From Flavobacterium erciyesense (GTDB lineage Bacteria > Bacteroidota > Bacteroidia > Flavobacteriales > Flavobacteriaceae), in assembly GCF_018069925.1 (NCBI RefSeq), contig NZ_JAGPXB010000009.1, positions 1-64,000 on the forward strand: DNA of 64,000 nt, read 5' to 3'. Positions 1 through 64,000 of this stretch are shown in pieces. The translations under genes and the position numbers were made by a program. Each line of letters opens with the position of its first letter. Positions within the stretch are counted from its first letter, which is position 1. Under the pieces are notes generated by a model. It saw only the letters and a list, made by a program, of their open reading frames with translations. It did not search any database and was not told the DNA's origin.

Positions 1-1355
1 TGAGTATTGATGCAGACGGAAACGTAACAGTAGCTCCAAACACACCAAGCGGAACGTATACTTTAACGTATGAGATCTGTGAGGCAGGTGCTACCCCAGC
101 GAATTGTACAACAGCTGTTGCAACAGTGGTGATTAATAATCCAACAATTGTTGCAAATAACGATACCTTGCCAAGAACAGGAGGAAACGTATTAGGTAAC
201 GATACATTAAATGGTCAGCCAGTTCCTCCGGGAATGATTGCAGTGACACCAGCTACAAATGGTCCATTAAGTATTGATTCAGCAGGTAATGTCACTGTTG
301 CTCCAAATGCTCCTAGTGGTACTTATACAATTGTTTATCAATTATGTGAAGTTGGCGCTGTTCCAGCAAATTGTACTACAGCAATGGTGACCATTGTGAT
401 TTTTAATCCAATAGTTGCAGATAACAATGTATTCCCAGCTACTGGAGGTAATGTTACTGATAATGATACGTTAAACGGTCAACGTGTAACAGCAGCTACC
501 ACTGATGTGACTCCTGTAACAGATGGTCCGTTGAGTATTGATGCTGAAGGTAATTTAACAGTTGCTCCAAATACAGCTGCAGGTACATATACCATTAGAT
601 ATCAAATTTGTGAGACTGGTGCTGTACCAGCAAACTGTACCACTGCAACTGCAACAGTTGTAGTTCCAGAATCTCCTAAAATCTCAATCATTAAAACAGC
701 AGTGTTTAATGATGAAAATGGAGATGGTTTTGCTCAAGCAGGAGAAACTATTACTTACAGATTTGAAGTGACAAATTCAGGAAATGTTGTGTTGAATAAC
801 GTGGTTGTAACAGATAATCTACCAGGATTAATATTGACTGGTGCTCCAATTGCTGTTCTAAACATTAATGAAACCAATACTACTGCCTACCAAGGAGTAT
901 ACGCTTTAAAACAAAGTGATATTAATCTTGGTAGTGTCTCTAATCAAGCGCAAGTACGTGGAACTACGCCATTGGGAGTTGTTGTAACGGATCTTTCTGA
1001 TGATTCAAGTATGGTTGATGATCGTCCTACCGTATTAGGAGTTAATGGCTGTCAAATTGAAGTGTTCAATGCCGTGATTCCAAATGGTGCAGGTGACAAC
1101 AAAATATTTAGAATCAGAGGATTAGAATGTTATCAAGACAATAGAGTAGAAATATACAACCGTTGGGGTGTACTAGTATTTGAAAGAAACAGTTACAATA
1201 ATGATGATAGAGCCTTTAGAGGTATTTCAGAAGGAAGAGTAACTGTAAAACAATCTGAAGAACTGCCAGAAGGAACTTATTACTACATCTTGAAATACAA
1301 GGATAGTGCTGGTAATAATTTTGAAAAAGCAGGATACTTATACATCAATAGATAA
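1..1355 (+). CDS. Repeat-rich surface adhesin with T9SS type B C-terminal domain (5' end missing)
   Basis: The frame is open from base 3 at the left edge, so the true start lies outside the window. Visible are the end of one and two complete ~88-residue repeats, each with (G/D)NDTLNG, LSID..GN.TVAPN and a closing PANCTTA. A DUF11-like Ig domain follows (about residues 224-335 counted from base 3). The last ~100 residues form a gliding-motility/CHU_C type sorting domain (VEIYNRWGVLVFERN, then EGTYYYILKYKD), the type B signal for T9SS export and surface display. The gene is followed at 35 bases by a PorP/SprF gene, the usual partner of type B cargo such as SprB. The role is probably adhesion or gliding; the ligand cannot be told. 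The Ig repeats could vary in number between strains. Confidence 0.85.
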   Translation, partial: SIDADGNVTVAPNTPSGTYTLTYEICEAGATPANCTTAVATVVINNPTIVANNDTLPRTGGNVLGNDTLNGQPVPPGMIAVTPATNGPLSIDSAGNVTVAPNAPSGTYTIVYQLCEVGAVPANCTTAMVTIVIFNPIVADNNVFPATGGNVTDNDTLNGQRVTAATTDVTPVTDGPLSIDAEGNLTVAPNTAAGTYTIRYQICETGAVPANCTTATATVVVPESPKISIIKTAVFNDENGDGFAQAGETITYRFEVTNSGNVVLNNVVVTDNLPGLILTGAPIAVLNINETNTTAYQGVYALKQSDINLGSVSNQAQVRGTTPLGVVVTDLSDDSSMVDDRPTVLGVNGCQIEVFNAVIPNGAGDNKIFRIRGLECYQDNRVEIYNRWGVLVFERNSYNNDDRAFRGISEGRVTVKQSEELPEGTYYYILKYKDSAGNNFEKAGYLYINR

Positions 1356-1390
1356 TCAACACTAATTTGCTAAGTCTAAAACGATAGAAC

Positions 1391-2308
1391 ATGAAAACAA
1401 AACTAATAGCTATTTTACTGTTGTTTACTGCCACAATAAGCGCGCAACAGGATGCTCAGTTTACACAATATATGTATAACACTATTAACGTGAATCCTGC
1501 TTATGCAGGATCACGTCAATCGATGAGTATTTTTGCATTGTATAGAACGCAATGGGTCGGTCTTGACGGTGCACCAGTAACGAACACGGCATCTATTAAT
1601 TTTCCCATTAATGAGTCTAAAGTAGGACTTGGAGTATCGGTAATTAATGATAAAATCGGTCCTTCTGATGAGAGTAATTTGGCTGTTGATTTTTCATACT
1701 ATATCAACACTTCTGAAGATTTTAAGTTGGCTTTTGGTATGAAAGCATCAGCGAACTTGTTATCGGTTAATTTCAGTAAACTCAAACAATATGAAAATGT
1801 TCTAGAGGGCAATATTGATAATCGATTTTCTCCTAATATTGGAGTTGGATTGTATTGGTACTCTGACAACACATACGTTGGTTTATCAGCGCCAAATTTG
1901 CTAGAAACAAAACATTTTGATCGTACGGCAAGCCAAGGATCTACTTCTTACATCGCTCGCGAAAGAGTTAATTATTATCTTACTGCCGGTCATGTTTTTG
2001 ATTTGACTTACAATTTAAAGTTTAAGCCTGCTATGATGACTAAGTTGGTTCAAGGCGCCCCATTACAAGTTGATTTGTCAGCCAATTTTATGTTTAATGA
2101 AAAATTTACTGCGGGTCTAGCTTACAGATGGAGTGCTGCTTTAAGTGCATTAGTAGGTTTTCAAGTTTCTGATTCTTGGTTTATTGGCTATGGTTATGAC
2201 CTAGAAACAACTCGTTTAGCTAATTACAACTCTGGTTCGCATGAGATCTTTCTTCGTTATGAGATCTTTAATAAATACAACAGGATTACCTCTCCAAGAT
2301 TCTTTTAA
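1391..2308 (+). CDS. PorP/SprF family type IX secretion membrane protein
   Basis: 305 residues with a signal peptide (cleavage near TISAQQ). The mature N-terminus shows the family hallmark QDAQFTQYMYNTINVNPAYAG, followed by a YRTQWVGLDGAP segment and amphipathic strands typical of an outer-membrane barrel of about 14 strands. Members act with T9SS type B cargo: in Flavobacterium johnsoniae SprF is needed for SprB to reach the surface. Its position directly after a type B adhesin and 3 bases before a PorE-like gene supports the same role here. Start ATG is well placed for the signal peptide. Which paralogue it is (PorP itself or a cargo-specific SprF) cannot be decided; adhesin linkage favours the cargo-specific form. 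Confidence 0.9.
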   Translation: MKTKLIAILLLFTATISAQQDAQFTQYMYNTINVNPAYAGSRQSMSIFALYRTQWVGLDGAPVTNTASINFPINESKVGLGVSVINDKIGPSDESNLAVDFSYYINTSEDFKLAFGMKASANLLSVNFSKLKQYENVLEGNIDNRFSPNIGVGLYWYSDNTYVGLSAPNLLETKHFDRTASQGSTSYIARERVNYYLTAGHVFDLTYNLKFKPAMMTKLVQGAPLQVDLSANFMFNEKFTAGLAYRWSAALSALVGFQVSDSWFIGYGYDLETTRLANYNSGSHEIFLRYEIFNKYNRITSPRFF

Positions 2309-2311
2309 AAA

Positions 2312-4279
2312 ATGTGTAGTATGAAAACAAATATGCAAAGTTTCCGTTACGCCCTTCTATTTGTATTGGTTTCCATTACTTCTTGGAGTCAAAATAAAGG
2401 AGTAATAGTGGCCGATAAAAAATTCGAAAATTATTCGTACGTAGATGCAATTGCAACCTATGAAAAGGTCGCTGCAAAGGGATATAAGGATGAAAAGATG
2501 TTCCGTAAACTAGGGGATTCTTATTATTTCATCGCCAATCTAGTGGCTGCAGAAAAATGGTATACTGAGCTTTTTGCAATGAACCAACAGCAGCAACCAG
2601 AATACTATTACCGCTATGCGCAAACTTTAAAAGCGGTTGGTCAGTATGACAAAGCCAATGCAATACTCGAAAAATTTACTGCAATAGCAGCTAATGATCA
2701 AAGAGCTAAGCTTTTCTCTAATCAAAAGGATTACTTGGAGGATATTAAAGCAAATTCAGGACGTTTTGAAGTTGCAGATGCAGGAATTAATTCACCTTAT
2801 TCTGATTATGGAAGTTCATTCGTAGATAATTCATTATTGTTCGCTTCAGCAAGAGATACTGGCGGAGTAGCAAAAAAAGTTTTCAAATGGAATAACGAGG
2901 CTTTTACCAATTTGTATACCGCAGCAGTTGATACTGATGGTAATGCTAGTAATCCAAAACTATTTAATACAACAATTAACACTAAGTTTCATGAGTCGAC
3001 TCCTGTTTTTACGAAAGATGGGTCAACGATGTATTTTACCAGAAACAACTATTTAAACGGTAAAAAGCAGAAAGATAAAAGCAGAGTGACTTTGCTTAAG
3101 CTTTACAAAGCGATTAAGCAAGATGGTAAATGGGTCAATGTACAAGAGTTGCCATTTAACAGCAATGAATACAGTGTGGCACATCCTACATTGAGTTTGG
3201 ATGAAAAACTATTATATTTTGCATCTGATATGCCGGGTACAAAAGGATTGTCAGATTTATGGTATGTTACTATTAATTCTGATAATAGTTATGGAACTCC
3301 TCAAAACTTAGGCACTTCTATTAACACTGAAGGGCGAGAGACTTTTCCGTTTATCGCTGCCGACAACACATTGTATTTTGCTAGTGATGGTCATCCTGGT
3401 TTAGGAGGTTTAGATGTATTTAGTTCTAAAATAAATGCGTCAAATACTGTAGATGGAGTCCAAAATATTGGAGCGCCAATAAACAGTTCCAAAGACGATT
3501 TTGCTTTGTTGATGAATGCTACTGCTACCAAAGGATTTTTTAGTTCAAATAGAGAAGGAGGTTTAGGTTCTGATGATATTTATACTTTCTCAGCTTTGCC
3601 AGTTCCGGTTTGTGAGCAATTGTTAACCGGTATAATATCTGATCAAGAAAGTGGACAAGTTCTGGCTAATGCCAAAGTGAGTTTGTTTGATAGCTCTTTT
3701 AAATTGATTAAAGAAATTACAGTAGGTTTTGATGGCGCTTATTCATTTGCAGTTGACTGTGGAAAGACGTACTATTTACGCGGAGAAAAAGCAGATTACG
3801 AAACTAAAGAACAAATGGTAGCTATTGCGAAAACGTCTGGCGAAACCAAACAGCCTTTAGCACTTGAACCGCGTAAAAAACGTGTTGATGTAGGTACTGA
3901 TTTAGCTAAAACATTAGATATTCCGATTTTGTATTTTGATTTAGACAAATCGTTTATCAGAAAAGATGCAGCCTTTGAATTAGAGAAAGTATTAGCTGTG
4001 ATGCAGCAATATCCAAAAATGAAAATCGATATTAGATCTCATACCGATTGTAGACAAACGATTGCTTATAACCAAGTACTTTCTGATAGAAGAGCGAAAT
4101 CAACAAAAGCTTGGTTGATCAAAAACGGCATAGACGCAAATAGATTAACTGCAAAAGGATATGGTGAATCGCAACTTGTGAATGATTGTGGATGTGAACC
4201 AACGAATGAATCAAGTTGTACAGAGGAACAGCATCAAGCTAATCGTAGAAGTGAATTTGTTATTATTTCTATGGATTAA
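2312..4279 (+). CDS. OmpA-family protein with TPR, WD40-like and CarboxypepD_reg domains (PorE-like)
   Basis: Up to 655 residues. A signal peptide ends near SITSWSQ. TPR-like helices follow (about 35-130, DSYYFIANLVAAEKWYTELF), then PD40/WD40-like propeller repeats (about 150-425, motifs such as LYFASDMPG and LYFASDGHPGLGG), a CarboxypepD_reg-like domain (about 435-520) and a C-terminal OmpA peptidoglycan-binding domain (IRSHTDCRQ and LSDRRAKSTKAWL, about 540-655). This order matches PorE, the peptidoglycan-anchored T9SS protein that links PorP to the periplasmic rings. Two in-frame ATGs, at 2312 and 2321, are possible; the second gives a more ordinary signal peptide. The gene probably forms an operon with the adhesin and PorP/SprF gene, ending at the terminator just downstream. 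Confidence 0.85.
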   Translation: MCSMKTNMQSFRYALLFVLVSITSWSQNKGVIVADKKFENYSYVDAIATYEKVAAKGYKDEKMFRKLGDSYYFIANLVAAEKWYTELFAMNQQQQPEYYYRYAQTLKAVGQYDKANAILEKFTAIAANDQRAKLFSNQKDYLEDIKANSGRFEVADAGINSPYSDYGSSFVDNSLLFASARDTGGVAKKVFKWNNEAFTNLYTAAVDTDGNASNPKLFNTTINTKFHESTPVFTKDGSTMYFTRNNYLNGKKQKDKSRVTLLKLYKAIKQDGKWVNVQELPFNSNEYSVAHPTLSLDEKLLYFASDMPGTKGLSDLWYVTINSDNSYGTPQNLGTSINTEGRETFPFIAADNTLYFASDGHPGLGGLDVFSSKINASNTVDGVQNIGAPINSSKDDFALLMNATATKGFFSSNREGGLGSDDIYTFSALPVPVCEQLLTGIISDQESGQVLANAKVSLFDSSFKLIKEITVGFDGAYSFAVDCGKTYYLRGEKADYETKEQMVAIAKTSGETKQPLALEPRKKRVDVGTDLAKTLDIPILYFDLDKSFIRKDAAFELEKVLAVMQQYPKMKIDIRSHTDCRQTIAYNQVLSDRRAKSTKAWLIKNGIDANRLTAKGYGESQLVNDCGCEPTNESSCTEEQHQANRRSEFVIISMD

Positions 4280-4310
4280 AAATATAAGAAACGCTAAGCG
4301 TGTTAAAAGC

Positions 4311-4346
4311 AAAACCCCGTTGATACAATTTCAACGGGGTTTTTTT
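4311..4346 (+). terminator. Rho-independent terminator of the adhesin/PorP/PorE-like operon
   Basis: Perfect 13-bp stem (AAAACCCCGTTGA and its complement TCAACGGGGTTTT) with a 7-base loop, continuing into a run of T. The stem lies between convergent genes; the A run on the 5' side may also let it serve the minus-strand gene that ends at 4374. Confidence 0.9.
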
Positions 4347-4373
4347 AACTAATCAATTTTCAAACAAACCAAA

Positions 4374-5021
4374 CTATTTATTTCTATTAAGAACTATTGC
4401 TGTATTAGCAGCTACTTTTGCCTCGGTAGCGCTCGTATTGCTGTTACTTCTGTAATAGTACATGTCATCGTTTTTAGACTCGTAGCGGTTATCATAGTCG
4501 CCTTTATTGCCATAAACAGAACGACCTCCTTTTACTGAACCTATAAGATCAACAATTTGTCCACGTCTGTTGTAAATGATTTCTAAACCACCTACGCGGT
4601 CCAAGGCATAACGGTTGTAAGACATGTATACAGATCCTATTCGCTTTACACGGTCAAAGGCATCATAGTTTATAAATACATTGCCCACTTGGCGTACACG
4701 ACCCAAATTATCATGGGACACGCGTACTCCATAATCTCCTTTTCGATTACTCACCGGAGCGCCGTACGTTTTGTTAGTAGCGCGGCTTGGGGCTGTTTTA
4801 TAATACATACCGCCTTTGGCATCTGGTCTTGTGTTAAAATCTATTTGTCCGTCAGGGAACACATAAAATTCGATACCGCGTTCTACAAAAACAATTGGAT
4901 CTTCATTATTAAAATCGAAAATTGATTTTCCGCTAATGTTAGGAGTTGTTGCTGCAGTGGCCGTAGCGATACTGCCTCCCAAAACAAAGATACTTGCAAC
5001 TAAAAGAGTAATTTTTTTCAT
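4374..5021 (-). CDS. Secreted protein of unknown function with IG.V.I.Y repeats
   Basis: 215 residues with a clear signal peptide (MKKITLLVASIFVLGG, Ala-rich cleavage site). I do not recognise a named family. The middle (about 97-165) is built of four short units of about 18 residues: HDNLGRVRQVGNVFINY, DAFDRVKRIGSVYMSY, ALDRVGGLEIIY and RRGQIVDLIG. Each pairs a D..GRV turn with a beta strand, somewhat like YD/RHS repeats but far shorter. A segment EFYVFPDGQIDF precedes them. The C-terminal 50 residues are Asn/Asp/Tyr-rich and probably disordered. It stands alone, convergent with the operon to its left. Probably periplasmic or outer-membrane associated; no enzyme motif is visible. Confidence 0.75.
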   Translation of the reverse strand: MKKITLLVASIFVLGGSIATATAATTPNISGKSIFDFNNEDPIVFVERGIEFYVFPDGQIDFNTRPDAKGGMYYKTAPSRATNKTYGAPVSNRKGDYGVRVSHDNLGRVRQVGNVFINYDAFDRVKRIGSVYMSYNRYALDRVGGLEIIYNRRGQIVDLIGSVKGGRSVYGNKGDYDNRYESKNDDMYYYRSNSNTSATEAKVAANTAIVLNRNK

Positions 5022-5185
5022 GACATTTCATTTTTTGATTGGTACCTACTCGTTAGCTTTTCGGTTGCCGCTTTAACTTATTTTCTAAGATATATTCAAG
5101 TAGCGTGCCAATTTTTATTTTGGGAGATGTTTGAGAAGGAATCAATATTTCAATTTTTATCGTCGCAAGACAATTATTAAAATTA

Positions 5186-5214
5186 AACGTAAAGGCATTT
5201 AATTCCTTTACGTT
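5186..5214. repeat. Perfect 10-bp inverted repeat upstream of the minus-strand secreted gene
   Basis: AACGTAAAGG at 5186-5195 and CCTTTACGTT at 5205-5214, separated by a 9-base AT spacer. It lies about 165 bases upstream of the start codon at 5021. It has no strong U-run on either strand, so an operator is as likely as a terminator. Confidence 0.55.
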
Positions 5215-5547
5215 AAGAAGTATGATTTTTTAAATTATTGTAAAAGAGTAGTATGATTTTTAAATACATGAATAATATTGTTAATTAATCGTTAATATAT
5301 GTTTTTTATTGTTGATTTTTATTCAGATTTGTTTGGTGTTTTCTGTCGAGGGTTTAAGATTTAAAAAATAATAAACACGTATAGGAATTTCAATCTATGA
5401 AGCTTTGGAAAATTTAAAGGACCCAGTGATATAAAATAAATAAGAATAGAATTCGAGTTCTAAAATTATTGCCCATTTGCTAATAACAAAATTTCTTGTG
5501 AATAATGCTCAATATTAGAAAAGTCAATCTTAAAAAATGTCTACTTG

Positions 5548-5575
5548 ATATGGCCGAAAATCAGCCATATTTTTA
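5548..5575 (+). terminator. Hairpin with U-run in the leader of the GLPGLI gene
   Basis: ATATGGC (5548-5554) pairs with GCCATAT (5564-5570) across a 9-base loop and is followed by TTTTT. It ends only about 16 bases before the start codon at 5591. It may be a weak terminator or attenuator guarding the downstream pair, or a 5' mRNA structure. The short stem keeps confidence moderate. Confidence 0.45.
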
Positions 5576-5590
5576 TATAAAAATTTTAAA

Positions 5591-6409
5591 ATGAATATTA
5601 AAAGACTTTTACTTGCACTTGTTTTCCTGTTTTCAGGAGTTCTAATTTATGCTCAAAATTTTCCAAAAGATACTTTACGGTATGAAATCACTTATGATTA
5701 TTTATACCAAGTAAATAAAGAGGATACTCTCAGCAAACAGAAAGAGCAAATGGCATTGTATGTTGCAAAAGATTTTTCATATTATATAAGTTTGAATCAA
5801 AAGAAATTGCTTGATATGGCGCGCGAATATGAGGTGTCTAAGGTACTTCCTGATAGAAAGGCGCTATCGAGATCAAAAATAAATTATACAATAGTAAAGG
5901 AATATAGTACTAGTAAATCAACTCTTATCGATAGGATTGGACAAGGTACTTATACATACAATCAAGATTTAGATAAGTTTGATTGGAAATTACAAGAGGA
6001 GCAAAAAGAAATATTGGGGTATGACTGTAAAAAGGCGACTACTCAATTTGCTGGTAGAACTTATGTGGCATGGTATACCACAGAAATTAGTATAGCCGAT
6101 GGACCATATAAATTTCATGGGTTACCGGGTTTAATTTTATCGATTTATGATACCAATAAACATTATCAATTTACTGTTTCGAGTATAAAAAATAGTTCTA
6201 TTTTTTGTAATACTGGGGAGCAATTACAAAAACCTACTCAAATAACTTATGAAGAGTATAAAGAACTAAAAAAGAGATACAAGGAAAAACCATCGACCTT
6301 GATTAACTCGGGTGGAATGACTTTTCCAAAGGAAATGCTTGATTTAGCCGATCAAAGAGCCAAGGAAAAGATGATGTTTGAAAACAATCCTATTGAACTG
6401 ACAGATTAA
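5591..6409 (+). CDS. GLPGLI family secreted protein
   Basis: 272 residues with a signal peptide (cleavage near LIYAQNF). The name-giving motif of this Bacteroidota family is present near residue 180 as FHGLPGLILSIYD, preceded by the usual ILGYDCKKATTQFAGRTYVAWYT strand. The function of the family is not established; members are exported and often sit beside a receptor-like outer-membrane protein, as here. The stop codon overlaps the next ATG by one base (TAATG), so the two genes are almost certainly co-translated and probably work together at the outer membrane. Confidence 0.92.
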   Translation: MNIKRLLLALVFLFSGVLIYAQNFPKDTLRYEITYDYLYQVNKEDTLSKQKEQMALYVAKDFSYYISLNQKKLLDMAREYEVSKVLPDRKALSRSKINYTIVKEYSTSKSTLIDRIGQGTYTYNQDLDKFDWKLQEEQKEILGYDCKKATTQFAGRTYVAWYTTEISIADGPYKFHGLPGLILSIYDTNKHYQFTVSSIKNSSIFCNTGEQLQKPTQITYEEYKELKKRYKEKPSTLINSGGMTFPKEMLDLADQRAKEKMMFENNPIELTD

Positions 6410-9039
6410 TGCGAATAGTTTTTTGGCTGCTGTTATTTTTATGTAATTGCTTGTATTCTCAAACCGTAATTAAAGGGCAAATTTCGGATACACGAGGCAA
6501 GGTAATTGTTAGTGCTAGCGTATCCATCTATAAAAAATCATCTTCTGCTATCATTGCTTATTCCATTACAGATAGTAAAGGTCTGTTTGCAATTACCTTT
6601 GCCAGTCCTGATCCTGAAGTAGATTTGGAGGTACGCTGCATGGGATATGAAACTGTGGTAAGTGCAATTAATAATTCTACGCAAATTAAAAATTTCATTC
6701 TTTCTGAAAAGTCATTTATCTTAAAGGAGGTTTCTGTAAAAGCAGCGCCTATTTTACAAAAAGGTGATACGCTGCGCTATTTGGTAAATTCATTTTCAAA
6801 AGAGCAAGACCGAAGCATTGGTGATGTGTTAAAGAGAATGCCAGGAATTGAAGTGCTACCTGATGGTAAAATTTTATATCAAGGTAAAGCAATTAACAAA
6901 TATTATATTGAAGGTCTAGATTTGTTAGAAGGGAAATACAATTTAGCCAATGACAACTTGCCTTATCAAGAGGTTTCTCAAGTACAAATTCTGGAGAACC
7001 ATCAGCCTATAAAAACACTGGATAGTTTACAGTTTTCTGATCGAACGGCGCTCAATATCAAACTTAAAAACTCCTATACTTTTACAGGTCAAGCTAGAAT
7101 TGGCACTGGTTTTAGCCCATTACTTTGGGATGCCAATATTACACCGATGCTTTTCTCTAAAAAAAGACAAATGCTCACTACCTACCAAACGAATAATACG
7201 GGAGATAATGTAGCGTCGCAGCTTAAAAAGTTAACGATTGAAGATTTACTGAATCAATTTGAAAACAATTCAGAGAAAATAGATTGGCTTGCAGTACAGC
7301 AATTAGCTAATCCGAAATTTTCTGAAAAGAGATGGCTTGATAATTCCATTCACTTATTGTCAAGCAATTATTTGCAAAAGCTACAGAAAGACTATGAATT
7401 GCGTGTGAATGTTTCGTATTTAAACGATTATCAACAGCAAAAGGGTTTTACCAATACGCAGTTTTTTACGCCTTCGGGTACAATTGATTTGTTAGAAGAA
7501 AAATACAATCAATTTTATTACAATTCTTTGCAAACAAATTTTACGCTTCAAAAAAACACAACTAAAAACTATTTTAAAAACAGTCTGGAGTTTCAGGGCT
7601 TTTGGGATAGTCAGCGCGGTAATATCGTTTTGAATAATGAAGGTTTAAAGCAGGAGTTAAGTAATGAATATTTTAGGTTTTCAAATAATTTGAAATCAAT
7701 TTTTTCATTAGGAAAACAAAAGCTTGTACTTTTTTCATACCTAGGTTTAAACAAAACACCACAAGAACTTCGCGTAAATCCCGGACAGTTTGAAGGTTTA
7801 CTCAACGAAAATAAACCTTACGACTCCGTTACACAACATACAGATTTACTCACCTATTTCACAAACAATACGTTATCGATGATCAAAGCGGTAAAGTATT
7901 TTACATTGGAGTCAAAAGTAGGTTTACAATTAGAAAATCAAAAACTTAATAGTGATATAGTTACATCAACCAATAGCGTTTTAAGTCCTGATTTTTCGAA
8001 TACTTTAGATTGGTTTCGTTCTAAAGTGTATATTGATTTGCAAACTCAATTTAAAAAAGCGAATTGGCGAATTGAATTGTCAACCCCAATTAATCGGCAT
8101 TCGTACAGGATCAAAGATTCTCCGCTACAACAGTCTGAAAACGTAAGTCAAACTACTTTCGAACCGAGATTGACGGTTAACTATGATATAAATTCCTATT
8201 GGAAAATTAATTCTTCTGCAGGAATTTCGAATCAATTTGGTACTATAAACCAGTTGCATTACGGTTATATTTTACAAAATTACCGAAGCATTAAGAGAAT
8301 TGATTCTCCCTTACCACAATCTAAAATTCAAAATTATAATGTGGGAGTCTCATTTAGGAATCCTGTGAAGGCACTTTTTTTTAATACCAGCTACAGCAAT
8401 GTACAAAGTGAGAATAATTTACTGTACCAAAGTGAAGTTTTAGCAAATGGAGCAGTTGCAATTGAGGCGATTGAACAATTAAATACAAGATACAGTCATA
8501 ATTTTTCAACCCGAATTGGGAAATATGTTTCAGCTATTAAATCAAATCTAACGCTTAATAGCAGTTTTGCTTTGCAGGAATTTCAGCAAAGCATTAATGG
8601 TAATTTAGTAGATATAGCAAATCAAAATTTAATTTTTGGAAGTAAAATAGATACCGATTTAACGGATTGGCTTAACTTGGAATACGCAGGAAGTTGGACG
8701 TTCTCGAATAACAAATTAGAGGAACTAAAACAACCGCAAGTAAAACAACAAAATCATGTTTTGAATCTGAATTTTAATTTGAAAAACAAACAATATTTAG
8801 GTCTAAAGTCAGAGTATGTAAGTACGACCTTGTTCAATAAAAGAAACGAAAATTTGTTTGCAGATTTTATTTATAGATACACGAGTCAGAAGAAAAAAAT
8901 TGATTTTGAGATGCAAATGAACAATATTTTTGGTACCAATAATTTCAAAACTATCAATGTCAATGATTATAGTTATGTGACAACTAATTTTCTATTAAGA
9001 CCACGACAACTGTTATTCAAAGTTAGATTTTCTTTATAA
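6409..9039 (+). CDS. Outer-membrane beta-barrel protein with CarboxypepD_reg domain, partner of GLPGLI
   Basis: 876 residues. A signal peptide ends near LYSQTV. A CarboxypepD_reg-like Ig domain (about 20-105, GQISDTRGKVIVSASVSIY) is followed by a plug-like region (about 115-215, GDVLKRMPGIEVLPDGKILY and INKYYIEGLDLL) and then a long beta barrel to the C-terminus. This is the architecture of TonB-receptor-like proteins in Bacteroidota, but no clear TonB box is visible, so transport powered by TonB is not certain. The one-base overlap with the GLPGLI gene implies a stoichiometric pair. The substrate is unknown. The operon ends at the terminator at 9101-9136. Confidence 0.85.
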   Translation: MRIVFWLLLFLCNCLYSQTVIKGQISDTRGKVIVSASVSIYKKSSSAIIAYSITDSKGLFAITFASPDPEVDLEVRCMGYETVVSAINNSTQIKNFILSEKSFILKEVSVKAAPILQKGDTLRYLVNSFSKEQDRSIGDVLKRMPGIEVLPDGKILYQGKAINKYYIEGLDLLEGKYNLANDNLPYQEVSQVQILENHQPIKTLDSLQFSDRTALNIKLKNSYTFTGQARIGTGFSPLLWDANITPMLFSKKRQMLTTYQTNNTGDNVASQLKKLTIEDLLNQFENNSEKIDWLAVQQLANPKFSEKRWLDNSIHLLSSNYLQKLQKDYELRVNVSYLNDYQQQKGFTNTQFFTPSGTIDLLEEKYNQFYYNSLQTNFTLQKNTTKNYFKNSLEFQGFWDSQRGNIVLNNEGLKQELSNEYFRFSNNLKSIFSLGKQKLVLFSYLGLNKTPQELRVNPGQFEGLLNENKPYDSVTQHTDLLTYFTNNTLSMIKAVKYFTLESKVGLQLENQKLNSDIVTSTNSVLSPDFSNTLDWFRSKVYIDLQTQFKKANWRIELSTPINRHSYRIKDSPLQQSENVSQTTFEPRLTVNYDINSYWKINSSAGISNQFGTINQLHYGYILQNYRSIKRIDSPLPQSKIQNYNVGVSFRNPVKALFFNTSYSNVQSENNLLYQSEVLANGAVAIEAIEQLNTRYSHNFSTRIGKYVSAIKSNLTLNSSFALQEFQQSINGNLVDIANQNLIFGSKIDTDLTDWLNLEYAGSWTFSNNKLEELKQPQVKQQNHVLNLNFNLKNKQYLGLKSEYVSTTLFNKRNENLFADFIYRYTSQKKKIDFEMQMNNIFGTNNFKTINVNDYSYVTTNFLLRPRQLLFKVRFSL

Positions 9040-9100
9040 CTCCTGAATCTGAATTTTGAACATCTAAATTTGATATTTGAATGCATGACATTCAAAAAAA

Positions 9101-9136
9101 AAACCGACCTGCATCTATCAAGAGCAGGTCGGTTTT
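9101..9136. terminator. Bidirectional terminator between convergent operons
   Basis: A 12-bp stem (AAACCGACCTGC with GCAGGTCGGTTT) and an 11-base loop. An A-run on the left and a T-run on the right allow termination of both the plus-strand receptor gene and the minus-strand RND efflux operon. Confidence 0.88.
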
Positions 9137-9161
9137 GTATAAAATAAGAATGATCTAGTGT

Positions 9162-12100
9162 TTAGTGTTCACTCACTTCTCTGTGTTCATAATCAGCGAT
9201 CATTTCAGCTTCGTAATCTACTTTTTCACCTTTAGAAACTCTGTTTATGATTTTCTCCATAATTTGATAAATTACAGGAACCACTACCAGCGTTAAGAAT
9301 AAAGACGATATTAATCCACCAATAATTACCCAAGCCAGTCCGTTTTTCCATTCGGCTCCAGCTCCTGATGCTAATGCAATAGGGAACATACCAAAAACCA
9401 TGGCAATTGTAGTCATCAAAATAGGACGTAGTCTAGCATGATTGGCTTGAATTAAAGCCGTTCTTACTGTTTCACCAGCTTTACGTCTTTGATTGGTGTA
9501 ATCTACCAACATGATCGCATTTTTACAAACCAGACCAATAAGCATTATGATACCCAAAATGGTAAATATGTTCAATGTATTATTGGTCAAAGCCAAAGCC
9601 AACATTGCTCCAATAAACGAAAGCGGAATGGCAAACAATACTACAAATGGATGCACAAAACTGTCATATAACGAAACCATTACCAGATAAACCAAAATAA
9701 TAGCCGCTAATAATGCAATTCCTAACGTTCCAAAACCTTCAGCCTGGTTTTCTTGATCACCACCCCAAATGTAATTTACCCCAACAGGTTTTTTAAGCTT
9801 ATCAATTTTTTCTTGCCACATTCCTACAATAGTTCCAGAAGCAACTCCTACGTTTTGACCTTTTACCGTTACCGATGCTGATTTGTCTCTACGTTCTAAT
9901 TGGCTTGGTCCAGAACCTTCGGTTACTGTTGCAAATTGATTCAATTTAATTTGTTGACCCATATCGTTTATGAAGATCAAGTTGCTCACATCGGCAATAC
10001 TTTTTCTATCAAAAGCGTTGTATTTAATGTTGATATCGTACTCGTATTCACCCGCTCTAAAACGTCCGTCAGTGTTTCCGCTAAAGGCCGTTTGCATTGT
10101 AATACCTACTGTTTGCAGGTTCAACCCAAGAGCAGCCATTTTATCACGATCTACTTTTACGTTCACTTCTGGATTACCGTCTTCAACAGATAATTCAATT
10201 TCGGTAGCTCCAGGAATTGTACGTAATTCTTTTTCGGCCGCTTTTGCAAAAAGCATAGCGCTAGCTACATCAGGACCTGTTACAATTAAATTCAAAGTAG
10301 CATCTTCAGCAGTACCTAAAATACCAACAGGAACTGTTTTTACCTTTGCACCCACTAAAATTTTTTCTAGTTTACGTTTGGTCTTAGCTGCATATACATT
10401 TGCAGGTTCATCTCTCTTGTCTAAGCCTACCATTTTCACGTTGATTTCTGCTTTGTAAGCCGTAGCTTGTGAAGCACCTAATCCAGTACTGTTTTGTCCT
10501 ACAGTTGTAATTTGACTAAAAACATATTCTTCTTTCGACAAGAAATCTTCTGCTTTTTGAGTCATGAAATTGGTTTGTTCCAATGACGCATCTTTTGGCA
10601 TTTCTATTTGAACCAAGAACTCACCACTATCAGAAGCTGCAAAGAATTCTCCACCAATGAATCCACCACCTAATAAACTAATCATCGATCCAAAGAAGAT
10701 CACAACTATAATCACTAAGGTTTTTACATAATGATCCAAACACCACTCTAATAATCTAGAGATCCAGTTTGTAAAACGAGTCAAGTAACTTTCAAACCCA
10801 AGAATTATTCTTCCAAAAAGGTTTTTACCAGTAATGTGCTCTAATCTACCGTATCTTGAAGACAACCAAGGAATAATAGTAAACGATGCTACTAATGACA
10901 ATAAGGTTGAGATAATTACTGTTACACAAAATTGCGTGATAATGTTTGATACTAAACCTGTACTCATAGCGATAGGTAAAAATACCACCACAATTACTAA
11001 GGTGATCGATACTACGGTCCCGCCAATTTCGGCAGTACCATCATAAGCAGCTCGCACTTTGTTCTTGCCCATTTCCATGTGCCTGTAAATATTCTCGAGT
11101 ACCACAATGGCATCATCCACCAAGATACCTACCACAAGAGACAATCCTAATAAACTCATTAAGTTTAGGGTATAGCCCATCAAATAAATTCCGATAAACG
11201 TTGCAATTAACGAGGCCGGAATAGATACCATTACGATCAATGAGTTTCTGATACTGTGCAAGAAAAACAACATTACAAGTGCCACAAGAAGTACAGCAAT
11301 AAGTAAATCATGAACTACTGCATCAGCCGCTTCAAGTGTAAAAACAGTACTGTCTTTAGCTACTGCAAGTTTTAGACCTACTGGTTTGTAATCCGATTCA
11401 AGTTTAGCAATGGTTTTCACCAATTCCTCACTTACCGCAACCGCATTCGCATCAGATTGTTTGATAATCTGTAAAATGATAGCGCTTTTTCGGTTTACAC
11501 GTGCTACTTTTTCAGTAATTTTTTGACCATCTTGTACATCAGCAATATCGCTAAGACGTACTTGGATACCATTTCTAGAGGAAACAATTAGGTTTCTTAA
11601 TTCGTCAACGTTTTTGTACTTTCCGGCTAAACGAATTAATATTTTTTGCTCACGAGTTTGAATGTTTCCGGTAGGGAAATCTAAGTTAGAAGCCAGAATA
11701 TTCTGTTGTACCTGTGGAATAGAAAGTCCGTAGGCTTGCATTTTTACAGCATCCAGATTCACTTGGATTTCACGTTCTTGTCCACCAATAATATTTACTT
11801 GTGCTACACCTTCAACACGTGAAATAACGGGAGCTAATTTTTTGTCAACAAGATCGTAAAAAGCTACCTCGTCTAAATTTCCATTGGCACCAAGAGTCAT
11901 AATTGGTAAATCACTCAAGGAGAATTTAGTTAAAGAGGGAGTTTCTACATCATCAGGAAGTTCCCCTAAAACGGCATTAATTTTACGTTGCGCATCGTTC
12001 ATCGAAATATTAACATCGGCTGTTGAAGTCAATGTGATCGATACAGTAGATAAACTTTCGTACGACTTAGAGTCTATTTTTTTTATGTTTTCAAGAGAGG

Positions 12101-12314
12101 CAATCGCGTCCTCAATTTTTTTAGTAACGGTATTTTCTACCTCACTAGGCGATGCTCCCGGGTAAATGGTAGCAATAGTAATTACGTTCGTTTCAAATTT
12201 TGGGATCAATTCATACCCCAAATTACTGTAACTGAACAGTCCACCAAGTGTTAGAATCGTAAACAATACAATCACTAACGACGGACGTTTTATGGATATT
12301 TCTGCTAATTTCAT
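9162..12314 (-). CDS. RND efflux pump inner-membrane permease (HAE1/AcrB type)
   Basis: 1050 residues, the usual size for drug/hydrophobe RND pumps. The first membrane helix is followed by the periplasmic porter domain (YPGASPSEVENTVTKKIEDAI). A TM4 segment near residue 400 carries the proton-relay pair in VDDAIVVLENIYRHM. The second half repeats the pattern, ending with helices around LIGLVCKNAIMLVDYTNQ and RLRPILMTTIAMVFGMFP. It forms a tripartite pump with the upstream membrane fusion protein and TolC-like gene and probably exports drugs, bile-type or other amphipathic compounds; the substrate cannot be read from sequence. It is the last gene of the TetR-led operon, 77 bases after the fusion protein gene. 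Confidence 0.95.
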   Translation of the reverse strand: MKLAEISIKRPSLVIVLFTILTLGGLFSYSNLGYELIPKFETNVITIATIYPGASPSEVENTVTKKIEDAIASLENIKKIDSKSYESLSTVSITLTSTADVNISMNDAQRKINAVLGELPDDVETPSLTKFSLSDLPIMTLGANGNLDEVAFYDLVDKKLAPVISRVEGVAQVNIIGGQEREIQVNLDAVKMQAYGLSIPQVQQNILASNLDFPTGNIQTREQKILIRLAGKYKNVDELRNLIVSSRNGIQVRLSDIADVQDGQKITEKVARVNRKSAIILQIIKQSDANAVAVSEELVKTIAKLESDYKPVGLKLAVAKDSTVFTLEAADAVVHDLLIAVLLVALVMLFFLHSIRNSLIVMVSIPASLIATFIGIYLMGYTLNLMSLLGLSLVVGILVDDAIVVLENIYRHMEMGKNKVRAAYDGTAEIGGTVVSITLVIVVVFLPIAMSTGLVSNIITQFCVTVIISTLLSLVASFTIIPWLSSRYGRLEHITGKNLFGRIILGFESYLTRFTNWISRLLEWCLDHYVKTLVIIVVIFFGSMISLLGGGFIGGEFFAASDSGEFLVQIEMPKDASLEQTNFMTQKAEDFLSKEEYVFSQITTVGQNSTGLGASQATAYKAEINVKMVGLDKRDEPANVYAAKTKRKLEKILVGAKVKTVPVGILGTAEDATLNLIVTGPDVASAMLFAKAAEKELRTIPGATEIELSVEDGNPEVNVKVDRDKMAALGLNLQTVGITMQTAFSGNTDGRFRAGEYEYDINIKYNAFDRKSIADVSNLIFINDMGQQIKLNQFATVTEGSGPSQLERRDKSASVTVKGQNVGVASGTIVGMWQEKIDKLKKPVGVNYIWGGDQENQAEGFGTLGIALLAAIILVYLVMVSLYDSFVHPFVVLFAIPLSFIGAMLALALTNNTLNIFTILGIIMLIGLVCKNAIMLVDYTNQRRKAGETVRTALIQANHARLRPILMTTIAMVFGMFPIALASGAGAEWKNGLAWVIIGGLISSLFLTLVVVPVIYQIMEKIINRVSKGEKVDYEAEMIADYEHREVSEH

Positions 12315-12321
12315 ATGTTTT

Positions 12322-12381
12322 AGTTTCAGGTTTCAAGTTTCAGGTTTCAAGTTTTGTAACTTTAAACTTTAAACTTGAAAC
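12322..12381. repeat. Short tandem repeat and inverted repeat between pump and adaptor genes
   Basis: Two tandem copies of the 14-mer AGTTTCAGGTTTCA (12322-12335 and 12336-12349), then a run of TTTAAACT units. GTTTCAAGTTT at 12344-12354 is complementary to AAACTTGAAAC at 12371-12381, so the RNA can fold into an 11-bp hairpin. It fills nearly the whole intergenic gap within the efflux operon and could stabilise or separate the message. Confidence 0.7.
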
Positions 12382-12391
12382 AAATTTTAAT

Positions 12392-13459
12392 CTATTTAAT
12401 CACCTCCACTTTGCTACCGTCTTGCAAATTGATTTGTCCCGTTATAATTACTTGTTGTCCTTCGTCAAGACCGTTTAAGATTTCTACTTTATCACCTAGA
12501 ATTCTACCAGCAGTAACTGTTTTTAATTTAGCAGTTCCGTTTTCAATTACAAATATTTGATTACTGCTTACACTACCTACAAAGGCATTTCTAGGAACAA
12601 TTTTTAAAGCTTGTTTTTGTTGGTTTGATGCAAATTCTGCCGTACCATACATTCCTGCTTTTAGGTCTTTATTGGCATTGTTTGTGATTTCTATTTCTAC
12701 TGGGAAGTTCAAAGTTTCATCCGCTTTTGCAGCAATAAATGTAATTTTTCCTGAGAAAGTTTTGTCTGGATACACACTGGCAACAACATTTGTTGTACTT
12801 CCTACTTTTAATCCAGCTACTTGACTTTCGTTCACGTTAACTTTCAATTTTAGTTTAGATACGTTTACAATATCAAACAATTGTGTTGCAGGCATTCCGG
12901 TAATAATAGATCCTACTTCAATGTGTTTTTTATTGATGAATCCGCTAATTGGTGCTTTAATTCTAGTATCTCCTACGTTGATGTTTGCTTGTGTCAATTG
13001 CGATTTAGCATTTACCATTTGTAGTTTGGCTTGGTCTAGTTGTTGCTTGGTCACACCACCTGTTTTGAATGCGTTTTCAAATCGGTTGTAATCAGCCACT
13101 GCGTTTTGATAAATAGCATTTGCATTTTGCGCATTTACATTCACCACATCACTACGCACAATAGCAAGAGTTTGTCCTACGCTCACGTAATCGCCTTCTT
13201 TGGCTAGTATTTTGGTTATTTTCCCTGATTTCTCCGCTGAAAATTTAAGTTCTTGAACCGGTTCAAAATTTCCATTTGAGGTAAAGTCAAGAGACACTAC
13301 TTCTATTTTTACCACATCAGTTCGCACCGATATCGTTGCATTTTTCTCAGCAACGATGGCTGTTTTGGCTTCGTTTTCTTTTTTGTTATTGGTTAAAATA
13401 TATCCAATTACACCTAAACTACCTATGATGATTACAGCGGTTATTATAATTTTTTTCAT
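12392..13459 (-). CDS. RND efflux periplasmic adaptor (membrane fusion protein, HlyD family)
   Basis: 355 residues with an N-terminal membrane anchor (about 3-22). A half lipoyl motif near residue 75 (LKFSAEKSGKITKILAKEGDYV) precedes a short alpha-helical hairpin (ANAIYQNAVADYNRFENAF and KQQLDQAKLQMVNAK). The second lipoyl half (TRIKAPISGFI) is followed by beta-barrel and membrane-proximal domains. Adaptors of this kind bridge RND pump and outer-membrane channel. The gene lies between the TolC-like gene (5 bases upstream) and the RND gene, confirming a tripartite system. No lipobox is present, so it is held by the N-terminal helix. Confidence 0.93.
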   Translation of the reverse strand: MKKIIITAVIIIGSLGVIGYILTNNKKENEAKTAIVAEKNATISVRTDVVKIEVVSLDFTSNGNFEPVQELKFSAEKSGKITKILAKEGDYVSVGQTLAIVRSDVVNVNAQNANAIYQNAVADYNRFENAFKTGGVTKQQLDQAKLQMVNAKSQLTQANINVGDTRIKAPISGFINKKHIEVGSIITGMPATQLFDIVNVSKLKLKVNVNESQVAGLKVGSTTNVVASVYPDKTFSGKITFIAAKADETLNFPVEIEITNNANKDLKAGMYGTAEFASNQQKQALKIVPRNAFVGSVSSNQIFVIENGTAKLKTVTAGRILGDKVEILNGLDEGQQVIITGQINLQDGSKVEVIK

Positions 13460-13464
13460 TTTGA

Positions 13465-14805
13465 TTATTTATTGGTTAATGTTTTTAGTTCTCCTTTTGC
13501 TTTGATTAATTGTATTTCGGCTAATTTGTAATCTAATAAGGCCGATGTGTAATTGTTTTGAGCTACAACAAGTTCACTTTCTGCTTCAAGTAAATCAGTA
13601 AGTGACGCCAAACCTTGAATGTAGTTGTTGTTCGTATTTGTTAAAACTTCTTGAGCTAGTTTTGCGTTCTCTTTTTGATTATTGATCGATACAATACTAT
13701 TTTCGATTTGCGTTTTTGCATTACTGTATTCTAAATCCAATGCCAGTTTTGTTTCTTCCAAATCTACTTTTATCGAAGCTAGTTTGTTACTGGCTTGGCT
13801 TACTCTTGCTTTTGTTCCAAATCCTGAAAAAATTGGTATGCGTAAATTTAGTCCTACCGAAGCAAAATCAGACCAGTAAACCCCATCTGATGGTTTCTTG
13901 AACCAAGGCATCTCTGGGCCTTGACCGATGAAGTTATATCCACCGGTAAGCGATAAACTTGGGTAATAAGCGGCTTCAATAGATTTTTTTTGGTACTCTA
14001 GTAATTGTTCGTTCTTTTTAAGTAACAAATATTCCGTTCTTGTTGTTGTATCTGGAGCTAGTGAAAGTGCGCTTGGAGTAATTTCAAATTCTGTCTCTGG
14101 AATTGAAATACCCGTATTTACAGCTAAGCCCATAAAAAATTTCAAAGCATTTTCTTGTAGCGTAACAGCGTTCAGGGTTTGTTGACGCAGAGTATTAATG
14201 TTGGAGATACGAACTAAGGTTCTATCCAAATCAATCTTTTTAGCCAGTCCGTTATTATATTGTCCTTGAATGATGTCCTTAACTTTAAGAGTGTTTTTAA
14301 GGTTGTTATCCAATACAGTTAAGTTTTGACGCGTTACGTAAACTTGGTAGTAAGCATTGGCCACGCGCTCTATCACTTGCTCTTCAGTTAATTGTGCGTT
14401 TATTTGGTAAAACTCACGAGTAGATTTTGCCGCCTTCAAACCTATAAATACAGCTTGGTCATATAACGCCTGATTAAGAGAAATCCCTGCTGTTGAGTTC
14501 CATTTTTGACCAAACGCAGCTTGAATTGTAGTACCAGGTTGACCAAAACCAGCTCCGTCAATTACAGTAGTTTGCAAAATAGGGTTGTAATTTAAGCTAC
14601 CATTTGCTGCAATTTGAGGCAAAGCTCTTGAACGTACTTCTTGAATTTCGTACTCTCCTCTTTCAACTTGTAATCTTGCCTTTTTTGCATCGGCTTTGTT
14701 TTCAAGTGCGTACGTAATAGCATCTTTTAGGGTGAGACTTTTTATTTCTTGTGCTTGCATGCTCAAGGAAAGCAGCACGGTCATTAGTATGATTGTTTTT
14801 CTCAT
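13465..14805 (-). CDS. TolC family outer-membrane efflux protein
   Basis: 446 residues with a signal peptide (cleavage near SMQAQE). Two internally similar halves each have the long amphipathic helices and barrel hairpins of the TolC/OEP fold, e.g. LTLKDAITYALENKADAKKAR near the N-terminus and LEYQKKSIEAAYYPSLSLTGGYNF at the start of the second half. It forms the outer-membrane exit duct of the pump. It follows the TetR gene by only 3 bases and precedes the adaptor gene by 5, so the four genes form one transcript. Confidence 0.93.
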   Translation of the reverse strand: MRKTIILMTVLLSLSMQAQEIKSLTLKDAITYALENKADAKKARLQVERGEYEIQEVRSRALPQIAANGSLNYNPILQTTVIDGAGFGQPGTTIQAAFGQKWNSTAGISLNQALYDQAVFIGLKAAKSTREFYQINAQLTEEQVIERVANAYYQVYVTRQNLTVLDNNLKNTLKVKDIIQGQYNNGLAKKIDLDRTLVRISNINTLRQQTLNAVTLQENALKFFMGLAVNTGISIPETEFEITPSALSLAPDTTTRTEYLLLKKNEQLLEYQKKSIEAAYYPSLSLTGGYNFIGQGPEMPWFKKPSDGVYWSDFASVGLNLRIPIFSGFGTKARVSQASNKLASIKVDLEETKLALDLEYSNAKTQIENSIVSINNQKENAKLAQEVLTNTNNNYIQGLASLTDLLEAESELVVAQNNYTSALLDYKLAEIQLIKAKGELKTLTNK

Positions 14806-14808
14806 TTT

Positions 14809-15405
14809 TTATATAATTGGATTTAGTAAATTTCTATTTAGTTCAATAATTCCTTTTTCTGTTGCCATGGCGCGAGTATGATATTCTAAAGCTTGCATTT
14901 CAAGAGCAAATGCTTCCCGTTCTGATCTTGTGTTTTCGTTAATTGCAAAAATCAAAGAGTAATAAAAGTTCACATACGCGTCTACATTAATCTCTTTTCT
15001 GTAGTAGCCTTGCTCAATTCCTTTTAAAATGTTTCTCCTAAAACAGGCTTGGCACATTTCTATTTGTACCTGATGTACTTTTTGGTACACTTCCGGATAG
15101 TGTTTTTTTAATTGATATACTGGCGAAGTATCGGTCGATTTGAACATTTCGTCAAACATGCGTCTGATTTCAAAGTTTTCTTGAATGGCATTAAAATCTT
15201 GTGAGGTAACGTTGTTAATCAAATTATTCACATCTGAATGCAATACTTGAACACTTTCTTCTATTAACAATTCTTTATTTGCAAAGTACTTGTAAATAGT
15301 TTTTTTTGATATGCACATTTCGCCGGCTATATCATCCATAGTGATACTTTTGAAACCCAGTTTCAAAAACATTTCTTTTGCGGTTGCAATAATTTTTTCT
15401 TTCAT
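14809..15405 (-). CDS. TetR/AcrR family transcriptional regulator, first gene of the efflux operon
   Basis: 198 residues. The N-terminal helix-turn-helix is clear (about 1-50): KEMFLKLGFKSITMDDIA, then ISKKTIYKYFANKELLIEE, the TetR recognition helix. The C-terminal ligand-binding domain has no recognisable ligand signature. As first gene of the operon it probably represses itself and the pump. A 28-bp inverted repeat sits directly upstream of the -7 element of its promoter (15476-15518), and a near copy lies in front of the YceI gene, which suggests the regulator controls both. Release would be by a compound exported by the pump (inference). Confidence 0.92.
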   Translation of the reverse strand: MKEKIIATAKEMFLKLGFKSITMDDIAGEMCISKKTIYKYFANKELLIEESVQVLHSDVNNLINNVTSQDFNAIQENFEIRRMFDEMFKSTDTSPVYQLKKHYPEVYQKVHQVQIEMCQACFRRNILKGIEQGYYRKEINVDAYVNFYYSLIFAINENTRSEREAFALEMQALEYHTRAMATEKGIIELNRNLLNPII

Positions 15406-15475
15406 GATACTTTTTTCTGGCGGTTATTTCAAAAAGTAAATTTTGGTCTTTTGATTAGGCGTGTAAATGTTATGG

Positions 15476-15518
15476 CAAATATACAGCAGGAAACTTGAAA
15501 CACTTTAATAGTTTCCTG
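15476..15518 (-). promoter_or_regulatory. Promoter with inverted-repeat operator upstream of the TetR-led efflux operon
   Basis: On the minus strand a TATATTTG element (15476-15483) matches the Bacteroidota -7 consensus TAnnTTTG. Three bases further upstream begins an inverted repeat whose arms are CAGGAAAC (15487-15494) and GTTTCCTG (15511-15518). It would cover the -33 region. A 28-bp core nearly identical in layout occurs at 16168-16195. The repeat ends about 82 bases upstream of the TetR start codon. Confidence 0.75.
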
Positions 15519-15554
15519 TTTGTTGATGATTTTTTAACATTGATTTTTTCTTAC

Positions 15555-16076
15555 TTAGATGCAAAACTCCAAATTAGCAATCAACTTAATGTCTTGCCCT
15601 AAAGCGAGGCCGCTAGTTTGGTGGTAAGCATTGTAAGTAAGGCCAAAATCTTTACGGTTGATATTGGCTGTGATCTCAAATGCCGCTTTTTTCGTGCCGC
15701 TATTTTCAGCAATTCCTAATAATGCTGCATCCAATTCTACAGGTTTAGTAATGTTTTTTATAGTCAGGTTTCCTTTCAAGAAATTGATATTTGGCGTTAC
15801 CTTTTCAAAAGAAGTGCTTTGAAACTGAATGATAGGATAGTTATCAACATCAAAAAGATCATTCATTTTTAATGAGTTGTCAATGTGCTCCAAAACGTGC
15901 TGCTTGTTATTTACATCTAACGAAAAAGCTACTGAGGCATTTTCTAGTTGATCGTTCTGCAAATCTATATGTCCATCAAATTCATTTACAGTTCCTGCCA
16001 AATAAGCTATGATAGAATGCCTCATTTTTATTTGCACATCTGATTGTGCTGCATCTAATTTCCAAGTGGTTTTCAT
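15555..16076 (-). CDS. YceI family protein (lipid/polyisoprenoid-binding lipocalin-like fold)
   Basis: 173 residues without a signal peptide, so apparently cytoplasmic. The YceI pattern is present: TWKLDAAQSDVQIKMRHSII at the start, SLKMNDLFDVDNYPIIQFQS in the middle and LTIKNITKPVELDAALLG, ending NRKDFGLTYNAYHQ. Structures of this family hold polyisoprenoid or fatty-acyl chains in a beta-barrel pocket. The promoter carries the same inverted repeat as the TetR/efflux operon, so it is probably induced together with the pump. The divergent neighbour encodes a polyprenyl diphosphate synthase, which fits a link to isoprenoid lipids but may be coincidence. Confidence 0.9.
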   Translation of the reverse strand: MKTTWKLDAAQSDVQIKMRHSIIAYLAGTVNEFDGHIDLQNDQLENASVAFSLDVNNKQHVLEHIDNSLKMNDLFDVDNYPIIQFQSTSFEKVTPNINFLKGNLTIKNITKPVELDAALLGIAENSGTKKAAFEITANINRKDFGLTYNAYHQTSGLALGQDIKLIANLEFCI

Positions 16077-16155
16077 AGGTAGAGGATGTGTTTGAATGTA
16101 TAAATTTTGGTTTAAGAATAGGCAATACGCTTCTCTTGTCGCTCTAATTCGGGTA

Positions 16156-16196
16156 CAAATGTATATTGGAAACTTTGAATACCAAAATAGTTTCCA
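16156..16196 (-). promoter_or_regulatory. Promoter with TetR-type operator upstream of the YceI gene
   Basis: On the minus strand TTTG (16183-16186), a 19-base spacer and TACATTTG (16156-16163) form a good Bacteroidota promoter. The inverted repeat GGAAAC...GTTTCC (16168-16195, extended by T/A to 16167-16196) overlaps the -33 element and spacer. Its length (28 bp), its arms and its distance from the -7 element (4 bases against 5) match the copy in front of the TetR gene. Confidence 0.8.
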
Positions 16197-16336
16197 GTGT
16201 ATTTTGATTTATTTAACATTTGAGTAACTTTAACATTTTAGCTAGTTTAAAGATTTTTGAGTTTCTTTGTGCAAGCAAAAGCTTCGGTTGCATCAAACCG
16301 CATATTTTGCAGTTGTAACCGATAAACAAAACACGA

Positions 16337-17311
16337 ATGCATACCATTTCTCAATACCAAGAGTTTTTAGCCGACTATTTGCAATCGCAATACGAAACCA
16401 AAGAGCCAAGAAATTTATATGAACCAATTCATTATATTCTTGATTTGGGAGGTAAACGCATGCGTCCCGTGTTGACTTTAATGAGTGCTGAGATTTTTGG
16501 TGCCGATTATAAAAACGCACTTCCGGCAGCATTAGCAGTTGAGGTTTTTCATAATTTTTCGTTGGTACATGACGATATTATGGATGATGCGCCTTTGAGA
16601 AGAGGAAACGAAACAGTACATGAAAAATGGAACATCAATACCGGAATTTTATCTGGTGATGCGATGCTTATTTTGGCCTATCAATATTTTGAACAATACG
16701 AGCCATTAATTTTTAGAGACTTAGCCAAGTTGTTCAGTAAAACAGCTCTCGAGGTTTGCGAAGGACAACAATGGGATGTTGATTTTGAAGAGCGTACTGA
16801 TGTAACTCTTGAGGAATACCTCAAAATGATTCAATATAAAACAGCGGTTTTAGTAGCTGCTGCCATGAAAATGGGCGCTATTATAGCCGAAACATCTATT
16901 GAAAATGCTAATTTAATTTATGATTTTGGTTTGAATTTAGGCTTGGCTTTTCAGCTTCAAGATGATTATTTAGATGCCTTTGGGAATCCGGAAACTTTCG
17001 GAAAACAAGTAGGCGGTGACATCATCGAAAATAAAAAAACCTATTTGTATCTCAAAGCGGTGGCCTTTTCTGCAGAAAAAGAAGCGCAAGAACTACGTGA
17101 TTTATTCGCTGTTCAATTAGAAGATAATACCGATAAAATTGAGCGTGTAAAAGAATTATTCAATGCTTCAGGAGCATCAAAAGCTACTCAAGATGCCATA
17201 CAAGACTACACTTTTAAAGCCTTTCAAATGTTAGATCAATTGAATGTTAGTGCCGATAAAAAAGCAATGCTCAAAGCATTTGGTGAAAACCTAATGGGAA
17301 GAAAAGTATAG
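16337..17311 (+). CDS. Polyprenyl diphosphate synthase (trans-isoprenyl diphosphate synthase)
   Basis: 324 residues, typical length. It condenses isopentenyl diphosphate onto an allylic primer to make the chain for quinones or other isoprenoids. The substrate-binding GGKRMRPVLTLMSAE, the first Asp-rich motif in LVHDDIMDDAPLRRG and the second in FQLQDDYLDAFGN are all intact. Product length (octaprenyl or hexa/heptaprenyl for menaquinone, or shorter) cannot be fixed by eye. It is cytoplasmic. A small conserved gene follows on the same strand at about 138 bases. Menaquinone side-chain synthesis is the likely role in this phylum. Confidence 0.93.
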   Translation: MHTISQYQEFLADYLQSQYETKEPRNLYEPIHYILDLGGKRMRPVLTLMSAEIFGADYKNALPAALAVEVFHNFSLVHDDIMDDAPLRRGNETVHEKWNINTGILSGDAMLILAYQYFEQYEPLIFRDLAKLFSKTALEVCEGQQWDVDFEERTDVTLEEYLKMIQYKTAVLVAAAMKMGAIIAETSIENANLIYDFGLNLGLAFQLQDDYLDAFGNPETFGKQVGGDIIENKKTYLYLKAVAFSAEKEAQELRDLFAVQLEDNTDKIERVKELFNASGASKATQDAIQDYTFKAFQMLDQLNVSADKKAMLKAFGENLMGRKV

Positions 17312-17449
17312 TTCAATTTCAATGACAATTTCAAATTACAATAATCAATAGCAATGTTGATTGTGGAAATTGTTATTTTAAGTTGAACAAGAAGTAAATT
17401 GTACCTACATAATATTGAAAATTGCTGCGGCTATTGAAATTTTAAAAAT

Positions 17450-17803
17450 ATGTTTATAGTTCCAAAAAATACAGATTTACTTCTTTCCGAGGCTTCGGCT
17501 GAGAACTTGTATTTGCAATTGGTTGAACAACTCAATAAAGATTTTAACCTAGCCAATGAAGCGGTTGATTTTCCTAAAAGTATCACTCCAGAAGAGCTGA
17601 AAATTCAGTTGCATGAAAAAATTTACCGACTCATCCAATATAAATTTGCCGAATATTTAAACCTGCTTTACATTATTGATGTAGCCGAAGATGAAGTTAA
17701 AAAACTAGACGGATCCGATTTGGTGCAGCTCGCTGAGCAAATTTCATTCTTAGTTTTAAAAAGAGAATGGCAAAAAGTTTGGTTCAGAAATAAGTACCGC
17801 TAA
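17450..17803 (+). CDS. Small cytoplasmic protein of unknown function downstream of polyprenyl synthase
   Basis: 117 residues, no signal peptide, no membrane segment. It is rich in acidic and leucine residues and probably all-alpha (LLLSEASAENLYLQLVEQLNKDFNLANE, shown here only as a pattern of heptad-like leucines). I recognise no catalytic motif. It shares strand with the polyprenyl synthase gene, from which it is separated by about 138 AT-rich bases, and is convergent with the outer-membrane gene ending at 17816. Codon use matches its neighbours, so it is probably a genuine gene. Confidence 0.75.
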   Translation: MFIVPKNTDLLLSEASAENLYLQLVEQLNKDFNLANEAVDFPKSITPEELKIQLHEKIYRLIQYKFAEYLNLLYIIDVAEDEVKKLDGSDLVQLAEQISFLVLKREWQKVWFRNKYR

Positions 17804-17815
17804 TTGGTTTTAAAC

Positions 17816-18358
17816 TTAAAAGTAAAAACGTACGAAAGGCATAAATGCACTGCCATATAAGTTGTTTTTATCTTCGATAACATTGTATCGAACACCTACA
17901 GTAGCATTGCCAGAACGATATCCCGCACCCACAAACAGAGCTGTGTTCCAAAAATTTTCTGATGGAGTAGTATTGCTATCAAAACGAAGGTTTACGCGCA
18001 ACTGCTCAACCTCTGCCGATAATTGTATTTCAGGAATGGGGTTTAAAAGTCCAATTGCACTTGCGCCATAAAGATGAGAAGTGTAAAAATCTTTTTGTCT
18101 CAAAAATTTGTATTGAAGTCCTGCACCCAAAGCGACATACTCATTTACATTATAAATGGCACTCGGTGCAAGGACAATATCGGTAAAGCCAGTTCCAAAT
18201 CCCAAACCAACAGCACCACCAAATTGTACATGATCCCAAAATTTAGGTTCATTTTGCACAGTGGTAGTGTTTTGTTGTCCAAAAACTGCGTTGCAAGAAA
18301 AAACTAAAAAAAGTAAAAAGATAGTATTGAATGTATTCAAAATGCAAGATCTAGTCAT
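17816..18358 (-). CDS. Small outer-membrane beta-barrel protein of unknown function
   Basis: 180 residues from the ATG at 18358; a longer TTG-started form to 18379 is possible but less natural. The signal peptide ends near CNAVFGQQ. Mature residues show alternating amphipathic strands with Gly-rich turns (FGGAVGLGFGTGFTDIVLAPS, GAGLQYKFLRQ) and a C-terminal strand ending in Phe (PFVRFYF), the outer-membrane barrel signature; about 8 strands would fit. It is divergent from the sucA-like gene. No direct link to that enzyme is visible; the adjacency should not be taken as evidence of a metabolic role. Confidence 0.8.
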   Translation of the reverse strand: MTRSCILNTFNTIFLLFLVFSCNAVFGQQNTTTVQNEPKFWDHVQFGGAVGLGFGTGFTDIVLAPSAIYNVNEYVALGAGLQYKFLRQKDFYTSHLYGASAIGLLNPIPEIQLSAEVEQLRVNLRFDSNTTPSENFWNTALFVGAGYRSGNATVGVRYNVIEDKNNLYGSAFMPFVRFYF

Positions 18359-18430
18359 GAGTTTCTGGTTTTTTAACAATTATCAATGTAAAAGTATCTT
18401 AAAATAAATTATAAATTTATTGTATTATCG

Positions 18431-18438
18431 TACTTTTG
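18431..18438 (+). promoter_or_regulatory. Probable -7 element for the 2-oxoglutarate dehydrogenase E1 gene
   Basis: TACTTTTG matches TAnnTTTG and lies 40 bases before the start codon. A good -33 TTG at standard spacing was not found, so the element is called on the -7 match and position only. Confidence 0.55.
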
Positions 18439-18478
18439 CAAAACTATTTTAACAAAAAAAGTATATTCACTAAATATT

Positions 18479-21250
18479 ATGGATAGGTTTTCATTTTTAA
18501 ACGCAGCACACACAGAATTTTTCGCCCAGTTATACGATCAATATTTAGAGAATCCAGATAGCGTAGAGCCAAGTTGGAGGAGTTTTTTTCAAGGTTTTGA
18601 CTTTGGAATGACCACCTATAACGAAGAAAATCCTGCATCACAAATAGCAAACTTTGCCGCAAATAATGCTGATGTAAGTTTAGTTTCAGATAAAATTCAC
18701 AAAGAATTTAATGTTCTTAAATTAATTGACGGCTACCGTACCCGCGGACATTTGTTTACCAAAACAAACCCGGTACGCGAAAGACGTGTTTCCTCTCCTA
18801 ATTTAGATTATACTAATTTTGGATTGACAGCATCAGACTTAAATACGGTTTTTGATGCGGCAAAAGTCATCCATATCCAGCCATGTACTTTACAGGAAAT
18901 CATCAACCATTTGGATGCGATTTACTGTCAGCATATTGGAATCGAGTACATGTATATTCGTAACCCAGAAGTGGTTTCTTGGATCCAGAATAAATTGGGT
19001 GTTAATGACAATCAACCAAAATTTTCATTAGACGAAAAGAAAAAAATCCTTAACAAGTTAAATCAAGCAGTTTCTTTCGAAAACTTTTTGCATACAAAAT
19101 ATGTAGGTCAAAAGCGTTTTTCACTAGAAGGTGGTGAATCAATAATTCCTGCACTTGATGCTTTAATCGAAAAAGCAGCCGAAAAAGGAGTGGAGCAGTT
19201 CGTTATGGGTATGGCGCACCGCGGGCGTTTGAACGTTTTAGCAAACATCTTCGGCAAATCTACTCAAGATATTTTCAGCGAGTTTGATGGTAAAGATTAC
19301 GATCAAGAATATTTTGATGGTGACGTAAAATACCACTTAGGTTTAACAGCTGATAAAGAAACAAGCTCAGGTAAAAAAATCAACATTAATTTGGCTCCAA
19401 ACCCTTCGCATCTTGAAACAGTAGGTGCAGTTATTGAAGGAATCACAAGAGCCAAACAAGATAAATATTTCCCTAATGATTTCTCAAAAGTATTGCCTAT
19501 TGCAGTACACGGAGATGCCGCTATCGCTGGTCAAGGTATTTTGTACGAAATCGTGCAAATGGCGCAACTTGATGGTTACAAAACCGGAGGAACCATTCAT
19601 ATTGTAATTAACAATCAAGTAGGTTTTACAACCAATTATCTTGATGCAAGATCATCAACTTATTGTACAGATGTGGCCAAAGTTACCCTTTCGCCAGTAT
19701 TGCACGTAAATGCTGATGATGCAGAGGCAGTGGTGCACGCCATGTCATTTGCTTTAGATTTCAGAATGCAGTTTGGTCGCGACGTATTTATTGATTTATT
19801 AGGATATAGAAAATACGGTCACAACGAAGGTGATGAACCTCGTTTTACTCAGCCATTATTGTACAAAATCATTGCTAAACACAAAAATCCAAGAGACCTT
19901 TACATGGATAAATTACTTGCTGATGGAGTAATTGATGCCAGTTATGTAAAAGAGTTGGAACAAGAATACAAATCGGATTTAGATCAAAATCTAGAAGCTT
20001 CGCGCAAAAAAGATTTGACCATAATCACGCCATTCATGCAAAACGAATGGAGCGGTTTTGAGCAAGTATCCAATGACGTGATGCTTCAAAAATTTGATAC
20101 AAAAGTCGAGAAAGCTACATTGGATTCTATTATTGAAACCGTATCGAGCTTGCCTAAAGATAAAAAGTTCATCAACAAGATCAATAAAATTGTAACCGAC
20201 AGAAAAACAGGTTACGATAACAATACCATCGATTGGGGTACTGCAGAAACATTAGCTTACGGTTCTTTATTGACCGAAGGTTTTGATGTTCGTATTTCTG
20301 GTCAAGATGTAGAACGTGGTACTTTTTCTCACCGCCATGCAGTGGTAAAAGTTGAGGATTCTGAAGAAGAAGTAGTGCTTTTAGATCATATTGCAAACAA
20401 AAAAGGAAATTTCCGTATCTTCAATTCTTTCCTTTCTGAGTACGGAGTTTTAGGTTTTGATTACGGATATGCATTGGCTAACCCGAACGCATTAACCATT
20501 TGGGAAGCACAATTTGGAGATTTCTCTAACGGTGCGCAAATTATGATTGACCAATACATTTCTTGTGGAGAAGACAAATGGAACAACCAAAACGGAATTG
20601 TATTGCTATTGCCTCACGGTTACGAAGGGCAAGGAGCAGAACACTCGTCAGCAAGAATGGAGCGTTACCTTCAATTGTGCGCGCGTCACAACATGTACGT
20701 AGCTGATTGTACAACGCCAGCCAACTTTTTTCACTTGTTAAGACGTCAAATGAAGACTAAATTCCGCAAACCGCTTGTGGTGTTTTCACCAAAAAGTTTG
20801 TTGCGTGACCCAAGATGTGTTTCTACCGTTGAGGACCTTGCAAACGGAGAATTCCAAGAAACTATTGATGATAATACAGTTGACAAAGCGGCTGTAAAAA
20901 CTTTGGTGTTTTGTACCGGTAAATTCTATTATGATATCACCGCTGAGCGCGAAAACAACCAGCGTACTGATGTTGCAGTAGTGCGTATAGAGCAATTGTT
21001 TCCGCTACCAGTAGAGCAATTAAAAGCAATTATCGCTCAATATCCTAATGCTCATGATTATGTTTGGGCACAAGAAGAGCCTAAAAACATGGGGGCTTAC
21101 AGCTATATGTTGATGAATTTTGATTTAGTAAAATGGAGATTGGCTTCATTAAAAGCATATGCAGCACCAGCGGCAGGTAGTTACACCAGAGCAAAACGCC
21201 GTCACGCAGATGCCATCAGAATGGTTTTTGATAAAGATTTATTTAGATAA
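18479..21250 (+). CDS. sucA: 2-oxoglutarate dehydrogenase E1 component
   Basis: 923 residues, full length for the TCA-cycle E1 enzyme that decarboxylates 2-oxoglutarate with thiamine diphosphate. The N-terminal E1 motif is present (FLNAAHTEFFAQLYDQYLEN and PSWRSFFQGF). MGMAHRGRLNVLANIFG and the ThDP-binding HGDAAIAGQG...VINNQVGFTT follow. The transketolase-like pyrimidine domain contains FSHRHAVVK, and YEGQGAEHSSARMERYLQ is close to canonical. The E2 gene follows on the same strand 158 bases later. The N-terminal E2-binding segment is intact, so the protein probably assembles with the downstream E2 and an E3 encoded elsewhere. Confidence 0.96.
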   Translation: MDRFSFLNAAHTEFFAQLYDQYLENPDSVEPSWRSFFQGFDFGMTTYNEENPASQIANFAANNADVSLVSDKIHKEFNVLKLIDGYRTRGHLFTKTNPVRERRVSSPNLDYTNFGLTASDLNTVFDAAKVIHIQPCTLQEIINHLDAIYCQHIGIEYMYIRNPEVVSWIQNKLGVNDNQPKFSLDEKKKILNKLNQAVSFENFLHTKYVGQKRFSLEGGESIIPALDALIEKAAEKGVEQFVMGMAHRGRLNVLANIFGKSTQDIFSEFDGKDYDQEYFDGDVKYHLGLTADKETSSGKKININLAPNPSHLETVGAVIEGITRAKQDKYFPNDFSKVLPIAVHGDAAIAGQGILYEIVQMAQLDGYKTGGTIHIVINNQVGFTTNYLDARSSTYCTDVAKVTLSPVLHVNADDAEAVVHAMSFALDFRMQFGRDVFIDLLGYRKYGHNEGDEPRFTQPLLYKIIAKHKNPRDLYMDKLLADGVIDASYVKELEQEYKSDLDQNLEASRKKDLTIITPFMQNEWSGFEQVSNDVMLQKFDTKVEKATLDSIIETVSSLPKDKKFINKINKIVTDRKTGYDNNTIDWGTAETLAYGSLLTEGFDVRISGQDVERGTFSHRHAVVKVEDSEEEVVLLDHIANKKGNFRIFNSFLSEYGVLGFDYGYALANPNALTIWEAQFGDFSNGAQIMIDQYISCGEDKWNNQNGIVLLLPHGYEGQGAEHSSARMERYLQLCARHNMYVADCTTPANFFHLLRRQMKTKFRKPLVVFSPKSLLRDPRCVSTVEDLANGEFQETIDDNTVDKAAVKTLVFCTGKFYYDITAERENNQRTDVAVVRIEQLFPLPVEQLKAIIAQYPNAHDYVWAQEEPKNMGAYSYMLMNFDLVKWRLASLKAYAAPAAGSYTRAKRRHADAIRMVFDKDLFR

Positions 21251-21252
21251 TA

Positions 21253-21332
21253 AGGAGCTATTTCCTGCTCTGCGCTAAATCTTTTCCTAGCTAAAGAAGC
21301 TAGAAAAAGGATATCGCTTCGATCAGGGCTAG
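21253..21332. repeat. Intergenic repeat element (type R1) between sucA and sucB
   Basis: About 80 bases with the layout GGAGCTATTTCCTGC, then AATCTTTTCC, a hairpin (CTAGCT ... AGCTAG), AAAAAGGATATCGC and ATCAGGGCTAG. A second, diverged copy with the same order of AATCTTTT, hairpin and AAAAAGGAT is at 58963-59035. Elements of this look recur between genes in Flavobacterium genomes as far as I recall; function unknown. Here it lies inside a presumed operon and would be part of the mRNA. Confidence 0.7.
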
Positions 21333-21408
21333 AAAAAATCCAAGCACGATTCACAAAAGGTGCAATAACAAGAAAAAAATTAAAATTCATAATTTAAAAT
21401 AATAGAAC

Positions 21409-22662
21409 ATGATTTTAGAAATGAAAGTCCCATCGCCAGGGGAATCAATAAAAGAAGTTGAAATTGCAACTTGGTTAGTTAAAGACGGAGATTATGTAGA
21501 AAAAGACCAAGCGATTGCTGAGGTTGATTCAGACAAAGCTACATTAGAATTGCCTGCTGAAGCGAGCGGAATCATTACTTTAAAAGCAGAAGAAGGCGAT
21601 GCAGTAGCAGTTGGCGCTGTTGTTTGCCATATTGATACAGCTGCAGCAAAACCAGACGGTGCTGCACCAGCTCCAGTAGCAGCAGCTCCTGCTGAAGAGA
21701 CCCGAGGCGCAGCCGAATCGAGCGCAGCTAAAAAAGTGGAGGCTGCGCCTGCACCAGTTGCGGCTCCAGCGGCAACAACATACGCTTCGGGTGCGCCATC
21801 TCCAGCAGCAAGAAAAATATTAGACGAAAAAAATATAGCTCCAGAATCCATAACGGGAACAGGTAAAGCAGGAAGAATCACTAAGGAAGATGCTGTAAAT
21901 GCAGTGCCTTCTATGGGAACGCCTACTGGTGGATCTCGTGGAACAGAGCGTACTAAATTATCAATGTTACGCCGTAAAGTAGCAGAGCGATTAGTAGCTG
22001 CTAAAAACGAAACGGCTATGTTGACTACTTTTAACGAAGTAAACATGACGCCAATCAACTTGATTCGTAACGAGTACAAAGATGCTTTTAAAGCAAAACA
22101 TGGTGGTGTAAGTTTAGGGTATATGTCGTTTTTTACAAAAGCGGTAACTAGAGCATTACAATTGTATCCAGATGTAAACTCTATGATGGATGGCGATTAC
22201 AAAGTAGCTTACGATTTCTGCGATATTTCTATTGCTGTATCTGGACCAAAAGGTTTAATGGTACCAGTAGTTCGTAACGCTGAAAACTTAACTTTCCGTG
22301 GTGTTGAAGCTGAGATTAAGCGTTTGGCTTTAAGAGCACGTGACGGTCAAATTACAGTGGATGATATGACAGGTGGAACATTTACAATCACTAATGGTGG
22401 TGTATTCGGTTCTATGTTGTCAACTCCAATCATCAACCCACCGCAATCAGGAATTTTAGGAATGCACAACATTATTGAGCGTCCAATTGCTGTAAATGGT
22501 AAAGTTGAAATTCACCCAATGATGTACGTAGCACTTTCTTATGACCACCGTATTATAGATGGTCGTGAGTCTGTAGGTTTCTTAGTTGCTGTTAAAGAAG
22601 CTCTAGAAAACCCAATGGAATTATTGATGGATAACAATCCTAAAAAAGCATTAGAACTGTAA
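21409..22662 (+). CDS. sucB: Dihydrolipoyllysine-residue succinyltransferase (2-oxoglutarate dehydrogenase E2)
   Basis: 417 residues. The lipoyl domain (1-78) carries the lipoylated lysine at K43 in [14 protein letters not shown] long Ala/Pro linker (about 80-125) leads to the E1/E3-binding domain (about 127-165, [18 protein letters not shown]). The catalytic core (about 185-417) ends with the active-site [14 protein letters not shown]. It transfers the succinyl group from the E1 product to CoA. The linker contains an odd charged stretch, [14 protein letters not shown], inside the Ala/Pro run. It works with the E1 encoded upstream. The ATG at 21409 gives the expected start [14 protein letters not shown]. 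Confidence 0.96.
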
Positions 22663-22685
22663 TATTCTTTACATTATATTTTTTG

Positions 22686-22718
22686 AATCCCGTTATGTGC
22701 AACATGACGGGATTTTTT
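22686..22718 (+). terminator. Terminator after sucB
   Basis: AATCCCGTTATGT pairs with ACATGACGGGATT (13 positions with one T-G wobble) around a 3-base loop and runs into TTTTT. It begins 24 bases after the sucB stop codon. Confidence 0.88.
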
Positions 22719-23047
22719 ATGTAATCCTCCTTGTTAAACATTTATGTTTTTGTGTTTATAATTATTAAAAATGTTTTTTATTAATTAAAACTTTATGATT
22801 TATGTAAATACTATTGTAAAAAATTTAATTTTTACCATAACATTACCACAACATTCCTTCTTTTTTAAAAACAATTTTAATTTATTTTAAAAAACCAAAT
22901 TAATGTTAAGCCCTATTGATAGTGCTCCGATTGCCTGGTTTTAGTTTAATTTTTTGATTTTTAAGTTGTATAGTTTTTAGATACTGCTATTTCTGTTACT
23001 CGACACAATAGAATTGTAATTTTGGAGTAGACTCAAAACTTAAACTT
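22719..23047 (+). promoter_or_regulatory. Long AT-rich leader region with -7 element for the modular T9SS gene
   Basis: About 330 bases with no gene. TAATTTTG at 23017-23024 fits the TAnnTTTG -7 element and stands 23 bases before the start codon. The rest is very AT-rich with runs of T and A and no strong hairpin. I saw no operator-like palindrome. Confidence 0.5.
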
Positions 23048-26000
23048 ATGAAGAACTTTACTTTATTTATTTTTCTGCTGATTTTTTCAGTAGGATTTTC
23101 ACAAAATGCACCTATTACCTTCGAAACGGGAGGCTTTGGTTCTACTTGGTCATTTGCAACTTTTGAAAATGGATCAGGAGCTGGGTACTCGAAAGTTGCT
23201 AATCCATTTCCAGGCGGTATAAACAGTTCAGCAACTGTGGGGAAGTTTGCTGCGGGAACAAGTGCATCAGGTGCTCAACCATATGCAGGATTTGAAACGG
23301 CTCATGCCTCGGGTGTAAACGGCATTGGAACTTTCACTTTGAGTGCTTCTAATTGCATCGTCAAAATAATGGTCTACAAAACTGTAATTAGTGACGTAGC
23401 TATCAAGTTTGCAATTGCAAATGGTGGTGCTCAGCCAGAAATAAAAGTGCCAAACACTAAAATCAATGAATGGGAAGAATTGACTTTTGACTTTTCAGGG
23501 AAAATTGGATTAAATGAAACCATCAATATTGATCAAATGATTTTCTTTTTAGATTTCAATGCAAGAACTTCTGAAACGACAAGCTATTTCGATAATGTTA
23601 CTTTTTCTGCAAAAGCAGCAGCAACTGTTCCAACTGTTGCCGCACCAACGCCCTCCAAACCGGCCGCAGATGTTATTTCGTTGTTTAGCAATGCTTATAG
23701 TAACGTAACTGTTGATAGCTGGAGAGCTGATTGGGGACAGTCAGGTAATGTTTTAACAGATATTCAAATTGCTGGAAATGACACTAAAAAATATACGGAT
23801 TTAAGTTACTTTGGAGTGATTACTGAAGCAAGCAAAATTAATGCATCAGCAATGTTGAACTTTCATATCGATGTTTGGACGCCGGATGTAAATACATTCA
23901 AAATTAAAATAGTAGATTTTGGTGCTGACGGTGCTTATCAAGGTGGAGATGATAAAGAATTTGAAGTGACTCGTACATTGGCATTAAGCGGGTGGAACAG
24001 CTTAGAAATTCCGTTGTCAGAATTTACAGGTTTGACTACAAAAGCGAATATCGCACAATTTGTATTTTCTGGAACAGCAGGGACAATATATTTAGATAAT
24101 GTTTATTTTAATAAAACACCAGTAGTTGCTCCTCCTCCTTCAGCTCCATATGCACCTGTAACCTTCGAATCAGGCGAATATGGATCTACATGGGTCTTGA
24201 CTTCTTTTGATAATCCATCTGGACCTTCAACAGCATCCTTATTAGCGTCAAATCCAAATAAAACAGGAATCAATACCTCTAACACAGCGGTAAAATTTAC
24301 AGCATTGGTTGCAGGGGCTTGGTATACTGGTTTCGAAACGGCTCATGCTTCTGGTACAAATGGTATTGGAACTTTTACTTTGAATGAGACCAACAGCACT
24401 GTAAAAATGATGGTGTATAAGGATGTAATCAGTAAGGTAGGTATCAAGTTTGCTCGACCTGATGGTGGATCAACAGGTGAAATCACTGTTACCAATACTA
24501 AAATCAATGAATGGGAAGAATTGACATTCAACTTTGCCGGAAAAATTGGGGAGGGAGTTTCAACTGGCATTGATCAAATTATTGTATTTCCAGATTTTAT
24601 TCCAGAAGGTACAACAAGATCAGCTGACCACGTTAGTTATGTAGATAATATCACTTTTTCTGCTAAAACAACCGCTCCAGTTGTTGCCACAGAACCTACT
24701 GTTGCTGCGCCAACCCCTACAAAACCGGCCTCAGATGTTATATCGCTGTTTAGTAATGCATATACTAATGTTCCAATTACTACTTGGAGAACTGATTGGT
24801 CAGCAGGAAGTGCCCTAACGGATATGCAAATTGCCGGAAATGACACGAAAAAATATACAAATTTGAATTACTTTGGAGTTGATGTTTCTGGCACAATTGA
24901 TGCTACAGCAATGACCTTTATTCATATTGATGTATGGACACCAGATTTAACAGCTTTTAGAATTAAACTGGTTGATTTTGGTCCGAATGGAGTTTATCAA
25001 GGAGGTGATGATAAGGAATTTGAAATTACACGTACGCCAACATTATCAGGGTGGAATAGTTTTGATATTCCTTTATCTGAGTTTACAGGTTTGACCACTA
25101 GAGGGAATATCGCTCAATTAGTGTTTTCAGGAGCGCCAGCTGGAACTGTTTATATTGACAATGTCTATTTTAATAAAACGGCTGCAGCTACTCCAACAGG
25201 ACCAATGGTTGCTGCGCCAACTCCTACAAAGCCAGCCTCAGATGTTATATCGCTGTTTAGTAATGCCTATACTAACGTTCCAATTACTACTTGGAGAACA
25301 GATTGGTCAGTAGGAAGTACATTAACGGATATGCAAATTGCCGGAAATGACACGAAGAAATATACAAATTTGAATTACTTTGGAGTTGATGTTACTGGTA
25401 CCATTGATGCTACAGCAATGACTTTTATTCATATTGATGTATGGACACCAGATTTAACAGCTTTTAGAATTAAACTGGTTGATTTTGGTCCAAATGGAGT
25501 CTATCAAGGAGGTGATGATAAGGAATTTGAAATTACACGTACGCCAACATTATCAGGATGGAATAGTTTTGATATTCCTTTGTCAGAATTTACAGGCTTG
25601 ACCACTAGAGGACATATCGCACAGTTAGTTTTTTCTGGAGCACCAGCGGGAACTGTTTATATTGATAATGTTTATTTTAATAAAACTGCAGTAGTTGTTA
25701 CTCCGACTGTACCAACTGTTGCTGCGCCAACGCCTACAACTGCGGTAGCAGATGTTATTTCGCTATTCAGTAATGCATATACTAATGTGCCAATTACAAC
25801 TTGGAGAACAGATTGGTCAGCAGGAAGTACATTAACGGATATGCAAATTGCCGGAAATGACACGAAGAAATATACAAATTTGAATTATTTTGGAGTTGAT
25901 GTGACTGGTACAATAAACGCGACAGCAATGTTGTATTTTCATATTGATGTATGGACATCGGATTTAACAGCTTTCAAAATAAAACTAGTTGATTTTGGTG

Positions 26001-26458
26001 CAAATGGAGTCTATCAGGGAGGTGATGATAAGGAGTTTGAAATTACACGTACGCCTACATTATCAGGATGGAATAGTTTTGATATTCCTTTATCAGAGTT
26101 TACAGGTTTGACAACTAGAGGGAATATTGCTCAATTGGTGTTTTCAGGAGCGCCGGCAGGAACTGTTTATATGGACAATGTTTATTTTAGCAAAACAGCT
26201 TCTACCTTAGATGTTCCTGATTTTGAAATTTCAAAAGTGATCATGTATCCAAACCCGACTACTAATTATTTAACAATTGATGCTAATGGTGAAATAAATA
26301 ATATCAGTATTTATAATGTGTTGGGACAAGAAGTTTTAGTTAGAAGTCCAAAAAGTAATTCCACAACCATTCAAACAAGTCAACTTTCAAAAGGAGTTTA
26401 TATCGTAAAAACAGTTGTAGAAGGAAAAGCAACCACCACAAAAATGATCAAAGAATAA
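23048..26458 (+). CDS. Modular secreted protein with six beta-sandwich domains and T9SS type A sorting domain
   Basis: 1136 residues with a signal peptide (cleavage near VGFSQN). Two related domain types alternate. Type A (about 20-190 and 370-540) starts with ITFETGGFGSTW / VTFESGEYGSTW and ends YFDNVTFSAK. Type B (about 195-355, 555-711, 721-881, 893-1053) starts DVISLFSNAY, contains W(R)(A/T)DW and WNS.(D/E)IPLSEFTGL and ends DNVYFNK. Both look like carbohydrate-binding-type beta sandwiches. The C-terminal 70 residues (MYPNPTTNYLTID...KGVYIVKT) are a type A T9SS signal. No catalytic domain is visible, so surface glycan binding is the best guess; the ligand is unknown. The last three B domains are nearly identical. 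Confidence 0.8.
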   Translation: MKNFTLFIFLLIFSVGFSQNAPITFETGGFGSTWSFATFENGSGAGYSKVANPFPGGINSSATVGKFAAGTSASGAQPYAGFETAHASGVNGIGTFTLSASNCIVKIMVYKTVISDVAIKFAIANGGAQPEIKVPNTKINEWEELTFDFSGKIGLNETINIDQMIFFLDFNARTSETTSYFDNVTFSAKAAATVPTVAAPTPSKPAADVISLFSNAYSNVTVDSWRADWGQSGNVLTDIQIAGNDTKKYTDLSYFGVITEASKINASAMLNFHIDVWTPDVNTFKIKIVDFGADGAYQGGDDKEFEVTRTLALSGWNSLEIPLSEFTGLTTKANIAQFVFSGTAGTIYLDNVYFNKTPVVAPPPSAPYAPVTFESGEYGSTWVLTSFDNPSGPSTASLLASNPNKTGINTSNTAVKFTALVAGAWYTGFETAHASGTNGIGTFTLNETNSTVKMMVYKDVISKVGIKFARPDGGSTGEITVTNTKINEWEELTFNFAGKIGEGVSTGIDQIIVFPDFIPEGTTRSADHVSYVDNITFSAKTTAPVVATEPTVAAPTPTKPASDVISLFSNAYTNVPITTWRTDWSAGSALTDMQIAGNDTKKYTNLNYFGVDVSGTIDATAMTFIHIDVWTPDLTAFRIKLVDFGPNGVYQGGDDKEFEITRTPTLSGWNSFDIPLSEFTGLTTRGNIAQLVFSGAPAGTVYIDNVYFNKTAAATPTGPMVAAPTPTKPASDVISLFSNAYTNVPITTWRTDWSVGSTLTDMQIAGNDTKKYTNLNYFGVDVTGTIDATAMTFIHIDVWTPDLTAFRIKLVDFGPNGVYQGGDDKEFEITRTPTLSGWNSFDIPLSEFTGLTTRGHIAQLVFSGAPAGTVYIDNVYFNKTAVVVTPTVPTVAAPTPTTAVADVISLFSNAYTNVPITTWRTDWSAGSTLTDMQIAGNDTKKYTNLNYFGVDVTGTINATAMLYFHIDVWTSDLTAFKIKLVDFGANGVYQGGDDKEFEITRTPTLSGWNSFDIPLSEFTGLTTRGNIAQLVFSGAPAGTVYMDNVYFSKTASTLDVPDFEISKVIMYPNPTTNYLTIDANGEINNISIYNVLGQEVLVRSPKSNSTTIQTSQLSKGVYIVKTVVEGKATTTKMIKE
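24701..26200 (+). repeat. Three near-identical in-frame tandem copies of a ~508-bp domain-coding unit
   Basis: Units start with GTTGCTGCGCC at 24701, 25208 and 25718, giving periods of 507 and 510 bases. The copies are nearly identical at DNA level, including silent positions, whereas the first B-type domain (from about 23630) is clearly more diverged. This points to recent tandem duplication or gene conversion. Confidence 0.9.
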
Positions 26459-26483
26459 ATGTGTTTGAGTTAATAGTTGAAGT

Positions 26484-26516
26484 AGAGCGTATTGATTTTC
26501 GATACGCTCTTTTCTT
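26484..26516. terminator. Terminator between convergent genes
   Basis: AGAGCGTAT (26484-26492) pairs with ATACGCTCT (26502-26510) around a 9-base loop, followed by TTTCTTTTATTT. It follows the T9SS gene by 25 bases and abuts the end of the convergent protease gene. Confidence 0.8.
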
Positions 26517-26957
26517 TTATTTCAACAAATACAAATAATGGTTGTAATAATCCACAATTGCTTTTCCTTTCATTAAAACATCAGCACCAATGATTCCATG
26601 AACTGGTTTTGCTTTGTGTTGTAGTAAAGCTTCATTAACGTGAGACAAATCGAAAATAACAATATCAAAAGCAGTGTCTTTCCAAGAGCCCAGTTGCAGT
26701 TGATTTTTTGTGGCAATTTGTGTAAACATTCCGGTTGCGCCAGCACCAGAAGCTTTTGTTTTTGATTTTTTTGCATCTAATGTAAATAAATCCACACTCT
26801 CAAATCCTACGCAACTGTTAGATGCTCCTGTATCTAAAATAAAATTCCCTTTCACCCCATTTATAGTAGCTTTTATCAAAAGATGCTGCGTTTTGGTAAT
26901 CTTAAATTTTACTTTTCGGTAGTTTTCTTTTTTGAGAATAACGTGGAGATTTTTCAT
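26517..26957 (-). CDS. Retropepsin-like aspartic protease (clan AA)
   Basis: 146 residues, the size of a single retropepsin-like lobe that must dimerise to form an active site. The catalytic motif FILDTGASNSCVGF is present near residue 42, and the hydrophobic-Gly partner motif GIIGADVLM appears near residue 122 (usual ILG pattern), followed by AIVDYYNHYLYLLK. No signal peptide or membrane anchor is visible, so it is probably cytoplasmic. Similar small bacterial proteins are common, but their substrates are mostly unknown. It is a single-gene unit with its own promoter (26994-27001). Confidence 0.88.
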   Translation of the reverse strand: MKNLHVILKKENYRKVKFKITKTQHLLIKATINGVKGNFILDTGASNSCVGFESVDLFTLDAKKSKTKASGAGATGMFTQIATKNQLQLGSWKDTAFDIVIFDLSHVNEALLQHKAKPVHGIIGADVLMKGKAIVDYYNHYLYLLK

Positions 26958-26993
26958 TTAAGCTAATTTTTTTTATCGCTAATTTATTTGTTT

Positions 26994-27001
26994 CAAAGAT
27001 A
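26994..27001 (-). promoter_or_regulatory. -7 element for the retropepsin-like gene
   Basis: Minus-strand TATCTTTG matches TAnnTTTG and lies 36 bases upstream of the start codon at 26957. The -33 element was not confidently placed. Confidence 0.55.
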
Positions 27002-27176
27002 CGTGGAGTTTTTAAGGAATTGTAAAAATCTATTTTCTTAGTGGTAAACAACTGAAAAAATAGGTATTACGATATGGTATCAATAGCTACCAATATGTTT
27101 TTTGGAAATTTCTTTTAAAATAGCGGCATAAAACATGTTATTTCTTGCTTTTTTTTCGAGTGGTAAAATTTTAAAA

Positions 27177-27208
27177 AATAAAAAAAGTGACAAATAAATC
27201 GTCACTTT
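27177..27208 (-). terminator. Terminator after the WD40 gene
   Basis: AAAGTGAC (27184-27191) and GTCACTTT (27201-27208) form an 8-bp stem with a 9-base loop; on the minus strand it continues into a run of seven T. It sits 36 bases beyond the WD40 stop codon. The other ~230 bases of the gap to the protease gene hold only the promoter described there. Confidence 0.8.
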
Positions 27209-27243
27209 CTTATTAATTCATAATCTAAGCCTTACACTTTTCT

Positions 27244-28290
27244 TTAGTTAGTTTTCCAAAGATTTATAGCGCCATTCGTACTGCTAGCGACAACGGTTTG
27301 ACCGTCTGGACTGAAAGTAACCGACTTCACATAGTTTTTAACTCCTACGAGTATCCATAATAGTTTCCCTGTGGCTAATTCCCATATTTTAACTGTATGG
27401 TCGGAATTTCCTGTGGCCAATTTTAGCCCATCTCGGCTTATAGCCAAACAATCTACACTTTGTCCGTCTGCCATTCCCCTCACAAGTCTGCCATGGTTTA
27501 CATTCCACATTTTGATAATTCCTTGGTAGGGATTTTTGTTAAAACCTGCTGTAATTATCATTTTTCCATCTGTAGTAAAGACCGCATCAGTAGCATATTC
27601 TACATCTTTATCATAATTATGAATATCAAAATTTCGTATTTTTGCACCTGTATTAACATCCCAAAGCGAAATTTCTTGATTGTTTGTAACTGCAATAAGG
27701 TATTGATTATTAGGGCTAAATTCTACCGAAATCACCTCACTCTTTTCTGGCATTGCAATTTCTAATTGGGTTCCCAAAGGAAGATTACTAATGGTTATTG
27801 ACCCGTAATTGCCAAATGCTATTAGTACTCCATCGGGGCTGTAAGCAAGCGAATATACACCAGCTCCATTTTGATTGATTCTTTTAATTACTGTTCTAGA
27901 AGTAGTATCCCAAAGTTTTGGTAAAAAACCTTTTTGAGCTGATACATAAGTTTTCCCATCAGGACTATAAGCCACTCCTGTTACAGGATAAATAATTCCA
28001 TCGTTGTTTCTGTCCCCGGTAAAACTTTCGGTTTGCGTAAGCGTAGCAATATCCCAATGGCGTACTTCGCCGTCATCGCCTGAGGAAAGAATCTGTTTTC
28101 CATCAGGGCTCACACAAACTGTATTAATAGTGAAAGCGTTATTGGCAGAAAGCTTTGCAAAAGGACTTACTTTGGGTGCCGTTATTATTTTAGAGATAAA
28201 TGTTCTTTTGACCGTTTTCGTCTTTTTTTTCTGTGCATAAATTTGGGTAATTCCAAATAACAAAAGAAACAGGACAAGTGTTTTTTTCAT
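27244..28290 (-). CDS. Secreted WD40-repeat beta-propeller protein
   Basis: 348 residues with a signal peptide (cleavage near QIYAQKK), then a basic stretch KKKTKTVKR. About seven WD40 blades follow; typical ends are VCVSPDGKQILSSGDDGEVRHWDI, LAYSPDGVLIAFGNYGSITI, LAISRDGLKLATGNSDHTVKIWEL and VTFSPDGQTVVASSTNGAINLW. WD40 propellers are protein-interaction platforms, and there is no enzyme motif. Export to the periplasm or surface is implied by the signal. It is on the same strand as the secreted cluster at 28.4-39.6 kb but separated from it by 157 bases, so it may or may not belong to that group. Confidence 0.88.
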   Translation of the reverse strand: MKKTLVLFLLLFGITQIYAQKKKTKTVKRTFISKIITAPKVSPFAKLSANNAFTINTVCVSPDGKQILSSGDDGEVRHWDIATLTQTESFTGDRNNDGIIYPVTGVAYSPDGKTYVSAQKGFLPKLWDTTSRTVIKRINQNGAGVYSLAYSPDGVLIAFGNYGSITISNLPLGTQLEIAMPEKSEVISVEFSPNNQYLIAVTNNQEISLWDVNTGAKIRNFDIHNYDKDVEYATDAVFTTDGKMIITAGFNKNPYQGIIKMWNVNHGRLVRGMADGQSVDCLAISRDGLKLATGNSDHTVKIWELATGKLLWILVGVKNYVKSVTFSPDGQTVVASSTNGAINLWKTN

Positions 28291-28447
28291 GGTTTCTTTT
28301 TAATATTAGTTAACCCATGGCAGTTGATGAGTCTTATCTAATTGTGCATTTACCCTAGGTATTGTTGTTTTTAGATTTTTCATCGTTTTTTATTTTTTAA
28401 ATTTAGTAGGCTTATAATAATCGGGTTTGTCATTTGTAAGTTGTAAT

Positions 28448-29332
28448 TCAATTTTTAGCTTTCACGCTTTTGTTTTCTATAAAAAAAGTAAGTGGTTCGC
28501 TCACGCCATCACGGTTTAAACTTCCGTCGAGCAAAGGTTGTTCTCCTAGATTATCAAACGTTTGCACAGTCCAGACAAGTTGTTTTTGATGTAAAACTCC
28601 ATTTTCGTCTGTTGGATTTTCGTTTAAAATTCCCTGTGGTTGCCAAATATATTGAGTGGTGCCGCGCACTTCTTGGTCAAGAACAGGCATATTGCTTCGT
28701 AGGGCTTGCAGTGGGGTTTGGCCTTGCAAAACCTCAAAAACTAAAACCTTATAAGTAGTAATACTTGGGGTTACAGGAGTACGAGGAGTCCATCTGAAGG
28801 TAATGACAGATTGGGCTTCGACTGCATCTAGCACTTGATCTTTGTATGGTTTTAAAAGCTTTGGTAATATTGGTGCAGCAATAGTGAAGACTTTACATTT
28901 GGTTGTAGTAAGGGGTAAATATTCTGTACTATTGACTAATGTTACACAAATTTGATAGGTTTGACTAGGTAGTTTGCCTGATTGGTTTAGTTCTGTCCTG
29001 TATTTTCCTGTAAAAATCATATGCTCAAGAGGCAAGACATCATCAGCATAATAAATAGTATTTCCAGGTTGTAAAACATAAATTCTTGACCGAGTCAAAT
29101 CAGTTTTACCAATAACAGTTCCGTCGCTCAATTGAATTTCGGTTTTTATTTTATATTCACCTTGCATGGCAGCATTTCCATTTACCATATAAACAATAGT
29201 TTGTTTTTGGCTTGACCATGATGCAAGTGATGCCGGCGGTGAGCTGCTAACTATAAGATTGGTGTTGATTTGCGCAAAACTATTTGTTACAAACAAAAGC
29301 ATAGCAATTATGATGAGTTTTAGCTTTTTCAT
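28448..29332 (-). CDS. Secreted protein sharing its module with the 774-residue protein at 37.3 kb
   Basis: 294 residues with a signal peptide (cleavage near NSFAQIN). I do not recognise a named family. Two parts are seen: an N-terminal beta domain with TYQICVTLVN...KCKVFTIA (about 20-155) and a FN3-like domain (about 160-285) with ITFRWTPRTPVTPSITTYKVLVFEVLQGQTPLQAL, then VRGTTQYIWQP. The protein at 37296-39620 has the same succession (SYEICVQFYES...KCMPFIIA, then LTTFNWSPIVSSYRGIVTYRLFVWEV), so they are paralogues over ~270 residues. It begins one base after the barrel gene, so the two are tightly co-transcribed. Probably periplasmic or outer-surface. Confidence 0.75.
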   Translation of the reverse strand: MKKLKLIIIAMLLFVTNSFAQINTNLIVSSSPPASLASWSSQKQTIVYMVNGNAAMQGEYKIKTEIQLSDGTVIGKTDLTRSRIYVLQPGNTIYYADDVLPLEHMIFTGKYRTELNQSGKLPSQTYQICVTLVNSTEYLPLTTTKCKVFTIAAPILPKLLKPYKDQVLDAVEAQSVITFRWTPRTPVTPSITTYKVLVFEVLQGQTPLQALRSNMPVLDQEVRGTTQYIWQPQGILNENPTDENGVLHQKQLVWTVQTFDNLGEQPLLDGSLNRDGVSEPLTFFIENKSVKAKN

Positions 29333-29333
29333 T

Positions 29334-31082
29334 TTAACTTTTTTTAGTTGAAAATTTATATTGTAATCCTGTTTTGTAATTGGTTTCGATATAATTGGCG
29401 CCTACAGGAAGCGATTCATTACCGAATTTATAATAATTGGTCGAAAAATAATTGGTCCAAATTAGCTCTTTGGTAATTTTCCAATCGATGGAGCAACTGG
29501 CAACAAGATTGTTGTTTGGCGTAAATACATTGTTTTTTATAAATGTGTACTGCAATTGGGCTTTAAGATTTACTTTTTTGTTAAAAAGTGGTGTTCCTAA
29601 ACCGGCACTTGCGGTAGCTAAGGTGGTTTTGAACAACGGCATTTGATTTGTAAAATACAATAAACTAAAATCAGGAGTAATATCTTTATCAAAATAGGTT
29701 GGCACATAACTCAAAAAAGCGGTATGTGTAAGGTTTGATGTTACAATTCCCGTAAAAACGTCGCGTTCGTCATATTGACTATAATTATAACTTAAACTCA
29801 ACAAATGTGACATTTTCGTAGTAGTCCAAGTATGTGAGGGATTTACGCCAAAATCATTACTTATATTTTTTGTGGTAAATGGATTTGTGCCAACACTCTG
29901 AAAGCCAAAATTATTATAATTTACATTCAAACTCCATTTTTCGTTAAATTGTGTAAAACAATTGATGTTTGCAATGAGCATATTTTCGCGTAATAAAGAA
30001 TTGCTGTAATTGTTGGTGCGTTTACCAACACTGGCAACAACATTAGTTTTAAATGTTTTGTCTTTATTTTTCCAGGCATTAAAACGCGTATTTACGGTCA
30101 AATCTAACCTATCTGATTGTTGAAATGGATAGCCCATTGTAAAAAATCCAGCTCCCAAATAATATGTTTTAAAACCAATATCAAAATTGGTAGATTTTTT
30201 ACCAAAAGCTGCTGTTCCGCCAAAATCATTCAAGGACGAAGCATCGGCAGTATAGAAAGGTCGAAAAGATTTTACGCCACCAGGAATTGGCGGTCCTAAA
30301 TTTGTATCTGTCGAGAAAAAAGTTTGGCCTGTCTCTGCTTCTATAAAATAGCCTTGATCTAATTGAACTTTCCCTAATAAGCTTAAAACAAAACCTCTTT
30401 GTGGAGTTACCAATAAAGGAGGTGAAGAGACACTATTAAAATGGTCTTTTCCTGAAGCTGCGGTTAGAGCAATTTTGTAAGTTCCTTCTTTCTCTTTCCC
30501 CAATTGGGCCATCCAGTTCGTACGTTTGTAAGCACCAATAACAGGAGGAGCAAGTGATTGATTAATGCCTTGTTGTGAACTTCCAGTAAAAAATTTAATC
30601 AAATAACCTCCGGGTCTTAGGTCTATTCCTGCTCCAAAAACACCAATATCACCGGTAGTGAGTTCGCTATAGTTTAAATATTGTGTTCCCAATTGCAATT
30701 CTGCCCATTTGTATTTTGGATTTATTGAAAAGTTGTTAAGCGGATTGGTTAAATATTGCAAAAAAGTTTGATTTCCAGCAGCGCCTATTCCCGCATAAGG
30801 ACCCAAAAAATTTGTTGGATTTTGAACAAAGCTAAAATTAAACGGTAATTTTAATTCTCCAATAGTTATTGTGGGTTTAAATTTGAAGCGAACTTGATTC
30901 CAAGGTTTTCTGGGGCTGAATCCCGGCCAGCCTGTTGGGTTTTTTGTTAAACCATAATTTTCGTATGTTACACCAACTGTGCCCGATACAACCGCTTTTG
31001 GTTTTTTCTTGGCTTTTTTGGTTTGTGCATTGCTAAAGCTGATGCAGCATAGAGCAATTAATGCAAATAGTTTTAGTTTCAT
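29334..31082 (-). CDS. Large outer-membrane beta-barrel protein of unknown function
   Basis: 582 residues with a signal peptide (cleavage near SFSNAQTKK), then a short Lys-rich segment. The remainder is a series of amphipathic strands and Tyr/Asn/Gly-rich loops (WAELQLGTQYLNYSELTTGDIGVFGAGID, read here as alternating strands), ending FSTKKS. No plug or TonB box is evident, so it resembles a porin-like or secretion-type barrel rather than a TonB receptor. It lies between the PKD-hydrolase gene (114 bases upstream) and the FN3-like gene (1 base downstream). It could be the outer-membrane anchor or exit for the neighbouring secreted proteins, which is inference from context. Confidence 0.75.
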   Translation of the reverse strand: MKLKLFALIALCCISFSNAQTKKAKKKPKAVVSGTVGVTYENYGLTKNPTGWPGFSPRKPWNQVRFKFKPTITIGELKLPFNFSFVQNPTNFLGPYAGIGAAGNQTFLQYLTNPLNNFSINPKYKWAELQLGTQYLNYSELTTGDIGVFGAGIDLRPGGYLIKFFTGSSQQGINQSLAPPVIGAYKRTNWMAQLGKEKEGTYKIALTAASGKDHFNSVSSPPLLVTPQRGFVLSLLGKVQLDQGYFIEAETGQTFFSTDTNLGPPIPGGVKSFRPFYTADASSLNDFGGTAAFGKKSTNFDIGFKTYYLGAGFFTMGYPFQQSDRLDLTVNTRFNAWKNKDKTFKTNVVASVGKRTNNYSNSLLRENMLIANINCFTQFNEKWSLNVNYNNFGFQSVGTNPFTTKNISNDFGVNPSHTWTTTKMSHLLSLSYNYSQYDERDVFTGIVTSNLTHTAFLSYVPTYFDKDITPDFSLLYFTNQMPLFKTTLATASAGLGTPLFNKKVNLKAQLQYTFIKNNVFTPNNNLVASCSIDWKITKELIWTNYFSTNYYKFGNESLPVGANYIETNYKTGLQYKFSTKKS

Positions 31083-31196
31083 ATTTTGGTTTTTAGTTGT
31101 AGTTCTTTAGTTCTGAATTATAATCAAGTTGTTTTTTTATCGCAGATTCAAGAAAATCCATAATCTGTAAAATCCTGTGGTTGGACAATTCCTTTT

Positions 31197-34100
31197 TTAA
31201 AAATTATCAATTTTCTTGTTCGATAATTGGTAGTCGCCAAACAGATCGCACAATTTTTTTATTTCACTTATATTGCTGTAGTTGTTGTTGCTTACCACAG
31301 CAATCATTACAGATTCTTTTGGTAATCGAATGAGAAGGCTTCTGTTTCCTGCCCACCAACCGGTGTGGTATAAAACTTCTTTGCCGCTTGTGGTAATAAT
31401 TTTTTTCCACCCTAATCCATAATTACTAGCATAGGGAGCAAGTGCGCTAGTTGGTGCATAGGCTAAGTCTAACGTTGTTTTCTTAAACATTTTGCCATCT
31501 CGTAAGGCTTTGTCCCATTTTTTTAAATCCTGAACGGTACTGTATACGTTTTTGTCACCGTACACCAAATCTAAATATCGGAGCGAATACACTTTACCAT
31601 TTCGGTAATACGATTTGGTTGCTTTAGCGTGATTATCTAATCCCATCATATAAGTATCACTCATTTGTAAGGGTTTAAAAAAGGTGTTTGCTAAATAATC
31701 TTTATACGGTTGGTTGCTTATTTGCTCGATAATTAATGCGAGCAAAGCATAGTTAGTGTTCGAATAATCGAATATTTTGCCGGGTTTGTTAATGATAACT
31801 TTTGATTTATTTTTGACAATAAATTGAAGTAAATCAGCATTGGTTAGGTTTTTCCTCTTATCCCAGTCGGATTCGTCAATGAATTTTAGATAATCTTCTA
31901 ATCCACTTTTGTGGCTCAACAACATTTTTAAAGTTATTTCTGGAATAGGGAATTCTGGTATATATTGAACAACCGGATCGTCTATTTTGAGCTTTCCGTT
32001 CTCCATTAATTTTAAAATAGCCATTGCAGTAAAGGTTTTTGTAATGGATGCAAGGTCAAAAGCGGTGTGACTAGTTACATTATCTTTAAAGCTGTAGTTT
32101 TTTTCAAAGAGTGTTTTGTCGTTCTGCGATACTAGAATTTGACCATTGAAATCAGGAGGCAATGTTTGCTTTAAAATTTCTTCAATAGGTTTGTCTAAAG
32201 GAGTTGGATTGTTCGGAATATCGGAAACTTCAGTTCCAGTTCCAGTTCCACCGCCGCCAGTTTCAACTACAATTCCAGAATTTACATTTATTCTAAACGA
32301 GCAAGTACATTTTTTATCACCACAATTAGCTGTAAGCGTCACGGAGTATATTCCTTTTTCAGGGAATATAATTGTTTCGTACAATGTTGTTGCAACGCGA
32401 GTGTATATGATTTCGTTGACTTGGTTGTAAACCGTTATTTCGTTTTTAGTTGATGCACATCCGCTTCCTTTACAATTATAAACTCCCGAGAGTGTATAGG
32501 CAAAATCACTCTTAATATCAGTCATTGTGTCGCCACAAATTATTTGCTTGCGGGGTTTTGCGATCCCGGGAGTACTAGGTGTTAAAAATAAGTTTGACCA
32601 AGTATTGCCGGTATTACAAGCGCAATTTGGGTCGGTGATGGTGTCTTTTTTACAAATAATAGTTTCGCATTTTTTGCAATCTTCATCAATTAATGTCAAA
32701 TGGAAACAAGCTTTTTCGAGCACCAAAACGCAGTTTTTAGTTGGCGGTTTTGGCAATGAAAGTTGAAACGTAATAGTATAAGTTCCTGGTTGAAGGGCTG
32801 TGCCGCCACTCCAAATTAGTTCTTCAGGACATTTGTTTGATACTGCTCCCGAAATGACATTTGAAGCAGTTGCGCTATCAGCTACTAACGTTCCTAATGC
32901 TTGATTTGCGTTTGTAGCAAAAATACAACCGCGTTCTATCATTTGTATTTTGCAATCAGCACAAGCAGGATCTTTCCAATAGTATTTCATATCAGCAAGG
33001 CTTATTCGTACTTCTTTTACGGGTTTTAAAATGGTAAAAGTGATGGTTTCGTTCGTGATTTGTGCTGTACTCGAATTGACGAAATTAGTTTCCGATTCGG
33101 CTTTGCTGGTTGAAAGTAAATCTTTGCAAGAATCACATTCAGGCAAAAGGGTACAATCTTTTATGTTTAAATCTAAAACAGCTGTTGTCGCTACGCAACC
33201 ACCGCCTACAGAAACCGTTGCGTACAAATGGTGAATACCTGGTTGTAAGGTTGATAAGGCTAATGAAAGTCCTGTTCCTACATTGGCGACAGCCGTACCA
33301 TCATTATCGTACCAAGTCACCGTATAAGCGCCTGTAGCTGGTTTTGGCAACGGAAAATTAATCGTGTCTGTCCAACAAGCGGTTTGACAGCCTTTAGGAA
33401 AAAGACTTACATCTGGCAAGCTTTCTATGGTTCCAGCAAAAGCGGTTGCTGTACAACCAGCTGCATTTATAATTGTTGCGGTATAACTTCCGGCAACGCC
33501 TGTAGTCATTGTATTGCCAATCATGCCATTGCTCCATTTAATAGTATAATCATTCGGATTTGTATTCGATGCTGCGACTGCCGTAAAGGTGTGACTTTTG
33601 CCTTCGCATAATTGTCCGGTGGGTGCTGTAATGGTAATTGTTGGGCTTTGAACAAGAGTGACGCAAATAGCATCTTTGGCAATACAACCGTCTGCACTAG
33701 TTACAGTTAATTCAAAATTATATTCGCCAGGAACAGTTGCAGTCGCCGTTGGATAAGCTGAATTTGCCAATGTCAACGGTGCTGGACCAGTAACAGACCA
33801 AGTGTAGGTTGCACCGGTTTGTGATGTCGAATTGTAAATTTGAATCGGTGAATCGGAGATACATTGTGTTTTTTTGGCAATAATTTTGGCAATTGGCAAT
33901 GGATTAAAACTAATTGTCGACTTGTTTGAGAATGCGGTACATCCTCCGCCGGTTCCGTTGCCAACGAGAACATAATAACTCCCTTCTTGTGTGGCATTGT
34001 AAGTTGCCGAAGTTGCACCCGCGATTGGACTTCCGTCTTTGTACCATTGATAGGTAGTAAAAGAGGTTGTTGTACTTAAGGTAATACTGCCTCCAGGACA

Positions 34101-37100
34101 TACTTTTTTATCACCACCAATTGATGCCGTAATGGCTGGTAACACCGTAATGTTTTGGGTTAAAATAGTGCTACAACCGTTTTTATGAGTTACGGTTAAC
34201 ATAACGGTTTGAGGCCCTGATGCGGCATAGGTGTGATTTGTAGTTTGCAAATTGGATATAAATCCATCACCAAAATTCCAACTGTAGCTTAAATCCGGAT
34301 CACTACCTGGAGTAGAAAACGGTACAATAGAATTGGCACAAATAGAACTTGGCAGATTCATTGATGCCGGGATGGCGGTTGTTTTAAAAGTCTCTGAATA
34401 TTCTACTTTGCAACCGTCACTCCCTGTGATCTTTAAAGTTGCTGTGTGTGAACCGCCAGTTGCATAAGTTATTACACCCGGATTTACTGCTGAGCTTGTT
34501 GCCGGACTTCCGCCAGGGAATGACCAACTGTACGATGTAATAGTGCTAGGTGATTGGACTTGAGATAAGTTGGTAAAGGTAACTTTATTACAATTTACTG
34601 CTGCGGTAAAATTGGCTGCAAGATTTACAGTAACAGTTTTACAAATGTCTTTTTGACAATAAGTGCCATTGCCGAATCTAGCACAAACCGAATAGGTGCC
34701 AATGCCTTTATATTGATGCGTCACATTGCTTCCTGAAGTTTCAACGCCATCCCCAAAATACCAGTATGCACTTCCGCCACTGTACGGTACATTGGTGGTG
34801 GAGAATGAAAAGGGATTGCAATTTGTGTTTATTGTAAAATCGGGATTATAGTTAGGATTGCAACTGCCACCCGTACTACAATTTTCTTTTCGAATAGAAA
34901 TCCTATCGGTAATTACTTTACAAGAGGTATTACAAATGCTCACTTCGCACCAATAATATCCTACCGATGTTGCAGTATAATTTGGAGAATTTGTTCCAAC
35001 CGGAGTTCCAATACCTGAAACCCCTCCTTGAAACCACTTGTAGCAATAACTTCCGGCAGGCATTGGAGTGGCTACTAAATTTGTGTTTACAGTTTCGGTA
35101 CATAGCCAATAGGTTTTGTTGGTAGCTCCAATATTCGCTGTAAAACCAGTGTTTTCTTTTGGAATAACAATCGATCCTTTTGAAACACAACCACTAGTTC
35201 CGGTAATACTAACGGTATAAGTACCTGGATCTGTAATTGTAACGTTTTGAGTATTCAATGTTGGTTTTACTACATTGTCGAGTTCCCAAACGTAACTCGT
35301 TCCTGTAATTGATGATGAAAGAGTAATGCCGCTTGTAGAGCACAACGTTCCTGTTTTTGAAATTACCACCGGAGGAGCAGTAATTATAGTTACTGTAATT
35401 TGGTCTGTTCCGCCACAGGTTTCTAACTTTAGGATACAAGTATTTGGCGGATTTAATGATCCGTGCCACGCAATTTGAACGGTATTTGTACCCTGACCCG
35501 AAACAATTGTGCCTAGTGCGTTGCTCAAACTCCAAGTATAATCTCCAGCTGGCGCAAGGGTTGAGGTGGTGTATGTTAATGTATTGTCCATACACGAGGT
35601 CAAGCTTCCTGTGATTGTAGGTTTTGCAAATGCGTTTACATTTAGTATTTGATTATTTGCTGCGCTACACGAAGCTACCGTTTGATTTACTGCTAGTGAA
35701 TAGGGTCCGGTTGCATTCCAAGTTACGGTTGCTGAGTTATTGTTACTGCCAGATGTTGTATAAGTCCCACCATTTACGGTCCAATTAAATGTTCCTCCGG
35801 GTCTGTTTGATGTAATGTTATACACATACGGTTTGCCCGGACAAATAGTTGTAGGTCCTGTAATGGCACCAAGAATAGGAATTGGCAAAACGGTAACGAC
35901 CATTGCGTCTGGATAATTACAAAAATTTGTAGGAGTCACTGGCGTTGCGTTTATAGTGTAACTTCCTGCGGTTGTCCAAGTTCCAGAAATGCTAGTTACA
36001 TTAGAAAATGTAGATGGTGACGTTCCTGAACTTGGTGTAATTGTCCAATTTGCAGGGCCATTTGCCGTATATGAAAAAGCAGTTTTTTCGCAACCATTAG
36101 CATTTCCTGATATTTTGAAGCGAGGTAAAACCTGCACTTTTATAGTTGCTGTACCATTACATTTAGTTATGGAATTACTGTAGTTACAGGTAATCGTATA
36201 ATCGCCAACAGCGTTGCCCCAATCGACATTGATAACGCTTGTATCGGCATTATTTCCTGAAATGAAGCCACCACCTGAGATTGTCCAAGTGTAATTTGTT
36301 CCTGGCATACTGGGTAAGCTATAGGTTGAAAAACCAGAGGGGCAAACAATTACATCTCCTTGAATTGGCATTGTTGGGTACAAAACAGGAACGCTTAAAG
36401 TGCTTGAATTACCGCATTTACCTATACAAGTTCCTGTCATATTAACAGTTGCTGGATAAGTTCCATCCCAAATTACATTTACCGTTTCGCTCGTAGAGGA
36501 ACCCTCTATATGTCCGCCAGTTACGCTCCAGCTGTAATTGCTACAGGGTGAAGCTGTTGAATACGATGCTTTGTCTCCTTTACATAACATTTGTTTGCAA
36601 TCTGGAATAATTTGTATGCCAGCTGCGCCAACGGTAATGGTTTTTGTTATGGTATCTGTACATCCACAAGGTCTATCACTGCCTTGATTAGACGATACAA
36701 CAAGATTTGAAACCGTTAGTGTAATAGTATAGGTTCCAGGTGTGGTATAACTGTGTGTAGGATTTACTTGAGTTGATGAGGTTCCGTCGCCAAAATCCCA
36801 GTTCCACGATTTTGCATCGGTTGAAGTATCGGTAAATTGAACGACTTGATTAGCACAAACGGGACTATTTGGGTTAAAAGAAAAATTAGCAATTGGCGCA
36901 TCTATCAAACACACTTTTTCGGTTATAGTTTGAGTACAAGTACCGTTTTGGTTTGAAATAACAACGGTAATTGTTCCTAAATTGCCATTTCCCCAAGTGA
37001 TATCTTTTACATTTCCTGTTCCAGAAGCAATTGTCCCTCCGGTAACGGTCCAAGTGTAATTGTAGCCTACTTTTTTAGGGAAAATTCCAAAGGTTTCCTT

Positions 37101-37289
37101 GGTATGTTTGCAACCCGAAATTCTACTTTGACAATAATCACCGTTTGTTCCGCCTACAGGGTGCGATGGTTTGTTATAACATTCGCCCATTGGAGAAACC
37201 AGTTTAAAATCTGGACAACAAACTTTTTGTGCAGAGATACTATTTACTGTTAAAATAAAAAGTGAGAATATGTAAAATATCTTTTTCAT
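31197..37289 (-). CDS. Giant extracellular PKD-repeat protein fused to a beta-lactamase-family serine hydrolase
   Basis: 2030 residues with a signal peptide (MKKIFYIFSLFILTVNSISA). A Cys-containing N-terminal segment is followed by many PKD/Ig-like domains to about residue 1380, including full PKD motifs WNWDFGDGTSSTQVNPTHSY and YSWNFGDGF. A Cys-rich domain (about 1384-1545) resembles the C-terminus of the neighbouring 37.3-kb protein. A Gly/Thr linker leads to a class C beta-lactamase/D-alanyl carboxypeptidase fold (about 1690-2030). That domain keeps SxxK (SITK, near 1747), YxN (YSN, near 1840) and HTG (near 1975), so it should be catalytic. No T9SS sorting domain is present at the C-terminus. 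Likely a surface or periplasmic esterase/peptidase on a long stalk; substrate unknown. Confidence 0.88.
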   Translation of the reverse strand: MKKIFYIFSLFILTVNSISAQKVCCPDFKLVSPMGECYNKPSHPVGGTNGDYCQSRISGCKHTKETFGIFPKKVGYNYTWTVTGGTIASGTGNVKDITWGNGNLGTITVVISNQNGTCTQTITEKVCLIDAPIANFSFNPNSPVCANQVVQFTDTSTDAKSWNWDFGDGTSSTQVNPTHSYTTPGTYTITLTVSNLVVSSNQGSDRPCGCTDTITKTITVGAAGIQIIPDCKQMLCKGDKASYSTASPCSNYSWSVTGGHIEGSSTSETVNVIWDGTYPATVNMTGTCIGKCGNSSTLSVPVLYPTMPIQGDVIVCPSGFSTYSLPSMPGTNYTWTISGGGFISGNNADTSVINVDWGNAVGDYTITCNYSNSITKCNGTATIKVQVLPRFKISGNANGCEKTAFSYTANGPANWTITPSSGTSPSTFSNVTSISGTWTTAGSYTINATPVTPTNFCNYPDAMVVTVLPIPILGAITGPTTICPGKPYVYNITSNRPGGTFNWTVNGGTYTTSGSNNNSATVTWNATGPYSLAVNQTVASCSAANNQILNVNAFAKPTITGSLTSCMDNTLTYTTSTLAPAGDYTWSLSNALGTIVSGQGTNTVQIAWHGSLNPPNTCILKLETCGGTDQITVTIITAPPVVISKTGTLCSTSGITLSSSITGTSYVWELDNVVKPTLNTQNVTITDPGTYTVSITGTSGCVSKGSIVIPKENTGFTANIGATNKTYWLCTETVNTNLVATPMPAGSYCYKWFQGGVSGIGTPVGTNSPNYTATSVGYYWCEVSICNTSCKVITDRISIRKENCSTGGSCNPNYNPDFTINTNCNPFSFSTTNVPYSGGSAYWYFGDGVETSGSNVTHQYKGIGTYSVCARFGNGTYCQKDICKTVTVNLAANFTAAVNCNKVTFTNLSQVQSPSTITSYSWSFPGGSPATSSAVNPGVITYATGGSHTATLKITGSDGCKVEYSETFKTTAIPASMNLPSSICANSIVPFSTPGSDPDLSYSWNFGDGFISNLQTTNHTYAASGPQTVMLTVTHKNGCSTILTQNITVLPAITASIGGDKKVCPGGSITLSTTTSFTTYQWYKDGSPIAGATSATYNATQEGSYYVLVGNGTGGGCTAFSNKSTISFNPLPIAKIIAKKTQCISDSPIQIYNSTSQTGATYTWSVTGPAPLTLANSAYPTATATVPGEYNFELTVTSADGCIAKDAICVTLVQSPTITITAPTGQLCEGKSHTFTAVAASNTNPNDYTIKWSNGMIGNTMTTGVAGSYTATIINAAGCTATAFAGTIESLPDVSLFPKGCQTACWTDTINFPLPKPATGAYTVTWYDNDGTAVANVGTGLSLALSTLQPGIHHLYATVSVGGGCVATTAVLDLNIKDCTLLPECDSCKDLLSTSKAESETNFVNSSTAQITNETITFTILKPVKEVRISLADMKYYWKDPACADCKIQMIERGCIFATNANQALGTLVADSATASNVISGAVSNKCPEELIWSGGTALQPGTYTITFQLSLPKPPTKNCVLVLEKACFHLTLIDEDCKKCETIICKKDTITDPNCACNTGNTWSNLFLTPSTPGIAKPRKQIICGDTMTDIKSDFAYTLSGVYNCKGSGCASTKNEITVYNQVNEIIYTRVATTLYETIIFPEKGIYSVTLTANCGDKKCTCSFRINVNSGIVVETGGGGTGTGTEVSDIPNNPTPLDKPIEEILKQTLPPDFNGQILVSQNDKTLFEKNYSFKDNVTSHTAFDLASITKTFTAMAILKLMENGKLKIDDPVVQYIPEFPIPEITLKMLLSHKSGLEDYLKFIDESDWDKRKNLTNADLLQFIVKNKSKVIINKPGKIFDYSNTNYALLALIIEQISNQPYKDYLANTFFKPLQMSDTYMMGLDNHAKATKSYYRNGKVYSLRYLDLVYGDKNVYSTVQDLKKWDKALRDGKMFKKTTLDLAYAPTSALAPYASNYGLGWKKIITTSGKEVLYHTGWWAGNRSLLIRLPKESVMIAVVSNNNYSNISEIKKLCDLFGDYQLSNKKIDNF

Positions 37290-37295
37290 TGCTAA

Positions 37296-39620
37296 TTAAT
37301 TTGAAGTGTAATTATAGTAGATGATTTTTTCACAGGTAATACAATCTACATCTGTAAAACTGTATCTAATACCTACTTTCCCTTTTCGTGTGCATCCTGT
37401 CTCAGCGCCCGGCAATGCAATTTTGAAATTGAGATTTAAATTGCCTTGTTTGTTACAATTCCATTCTACCATTTTTGCAGGATAATAGCCATCACTATTT
37501 ACTGGCGAAGCATTCATTGGTGTTCCAGAATTCCAAGATTCAGTATTTGTACCAATAAAATTGCCAACCCAATTTTCTTTTGCAACACATTTCATGCACG
37601 AAGTAGCAACAGGATCTTCTTCGAATGAAATGATTTCAGCGGTTATTTTTTTGATGTTTTTTGGGCTGATTGTAAAATTTTGCGCAATTGTCATTATGTT
37701 TAACGGAGTAGTCAAAACAGTTTTTGATCTAACTTTTATGTCACTGCTTTTTGGATCTAAACAATAATCGCAAACAATACATTCTGGAAGTTTATCAATT
37801 TTTATTTCGAAATTTTTATCGCAAACTAAATCTTTAGAGATTAATGATCCCTCGATATTAAAGGCAATCGACGATCCAACAACTTGACTAAGCTCGAACG
37901 AAATAGTAATTTCTTGGCCTGTACTTATTGGGTTAGATGCTGCTGGAGAAATGTTTTTTATAGTAAATGAACCAGTTGGGCTTGCACTAACATAGTTGGT
38001 TCCCGAAGTGTTTGCAGTAAGTCCCGTTTTAGCCTTTTTCTTGCTGGTGTTTTTTAATTTAATGTTGCTAACTTTATAAATGGTTTTTCCGTCTTTGTCA
38101 ACGCCATTGCAAACTATTGTCATTTGGGATTTATCTATAACCAAACAGCCGTCTTGGCTTGTTTCATCGCAACACGTTTCTGTTGGAGGATTAGTTTTAT
38201 CATCACATGACCAACAAAAATTATCAAAATTAACTTGTTCTGATGGTGATCCGTTATAATCTGTGCCAAGACTAAAACCGGTTACATTCTGAATCAGAAA
38301 ATCCCAGGCGGTTACTGCCGCTGCCCCAGTTTGAATGACCCCATCTTTTACAACTTGCCATTGTCCAAAGGCATTAGAAGGTAATTCTCCCTTGGAACTT
38401 AATGCAATTGGTAAACAAAATTTTCGCCATTCAGTATCAACAATTGTGGGCATTGATGGATTTGGAATTATCCAAGCACGATAAAAGGATGTCCCAAACG
38501 ACACTCCTGTACCTGCAGTTGTAATAGGAATTCCGTGATATAAAAAGAATGCTGGAGAACGTGTTACCTTATCTGCTTTTCCTTCCCAATCCACCATGTA
38601 ATCAAAGCACAAACAACCATTTTTGCCTTTTTCGAGCCAATTGCCTGCAAAATCCTTATAGTTTATAGCAAATGAGGGTCCTTGATCATCAACAAGTTGC
38701 AGGTGGTTTTTGTGAGGGACATCGGTTTTGATACTTATTGGGTCTACATAAAAACCTTTCCAATTATTGATGTTGTATTGACCTTCAAAATCGATACAAT
38801 TCGAAGTTTCCTCAGTAACTTTTATCTCAAAATTGGTGGGTTCACTTTGTGCATTTTTACAAATAGGGTTTCCTTCGGCGTCTAATGCAAGAACACGCCA
38901 AACGTATTTTGCAGTTCTTTTTTCGATAATTCCAGGTTTAGAAGTATATCGAGTTTGTCCCTTTATATCTTCTTGAATAATAGTTTGATTATTGTAAATG
39001 GCTTGTGCATTAGTTTCGCCTTCTTCAACTTCCCAAACAAATAAGCGGTACGTAACAATACCTCGATATGACGAAACGATGGGCGACCAATTGAAAGTGG
39101 TTAGGGATAGCAAGTCTTTTTCTTCGAGAACTTTATTTTTTATTGGATTTGCGTTTATAGGTGGCGAACACAATTCTTGTTCTTTACTGGCAATGATAAA
39201 AGGCATGCATTTTTCTAATAATAATTTACCTGATGCTGCTCCATTTCTACTTTCGTAAAACTGAACACAAATTTCATAACTACCTGGATTTAAAATACAT
39301 TCTTGACCTATTAAGGCTTGTGCCGAAGTTCCTACCCAAGATTTTGGTGCTGATGTTGCAATATTACTGGGTTGCGCTGATGCTGCATTTGGTCCACCAC
39401 ATTTTACACCACCATTACTTTTAATATTTACAAGAATATTACTTTCAAAAAGCATATTCATATTAGCACCAGCAACAAGAATATTAAAAATATTATTTCC
39501 TGTTCCCCATTGTGAAGTATCTGGATTTGGATTTGGCGGCAAATTAATTGTGATTGTCGGAGCTTGCCCCAATATGGTATGACACCAAAGAATAATAAAT
39601 ACAAGTAGATATTTTTTCAT
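37296..39620 (-). CDS. Secreted multidomain protein with FN3-like and Cys-rich domains
   Basis: 774 residues from the ATG at 39620 (a TTG 21 bases upstream is unlikely to be the start). The signal peptide ends near HTILGQAP. The N-terminal ~270 residues match the layout of the 28.4-kb protein. A beta domain of about 170 residues follows (CIDFEGQYNINNWKGFYVD ... NFDNFCWSC), resembling a discoidin/carbohydrate-binding-like sandwich. Next are a Cys/Asp segment (TCCDETSQDGCLVIDKSQMT) and a C-terminal Cys-rich domain (about 613-774) shared with the adjacent PKD-hydrolase. No catalytic motif and no T9SS domain are visible. It is the first gene of the cluster, 6 bases upstream of the PKD-hydrolase gene. 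Confidence 0.78.
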   Translation of the reverse strand: MKKYLLVFIILWCHTILGQAPTITINLPPNPNPDTSQWGTGNNIFNILVAGANMNMLFESNILVNIKSNGGVKCGGPNAASAQPSNIATSAPKSWVGTSAQALIGQECILNPGSYEICVQFYESRNGAASGKLLLEKCMPFIIASKEQELCSPPINANPIKNKVLEEKDLLSLTTFNWSPIVSSYRGIVTYRLFVWEVEEGETNAQAIYNNQTIIQEDIKGQTRYTSKPGIIEKRTAKYVWRVLALDAEGNPICKNAQSEPTNFEIKVTEETSNCIDFEGQYNINNWKGFYVDPISIKTDVPHKNHLQLVDDQGPSFAINYKDFAGNWLEKGKNGCLCFDYMVDWEGKADKVTRSPAFFLYHGIPITTAGTGVSFGTSFYRAWIIPNPSMPTIVDTEWRKFCLPIALSSKGELPSNAFGQWQVVKDGVIQTGAAAVTAWDFLIQNVTGFSLGTDYNGSPSEQVNFDNFCWSCDDKTNPPTETCCDETSQDGCLVIDKSQMTIVCNGVDKDGKTIYKVSNIKLKNTSKKKAKTGLTANTSGTNYVSASPTGSFTIKNISPAASNPISTGQEITISFELSQVVGSSIAFNIEGSLISKDLVCDKNFEIKIDKLPECIVCDYCLDPKSSDIKVRSKTVLTTPLNIMTIAQNFTISPKNIKKITAEIISFEEDPVATSCMKCVAKENWVGNFIGTNTESWNSGTPMNASPVNSDGYYPAKMVEWNCNKQGNLNLNFKIALPGAETGCTRKGKVGIRYSFTDVDCITCEKIIYYNYTSN

Positions 39621-40062
39621 ATTGTAAAAGAGTTGTTTCAAAAGTTAAGATTGCTAGTGTGCATTATTGTAATGATTGTTGTTCATTATTGTCATCTTAA
39701 ATTTTTGAATGTTTCATTATCGGGTAATCAATGCCCATATTTTGTACACTATCCGAATGCTTGTTTTTTTAAATTTCATCATCGTTTCAATTATTTAGTT
39801 CATTAATAAAGGACTACTTGATGGTGTGGTTAAAGTGTTATAATAATTTGATTATTTTAATAAAAATGTTAATGATTTAATTAATGTTTAATACTATTCA
39901 AAAATAATTGAGATTTATTAGATTTAAGTGGGTTTTAAAACCCATTTTTGTAACTTTATTTACCGTTAAATAACGGTAGTAAATATGGTTGAAAACGGGA
40001 GGAAGAATTCTCAGTAATGTTATAATTTGCTATTCATTTAAACGCTAACACTACTTTTATTT
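39621..40062. promoter_or_regulatory. Divergent promoter region with two adjacent palindromes
   Basis: About 440 bases between the secreted cluster and the two-component genes. TGGGTTTTAAAACCCA (39930-39945) is a perfect 16-bp palindrome. TACCGTTA and TAACGGTA (39961-39968 and 39971-39978) form a second one, 15 bases further on. Both are about 85-130 bases upstream of the histidine kinase start and over 300 upstream of the minus-strand gene. They are good candidates for regulator binding sites. A near-match to the -7 element (TTAACTTTTG, minus strand, about 39650) may drive the secreted cluster. Confidence 0.6.
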
Positions 40063-41391
40063 ATGACATTTAATGACAACGCATTTCAGGCACTTTGTTT
40101 TTTCTCCTTAGGATTTTTATGTCTAGTAAGTTGTGTTGGTTTGTACTTAGGGATCCTCTTTAAATCAAAAATCTATTATTATTACTGTGGTTATGTTGTG
40201 ACTAATATCATTTTCATCATAGCTGTATACTGTAAGGCAAATGGGTATGTACTGGCACATTCATTTCAGTTCAATGTTTTGGAGCTTTTAATAGATGTTG
40301 TACAGATGATTGGGAGTTTTATGTTTGGAGCCTTTATTTATTATGCATTGTTACAAGAGGATGAAAAATTCATTAAATTAAAATTGGTGTTTCAGTTCTA
40401 TGCTGTGTTTACTTTGTTTTATGTAATTGTGGTGGTTTTATTTCCGTATTTTGTTCTGGAATGCATTCCATACTTTATAGTTTCTAGAGTGATTGTTGTT
40501 TTGCTTTCCTTTTTGTTTTATTACCACATTATGTTAGAGCTAAAAAAAATATATTTTAGATATTTATTTTTAGCCATTAGTTTTTTGCTGATTAGTGGTT
40601 TTCTAGCATTTTGGGATTCCCTTACCAATTATTATTCGGATTTATACTTAGGGTTTGTTTTTATGTGTTTGGGTTATGTCTTGGAGAACACTTGTTTTGT
40701 ATGTGCTTTTATCTACAAATATTTTTTTACTAATCAACAAAAAATTAAAGCCGAAATATTGCATCAAGAGCAATTGAACATCGTTCAAATCGAGATACAA
40801 CGACAAACGATGGAACAAATAGGTAGAGAAATTCACGATAATATTGGGCAGAAACTCACATTGGCCAGTTTGTATACGCAGCAATTGGCTTATGAGAACA
40901 AAGCGCCCTTGATTAACAATTGTATCGAAAACATAAGCTCCATCATCAATCAATCTTTAAGCGAACTTAGAGGATTGTCAAAATCATTAACTGATAATAC
41001 AATAAAAGCCAATACCATAAACCAGCTGTTGCAACGAGAGTGTGACGGTTTTAATGAATTGAAAAAATGCAATGTAATTTTTAGTTCAAACGCTAATTAT
41101 TTAGAGTTGTCTGAACAGTCAAAAATTGTATTGCTACGAATTGCTCAAGAATTTATTCAAAACAGTATCAAACATTCTGATTGTAAAAACATAAATGTGA
41201 CTCTAATTCACACAAATAACCTATTGCAACTTTGTCTTCAAGATGACGGAAAAGGCTTTGATGTCAAGAACGAAAAAGGGTTGGGTATAGGCCTAAGTAA
41301 TATTAAGAAAAGAATACAATTAATTGGAGGTACTCATAAATTAGAGAGTAACGAGAATGGCACGAAATTAATCATAGAAATATCTCTGTAA
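40063..41391 (+). CDS. Membrane sensor histidine kinase (HisKA_3, NarX/LytS-like group)
   Basis: 442 residues. The N-terminal half (about 1-215) has six or seven membrane helices and no large periplasmic sensor domain. A coiled segment (KIKAEILHQEQLNIVQIEIQ) leads to the HisKA_3 dimerisation domain with the phospho-accepting histidine at about 258 in GREIHDNIGQKL. The HATPase domain shows an N box (EFIQNSIKHS), G1 (DDGKGFD) and G2 (GLGIGLSNI). It autophosphorylates and passes the phosphate to the LuxR-type regulator one base downstream. The stimulus is probably sensed in or at the membrane. Divergence from the secreted cluster suggests that cluster as a target (inference). Confidence 0.92.
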   Translation: MTFNDNAFQALCFFSLGFLCLVSCVGLYLGILFKSKIYYYYCGYVVTNIIFIIAVYCKANGYVLAHSFQFNVLELLIDVVQMIGSFMFGAFIYYALLQEDEKFIKLKLVFQFYAVFTLFYVIVVVLFPYFVLECIPYFIVSRVIVVLLSFLFYYHIMLELKKIYFRYLFLAISFLLISGFLAFWDSLTNYYSDLYLGFVFMCLGYVLENTCFVCAFIYKYFFTNQQKIKAEILHQEQLNIVQIEIQRQTMEQIGREIHDNIGQKLTLASLYTQQLAYENKAPLINNCIENISSIINQSLSELRGLSKSLTDNTIKANTINQLLQRECDGFNELKKCNVIFSSNANYLELSEQSKIVLLRIAQEFIQNSIKHSDCKNINVTLIHTNNLLQLCLQDDGKGFDVKNEKGLGIGLSNIKKRIQLIGGTHKLESNENGTKLIIEISL

Positions 41392-41392
41392 A

Positions 41393-42031
41393 ATGAAAAA
41401 AACAATAGTAATTGTAGACGATCATATTCTTATTGCAAAGGCATTGCAAAGTATTATTTCTAATTTTAATTCATTCGAAGTGCTCTATGAATGTGAAAAT
41501 GGAAAGGAGTTACAAGCAAAATTCAAAGTCAAATCGAATATACCAGATATTGTATTACTTGATATTAGTATGCCAATAATGAATGGCTTTGAAACAGCAG
41601 AATGGATAAAGGCAAATCATCCTAATGTTTTAATAATGGCTTTAAGCATGCAAGATGATGAGCAAAGCGTGATAAAAATGATTAAAAATGGAGCCAAAGC
41701 ATATCTGCTAAAAAACAGTCATCCGGTAGAGTTAGAAACCACACTTAACACATTGGTAAAAAACGGCTTTTATTATCCAGATTGGGTTACAAGTACACTC
41801 TGCGATAATCTAGTAAAAAACCAAATAGAGAAATCTAAAATTAACTTTAGCCCAAGAGAAATAGAGTTTTTGAAATATACGGTTACGGAGTTAACCTATA
41901 AAGAAATTGCAGATAAAATGTGCTGTAGTCCCAGAACTATTGAAGGCTACAGGGATCATTTGTTTGAAAAACTAGAACTCAAAACTAGAGTTGGACTGGC
42001 TGTTTTTGCCATAAAAAATGAATATACATAA
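41393..42031 (+). CDS. LuxR/NarL-family response regulator
   Basis: 212 residues. The receiver domain (1-125) has the acidic pocket VDDH, the phosphorylated Asp in IVLLDISMPIMNGFE and the conserved Lys in YLLKNS. The C-terminal LuxR-type helix-turn-helix (about 148-212) reads FSPREIEFLKYTV, then YKEIADKMCCSPRTIEGYRD. It is activated by the kinase encoded one base upstream and should bind DNA as a dimer at palindromic sites; the two palindromes at 39930-39978 are candidate targets. No clear terminator was seen in the ~120 bases after it. Confidence 0.94.
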   Translation: MKKTIVIVDDHILIAKALQSIISNFNSFEVLYECENGKELQAKFKVKSNIPDIVLLDISMPIMNGFETAEWIKANHPNVLIMALSMQDDEQSVIKMIKNGAKAYLLKNSHPVELETTLNTLVKNGFYYPDWVTSTLCDNLVKNQIEKSKINFSPREIEFLKYTVTELTYKEIADKMCCSPRTIEGYRDHLFEKLELKTRVGLAVFAIKNEYT

Positions 42032-42123
42032 AAACATCCATTAGCTCTTCTTCTTCAAGTTAAAAAGAGTTCTTCTGTCAAGTTAGCTCGAAGTTTTCCT
42101 TGCTTTATATCATTTAAACTAAA

Positions 42124-42156
42124 TTGTGTCTTCTTTATGTAATAGTTGTAATTTTG
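42124..42156 (+). promoter_or_regulatory. Promoter of the TatD-family gene
   Basis: TTG (42124-42126), a 22-base spacer and TAATTTTG (42149-42156) match the Bacteroidota promoter pattern. The start codon ATG at 42190 lies 33 bases beyond the -7 element. Confidence 0.65.
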
Positions 42157-42189
42157 CACACTTAAACTTTACACTTGGAAGCAACTATA

Positions 42190-42954
42190 ATGATTACCGA
42201 TACACATACCCATTTATATTCAGAAGAATTTGAGCAAGATAGAAACGAAATGATTCAACGCGCTATTGATGCTGGTGTTTCGCGTTTTTTTATCCCCGCA
42301 ATCGATTCTACTTGTACAGAAGCAATGTATGAGTTGGAGAAAAACTATCCAGAAAATGTTTTCTTGATGATGGGTTTGCATCCTACTTATGTTAAAGACA
42401 ATTACGAAGACGAATTGCAGCATGTGGTCCAAGAATTGACAAAACGAAAGTTCTGCGCTATTGGAGAAATAGGGATCGATTTATACTGGGATAAAACCCA
42501 TTTGCCACAGCAGCAAGACGCTTTTAGAAGACAGATTAAGTTAGCCAAACAATATAAATTACCAATAGTGATTCATTGTAGAGAGGCTTTTGACGAGATT
42601 TTTGAAATATTAGAAGAAGAAAAATCAGCTGATTTATTTGGTATTTTTCATTGCTTTTCAGGCACTTATGAGCAAGCTTTACAAGCCATTTCGTACAATA
42701 TGAAGCTGGGTATTGGTGGTGTGGTTACTTTTAAAAACGGAAAAATTGATCAGTTTTTAAATCAAATCGACCTAGAACATATTGTTTTAGAGACGGATGC
42801 GCCCTATTTGGCTCCCGTTCCATACCGAGGAAAAAGAAACGAGAGCAGTTATATTATTAGTGTTGCAGAGAAATTGGCTCAAATTTATGGCCTGACTGTG
42901 GCTGAAATTGCAGCACAAACTACCGCAAATTCTAAAGCTGTATTTGGAGTATAA
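42190..42954 (+). CDS. TatD family metal-dependent deoxyribonuclease/hydrolase
   Basis: 254 residues from ATG at 42190, which gives the family-typical MITDTHTHLYSEEF; a TTG 15 bases upstream is not needed. Metal ligands of the TIM barrel are visible: HTH at the N-terminus, GEIGIDLYW, PIVIHCREAFDE, HCFSG and ETDAPYLAP near the C-terminus. TatD enzymes act as Mg-dependent 3'-5' exonucleases, with roles in DNA repair and tRNA or D-amino-acyl quality control suggested for relatives. Cytoplasmic. It is followed by ~240 bases holding only a small hairpin (GAGCA...TGCTC at 43035-43049) before the acyltransferase gene. Confidence 0.93.
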   Translation: MITDTHTHLYSEEFEQDRNEMIQRAIDAGVSRFFIPAIDSTCTEAMYELEKNYPENVFLMMGLHPTYVKDNYEDELQHVVQELTKRKFCAIGEIGIDLYWDKTHLPQQQDAFRRQIKLAKQYKLPIVIHCREAFDEIFEILEEEKSADLFGIFHCFSGTYEQALQAISYNMKLGIGGVVTFKNGKIDQFLNQIDLEHIVLETDAPYLAPVPYRGKRNESSYIISVAEKLAQIYGLTVAEIAAQTTANSKAVFGV

Positions 42955-43197
42955 AAGCGGTGTTTCATATTCTCAGAAGTTTTAGAGATAAAAAATGATG
43001 GCTATCTAAAATCAACATAATTAGCTGCGGCAACGAGCATTTATTGCTCAGTGGATAAAAATAGAAATAAAATAAAATAATGGGTGTTTTGTAATAATTA
43101 TGCAAAAATTAGGGGCTGACTTTGGGATTTAAACTAGAATTGACCTTAATTTCATATTTTTTTTGTTCATTTGCCCACACAAAAATTGAGAACCAAA

Positions 43198-44334
43198 ATG
43201 CAGAAATTTGACGCTATTCGTCCTTTTTATGACTCCGAAATAAACGAAGCACTTCATAATGTGGCTAATCATCCGATGATGAAAGCTTTGATGAATTTTA
43301 CCTTTCCTGATGTGGAAGATTCCGTTTGGAAAGAGCAACTTCGTAAAACGCACTCTATTCGTGATTTTCAATGCAATTTTATATACCAATCGGTACAAAA
43401 GGTTTTAGAAAAAAGTTCTGAAGGAATTACTACTTCTGGATTTGAAAATTTAGAACCCAACACTTCCTATTTATTCATTTCGAATCACCGCGATATTTTG
43501 TTGGATACTACTTTACTCAATACAGCATTGTTTGAGCATGGTTTGGTGATGACCGCATCGGCGATTGGAGATAATTTAGTTAAAAAAGCATTTTTAAACA
43601 CACTTGCCAAACTCAATAGAAACTTTTTGGTTCAACGCGGTTTAACACCTCGCGAGATGCTACAAAGTTCTAAATTACTTTCAGAATACATTGGTAATTT
43701 ATTGGTTCATGAAAACCGTTCGGTGTGGATCGCGCAACGTGAAGGACGTACCAAAGACGGTAATGATGAGACCAATCCAGGAGTTTTAAAAATGCTTGGT
43801 ATGGCATCTGATGAAAAAGAACCAATGGATTATTTTAAGAAATTAAAAATAGTTCCAGTGGCTATTTCTTATGAATACGATCCTACGGATGCACTAAAAA
43901 TGCCGCAGCTCATGGCTGAAGCCAACAATGAAGTATACGTAAAGGATAAAAACGAAGACTTCATGACCATTTTGAGTGGTGCTTTGGGACAGAAAAAAAG
44001 AATTCACATTCACGTAGGAACGGTTATCGATACTGAAATTGATGCCATTAAAGCAGCCAATGATAGTGCCAACAAGCAAGTGGTAGCGCTTGCTCAGGTG
44101 ATCGATGATGCTATTTTGAGTAATTACAAGTTGTGGCCAACCAATTTTATTGCTCATGATTTGGTGCATAAAAGCAATGAATATGCACATAAGTATACTG
44201 AAAACGAAAAATCATTATTCGAACGCAGACTAGAAATGAGAATTGATCATGACAATCAAGTGGCCCTTGATGGATTTTTAGCCATGTATGCTAATCCGGT
44301 TACCAATCAATTAAAATACCACGATGTCGTATAA
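43198..44334 (+). CDS. Glycerophospholipid acyltransferase-like protein (PlsC-related)
   Basis: 378 residues from ATG at 43198 (a TTG 27 bases upstream would add only MPTQKLRTK). The acyltransferase core (about 75-310) includes YLFISNHRDILLDTTLLN as block I and SVWIAQREGRTKDGNDE as the EGR-type block III. Block I reads H-R-D-I-L-L-D, with five residues between His and the last Asp rather than the usual four. It probably acylates lysophosphatidate or a related acceptor at the inner membrane. No long membrane helix is obvious. It overlaps the asparaginase gene by 11 bases, so the two are translationally coupled. Confidence 0.8.
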   Translation: MQKFDAIRPFYDSEINEALHNVANHPMMKALMNFTFPDVEDSVWKEQLRKTHSIRDFQCNFIYQSVQKVLEKSSEGITTSGFENLEPNTSYLFISNHRDILLDTTLLNTALFEHGLVMTASAIGDNLVKKAFLNTLAKLNRNFLVQRGLTPREMLQSSKLLSEYIGNLLVHENRSVWIAQREGRTKDGNDETNPGVLKMLGMASDEKEPMDYFKKLKIVPVAISYEYDPTDALKMPQLMAEANNEVYVKDKNEDFMTILSGALGQKKRIHIHVGTVIDTEIDAIKAANDSANKQVVALAQVIDDAILSNYKLWPTNFIAHDLVHKSNEYAHKYTENEKSLFERRLEMRIDHDNQVALDGFLAMYANPVTNQLKYHDVV

Positions 44335-45355
44335 AGCTAAAATATTATTACTCTATACGGGCGGTACCATTGGTATGAGTAAGGATTTTGAGACGGGTGC
44401 GCTCAAAGCTTTTAATTTTAATAAATTATTGCAACGCATACCGGAATTGAAACAATTAGATTGTGAAATTGAAACTATTTCGTTCGAAAATCCAATCGAT
44501 TCTAGTAATATGAACCCACAAGAATGGGCCAAAATTGCTACTGTTATTGCAGATAATTACGAGTTGTTTGACGGTTTTGTGGTTTTACACGGATCGGATA
44601 CTATGTCGTACTCCGCCTCGGCATTGAGTTTTATGCTCGAAAATTTGGCTAAGCCTGTAATTTTCACTGGTTCGCAATTGCCAATAGGTGATTTGCGTAC
44701 CGATGCGAAAGAAAATTTAATTACTGCCATACAAATTGCCTCCTTACGTACCGAAAATGGTCCCGTGATTAGTGAAGTAGGCTTGTATTTTGAATATAAA
44801 CTCTATCGTGGCAACCGTACTACCAAAATAAACGCAGAGCATTTTCGTGCTTTTACTTCGCCAAATTATCCACAGTTGGTAGAGTCAGGAGTACATTTAA
44901 AATGGAGTGAAGAGTTGTTTTGGACAAGTCCGCAACCTGCTGCGCCACTTTTGGTTCATAAAAACCTTGATAACAACGTAGCAATAGTAAAGATGTTTCC
45001 GGGCATGAGTGAAGCTGTGCTCAAAGCAATATTGAATATTCCCAATTTAAAAGGAATTGTACTTGAAACCTACGGAGCAGGAAATGCTTCTACCGAAGAT
45101 TGGTTTTTAGCCTTATTGCAAAAAGCTATTAGCAGCGGTTTGCATATTGTGAATGTAACCCAATGCTCAGGCGGAAGTGTGAATATGGGGCAGTACGAAA
45201 CCAGTACCAACATGAAAGAAATAGGCGTGATTTCAGGAAAAGACATCACTACTGAGGCTGCCATTACTAAGTTGATGTACCTTTTGGGACAAAGCATTCC
45301 GGCTAAGGATTTTAAAGAAATTTTTGAAACTTCTTTGCGCGGAGAGATGATATAA
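44324..45355 (+). CDS. ansA: Type I (cytoplasmic) L-asparaginase
   Basis: 343 residues without a signal peptide, in line with the type I form. The first catalytic Thr motif LLLYTGGTIGMS is at the N-terminus. The second (FVVLHGSDTMSYSASALSF) and the third (FTGSQLPIGDLRTDAKEN) follow in the usual order. It hydrolyses asparagine to aspartate and ammonia. The start codon lies inside the acyltransferase gene (11-base overlap). The link between the two functions is not obvious. The stop codon is followed by a tRNA gene 57 bases later. Confidence 0.94.
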   Translation: MSYKAKILLLYTGGTIGMSKDFETGALKAFNFNKLLQRIPELKQLDCEIETISFENPIDSSNMNPQEWAKIATVIADNYELFDGFVVLHGSDTMSYSASALSFMLENLAKPVIFTGSQLPIGDLRTDAKENLITAIQIASLRTENGPVISEVGLYFEYKLYRGNRTTKINAEHFRAFTSPNYPQLVESGVHLKWSEELFWTSPQPAAPLLVHKNLDNNVAIVKMFPGMSEAVLKAILNIPNLKGIVLETYGAGNASTEDWFLALLQKAISSGLHIVNVTQCSGGSVNMGQYETSTNMKEIGVISGKDITTEAAITKLMYLLGQSIPAKDFKEIFETSLRGEMI

Positions 45356-45411
45356 TCTGTGGTTTTGCTTTTGTAAGTCATATTTTTTTATGTTATTTGC
45401 AAACCAATTTT

Positions 45412-45498
45412 AGAGAGGTGTCCGAGTGGTTGAAGGAGCTAGCCTGGAAAGCTAGTATATGGGTAACTGTATCGAGGGTTCGAATCCCTTCCTCTCTG
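45412..45498 (+). tRNA. tRNA-Ser (anticodon GGA)
   Basis: Complete cloverleaf with a long variable arm. The acceptor stem AGAGAGG (45412-45418) pairs with CCTCTCT (45491-45497), with G73 at 45498. The D arm contains CCGAGTGG. The anticodon stem CTAGC/GCTAG encloses the loop CTGGAAA with anticodon GGA at 45446-45448. The T loop is TTCGAAT. CCA is not fully encoded (CA follows). Confidence 0.97.
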
Positions 45499-45507
45499 CA
45501 AAAAAAT

Positions 45508-45536
45508 AATGCTTTCCGCAAGGAGAGCATTTTTTG
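45508..45536 (+). terminator. Terminator after tRNA-Ser
   Basis: ATGCTTTCC (45509-45517) pairs with GGAGAGCAT (45522-45530) with one T-G wobble, GCAA tetraloop and a run of T. It begins 10 bases after the tRNA. Confidence 0.85.
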
Positions 45537-45545
45537 TTTTAAAGC

Positions 45546-45780
45546 GTGGCAAACTTTTTAGTTTGTCTAAGCTTTAAAACAAAAAAGGATCAGGCATGCC
45601 ATGCCGAGCATTAATTTTATTGTGAGACACCCTTTCTGGGATCAACGGAGTTAATCTCTAGCTATGTTGTGGCAAACTTTTTAGTTTGTCTAAGCTATAA
45701 ACCAAAAAAGGATCAGGCATGCAATGCCAAGCATTAATTTTTTTGTGAGACACCCTTTTCGGGATCGACGGATTTAATTC
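45546..45780. repeat. Two direct copies of a ~112-bp intergenic repeat
   Basis: Copy 1 is 45546-45658 and copy 2 is 45669-45780. Each starts GTGGCAAACTTTTTAGTTTG, a near-perfect hairpin (GGCAAACT/AGTTTGTC), continues through AAAAAAGGATCAGGCATG and GAGACACCCTTT, and ends GGGATC.ACGGA.TTAAT. The copies differ at scattered positions. No ORF or integrase is near, so they look like an intergenic repeat family rather than attachment sites. Confidence 0.85.
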
Positions 45781-45825
45781 TTTCCGCTCTTCAGAAATAG
45801 AAATACTTCCTCAAATGGAGTTTTT

Positions 45826-46413
45826 TTATAATGTTAAACTTGCTACTACAGTATATTTGATTTCGATATTATAGGTGCCTGCTGGACATAAAGAGCTTGG
45901 TTTAATCCTAAATTGAATCGGTATATCTTTTCTACAGCCTATGAATTCCATAATTTTTACAGCTTGGGTAGCGTTGTTAGGGACTACAATGTAATTTCCG
46001 CCATTAGATGGCATTAAGTTTCTTTGACCTAAAGGTTTGATTAATAAAGTATCATAAATACTCACTGTTGGGAAACGTTGTCCGCTGTTTACAGTTGTTT
46101 TTGCTTCAATAGTTATGTTTGCTGGTGCATTAACTGAATTGATATAGACTTTATATCGATATACATTCTGTTCACAGAGAAGAGACGACGAGAGTAATAA
46201 TATTGGATCTAGTACAAAACCAATTTTAGTGGCGTCAAAATTACTTTCGAATCCTACTGAAGCGTCATCAACACCTGCCTCTACCACAACTGCATTAACT
46301 GATTGCGTAAAACTCGGCATTCCTGTAACATTCAAAGTTCCTGCCAAAATTTGGGCTTGTGAATAGCTAAACGATAGCAAGAACGATACTGTTATGATAA
46401 ATAAATTTTTCAT
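45826..46413 (-). CDS. Small secreted subunit, last gene of the pilus-like locus
   Basis: 195 residues from the ATG at 46413, which gives a clean signal peptide (MKNLFIITVSFLLSFSYSQAQ); a GTG start further upstream would run into the previous gene. The mature protein is all-beta by pattern, with four Cys-containing or neighbouring positions (LLCEQNVYRY, EFIGCRKD, SSLCPAG). It ends with LCPAGTYNIEIKYTVVASL, the G.Y...(I/V).YT pattern seen at the end of many fimbrial subunits. It lies 7 bases after the 46.4-kb gene, in the same transcript as the usher-like barrel. I infer a minor or tip subunit; an unrelated secreted beta protein remains possible. Confidence 0.65.
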   Translation of the reverse strand: MKNLFIITVSFLLSFSYSQAQILAGTLNVTGMPSFTQSVNAVVVEAGVDDASVGFESNFDATKIGFVLDPILLLSSSLLCEQNVYRYKVYINSVNAPANITIEAKTTVNSGQRFPTVSIYDTLLIKPLGQRNLMPSNGGNYIVVPNNATQAVKIMEFIGCRKDIPIQFRIKPSSLCPAGTYNIEIKYTVVASLTL

Positions 46414-46420
46414 TTTGGTT

Positions 46421-47008
46421 TTATTTAATTTCATAAATAATTTCAAATCCACTTGGTAATGATAGTCCACTTTGATTCTCTACAGTAATACGAAGATTGT
46501 AACCAGTGCCTAATCCATTTCCGGTGTAGCCGCTTGCAAAACTGTTAATCAAGATTTGTTCTGCAGAGCTTAAGGTAATTGGGCTGCTATTTTGATTAGG
46601 GATATATGACCCACCAATACTTGTTGCAGCAATGACTTGAATTTTTATCACAATCCCAGCAGGAACTATTTGGTTTGTGCGCACATAAATTTTAGCATTA
46701 GCAAAATTCACACCTCGATAGGTATAATTTAACCAAATGTTTTCATTTGTTGCAATTCCGCCAACACCAGTTGCGGGTAAACCTGCTTCTAAGGTAGTGC
46801 TGTTAAGACCAAAGCTAATAGTGTTGCTAGGGTCTGGCTCTGCATCAAGAATAGCAATGGGTTGAAGGCTCAAAGTCGCAAAGTTAGATTGTTGTCCACC
46901 TCCAAAAATGAAATTACTACTAATTGTAACATTCAATATTTCCTGAGCCCCGCAAACTGCGAAGCATAAGGTAAAAAGAGCCGCTAGTATATAGTCTGTA
47001 TTTTTCAT
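46421..47008 (-). CDS. Small secreted pilin-like subunit downstream of the usher-like gene
   Basis: 195 residues with a signal peptide (cleavage near CGAQE). The pattern follows the two abundant-type pilins at 52.5 and 53.4 kb: LQPIAILDAEPD against VPEIALIDIYD, ENIWLNYTYRG against TNLYLNYTSV, and SGYTGNGLGTGYNLRITVEN against ESVYTGDLARGVRLTYTLEQ. It ends GFEIIYEIK. The protein therefore probably shares their Ig-like fold. It starts 2 bases after the usher-like gene, so the two are translationally linked, as expected for a minor subunit needed in fixed ratio to its assembly platform (inference). Confidence 0.65.
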   Translation of the reverse strand: MKNTDYILAALFTLCFAVCGAQEILNVTISSNFIFGGGQQSNFATLSLQPIAILDAEPDPSNTISFGLNSTTLEAGLPATGVGGIATNENIWLNYTYRGVNFANAKIYVRTNQIVPAGIVIKIQVIAATSIGGSYIPNQNSSPITLSSAEQILINSFASGYTGNGLGTGYNLRITVENQSGLSLPSGFEIIYEIK

Positions 47009-47010
47009 AA

Positions 47011-50000
47011 TTACCCTCCTATTGTAAAGTTTTTACTTTTAAATTGTACTTTGCGTTCTTTGCCTTTTACAGGTACATTTATTGTAGTTTTTTCTCCTTC
47101 TTTTACAGTGATTTGAGTTTCTTTTTCAATTTCAAAAAACTCTTTTCCTTTGTAGCGCATAAGTTTTAATTTGTATGTTCCTGGAACGATATTTTGAAAT
47201 TTGAAAACTCCTTGCGCATTCGACTCTACGTTGTACGTGAAGTTCTCATTTTCAATTCTTAAATATCCTTCTAGATTATTACCGTTGGGTCTTGACAATT
47301 CCGGAAAAACAAGAGTTCCTATTATTGATGATGCACGTACAATTGTTATGTTTAATTCTGCTTTTTTATCCTTTTCTATAGTAACCTGAAATGGCGTTTT
47401 TGTAGCGGGAATTATTCCAAATGGAAGGGTAGACTCATCCATTAAAATGTAATTCTTTCCAAGAGGTAAGTTGTTTAACTCAAAAACTCCTTTAGCATTG
47501 GTTACAATACTTTTTCCAGCAGCTATGATTTTTATTCCTTTTACATCTATGCTTTTATCATTTACTTGAATTAAGCCATTTACTCCACCTTGCTCTAAAA
47601 TTCTTTTTATTGGAACTCCAAACGAATAGGTGTAGGTTCCAAAAGCTAATAGTTCCTTTCTATTGGTTACTCCGGGATTTTCAAAATAATTAGCACGGAT
47701 TTCAAATAAATGATTTTTAGCTAGATTAATCATTAACATTGCATTTATGAAATCACGTCTTAAGTAGAAGTCTTCTGGGCTGAAACCACTATTGTATGTA
47801 GCATTGAATCTAAAGTTTCTGTTGAAATTATAGTCAATCCCAACATTGTAAGTATAGAAGTTTTCATTTGCATTAATCTCATTATATCGATTGCTATAAT
47901 TGTGATTAAGACCGCTTCGAAGTGAAAAATGACTTGAAAACCGATAAGATGCATCTACAGTATGAGCATAAGTAGTTCTGTATTGCAGATCGTTACTTAA
48001 TAAATTTTGTGTTTCGGCTATTCTTCCGGTAAAGCCAAAAGCAAATGCTTTACCAGTGAAAATATATCTGTAGTCGATTCCAGATTCATTATAAAAATAA
48101 CTTTTGGGCTCAAGTTGATCCTCTCTTGTTCTCTTATCTACACGAATATCAAAATAGCTTTTAGGACTAAAACGGTATCCTATTCTTCCGTAATAGTTTT
48201 CAAAATAGGGTTCAGCAGCAAAAAACAACGGGTTTAAACGCTTATTTACTTTAGATACGGTTTGTCCGATAACAAAATCGAATTTTCTAAATTTATAGAA
48301 TAAGCTATTGTTGTACTCAATACTATTTCTGATGATTCCAAAGTAATTTTTACCTGAAAATGTAAAGCTCCCACTATAAGTCAAACCGTTCATTTTTTGG
48401 ACGAGGTTAAAGAAATGAGCCTGATCAACATGTTTGTTAGTAACGCTGAGTGAAGACTCTGCGTTGATAAACGTGTTTTTTGATCTTAGCTCAAAATTAG
48501 CAGTACCAATTTGACCTTTTTCGTCCAAGTTAGCTTCTATGTTTCTGTTGGCTCCCATAACAGTTCCTTTAGAGCTTTCTACTGCAAATCCTAATAGGGC
48601 GTTCTTATTAAAACGATAAACAGATTTAAAGCCAAATAGTGCTTCTGAATTAAAGCTGTACAATCTCGGTTTAGTAAAGAAAGCAGATAGTGTCCAATCA
48701 TTTATATTTTGATCAACTCTAAATCCCATTCCAAAGCGGCTATCAAAACCTAAGCGATTGATATAATAGGCGTGATCTCCTAAATACACAGTCGTGTTAT
48801 TATTGTATTTATAGATTAAACTATATTGATCTGTAATGCCGAAATTGATTAGATTTTTTTGTTGAGGTGCTCTAATGATTAAATTCAAGTAATTTTTTCT
48901 TTTCAAATCTAAAAACCCATCACCTAATAATTCCCCTGAAAGTGCTGAAAAATTCCTGTCTTGAAATGTATTACTAATATAGTTTACACTAAAGCGTACT
49001 GGATATCTAAAAAACGGATCTGCTTGTTTAAGTTTTGTAGGAAACACTTTTGTGCTGCCGTATGCTTTATATGACTTGCCAGAGGTTACACTCAGCGCAT
49101 TTAAAGAGGTTGTGATCGTAGTGAAATCATAATACTTTGCATCAGTTTTTTGTGTTATTTCAACTGTTGCCGTCATATTTGGACCTAGTTTAATCAATTT
49201 CGCTCCTTTAATGGTGTTTGTTGAGGATATCGAGATTTCTTGTTCTACATTACCTCTATTTTTAATTTCATATTTGGCCTCTATTATTTCTCCCGCTTGT
49301 ACTTTGCCAGAAGTGAACAAGTTGTACACCTCTAGGTCTAAGTTTGGTTCAATGTTAAAAACAACTTCTTTTGAGCCAATTTTACTTCCATTTAAATTTT
49401 TAACGATAAAAGTCGCAACAGTGTTTCCTGATGGATTGTCTACTGGTATATTGAAACTGATTAACACCATTTTCTTTTCATTAGCCTCCAAGACGCCAAT
49501 ATCACTTATTGAAATTAAGCTCCAATTGCGAGGTAATTCGGCTATAAGTTTTAAATTAGAGGTGCTGTTTTCGCCGTTTTCAATTTCGATAATTAACGTA
49601 TGGCTTTTATTTGTTGGATAACTTTCTTTAAGGTTTACGACACGAATTTTAATTTGTTCTATTCCTGAAGCATTTTGTTTTTTTTCTTTTGTTTCTACAA
49701 TTGTGGCAGTTGAAACTTTGATATTATCGGATGCGGATACACTTTTTTTATTGGTTTCAGAAGTTCCTTTAGCTAAATCTTCCTTTGAATTAGTAGTAGG
49801 AACAACTTTTTGTTTGTCTACGGTTTTAGTGCTATTAGTGTTTCCTATTTCTGGAACTATAGTGTTTTTAGTGTTTTGTTTTGTACTTGATTTATCATTC
49901 GCGATACTGTTGTTTTTTACAGTGTTTTGTTTTGATAAGCTTGATTTCAATCCGTTTGAAGTAGCAAGTTTTGCATTAACCGCTTTCGCTGGTGCTTTTA

Positions 50001-51372
50001 TTGATGAACTTGTAGCAGTATTTTTTACGGTATTTAATGCTAATTTTTTATTGTTTTGTTGTGACTGTGCCTCTTTTACAGCTGCAACTCCACCAGCATT
50101 AGTGGTGGTTTTTGCTACTGCCACAAGAGGAGTTTCATTTGAATTAGAGTTTGCTTGAGTTTTATCTTTTGCGAAAGCACGTTGCATTGCTTGCATCTCA
50201 TTTTTTGTAAACGATTTCACATCATTTTGTTTTTTGTTATCCGCAATAGGATTTTTAGTCCTGTTTGTTTCAGTAGCATTACTATTCGTTTTTGCTACTG
50301 CCACAGGAACAGTTTCATTTGAATCAGGGTTTGTTTGAGTTTTTTCTTTTGCGAAAGCACGTTGCATTACTTTTATTTCTTCTTTAGTAAACGATTTTAA
50401 ATCATTTTGTTTTTTGTTATAAGCAATAGTATTTTTAGTCCTGTTTGTTTCAGTAGCATTAGTGTTCGTTTTTGCTATTCCCATCGAGGTTGTTTCATTA
50501 GTACCTGAGTTTGTTTGAGTTTTTTCTTTTGAAAAAGCACGTTGCATTACTTGCATCTCATTTTTTGTAAACGATTTTACATCATTTTGTTTTTTGTTAT
50601 CCGCAATAGTATTTTTAGTCCTGTTTGTTTCGGTAGCATTAGTATTCGTTTTTGCTACTGCCACAGGAACAGTTTCATTTGAATCAGGGTTTGTTTGAGT
50701 TTTTTCTTTTGAGAAAGCACGTTGCATTTCTTGCATCTCATTTTTTGTAAACGATTTTACATCATTTTGTTTTTTGTTATCCGCAATAGTATTTTTAGTC
50801 CTGTTTGTTTCAGTAGCATTAGTGTTCGTTTTTGCTACTGCCACAGGAACAGTTTCAATTGAATCAGAGTTTGTTTGAGTTTTATCTTTTGAGAAAGTAC
50901 GTTGCATTACTTGCATCTCATTTTTTGTAAACGATTTTACATTAGTTTGTTTTTTGTTAAGCGCTGTAGCATTTTTAGTTGTGTTTGTTTCAGTAGTAGT
51001 AGTGTTCGTTTTTGCCAATTCAATAGCTTCGTTATCATTATCATCAGCGCTCTCTTGAGTTTTGACTTTTGAGAAAGCACGTTGCATTGCTTTTATTTCT
51101 TCTTCAGTAAACTTTTTTACATCGTTTTGGTGAGAAGCAGCAGCATTAGGTTCTTTTTCTATGATTTTTGATGTTAGTTCTGCATTTGATCTTTCACTTG
51201 CTTGTTTCTTATAGTAATTTGATGAGTCATTATCCTCATTTTGAATTGGTGTAGTTGTAGGTGTTGAAGTAGTACTCACACTTACTGTATCCAAATCTTC
51301 AGACTGCACTCCCATCCCACATCCTATGTAGAGAGGTAGAAGTAGATAGATAAGTTTATATACAGTTTTCAT
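47011..51372 (-). CDS. Usher-like outer-membrane barrel with N-terminal repeats, NEW3-like domains and two C-terminal Ig domains
   Basis: 1453 residues. The N-terminal signal ends in LPLYIGCG, a possible lipobox. Residues ~60-430 are six 60-residue low-complexity repeats (F.K.EM..MQRAF.K). A Ser/Thr/Lys-rich linker reaches ~570. Two NEW3-like Ig domains follow (about 577-675 and 676-780), then a long beta barrel (about 785-1254). Early in the barrel LGD is followed by FDSRFGMGFRVD, close to the LGD...FD..NFRG..L.SD pattern of FimD/Csu ushers. Two small Ig-like domains close the protein (about 1255-1345, with TNAKGVFELNNLPLGKNY, and 1346-1453), placed like usher CTD1 and CTD2. The chaperone-like gene is 38 bases upstream and pilin-like genes flank it. 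The usher assignment is an inference from motif and context; other barrel families are possible. Confidence 0.6.
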   Translation of the reverse strand: MKTVYKLIYLLLPLYIGCGMGVQSEDLDTVSVSTTSTPTTTPIQNEDNDSSNYYKKQASERSNAELTSKIIEKEPNAAASHQNDVKKFTEEEIKAMQRAFSKVKTQESADDNDNEAIELAKTNTTTTETNTTKNATALNKKQTNVKSFTKNEMQVMQRTFSKDKTQTNSDSIETVPVAVAKTNTNATETNRTKNTIADNKKQNDVKSFTKNEMQEMQRAFSKEKTQTNPDSNETVPVAVAKTNTNATETNRTKNTIADNKKQNDVKSFTKNEMQVMQRAFSKEKTQTNSGTNETTSMGIAKTNTNATETNRTKNTIAYNKKQNDLKSFTKEEIKVMQRAFAKEKTQTNPDSNETVPVAVAKTNSNATETNRTKNPIADNKKQNDVKSFTKNEMQAMQRAFAKDKTQANSNSNETPLVAVAKTTTNAGGVAAVKEAQSQQNNKKLALNTVKNTATSSSIKAPAKAVNAKLATSNGLKSSLSKQNTVKNNSIANDKSSTKQNTKNTIVPEIGNTNSTKTVDKQKVVPTTNSKEDLAKGTSETNKKSVSASDNIKVSTATIVETKEKKQNASGIEQIKIRVVNLKESYPTNKSHTLIIEIENGENSTSNLKLIAELPRNWSLISISDIGVLEANEKKMVLISFNIPVDNPSGNTVATFIVKNLNGSKIGSKEVVFNIEPNLDLEVYNLFTSGKVQAGEIIEAKYEIKNRGNVEQEISISSTNTIKGAKLIKLGPNMTATVEITQKTDAKYYDFTTITTSLNALSVTSGKSYKAYGSTKVFPTKLKQADPFFRYPVRFSVNYISNTFQDRNFSALSGELLGDGFLDLKRKNYLNLIIRAPQQKNLINFGITDQYSLIYKYNNNTTVYLGDHAYYINRLGFDSRFGMGFRVDQNINDWTLSAFFTKPRLYSFNSEALFGFKSVYRFNKNALLGFAVESSKGTVMGANRNIEANLDEKGQIGTANFELRSKNTFINAESSLSVTNKHVDQAHFFNLVQKMNGLTYSGSFTFSGKNYFGIIRNSIEYNNSLFYKFRKFDFVIGQTVSKVNKRLNPLFFAAEPYFENYYGRIGYRFSPKSYFDIRVDKRTREDQLEPKSYFYNESGIDYRYIFTGKAFAFGFTGRIAETQNLLSNDLQYRTTYAHTVDASYRFSSHFSLRSGLNHNYSNRYNEINANENFYTYNVGIDYNFNRNFRFNATYNSGFSPEDFYLRRDFINAMLMINLAKNHLFEIRANYFENPGVTNRKELLAFGTYTYSFGVPIKRILEQGGVNGLIQVNDKSIDVKGIKIIAAGKSIVTNAKGVFELNNLPLGKNYILMDESTLPFGIIPATKTPFQVTIEKDKKAELNITIVRASSIIGTLVFPELSRPNGNNLEGYLRIENENFTYNVESNAQGVFKFQNIVPGTYKLKLMRYKGKEFFEIEKETQITVKEGEKTTINVPVKGKERKVQFKSKNFTIGG
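50100..51130 (-). repeat. Six in-frame 180-bp tandem repeats in the usher-like gene
   Basis: The phrase GAAAGCACGTTGCATT (or close variants) recurs at about 50172, 50352, 50532, 50712, 50892 (GAAAGTACG) and 51072, exactly 180 bases apart. Each unit encodes 60 residues. The inner four copies are nearly identical, the outer two more diverged, so copy number has probably changed recently. Confidence 0.92.
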
Positions 51373-51410
51373 AGTAGTAGATTATAATTAATGAAGTGTG
51401 ACCCTAAACG

Positions 51411-52193
51411 TTAGTCTATAGCAAGACTAACGTTAGTTCCTATAAATTTTTCTCTCGAATCAGCGACCAAAAGACAGGTGTAATTTCCTTTAGGAAGTTC
51501 GGAAATGTTGATGGTGTAATCTTTGCAAAAGCCAGGGAATACTAAGCCTCTGATTGTTGTTTTTTGAAAGATGTTTTTTCCTTCTGAATCATAAATCTCT
51601 AAAGACAATTTTACGCCTTCGATAAATGAATTTTGATTAGCAATTTTAATTACTAAGTTTTTGCTATCTGTAGTTTTGTCAATGTCAACTTTTTGAAAAT
51701 CTAAGCTTACTTCATCAAGGCTATTTACATTTGTTATTAAGGCAATAGCATATCTCATTTTTGTATTCAGACCTATGTTGTGCTCAAGTTTTTCTTTTTT
51801 AATAGGTTTTTCTATGTCAATCATTAACATGTTCCAGAAGGTGCCTCTTAATGCTTGGTCTTTTGGGATGTTGATTGTGAATCTGTAACTATATTGTTCT
51901 TTTGGATTCAGTACCTTGTCCATTAAACTTCCATCAAACCAGTTTAAAGACGATTTTAAGTGGGATTGTGTAGTTGAAAAAGTACGGTCTCCTGTGCAAG
52001 AAAAAATGGCTTCGTGTAAACTAAAGGAAACTGTTTGCTGTTCATCTGAACTATTGAGTAGAATAACTTCGCCCTGGATTTGAGTGCCCGAGATTCCAGA
52101 ATATATATGTGTTAATCCGTTAGTTACAACAACGCTTGAGTAGGTCAAATTCACGAATAAAAATAATGCGATAATTAAGTATATTTTTTTCAT
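51411..52193 (-). CDS. Periplasmic two-domain Ig-like protein, candidate pilus chaperone
   Basis: 260 residues with a signal peptide (cleavage near NLTYSS). Two beta domains are visible. Domain 1 (about 22-130) contains GEVILLNSSDEQQTVSFSLHEAI, a loop NPKEQYSYRFTINIPKDQAL and RGTFWNMLMIDIEKP, which resembles the end of domain 1 in PapD/Csu-type chaperones. The linker LNTKMRYAIALIT sits where chaperones carry the R-I-x-V segment leading to domain 2 (about 140-260). The gene stands between the pilin-like genes and the usher-like barrel, the standard place for a chaperone. Identity to classical chaperones looks too low to be sure by eye, and a DUF916-like or other Ig protein is the main alternative. 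Confidence 0.6.
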   Translation of the reverse strand: MKKIYLIIALFLFVNLTYSSVVVTNGLTHIYSGISGTQIQGEVILLNSSDEQQTVSFSLHEAIFSCTGDRTFSTTQSHLKSSLNWFDGSLMDKVLNPKEQYSYRFTINIPKDQALRGTFWNMLMIDIEKPIKKEKLEHNIGLNTKMRYAIALITNVNSLDEVSLDFQKVDIDKTTDSKNLVIKIANQNSFIEGVKLSLEIYDSEGKNIFQKTTIRGLVFPGFCKDYTINISELPKGNYTCLLVADSREKFIGTNVSLAID

Positions 52194-52507
52194 TTTTACG
52201 TTTATTAGGGAAATAATTGGGATCAGGGTTTTTTACTATACAATAAAGTTACTATCTAAGTAGGGAAATTGATAGTGATTTTCGATGGCTAGCTCGTTAC
52301 TGCAGTTAAATGGTGTTATTTAGTCTTTGAACTATTTTGATAATTCAGTACGGTATTGATGTGGTCTATTTTTGATTAACGATGTCATATAAATAAGATT
52401 GCTAAGTTGCTGCTAAACGTGTTTTTAGAATCAATCCTAAAAAAGAAAGGTTCTATACACTGTGTAAAGAACCTTTCTTGGTAGATGGTAAAAATAAATG
52501 TAGTGCA
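52194..52507. other. Intergenic region between second pilin-like gene and chaperone-like gene
   Basis: 314 bases without a gene. It contains the strong terminator at 52443-52479 and about 250 further bases that should hold a separate promoter for the chaperone-usher transcript. I could not place a full TTG...TAnnTTTG pair on the minus strand. Confidence 0.55.
52443..52479 (-). terminator. Strong terminator after the second pilin-like gene
   Basis: AAGAAAGGTTCT (52443-52454) and AGAACCTTTCTT (52468-52479) form a 12-bp stem. The loop can extend it by TACAC/GTGTA. On the minus strand it is followed by TTTT. It sits 29 bases past the gene's stop codon and separates the abundant-subunit genes from the chaperone and usher. 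Confidence 0.9.
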
Positions 52508-53152
52508 TTAAATATCAGTCAAAGTATATTTAAGAGTTGCACTGTAATCTCCAGCACGGTACAATGCGAAGTTTCCGTTTTGTTCTAATGTGTAGGTTAG
52601 TCTTACACCTCTAGCCAAATCGCCAGTGTACACACTTTCAATGCTTGTTACTAATAGCGCATCTACACCAATTGCATTGGTTACTCCTAAACGTACTCCT
52701 GCAGCAGTTACTGTTCCAGCAGAATCGGTTGTACCTCCATTAGCAATAATTGAGGGAGCTACAGGTGTTATTCTTAAATCTAAGCTTGCTGGAAATGTAC
52801 TACCAGCTTCTAACTGAACATTGATTTGACGGGTTAAGTCGTATCCGCTTCCATTTGCTGCTGTAGCTACAACACTAGTGTAATTCAAGTACAAATTGGT
52901 GTAACTCAGGGCTGAAAACGCATACAATCCTGCTTCACGGTTGACACCAGATTGTGTAGCATTCGCCATGTTGAATACAACGGTTGCAGCTTCTGTTCCG
53001 GTATTACTGTCATAAATGTCTATCAGTGCAATTTCTGGTACGCTGACATTTAAGAGGTGTGTAGCAGTGTTTACATCAGTGTTGTCTTGAGCATTTGCGT
53101 TGCTAGCAAATAGAGCGGCAACGGCTACGAATAGTAGGTTAACATTTTTCAT
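52508..53152 (-). CDS. Pilin-like secreted protein, copy 2
   Basis: 214 residues from the ATG at 53152 (MKNVNLLFVAVAALFASNANAQ). A TTG-started longer form to 53185 is rejected because it would begin inside the -7 element at 53183-53190. The mature chain has an N-terminal alternating hydrophobic strand (HLLNVSVPEIALIDIYD), several beta segments and a C-terminal GDYSATLKYTLTDI, a pattern like the last strand of chaperone-usher pilins. There are no cysteines. It differs from the 53.4-kb copy at only about six mature positions. Its own terminator follows. Probably a major structural subunit; function is inferred from locus layout. Confidence 0.7.
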   Translation of the reverse strand: MKNVNLLFVAVAALFASNANAQDNTDVNTATHLLNVSVPEIALIDIYDSNTGTEAATVVFNMANATQSGVNREAGLYAFSALSYTNLYLNYTSVVATAANGSGYDLTRQINVQLEAGSTFPASLDLRITPVAPSIIANGGTTDSAGTVTAAGVRLGVTNAIGVDALLVTSIESVYTGDLARGVRLTYTLEQNGNFALYRAGDYSATLKYTLTDI

Positions 53153-53182
53153 ATTTTGGGTTTTTAGATTATTAATATATTT

Positions 53183-53190
53183 CAAAACTA
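53183..53190 (-). promoter_or_regulatory. -7 element for pilin-like copy 2
   Basis: Minus-strand TAGTTTTG matches TAnnTTTG and stands 30 bases upstream of the ATG at 53152. A -33 TTG was not found at usual spacing. Confidence 0.5.
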
Positions 53191-53358
53191 CGACCTAAGA
53201 TCGTTGCAGAGTTTGGTTTTTCGTTAGACTGCATTGAAGTATAGACCAATAAAAGCTTTTAAAAGTCTTTCTGTAAATGATGCTGCCTTGTTTTGCTGGT
53301 AAAAATTAATATTTCTTCTTACATCTGTGACTGCTAAGTCAGCATGTTTATAACCCAA

Positions 53359-53389
53359 AAAGGTTCTATACAGTGTGTAAAGAACCTTT
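53359..53389 (-). terminator. Terminator after the first pilin-like gene
   Basis: AAAGGTTCT (53359-53367) and AGAACCTTT (53381-53389) form a 9-bp stem followed on the minus strand by TTTTT-type bases. It is a diverged duplicate of the 52443-52479 terminator, so the duplication unit included the terminator. Confidence 0.85.
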
Positions 53390-53419
53390 CTTGGTAATGG
53401 CAAAATTAAATGTAGTGCA

Positions 53420-54064
53420 TTAAATATCAGTCAAAGTATATTTGATAGTTGCACTGTAATCTCCAGCACGGTACAATGCGAAGTTTCCATTTTGTTCTAA
53501 TGTGTATGTTAATCTTACACCTCTAGCCATATCTCCAGTGTACACACTTTCAATACTTGTTACTAATAGCGCATCAACACCAATTGCATTGGTCACTCCT
53601 AGAGCTACACCTGCAGCAGTTACTGTTCCAGCAGAATCGGTTGTACCCCCATTAGCAATAATTGAAGGAGCAACAGGTGTTATTCTTAAATCTAAACTCG
53701 CTGGAAATGTACTACCTGCTTCTAACTGAACATTGATCTGACGGGTTAAGTCGTATCCGCTTCCATTTGTTGCTGTAGCTACAACACTTGTGTAATTCAA
53801 GTACAAATTGGTGTAACTCAAGGCTGAAAACGCATACAAACCTGCTTCACGGTTAACACCAGATTGTGTAGCATTCGCCATGTTGAATACAACGGTTGCA
53901 GCTTCTGTTCCGGTATTATTGTCATAAATGTCTATCAGTGCAATTTCTGGTACGCTCACATTTAAGAGGTGTGTAGCAACGTTTACATCAGTGTTGTCTT
54001 GAGCATTTACTTGTGTTGCAAATAATCCAGCAACACTTAATAATAGTAGATTAAAATTTTTCAT
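53420..54064 (-). CDS. Pilin-like secreted protein, copy 1
   Basis: 214 residues with a signal peptide ending near QVNAQ. The mature part is nearly identical to copy 2 (changes such as NTATH/NVATH, DSN/DNN, TAAN/TATN, RLGV/ALGV, DLARG/DMARG, ATLKY/ATIKY), while the signal peptides differ more. It has the same N-terminal hydrophobic strand and C-terminal GDYSATIKYTLTDI. It is the first gene of the locus and has its own promoter (54093-54100) and terminator. The high copy identity and separate transcription units suggest an abundant subunit. Confidence 0.7.
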   Translation of the reverse strand: MKNFNLLLLSVAGLFATQVNAQDNTDVNVATHLLNVSVPEIALIDIYDNNTGTEAATVVFNMANATQSGVNREAGLYAFSALSYTNLYLNYTSVVATATNGSGYDLTRQINVQLEAGSTFPASLDLRITPVAPSIIANGGTTDSAGTVTAAGVALGVTNAIGVDALLVTSIESVYTGDMARGVRLTYTLEQNGNFALYRAGDYSATIKYTLTDI

Positions 54065-54092
54065 GGTAATAGGTTTTTTGGGTTTATTGGGT

Positions 54093-54100
54093 CAAAGTTA
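54093..54100 (-). promoter_or_regulatory. -7 element for pilin-like copy 1
   Basis: Minus-strand TAACTTTG matches TAnnTTTG and lies 28 bases upstream of the start codon at 54064. The remainder of the ~300-base gap to the divergent barrel gene shows only the promoter at 54287. Confidence 0.6.
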
Positions 54101-54286
54101 ATTTGATGTTCCATAAAATATTTTGTTATTCGTTGAATAGCAGTTTGCTATAGTTGAGTTTGTTAAAAGTGGTGATGAGCTGGCTGCGTGATCAAGATTT
54201 TTATTTGCAAACAAATATCTAGCGATTGGTGAAGGATTCGGATTTTTATTTGTTTGCCATAAAAGACATTTTTAGGAATCTAGTGC

Positions 54287-54294
54287 TATCTTTG
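54287..54294 (+). promoter_or_regulatory. -7 element for the outer-membrane barrel gene at 54.4 kb
   Basis: TATCTTTG matches TAnnTTTG, 68 bases upstream of the ATG. No -33 TTG at normal spacing. Confidence 0.45.
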
Positions 54295-54362
54295 TTCTGC
54301 ACTAGTTTTAAACGGAATTAATCCAACCTGTTATTCTATTTTCACTTCAAATTAATTACAAT

Positions 54363-55064
54363 ATGCGTTTCACTATCCTTGGTTTTTTGCTTTTGTCGTT
54401 TTGTAAACTGTATTCGCAGGCTGATGTCGTGGCAGCAGATAGTCTCGTTGTTAAAGTAGATTCTTTATACCGTGAGGATCAATTTTATTTTAGCTTGACT
54501 TATAATACGCTTTCTAAAAAACCAAATGGGGTGAGTCAAAGTAAATTTTCATCTGGAATTTCTTTTGGTTTTTTGCGTGATATGCCCATTTCAAAAAAAA
54601 GACAAATAGCTGTTGCGACAGGTTTGGGTTTTACTTATAACAATTACAATCAAAATTTAGCCATATCAGGCAGTGCACAAAATCCATCTTATGAAGTTAT
54701 TGGTGCAAACACAGCTTTTGATAAAAATAAAATTTCGACTTTAACCATTGATGTGCCTTTAGAGTTCAGATGGCGTACTTCAACGTACGAAAGTCATAAG
54801 TTTTGGCGCATTTACAGCGGATTAAAATTTAGTTATTTACTGCTGGATAACGCTATTTTTAATGGAGCTACGGGTGATACTAAAATTTCTGGTAATAAAG
54901 ATTTTAACAAACTACAGTACGGAGCGTACTTAAGCGCCGGTTACAATACGATCAACTTGTACGTTTATTATGGTTTGAATCCTTTGTTGGAGGCGCAAAC
55001 CACAACAGCAGAATCTTTTGCATTACAGGCTCTCAATTTTGGAGTCATTTTTTATATTTTATAG
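54363..55064 (+). CDS. Outer-membrane beta-barrel protein (porin/PorT-like)
   Basis: 233 residues with a signal peptide (cleavage near CKLYSQAD). Amphipathic strands with aromatic girdle residues run through the chain (QFYFSLTYNTL, QIAVATGLGFTYNNYNQNL, FWRIYSGLKFSYLLL), and the protein ends LNFGVIFYIL. About 8-10 strands would fit. The resemblance to PorT-family proteins is in general pattern only, so a T9SS role is not claimed. The last 6 bases overlap the stop region of the convergent membrane-protein gene. Confidence 0.75.
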   Translation: MRFTILGFLLLSFCKLYSQADVVAADSLVVKVDSLYREDQFYFSLTYNTLSKKPNGVSQSKFSSGISFGFLRDMPISKKRQIAVATGLGFTYNNYNQNLAISGSAQNPSYEVIGANTAFDKNKISTLTIDVPLEFRWRTSTYESHKFWRIYSGLKFSYLLLDNAIFNGATGDTKISGNKDFNKLQYGAYLSAGYNTINLYVYYGLNPLLEAQTTTAESFALQALNFGVIFYIL

Positions 55065-55670
55065 CCATAAGTTCAATAGTAGTAGCTGCGGAATTGACCC
55101 TATAAAAAATCCAATCACCAATTCTTTATATGTATGCGCATTCATTTCTAAGCGAGAGGAGGCTACCAAGCCATTCGTGACAATAAGTAATGCAATCAAA
55201 AAAGTGTATGGTATTTGAAAATGCATGCTGCATCCGATTATAAAAACGGTCAATGAACTAATTCCTATCAGATGTAAACTAGCTTTTACTCGTATAAAAA
55301 GTAAAAGTAATGCGATTAAACTACTCAAAAGACCACCCAATAAAAAAAAGTGAAACTCAGGATATTCAACAATGGTAATGTTTTTTTTGATTAACAACAG
55401 CAGTAAAAAACAATGTAATACGAGTGGAATTTTTCGTTCTCCGATGTTTTTTGCCATTATAGATTTTATCTGCCCGCTGGCTCGCAGCAAAAAGTAGGCA
55501 ACTATGGGTAGTAATACCGTAGTTACAAGGACTTGTCCAAAAACAAATAGTTTTTGAGTTGTAGAAAAATCAAGATCAGTCCCGAAGAAATAGAACAACG
55601 CAGCCATTGCCGGTATAAATATCGGGTGAAAAAGATAGGAAAATAGCGGAAGTATTTTTTTTAAAGTCAT
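55059..55670 (-). CDS. Integral membrane protein with PAP2-like C-terminal motif
   Basis: 203 residues from the ATG at 55670. A TTG-started form to 55718 is rejected because the TTG and intervening bases look like the promoter. Six hydrophobic helices span the chain. Near the C-terminus SSRLEMNAHTYKELVIGFFIGSIPQ recalls the SR...H...D motif 3 of PAP2 phosphatases, but the position of the usual Asp is Glu-Leu here and the earlier KxxxxxxRP and PSGH motifs are not evident. It may be a degenerate or distant PAP2 relative. It lies back to back with the MurF-Alr gene. Confidence 0.75.
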   Translation of the reverse strand: MTLKKILPLFSYLFHPIFIPAMAALFYFFGTDLDFSTTQKLFVFGQVLVTTVLLPIVAYFLLRASGQIKSIMAKNIGERKIPLVLHCFLLLLLIKKNITIVEYPEFHFFLLGGLLSSLIALLLLFIRVKASLHLIGISSLTVFIIGCSMHFQIPYTFLIALLIVTNGLVASSRLEMNAHTYKELVIGFFIGSIPQLLLLNLWL

Positions 55671-55683
55671 TTTGGTCAAAAAA

Positions 55684-55691
55684 CAAATATA
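55684..55691 (-). promoter_or_regulatory. -7 element for the PAP2-like membrane protein gene, very short leader
   Basis: Minus-strand TATATTTG matches TAnnTTTG and is only 13 bases from the ATG at 55670, implying a leader of a few bases. TTG at 55716-55718 could be the -33 element at a rather long spacing of 24. Confidence 0.55.
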
Positions 55692-55857
55692 ACGAAAGTC
55701 AAATGATTGGCAGTCCAACTCGAATCAGTTTAACAATTGGTAAACTATTTTTTTTAAAGGTACTGATTCATTTAATCCTAAAAAGAATGGTATTTTTGAC
55801 TATATTTTGATTGGCTTTTTCGCCTTTTAACTTAGATTTTTATAATCCTTGCTACTC

Positions 55858-58302
55858 ATGAATTCAAATTCGTTACCGATCGCTTTTCAAATAACCAAAA
55901 AAGGTATTGTAACCGCTGATGGCTTGCTGTTAGATCATATTTCAATCGATAGTAGATCACTTCAAAATGGTAAGCAAACACTGTTTTTTGCATTGACAGG
56001 AAGTAATAATGATGCGCATCAATACATACCTGATTTGATCCAACAAGGGGTACAGCATTTTGTGGTTCAGCATATCTCGCCTGAGTATAAAAATTCAGCT
56101 CACTTTTATGTCGTGCAGGACACGCGAAAGGCTTTGCAAGAAGTGGCAGCGCAGTATCGTGCACTTTTTCATTTTCCTGTAATTGGTATCACGGGAAGCA
56201 ACGGAAAAACAATCGTAAAAGAATGGCTGAATTTTTTATTGAGCCCTGATTTTAATGTTATTCGAAGCCCAAAGAGTTATAACTCGCAAATTGGAGTGCC
56301 ATTATCGGTATTAGGAATTAACGAAAAACACAATCTAGGAATTTTTGAAGCCGGAATTTCTACCATAAATGAAATGCAACAATTGCAGCAAATTGTGCAA
56401 CCTACGATTGGCGTTCTCACGAATATTGGCTCGGCTCATGACGAAGGATTTACAAGTCGTGAACAAAAAATTATCGAAAAACTACAACTTTTTAAAAATG
56501 CTGAGGTACTTATTTACAACAAAAACTCAGTTGTTGATTTGTATCTTCCAAAAAATATAAAAGCACTTTCATGGAGTTTTGAAGATGCTGCTGCAAATGT
56601 GTTTTTGTCAAAAAAAACAATGCAAGCGGGAACACAACTTAGCGTGAGTCAGGGAGTAATTCAGTTTGAAGTGGATATCCCTTTTCAAGATGAGGCTTCC
56701 ATCGAAAATGCAGTTTCAGCCTTGATGGTTTTATTGCATTTAAATTATGATGCAGCAACTATACGACAACGAATGGCCTTGCTGTACCCGGTTGAAATGC
56801 GTTTGAAAGTTAAAAACGGTATCAACAATTGCAGCTTAATTGACGATAGTTACAGTTCTGATTACCAATCGTTGAAAATTGCGTTGGATTTTTTAGAAAG
56901 TCAAAAGCAATACCAAAAGAAAACCATCATTTTATCAGATATTTTCCAGAGCGGATTGTCGCAAGAGGAGCTGTATGAAAAAGTGGCCAAGTTAATTGTG
57001 GCGCATAAAATAGATCGTGTAATTGGTATTGGAACAACTATTTCAGCGTTTCAAAATCAGTTTAGTCAAGCCACTGTTTATCCCGATACATCTTCGTTTA
57101 TTGCCGATTTTGAGCAGCTTGATTTTTCGAACGAAACTATTTTGATAAAAGGAGCGCGCTCTTTTGCCTTTGAAGAAATTGTGCATTTGCTCGAGGAGAA
57201 AACCCATGAAACCGTACTCGAAATTAATCTAAATGCCATAACACACAATTTGAATTTTTTTAAATCAAAGTTACAAGCTGATGTTAAAGTAATGGTGATG
57301 GTCAAAGCTTTTGGCTACGGAAACGGAGGTCTTGAAATTGCCAAATTATTAGAATTCAATAAGGTGAATTACCTTGGTGTAGCTTTTGCCGATGAGGGAA
57401 TAGCGCTTAAAAATGGCGGAATTAAAGTGCCAATTATGGTCTTAAATCCAGAGAGTACTAGCTTTTCAGCGATTATTCAGCATGGTATTGAGCCTGAGAT
57501 TTATTCTTTAAAAGGGCTACAGGCATTTTTAAAATTAGCCAAACAAAAAGACTTAAGTCATTTTCCAATTCACATCAAGATCGATACTGGAATGCACCGC
57601 TTGGGTTTTGAGAAAGACACAATACCTGATTTAATAGCTGCTTTGCGCGATAACGAACACGTGACCGTAAAAAGTATTTTATCCCATTTAGCCACAAGCG
57701 ATGATCCAAAACACTTTGATTTTGTAAACCAACAAATTGCCCTTTTTGACGAATTGTCAACTCAAATTTGCAATGAATTAAATATAAAACCATTACGTCA
57801 TATTTTGAATACCTCCGGAATTAGTAATTTTCCAAATGCGCAGTTTGATATGGTACGCCTAGGAATAGGTTTGTATGGTGTTTCAAATGATCCTGAAGAA
57901 CAAAAACAATTAGAAAACGTAGGAACATTAAAATCGATTATTTCACAAATCAGAACCATTTCAGCAGGTGAGAGCGTAGGTTATGGCAGACGATTTATGG
58001 CTGCGTTACCTACAAAAATTGCCACCATTCCGATAGGATATGCCGACGGAATCTCCAGAGCGTGGGGAAATGAAGTAGGCCATGTTTTGATTAAAAATAA
58101 AAAAGCACCTATTGTAGGCAGTGTTTGTATGGATATGCTAATGGTAAACGTAACCGATATTGACTGTTCAGAAGGCGATGTGGCTGTTATTTTTGGTGAA
58201 AATTTATCGGTGACTTACATCGCTAATCGTTTAAATACTATAGCATACGAGGTATTAACCGCCATTTCGCAACGAGTAAAAAGAGTGTTTTATCGTATTT
58301 AG
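55858..58302 (+). CDS. Bifunctional UDP-MurNAc-tripeptide:D-Ala-D-Ala ligase / alanine racemase (MurF-Alr)
   Basis: 814 residues from the ATG at 55858 (the TTG 9 bases upstream is not preferred). The MurF half (1-~450) carries the ATP-binding loop GITGSNGKTIVKEWL, SPKSYNSQIGVP and DDSYSSDYQSLKIALDF. The alanine racemase half (about 455-814) has the PLP lysine in MVKAFGYGNGG, IKIDTGMHRLGF, and the catalytic Tyr region in IPIGYADGISRAWGN. Together they make D-Ala and attach D-Ala-D-Ala to the peptidoglycan precursor. The fusion is common in Bacteroidota. The lysine motif reads AFGYGNGG instead of the usual ANAYGHG. TATTTTTG at 55791-55798 may be its -7 element. Confidence 0.95.
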   Translation: MNSNSLPIAFQITKKGIVTADGLLLDHISIDSRSLQNGKQTLFFALTGSNNDAHQYIPDLIQQGVQHFVVQHISPEYKNSAHFYVVQDTRKALQEVAAQYRALFHFPVIGITGSNGKTIVKEWLNFLLSPDFNVIRSPKSYNSQIGVPLSVLGINEKHNLGIFEAGISTINEMQQLQQIVQPTIGVLTNIGSAHDEGFTSREQKIIEKLQLFKNAEVLIYNKNSVVDLYLPKNIKALSWSFEDAAANVFLSKKTMQAGTQLSVSQGVIQFEVDIPFQDEASIENAVSALMVLLHLNYDAATIRQRMALLYPVEMRLKVKNGINNCSLIDDSYSSDYQSLKIALDFLESQKQYQKKTIILSDIFQSGLSQEELYEKVAKLIVAHKIDRVIGIGTTISAFQNQFSQATVYPDTSSFIADFEQLDFSNETILIKGARSFAFEEIVHLLEEKTHETVLEINLNAITHNLNFFKSKLQADVKVMVMVKAFGYGNGGLEIAKLLEFNKVNYLGVAFADEGIALKNGGIKVPIMVLNPESTSFSAIIQHGIEPEIYSLKGLQAFLKLAKQKDLSHFPIHIKIDTGMHRLGFEKDTIPDLIAALRDNEHVTVKSILSHLATSDDPKHFDFVNQQIALFDELSTQICNELNIKPLRHILNTSGISNFPNAQFDMVRLGIGLYGVSNDPEEQKQLENVGTLKSIISQIRTISAGESVGYGRRFMAALPTKIATIPIGYADGISRAWGNEVGHVLIKNKKAPIVGSVCMDMLMVNVTDIDCSEGDVAVIFGENLSVTYIANRLNTIAYEVLTAISQRVKRVFYRI

Positions 58303-58389
58303 TTATTTTTTTGTTAAATTTTTCTAGGTTAATGTTAAAATTTTAACTAAGTTCGTTTTTCAAATAAACTTAACTTAAAAACATTTTCT

Positions 58390-58806
58390 ATGGGATTTTT
58401 TAGTGATTTCAAAGCATCTTTAATGAAAGGTGACGTACTTAGCCTTGCCACAGCAGTAGTAATGGGCGGTGCATTTGGTAAAATTGTAGGATCAGCGGTT
58501 GATGATGTAATCATGCCAATTGTAGGTTTACTTACTGGTGGTATCGATTTTACACAGAAATTTGTGACTCTTGATGGTAACTCTTATGCTGATTTGGCTG
58601 CGGCTAAAACAGCGGGTGCAGCAGTGATCACTTACGGTAACTTGGTACAAGCAATTATCAATTTTGTGATTATTGCGTTCTTTATTTTTGTAGTTTTAAG
58701 AGCTGCTGAAAAAGCAAAGAAAAAAGAAGTTGCAGCTCCTGCAGCTCCAGCTGGACCAACGCAAGAAGAATTATTAACGCAAATTAGAGACTTGTTAAAA
58801 AAATAA
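58390..58806 (+). CDS. mscL: Large-conductance mechanosensitive channel MscL
   Basis: 138 residues, typical length. The N-terminal amphipathic segment and first helix read [20 protein letters not shown] and [21 protein letters not shown]. The second helix follows near residue 85-105 ([19 protein letters not shown]). An Ala/Pro-rich linker and a short C-terminal coiled coil ([14 protein letters not shown]) complete the protein. It forms a homopentameric pore in the inner membrane that opens under osmotic downshock. It is a single-gene unit closed by the terminator just after it. Confidence 0.95.
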
Positions 58807-58832
58807 TTTCCGCTACATTATATATTCTAACT

Positions 58833-58862
58833 AAACCGCCACGTAATTGTGGCGGTTTTTCT
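58833..58862 (+). terminator. Terminator after mscL
   Basis: AAACCGCCAC (58833-58842) and GTGGCGGTTT (58849-58858) form a perfect 10-bp stem with a 6-base loop, followed by T residues. Confidence 0.92.
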
Positions 58863-58943
58863 TTGCGATATATTGATCAGTAAAACCAACTAAATTTTTC
58901 TCTAGTCATATGTACCAAAAAGTCAATAGTTTTTCTTTTTATG

Positions 58944-59041
58944 GCGTTTCCCGCCGCGGCGGGTCGGGCTTTTCGTTGCAATCTTTTTTCGGCTAAAAAG
59001 CCTCAAAAAGGATTTCCACTTCAATCCCTAACGCAACGCGC
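58944..59041. repeat. Intergenic repeat element (type R1) with a perfect GC palindrome
   Basis: Contains the 14-bp palindrome CCCGCCGCGGCGGG (58950-58963), then GTCGGGCTTTTCGTTGC, AATCTTTTTTCGGCT, a short hairpin (GGCT...AGCC), CAAAAAGGATTTCC and TTCAATCCCTAACGC. The order AATCTTTT / hairpin / AAAAAGGAT matches the element between sucA and sucB. GC content is far above its surroundings. Confidence 0.75.
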
Positions 59042-59083
59042 AGTCAAAAAGTTGAATCGAATAAAAAAACAATGATTTTCTCC

Positions 59084-59161
59084 GCCACAGATTTCACTGA
59101 TTAGCACAGATTAATTCGTTTAGTAATTTTAGAAATCTTCTCAATCCTCCTAATCTGTGGC
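59084..59161. repeat. Intergenic repeat element (type R2), copy a
   Basis: GCCACAGATT at the left end and AATCTGTGGC at the right end form a 10-bp inverted repeat enclosing about 58 bases. The inner part starts TCAC.GATTA.CACAGA, shared with copy b at 59238. Confidence 0.8.
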
Positions 59162-59237
59162 AAAACTCTTTTTAATAATTTAGGTAAATGTCTACCGGCT
59201 CAAATAAAAGCAAAAAATTTAATGTCAAATTTTCTCC

Positions 59238-59297
59238 GCCACAGATTTCACGGATTAACACAGAATAGTTCGTTGTGAAATTTGAGAAATCTGTGGC
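59238..59297. repeat. Intergenic repeat element (type R2), copy b
   Basis: The same terminal inverted repeat GCCACAGATT...AATCTGTGGC, 60 bases overall, and the same inner TCACGGATTAACACAGA. The ~770 bases between mscL and asd hold the mscL terminator, one R1 copy, these two R2 copies and the asd promoter, and no gene. Confidence 0.8.
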
Positions 59298-59516
59298 AAA
59301 ATTCGATGGATTTCGATCATATATCTTTGGCGTTATTTAAATTCCTTTATTTACTTAATTTTCTTAATGGTTCAAGAAATTCAAAAGACCTGTTGATTAG
59401 CCGTTTCATTGGTATAGAGTGTTTTTTTTCAATAACTTTAGTTTTGTTGATTGACAAATAGTGATTAATCCAGAAATGTTATAAATCAAACATTTTGTTA
59501 TTTTTTGTGAATGCAA

Positions 59517-59546
59517 TTGTGGTACAGTCAATAATGTTTACTTTTG
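59517..59546 (+). promoter_or_regulatory. Promoter of the aspartate-semialdehyde dehydrogenase gene
   Basis: TTG (59517-59519), a 19-base spacer and TACTTTTG (59539-59546) match the Bacteroidota pattern well. The ATG at 59581 is 34 bases beyond the -7 element. Confidence 0.75.
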
Positions 59547-59580
59547 TCCTTTAAATGTAATACTCAATCAAAAATATACT

Positions 59581-60576
59581 ATGAAAATAGCAGTTGTTGG
59601 TGCCACCGGAATGGTAGGTGAAGTGATGTTAAAAGTGCTTGCAGAGCGCAATTTTATTGGAGCAACAGACGAATTAATTCTTGTGGCTTCTGAACGTTCT
59701 GTAGGGAAAGAAATTGCTTTTAACGGAAAAAATTATACAGTAGTTGGTTTGCAAACTGCAGTAGATTTAAAAGCGGATATTGCTTTGTTTTCGGCTGGAG
59801 GAGAAACTTCTTTAGAGTGGGCTCCAAAATTTGCAGCAGCAGGAACTACCGTAATTGATAACTCTTCTGCTTGGAGAATGGATCCAACTAAAAAACTGAT
59901 TGTACCTGAAATCAACGCTGACCAACTTACGGCTGATGACAAAATCATCGCCAATCCAAATTGCTCTACTATTCAAATGGTGTTGGTGTTAGCGCCATTA
60001 CACCGTAAATACAATATCAAACGTGTAATTGTTTCTACTTACCAATCGATCACCGGAACAGGAGTAAAAGCGGTGCAACAATTAGAGAACGAGTACGCAG
60101 GAGTGCAAGGCGATATGGCTTATAAATATCCAATTCATAGAAATGCTATCCCACAATGCGACTCTTTCGAAGAGAACGGATACACTAAAGAAGAAATGAA
60201 ATTGGTGCGCGAAACCAAAAAGATTTTAAGTGATAATACGATTGCTGTAACAGCTACTGCAGTACGTGTTCCTGTTGTAGGCGGTCACAGTGAGGCGGTA
60301 AATGTAGAGTTTTCAAATGATTTTGATTTGAGCGAAGTACGTTCTATTTTACACCAAACCGATGGTGTAGTACTTCAAGATAATATCGATGCATTTACTT
60401 ATCCAATGCCGTTGTATGCTGAAGGTAAAGATGCTGTTTTTGTGGGTAGAATTCGTCGTGACGAAAGCCAAGAAAACACTTTAAATATGTGGATCGTTGC
60501 GGACAACTTGCGTAAAGGTGCTGCGACAAATACCATTCAAATTGCTGAATATTTAGTTGCCAATAAATTAGTATAA
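59581..60576 (+). CDS. asd: Aspartate-semialdehyde dehydrogenase
   Basis: 331 residues. It reduces aspartyl phosphate to aspartate semialdehyde for lysine/diaminopimelate, threonine and methionine synthesis. The NADP-binding VVGATGMVGEVMLK is at the N-terminus. The catalytic Cys is in IANPNCSTIQM (near 130), and the substrate-binding region includes STYQSITGTGVKAVQQLENE and the His of VPVVGGHSEAVNVEF. The protein is cytoplasmic and full length. A good promoter lies 34 bases upstream. Confidence 0.96.
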   Translation: MKIAVVGATGMVGEVMLKVLAERNFIGATDELILVASERSVGKEIAFNGKNYTVVGLQTAVDLKADIALFSAGGETSLEWAPKFAAAGTTVIDNSSAWRMDPTKKLIVPEINADQLTADDKIIANPNCSTIQMVLVLAPLHRKYNIKRVIVSTYQSITGTGVKAVQQLENEYAGVQGDMAYKYPIHRNAIPQCDSFEENGYTKEEMKLVRETKKILSDNTIAVTATAVRVPVVGGHSEAVNVEFSNDFDLSEVRSILHQTDGVVLQDNIDAFTYPMPLYAEGKDAVFVGRIRRDESQENTLNMWIVADNLRKGAATNTIQIAEYLVANKLV

Positions 60577-60589
60577 AACACAATTTGAT

Positions 60590-60625
60590 CACATTTGATT
60601 AGCAAAATTGTTAAATGTGTCTCTT
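60590..60625 (+). terminator. Possible weak terminator after asd
   Basis: CACATTT (60590-60596) pairs with AAATGTG (60613-60619) across a 16-base loop, followed by TCTCTTTTT. The stem is AT-rich and short, so this is tentative. Confidence 0.4.
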
Positions 60626-60705
60626 TTTATTGCGATTTTAGAATCCATTTGTTAAAGCAAAGTTTATATTTTGTGAAAACAAATGGATTTCTGTTTTAGG
60701 ATTGT

Positions 60706-60713
60706 TATATTTG
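60706..60713 (+). promoter_or_regulatory. -7 element almost abutting the start codon (possible leaderless mRNA)
   Basis: TATATTTG matches TAnnTTTG perfectly and ends six bases before the ATG at 60720. Transcription starting about 7 bases downstream would begin at or next to the start codon. A -33 element is not clear. Confidence 0.55.
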
Positions 60714-60719
60714 CCCACC

Positions 60720-61064
60720 ATGAAAAACAAGTTTTCTATAGTAAGTCTCGTGCTCACCGTGACAGTATTGTGCTCAATGCTGTTTCAATCTGTGCACAAA
60801 TACGAGCATATAGCTACACAACTTGCGGAGATTCATTGTACACATGAAAAAAAATCAGCTACTGAAATCACACACCAACATAATGGTTATGATTTTTGTG
60901 GTATTTGCGATTTTAAAGTAAGTTGTTTTACTTTTTTATTTCCATCTAAAATTTCAATTGAAAACTTTGATTTAGTAACACAAAAAACTGCGGTTACTTC
61001 TTCTAACATAAACAGTTTCTATAAAGGAAGCCTTTTTGCGCTTCGAGCACCACCTTTGTCTTAG
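60720..61064 (+). CDS. Small exported Cys/His-containing protein upstream of a TonB receptor
   Basis: 114 residues from the ATG at 60720; a TTG start at 60702 would read through the promoter. The N-terminal hydrophobic stretch (KFSIVSLVLTVTVLCSMLF) is a signal peptide or anchor. The mature part holds HKYEHIATQLAEIHCTHEKK, ITHQHNGYDFCGICDFKVSC and a C-terminal RAPPLS. The spaced His and CxxC-type Cys residues suggest metal binding, somewhat like DUF2946-type proteins beside metal receptors. It is followed at 73 bases by the receptor gene. Function in metal handling is inferred; no family was firmly recognised. Confidence 0.65.
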   Translation: MKNKFSIVSLVLTVTVLCSMLFQSVHKYEHIATQLAEIHCTHEKKSATEITHQHNGYDFCGICDFKVSCFTFLFPSKISIENFDLVTQKTAVTSSNINSFYKGSLFALRAPPLS

Positions 61065-61137
61065 AACGAATATTTATTATCATACATTTTCGAATTTAGA
61101 AAATGTATCAATCGTTTCTATATCTTGAACAAAGAAC

Positions 61138-63522
61138 ATGCACAAAAAAAGCTATCTTTTTTTCTGTATCAGTCTTTTTTGCACTATCTCATTTGCACAA
61201 AGCACTGTACGCGGAAAAATAACCTCTCAGGCCGGAACTCCGCTTGTGGGAAGTCACATTCATATTGGTAAAAAAACAGTTTCAGCTGATGCTGAGGGGA
61301 ATTATTTGCTTAAAAAACTCCCTTCAGGAAACCAAAAAATACACGTTTCGTACATTGGTTTTCAGTCGGTAGATACTTTGGTAAACCTATCAGGCGATAT
61401 TGTTTTTGATTTTGTTTTAAAAGAAAAAGCAGATAAGCTTCAAGAAGTGGTCGTGCGTCAAAAAAACAATACGCTCAACAAATCTTTGCTGGAACAAAAA
61501 ATCAAAACAGAAACTATTGAAAGATTCAGTAATCAAACCTTGGGCGAAGTGCTTAGGGAGGTGAATGGTGTTTCTAGTTTAAAAACAGGTAGCACCGTGG
61601 TAAAACCAATTATCAACGGATTGTTTGGGAGCAGAGTGCCGATAATCAACAACAATGTGCGACTCGAAGACCAGCAATGGGGAACGGAACACGCTCCTAA
61701 TTTTGATTTGAATGCCGCAGGAAAAATAACGGTAATCAAAGGTGCATCCGGATTGCAATACGGCGGAGATGCCGTTGGTGGTTTGGTTGTCATCGAGCCG
61801 CTAACCGTAAAAAAAGACACACTATTTGGAAAAACTATTTTAAATATGGTTTCCAACGGTCGCGGTGGTTCGATTAGTTCGAGTTTGCACAAAGGCAATG
61901 ACAAAGGATGGAGTTGGAATGCGTTAGGTACATTTAAGTATATGGGCGATCGCGAAACACCAACCTATGTACTTTCAAATACCGGAAATCGCGAGGCCAA
62001 TTTTTCAGGCGATGTGAAGTTCACTGCCAAAAAATACGACATTGGTGCGTATTACAGCTATTACAACACTACTATCGGAATTTTGAGTGCGTCGCATATT
62101 GGTAATGTTAATGATTTGTACAATTCGATAACCAATAAAAGGCCATCAGTTGTTAATGATTTTACTTATGCCATGCGAAACCCAAAGCAAGAGGTGCAAC
62201 ATCATTTAGCTAAGGTGAATTTTAATTACTTTCTAGACGAAACGGCATCAATCGCGGCACAATATTCTTTTCAATTCAACAAAAGATTGGAATTTGATGT
62301 TCGCAGAGGCGATTTCAATTCGCGCGCTGCTTTAGATTTGGAGTTGGCCACACACGCTATGCAAGTTGATTATAAAAAAACACTTCATGATTGGACCTTC
62401 AAATCAGGTGTGAGTAGTTCTTTTCAAAGTAATTTTGCCAATCCAGCAACGGGTATAAAACCTTTGATACCAACCTTCGATCGTTTTGAATTGGCTACGT
62501 ACGGCATTTTTAATTATGATTTTTCAGATCATTTTTCGGTAGATGCCGGAGTGCGTTATGATTTTTCGCAAACTAATGCTACCAAGTTTTATTTGAAATC
62601 AAGATGGGAGGAGCGTGGTTACGATCCTGAATTTTCAAACTTTATTGTAGGCGAACAAGGTAATCAGTGGCTTACAAAACCATCGTTTAACTTTGATAAC
62701 GTGTCGGCAAGTTTGGGCTTTCACCGCGAGTTTGAAAACGATTTGCACTGGTATGGCAATGCCAGTTTAGCAGCTAGGAATCCGAATCCGTCTGAGTTTT
62801 TCAGTGATGGATTACATCATTCTACAGGAGTTATTGAGTTGGGAGATTTGGCTTTAGACCAAGAGCAAGCCGTTAAATTATCGACCACATTCCAAAAAAA
62901 ATGGAGTCATTTTTCGGTAGAATTCAATCCGTACTTGAACAGTATTCGCAACTTTATGTTTTTACGACCAGTAGGTTTTGAAACTACGATTCGCGGTGCT
63001 TTCCCAGTGTATGATTACCAGCAAACACAAGCCAGATTGGTTGGGGTTGACTTGCAAACACAATGGAAAATTAACGAAGAATGGCAACACGGACTAATGG
63101 TTTCTTATGTAAACGGTAGGGATGTTAGCAATCGCACGGCTCTTATTGATATGCCTCCATTGGGTTTGAGCAATAAAATTCAGTTCACAAAAGCGGCTTG
63201 GCATGATTTGAAACTCGAATTAAAAAGTGAGTTGATGTTGCGTCAAAAGCAATTTCCAAACTATAATTTCACCACCAACATCATCGAAAATAATGAGTTG
63301 GTTCCCGTTGTGGTAGATATTAGTACGCCGCCTGCAGGTTACCATTTGTTGCATTTTTATTCTGAAATGACATTCAAAACATTTGGCAAAACGAGCACTA
63401 CTTTAGCATTTTCTGTTCAAAATATAGCAAACAATTCGTATCGTGATTACCTCAATAGGCAGCGGCTTTTTGCTGACGAAATGGGTAGAAACATACAACT
63501 ACAAATCAAATTTAATTATTAA
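61138..63522 (+). CDS. TonB-dependent outer-membrane receptor with CarboxypepD_reg domain
   Basis: 794 residues with a signal peptide (cleavage near ISFAQS). A CarboxypepD_reg-like domain (about 22-105, VRGKITSQAGTPLVGSHIHI) leads to a plug domain (about 115-225) with LGEVLREVNGVSSLKTGS, IINGLFGSRVPIINNNVR and ITVIKGASGLQYGGDAVGG. The barrel ends FADEMGRNIQLQIKFNY, the C-terminal aromatic outer-membrane signature. The plug reads like those of metal or siderophore receptors. It lies between the small Cys/His protein and a lipoprotein, a layout that fits metal uptake (zinc, copper or iron), but the substrate is not decided by the sequence. Confidence 0.92.
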   Translation: MHKKSYLFFCISLFCTISFAQSTVRGKITSQAGTPLVGSHIHIGKKTVSADAEGNYLLKKLPSGNQKIHVSYIGFQSVDTLVNLSGDIVFDFVLKEKADKLQEVVVRQKNNTLNKSLLEQKIKTETIERFSNQTLGEVLREVNGVSSLKTGSTVVKPIINGLFGSRVPIINNNVRLEDQQWGTEHAPNFDLNAAGKITVIKGASGLQYGGDAVGGLVVIEPLTVKKDTLFGKTILNMVSNGRGGSISSSLHKGNDKGWSWNALGTFKYMGDRETPTYVLSNTGNREANFSGDVKFTAKKYDIGAYYSYYNTTIGILSASHIGNVNDLYNSITNKRPSVVNDFTYAMRNPKQEVQHHLAKVNFNYFLDETASIAAQYSFQFNKRLEFDVRRGDFNSRAALDLELATHAMQVDYKKTLHDWTFKSGVSSSFQSNFANPATGIKPLIPTFDRFELATYGIFNYDFSDHFSVDAGVRYDFSQTNATKFYLKSRWEERGYDPEFSNFIVGEQGNQWLTKPSFNFDNVSASLGFHREFENDLHWYGNASLAARNPNPSEFFSDGLHHSTGVIELGDLALDQEQAVKLSTTFQKKWSHFSVEFNPYLNSIRNFMFLRPVGFETTIRGAFPVYDYQQTQARLVGVDLQTQWKINEEWQHGLMVSYVNGRDVSNRTALIDMPPLGLSNKIQFTKAAWHDLKLELKSELMLRQKQFPNYNFTTNIIENNELVPVVVDISTPPAGYHLLHFYSEMTFKTFGKTSTTLAFSVQNIANNSYRDYLNRQRLFADEMGRNIQLQIKFNY

Positions 63523-63539
63523 AAGTAAACACACAAAAA

Positions 63540-64000
63540 ATGAAAAATTTTAAAATTTTAGCCTTTGCATTAATCACATTAGTTAGCTTTTCATCTTGTA
63601 ATAACGACGATCCAATTGCGGTTAACGAAGAAGAATTGATTACTACGGTAACAACTACTTTAACTTCAGGAAACCAAACAATTACATTAACGTCAAAAGA
63701 TCTTGATGGTGATGGTCCTAATATGCCTGTGATTACTGTTTCAGGTGAACTAGCATTAAATACTACTTATACAGGAGCAGTTAGTTTTTTAAATGAATCA
63801 GTAACTCCTGCTGATAATATTACAGCAGAAATTTTAGAAGAAGGAGTTGAGCACCAGTTATTTTTTCAGGCACCAGCGGCAGTAGGTGCTTTTACTTATG
63901 CAGATGCAGATGCTAATGGAAAGCCAATTGGTTTAAAATTTACTTTAAAAACAGGAGCGACTGCTACAACAGGCTCAATCACGGTAACTTTAAGACATGA
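63540..64000 (+). CDS. Lipoprotein downstream of the TonB receptor (3' end missing)
   Basis: The frame runs from ATG at 63540 to the right edge without a stop, giving about 153 visible residues. The N-terminus MKNFKILAFALITLVSFSSC ends in a lipoprotein-type Cys at position 20, followed by NNDDP, the Asn/Asp-rich start common for surface-exposed lipoproteins in Bacteroidota. The remainder is all-beta by pattern with GELALNTTYTGAVSFLNESV. It starts 17 bases after the receptor stop and is probably its co-transcribed partner, perhaps a substrate-binding surface lipoprotein. The fold and function are not recognised. Confidence 0.8.
   Translation, partial: MKNFKILAFALITLVSFSSCNNDDPIAVNEEELITTVTTTLTSGNQTITLTSKDLDGDGPNMPVITVSGELALNTTYTGAVSFLNESVTPADNITAEILEEGVEHQLFFQAPAAVGAFTYADADANGKPIGLKFTLKTGATATTGSITVTLRH

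Follow-up and report, generated by a model that had tools for sequence, protein, structure and literature searches.

Six minus-strand genes in the window, the 64,000-nucleotide stretch of Flavobacterium erciyesense DNA analysed here, raised the question of whether a member of Bacteroidota carries a chaperone-usher-type fibre system. PMC4654587 describes chaperone-usher pili of the archaic type in Proteobacteria, Cyanobacteria and Deinococcus-Thermus, and a review names type V pili for Bacteroidetes (PMC8551831); among the papers listed by the literature search, none reported a chaperone-usher system of Bacteroidota. The initial annotation had proposed a divergent chaperone-usher branch, which held in outline, except for the plug and with an indirect chaperone call. 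The reading preferred here, a divergent, plug-less chaperone-usher-type fibre system of Bacteroidota, is considered probable.

All six open reading frames (ORFs) were present at their annotated positions, and a signal-peptide-like segment was recognised by eye at each N-terminus. On the minus strand, they encode a major pilin-like subunit of 214 aa (53420..54064), a second, nearly identical major pilin (52508..53185; 93% protein identity, 598 of 645 aligned bases identical), a two-Ig-domain periplasmic protein considered a putative chaperone (51411..52193), a 1453-aa outer-membrane barrel protein considered a putative plug-less usher (47011..51372), a pilin of a second type, whose gene immediately follows that of the barrel (46421..47008), and a small last subunit (45826..46470). 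The listed starts of ORFs 52508-53185 (TTG) and 45826-46470 (GTG) are probably too early, as in both an internal ATG precedes the signal peptide; for the second major pilin, the probable ATG start lies 11 codons inside the listed ORF. No chaperone, usher or pilin family was found by Pfam in the window proteins, whose best matches stayed below the cut-off except for fn3_3 (barrel C-terminus) and PF13568 (neighbouring gene), and an NCBIfam scan gave no match over a cut-off. A reading of single-sequence Pfam matches, mostly sub-cut-off, was rejected.

The window genes are the local copy of a conserved five- to six-gene set of Bacteroidota, the conserved operon comprising a pilin, the two-Ig protein, the outer-membrane barrel, a second pilin and a small last subunit. 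Among 80 loci fetched with the Ig protein as the query, 77 contained both the Ig protein and the barrel, an association exceeding chance, and in the three loci without a barrel (L010, L033 and L052) the contig breaks off within the Ig gene or shortly behind it. The Ig gene adjoins the barrel gene in 75 of the 80 loci, overlapping it in 44, and the barrel gene adjoins a pilin gene in 73 of the 77 barrel-holding loci, with an overlap in 57. In the suggested synteny check, the gene set proved conserved in relatives, and the exact order pilin, Ig, barrel, pilin, small subunit was found in 48/80 loci, minus-strand matches to the small-subunit profile being left out of the order counts in L016, L028, L029 and L034. 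According to the record titles of the matches, the operon occurs in many environmental genera as well as in Chryseobacterium and Elizabethkingia. The filtered alignments comprised the window proteins and 38 of 82 Ig proteins, 41 of 79 barrels, 34 of 99 major pilins, 30 of 75 second pilins and 34 of 74 last subunits, with L009 and L010 excluded as near copies of the window.

The barrel protein begins with about 560 low-complexity residues (49675..51372, minus strand, about 566 aa) containing a 180-bp tandem repeat in 5.8 copies (50095-51129). This part is missing in three compared relatives and present in F. turcicum L009, whose 1388-aa barrel carries the repeat; uncut barrels of relatives measure 890-942 aa, except for L009, L054 (1006 aa) and L060 (749 aa). 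There follow, on the same strand, two N-terminal Ig-like domains (49042..49653; AF2 strands, model residues 8-211), the barrel itself (47602..49014; AF2 strands 221-691, VIA rows spanning 221-685) and two C-terminal beta domains of the CarboxypepD_reg/SpaA type (47062..47532) at the positions of usher CTD1/CTD2. CarboxypepD_reg was detected by Pfam at the C-terminus of 42/42 members, and the barrel profile, run against PDB sequences, hit the C-terminal domains (NOMO2 7.9e-19, cellulosomal scaffoldins) and, weakly, the Ig part. The FimD/CsuD-like layout claimed earlier was recovered as an usher-like domain plan but not at the N-terminus, where the two Ig domains did not match the NTDs of E. coli ushers by profile (P 0.013, 3%); no profile match was found between the C-terminal domains and E. 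coli usher CTDs. The annotated motif LGD...FDSRFGMGFRVD early in the barrel is real (48712..48783, minus strand, strands 5 and 6) and by position resembles the usher GD...FRG region, with GD-x(10,18)-R-[FYWLVI]-G-x-G found in 28 of 42 aligned barrels.

The barrel of ushers has 24 strands, and a plug is inserted between strands 6 and 7. In place of this plug and 24 strands, the AF2 model (pLDDT 87) showed 26 strands and no plug-size insert, strands 6 (315-324) and 7 (327-336) being linked by 2 residues. Of the two features named beforehand as speaking against an usher, far fewer than 24 strands and no plug, only the latter was seen. When the model was searched with Foldseek, ranks 1-6 were FimD/PapC complexes (best match 3rfz_E, E 2.4e-16 over 903 columns; the first protein of another kind followed at 2.6e-11), in agreement with the annotation, though general porins came close in a second aligner, VIA. 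There, the Mtr complex barrel (Z 19.8) scored above the ushers (16.3), LptD and FimD were level (15.7) and ordinary porins, for example OccK3, reached 15.6, the rmsd of the porins being about 9 versus 5-6.

A chain of profiles links the window barrel to ushers by way of two sets of increasingly distant Bacteroidota barrels, BARmid and BARdist. Its family matched BARmid (P 1e-30, 807 columns), BARmid matched BARdist (P 1.6e-49, 755 columns) and BARdist matched seven E. coli ushers (P 7.3e-7, 216 columns, 22% identity) in an alignment spanning barrel and plug, these hhalign P-values referring to one pair and not to a database. Reversed, shuffled and leave-one-out controls were used: for the BARdist-usher link, the reversed control gave P 0.037 and leave-one-out gave P 3e-7 to 2.3e-6 in 7/7 cases; with 32 members, P was 6.6e-7. 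Direct comparisons of the window barrel part with the BARdist barrel part (0.027) and of the BARmid barrel with E. coli ushers (0.13) gave no match. Against E. coli ushers, most single distant barrels fell short of significance (6/7 below 3%, 34% for the remaining one), which leaves the usher link dependent on profiles; the four control ORFs in this comparison were single sequences and hence weak controls. Through these intermediates, the window barrel appears to be an usher homologue, its direct profile comparison with E. coli ushers being not significant (0.016).

The Usher family PF00577 was absent from the window protein and from the whole genome, while the E. coli positive control matched. 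In 395 Bacteroidota genomes, it gave four weak sub-cut-off matches and none over the cut-off; each of the four was an ORF adjoining an Ig relative, and a whole-protein Pfam scan listed Usher for two of them only. At the distant loci L119, L120, L126, L164, L165 and L167, an Ig relative likewise adjoins a large barrel, and profiles connect these loci with the window family. These loci differ from the window in a SPOR domain in the C-terminal part of the barrel, in a plug-like region (retained in L164, L166 and L167) and in DUF4402 subunits (by Pfam in L119, L120 and L126; by a profile built for this analysis in L164-L166). Independent convergence, by which a Bacteroidota-specific large-barrel secretion device with Ig-like cargo would resemble chaperone-usher systems in architecture only, could account for a window barrel with no direct sequence match to ushers, no plug and no usher NTD. 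It is judged improbable, as each link of the chain stands when only the barrel parts are compared (P 1.3e-9, 4.1e-23 and 6.1e-6 for links 1, 2 and 3) and the distant barrels, beside their Ig relatives, have a plug-like stretch alignable to FimD at 22% identity.

The two-Ig protein had been annotated as a PapD/CsuC-type chaperone. Two Ig domains are indeed present, with R147 and Y148 in 39/39 aligned sequences, but the direct profile comparison of the window Ig family with the E. coli PapD family gave no match (0.14). By sequence, its nearest known relative is the Gram-positive WxLIP (PDB EfmWxLIP1, E 1.2e-10; profile P 4e-12), while at an E of up to 1 the WxLIP Pfam domains DUF916 and DUF3324 were each found in 17 of the 39 members; in the single window protein they stayed below the cut-off. 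A match to a non-chaperone family, regarded beforehand as contrary to a chaperone, was in part obtained, since the WxLIP family does not carry the name of a chaperone. The case for kinship with PapD is no more than suggestive: a remote Ig set matched the PapD family at 9.7e-10 versus 3e-7 for other Ig domains (barrel N-terminus) as the control, the two parts of the split set (1.2e-7 and 6.9e-5) did no better than their controls (1.7e-7 and 1.2e-4), and Pfam PapD_N reached 0.015 (L119) and 0.014 (L167) in remote members.

The window protein shares with WxLIP (DUF916-DUF3324) of Gram-positive WxL clusters two tandem Ig-like domains, with a match significant over most of the length. It differs in ending after domain 2, as read from the sequence, without the C-terminal transmembrane helix described in PMC10599100, in having no WxL partner and in having an outer-membrane barrel in its operon. 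The same paper presents an AF2 model of WxLIP with a strand inserted into WxL. A diderm WxL-like surface complex, in which the small beta proteins are bound by an Ig adaptor and single subunits are displayed, with no fibre, by a barrel acting as a general 26-strand exporter or porin, is compatible with these WxLIP matches, with the Mtr complex barrel as the best VIA match and with porins scoring near ushers. We regard it as unlikely, given the profile chain from the barrel to ushers, the N-terminal extension on two subunit types and not on the third, a genome without the WxL domain PF13731 (the control matched) and pilins without a profile match to WxL (P 0.33). From the WxL sequence set, 2 of 9 sequences were dropped, the first for not being WxL and the other for being truncated by the end of its locus, and two retained sequences, annotated as hypothetical only, were chosen by eye.

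The subunits carry features of donor-strand pilins. In the N-terminal extension of the mature major pilin (residues 23-40; 53945..53998, minus strand), a putative donor strand to which the monomer AF2 model (pLDDT 83.7) assigned no strand, positions 34, 36 and 38 are V/I/L/M/F in 100, 97 and 100% of 35 sequences versus 14% each at positions 33, 35 and 37. The C-terminus lies 5 residues after an invariant Tyr in 27/35. The annotated G.Y.A..KYTLT-type C-terminal strand was confirmed in both major pilins and loosely in the last gene product; 46421-47008 ends differently. In VIA, 48 of 50 rows for the pilin model bore the titles of pilins, fimbrial adhesins, further protein filaments or complexes of these, the top row being TLP-1, and the suggested likeness to CFA/I-type pilins was seen with CfaB (Z 6.9, model 42..213 on CfaB 13..147), all at Z 7.5 or less, a range which the tool calls common; Foldseek gave no match at E 0.001. 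The alternating strand, the fixed C-terminus and the nearest folds, the last at Z scores in this common range, favour donor-strand-like major pilins and so speak for the initial annotation.

Archaeal threads and bundling pili were also among the VIA rows. TasA/TapA and the archaeal donor-strand filaments differ from the window system in not being outer-membrane systems, and we know of no barrel partner for them. For TapA, chaperone-like strand donation is described in PMC10151520.

In a first hhalign run, with signal peptides included, DUF4402-like proteins scored 80% and E. coli pilins 54%. With mature sequences, no profile match to E. coli pilins, WxL or DUF4402 was left, so the first signal came from the signal peptides, and the idea that the window pilins are homologous to WxL or DUF4402 was rejected. 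The link between last subunit and pilin fell from 94% to 49% (P 1.7e-4) with mature sequences. From the signal Q to the conserved AG, the last subunit has a median of 19 residues versus 38 and 35 in the pilins; it thus lacks the N-terminal stretch, as a tip would.

Weak sub-cut-off matches of the Ig protein (Mfa2 7.4e-4, CHU_C 5.9e-4, Por_Secre_tail 1.1e-3) could point to one of the surface systems usual in Bacteroidota, either a type V (FimA/Mfa) pilus or cargo of type IX secretion. These matches recur in just 2, 2 and 4 of 39 members, the operon has its own dedicated barrel, and lipobox-like motifs, searched with our own regular expression, were rare or absent (0/82 Ig proteins, 3/99 major pilins, 0/75 second pilins and 6/74 last subunits), all of which makes this reading very improbable. 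The pilins had no Pfam match to FimA/Mfa families.

Compared with known chaperone-usher systems (FimC/FimD of type 1, PapD/PapC, CFA/I and archaic Csu), the window operon is alike in joining a two-Ig protein and a large barrel, in the two C-terminal beta domains and the top Foldseek matches of that barrel, and in subunits with an alternating N-terminal extension. It differs in the missing plug, the 26 strands, the two Ig domains replacing the usher NTD, the lack of Pfam Usher/PapD matches and the Bacteroidota host.

The gene set and its order, the modelled folds, the profile chain and the subunit termini are consistent with a pathway whose binding, strand exchange, secretion, fibre and tip steps we infer as follows. 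Subunits would cross the inner membrane by Sec, and the two-Ig protein would lend a strand, holding each in the periplasm. The complex would dock on the periplasmic side of the barrel, whose two N-terminal Ig and two C-terminal beta domains may stand in for the usher NTD and CTDs. There, the N-terminal strand of the next subunit would displace the chaperone, extending the fibre outward. The small last subunit, having no donor strand, would go first and form the tip, the shaft would consist of the two near-identical major pilins, and the pilin whose gene follows that of the barrel might be an adaptor or terminator. With no plug in the barrel, something else must close the pore at rest, perhaps, as a guess, the N-terminal Ig domains.

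The window operon looks like an unrecognised relative of the machine that builds the hair-like fibres of E. coli. More tentatively, Bacteroidota may possess their own chaperone-usher lineage, one branch of which lost the plug and whose chaperone connects PapD with WxLIP of Gram-positive bacteria. In that case, a single strand-donating chaperone, older than the split of envelope types, would be the common origin of the WxL-WxLIP pair and the chaperone-usher pilus. A plug-less usher, if true, would put the function of the plug to the test, and a chaperone standing between PapD and WxLIP, if true, would suggest the role of WxLIP.

The six minus-strand open reading frames were present where the initial annotation had placed them: two major pilins (53420-54064 and 52508-53185), a two-domain Ig protein (51411-52193), a barrel protein (47011-51372), a second pilin (46421-47008) and a last small subunit (45826-46470). 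The major pilin genes (52508-54064) are a tandem duplication, identical at 598 of 645 aligned bases. A small outer-membrane barrel (54363-55064; PF13568, 1.1e-19) lies beside the operon and is transcribed divergently.

A two-motif scan of GTDB contigs yielded 117 Ig relatives, the best 80 of which were retained as loci and their ORFs scored with profiles built from four starting operons. The sources of these best 80 of 117 were titled Bacteroidota in 78 cases, the others being a 'Chlorobiota' MAG (L053) and a bacterium without further title (L088). The exact order pilin-Ig-barrel-pilin-small was found in 48 of the best 80 of 117 relatives. Variants had additional pilins ahead of or behind the core, and in L011 and L014 a pilin sits between the Ig and barrel genes. 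The barrel was missing in three of the 80 loci, where the contig edge comes before it, and the second pilin in four of the 77 barrel-bearing loci; L030 and L031 reach a contig edge, and L035 and L050, both from Owenweeksia, look like true exceptions. Neighbouring genes mostly overlapped or almost touched, with median gaps of -8 for Ig-barrel (75 pairs), -4 for barrel-pilin (73 pairs) and +1 for pilin-small (72 pairs). The six-gene set is a real, conserved gene system. Around one divergent operon (L124, 8487-15617), five similar pilin-type genes were located, four of them alike at both ends, as if pilin copies had been multiplied.

Counting the window's own genome each time, the Ig protein was present in 4 of 60 genomes in a single-sequence search, and of 395 Bacteroidota genomes, 37 had a match to the first Ig profile and at least 16 to the barrel profile (E 1e-20), the latter a lower bound because only two candidates per genome were scored. 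Within the genus, the Ig profile matched in 35 of 299 genomes, again with the window's own: six of the window type (E below 1e-80), 26 of a divergent type (E 1e-11 to 1e-25) and three in which just a short stretch matched, within frames of 961-979 aa that may not be Ig proteins.

The window proteins had few Pfam or NCBIfam matches. The Ig protein gave weak Pfam matches to both domains of WxLIP, a Gram-positive two-Ig protein (2.5e-4 and 1.5e-3, below cut-off), and at an E-value limit of 1, WxLIP_HBD and WxLIP_PGBD were each detected in 17 of the 39 Ig members, with best values of 2.9e-12 and 1.2e-6. A 39-member Ig profile run against all PDB sequences had EfmWxLIP1 (two PDB entries) as its sole significant match (E 1.2e-10, positions 37-252). 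In hhalign comparisons with signal peptides removed, the Ig family matched seven Gram-positive WxLIPs at P 4e-12, versus P 0.14 for eleven E. coli PapD-family chaperones. For ten distant Ig relatives (L119-L128), P was 4e-33 with the window family, 2e-13 with WxLIP and 9.7e-10 with the E. coli chaperones; as a control, other Ig domains, from the N-terminus of the barrel protein, reached 3e-7 against these chaperones. Split into two sets, one of them joined by four further Ig members from L164-L167, the distant relatives reached 1.2e-7 and 6.9e-5 against the chaperones, and the control 1.7e-7 and 1.2e-4. On these comparisons, relatedness to WxLIP is firm, and relatedness to PapD is no more than suggestive. 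In a published WxLIP study (PMC10599100), AlphaFold2 modelling places a WxLIP strand in WxL; a strand-donating chaperone makes contacts of this type. Where the two Ig domains meet, the pair R147-Y148 was invariant in 39/39 members and might, as a guess, be the counterpart of the PapD basic anchor.

In the barrel protein, the sole Pfam match to clear a cut-off was the C-terminal fn3_3. The AlphaFold2 model of this protein (42 aligned sequences, pLDDT 87.1, pTM 0.65) comprised two Ig-like domains (residues 8-211), 26 strands (221-691) and two small beta domains (715-871). In ushers, the plug sits between strands 6 and 7; here a two-residue joint links these strands, and since neighbouring barrel strands are never more than 16 residues apart, the model predicts no plug, in disagreement with the FimD-like layout proposed initially. 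Foldseek placed FimD and PapC complexes at ranks 1-6 (E 2.4e-16 to 7.4e-13), followed by Ig-rich ciliary proteins, porins and receptors; the TM-scores of these six rows were low (0.25-0.37), as expected if domain positions differ. With a second structure aligner, VIA, the top match was the barrel of the Mtr complex (Z 19.8, 419 aligned), followed by PapC (16.3), FimD and LptD (both 15.7) and porins (15.6 and below, with larger rmsd). By itself, the modelled fold says large barrel with an usher-like domain plan. The 5' part of the gene contains a 180-bp tandem repeat of 5.8 copies (50095-51129), and a similar array in F. turcicum (L009) has 4-4.7 copies, so copy number varies. The barrel frame of L060 (9779-12028) is 749 aa long versus 891 aa in its close relative L056, and the gene may be broken.

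The connection to ushers came from a chain of profiles. With E. coli as the positive control, weak matches to the Pfam Usher model, all below cut-off, turned up in four of the 395 Bacteroidota genomes, each in an ORF of 994-1505 aa immediately adjoining an Ig relative. DUF4402-profile subunits were close by in three of the four loci; in the fourth, L167, the contig begins just ahead of the Ig gene. A whole-protein Pfam scan reported Usher for two of the four proteins. These four and similar barrels formed the farthest group (BARdist, 7 members), and the window family (42) was linked to intermediate barrels (BARmid, 6) at 1e-30 and BARmid to BARdist at 1.6e-49. BARdist in turn aligned over 216 columns with seven E. 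coli ushers (7.3e-7), a stretch that takes in the GD...FRG motif and the plug. BARmid reached the ushers at 1.9e-4 over 83 columns, and the window family compared directly with them gave a non-significant 0.016. The barrel parts alone gave 1.3e-9, 4.1e-23 and 6.1e-6 for the three links, versus 0.11, 0.47 and 0.035 for reversed controls; the barrel-part shortcuts from window to BARdist (0.027) and BARmid to ushers (0.13) were not significant. Shuffled controls scored at most 22.8 versus 68, leave-one-out values were 3e-7 to 2.3e-6 in 7/7, and distant barrels with 32 members matched the ushers at 6.6e-7. Plug-like sequence follows the GD...FRG-type motif in L164, L166 and L167; in the window family the barrel resumes directly after it. 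The distant barrel was detected in 59 of 92 genomes of one family, and among the matches listed, 29 of 30 loci had an Ig relative within 1.5-kb flanks. SPOR domains, a type binding peptidoglycan, are present in the C-terminal part of the distant barrels of L119, L120, L126, L164, L165 and L167, which is unusual on an usher-like protein.

For the major pilin model (pLDDT 83.7, 73 sequences), Foldseek returned no match at E 0.001, its first three rows being CfaB (0.019 to 0.029). VIA, run on Foldseek-preselected rows, gave modest Z values. The titles of 48 of its 50 rows name pilins, fimbrial adhesins, cannulae, threads or bundling pili; the other two, TLP-1b (7.5) and TLP-1a (7.1), scored highest and have uninformative titles, and CfaB reached 6.9. 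Model residue 42 aligned with CfaB residue 13, leaving residues 23-41 as an N-terminal extension, which alternates near-perfectly in 35 pilins; signal Q to strand A spans 15 residues in 24 of them. The C-terminus is set 5 residues past an invariant Tyr in 27/35, as would be expected if a partner holds it. From signal Q to the AG motif, the last subunit has a median of 19 residues (16-24, 35/35), compared with 38 (35/35) and 35 (28/31) in the two pilin types; a cruder count gave 18, 37 and 35, with some outliers. In profile alignment with the pilins, the last subunit starts at these positions, 19 onto 38 (P 1.7e-4). This fits a putative tip that would accept a strand and donate none.

No chaperone-usher system in Bacteroidota or flavobacteria was found, by title and abstract start, among the open-licence PMC matches listed, and an earlier description is possible in subscription papers. 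PMC4654587 covers the spread of archaic chaperone-usher systems, PMC8551831 treats Bacteroidetes pili as type V and the survey PMC4793230 omits chaperone-usher. The initial reading of a divergent chaperone-usher branch is partly supported, among other things by the usher profile chain, but not as regards the plug or a direct PapD match (P 0.14). The six-gene system, whose function we infer, is most likely a divergent, plug-less Bacteroidota branch of chaperone-usher assembly with a WxLIP-like chaperone.
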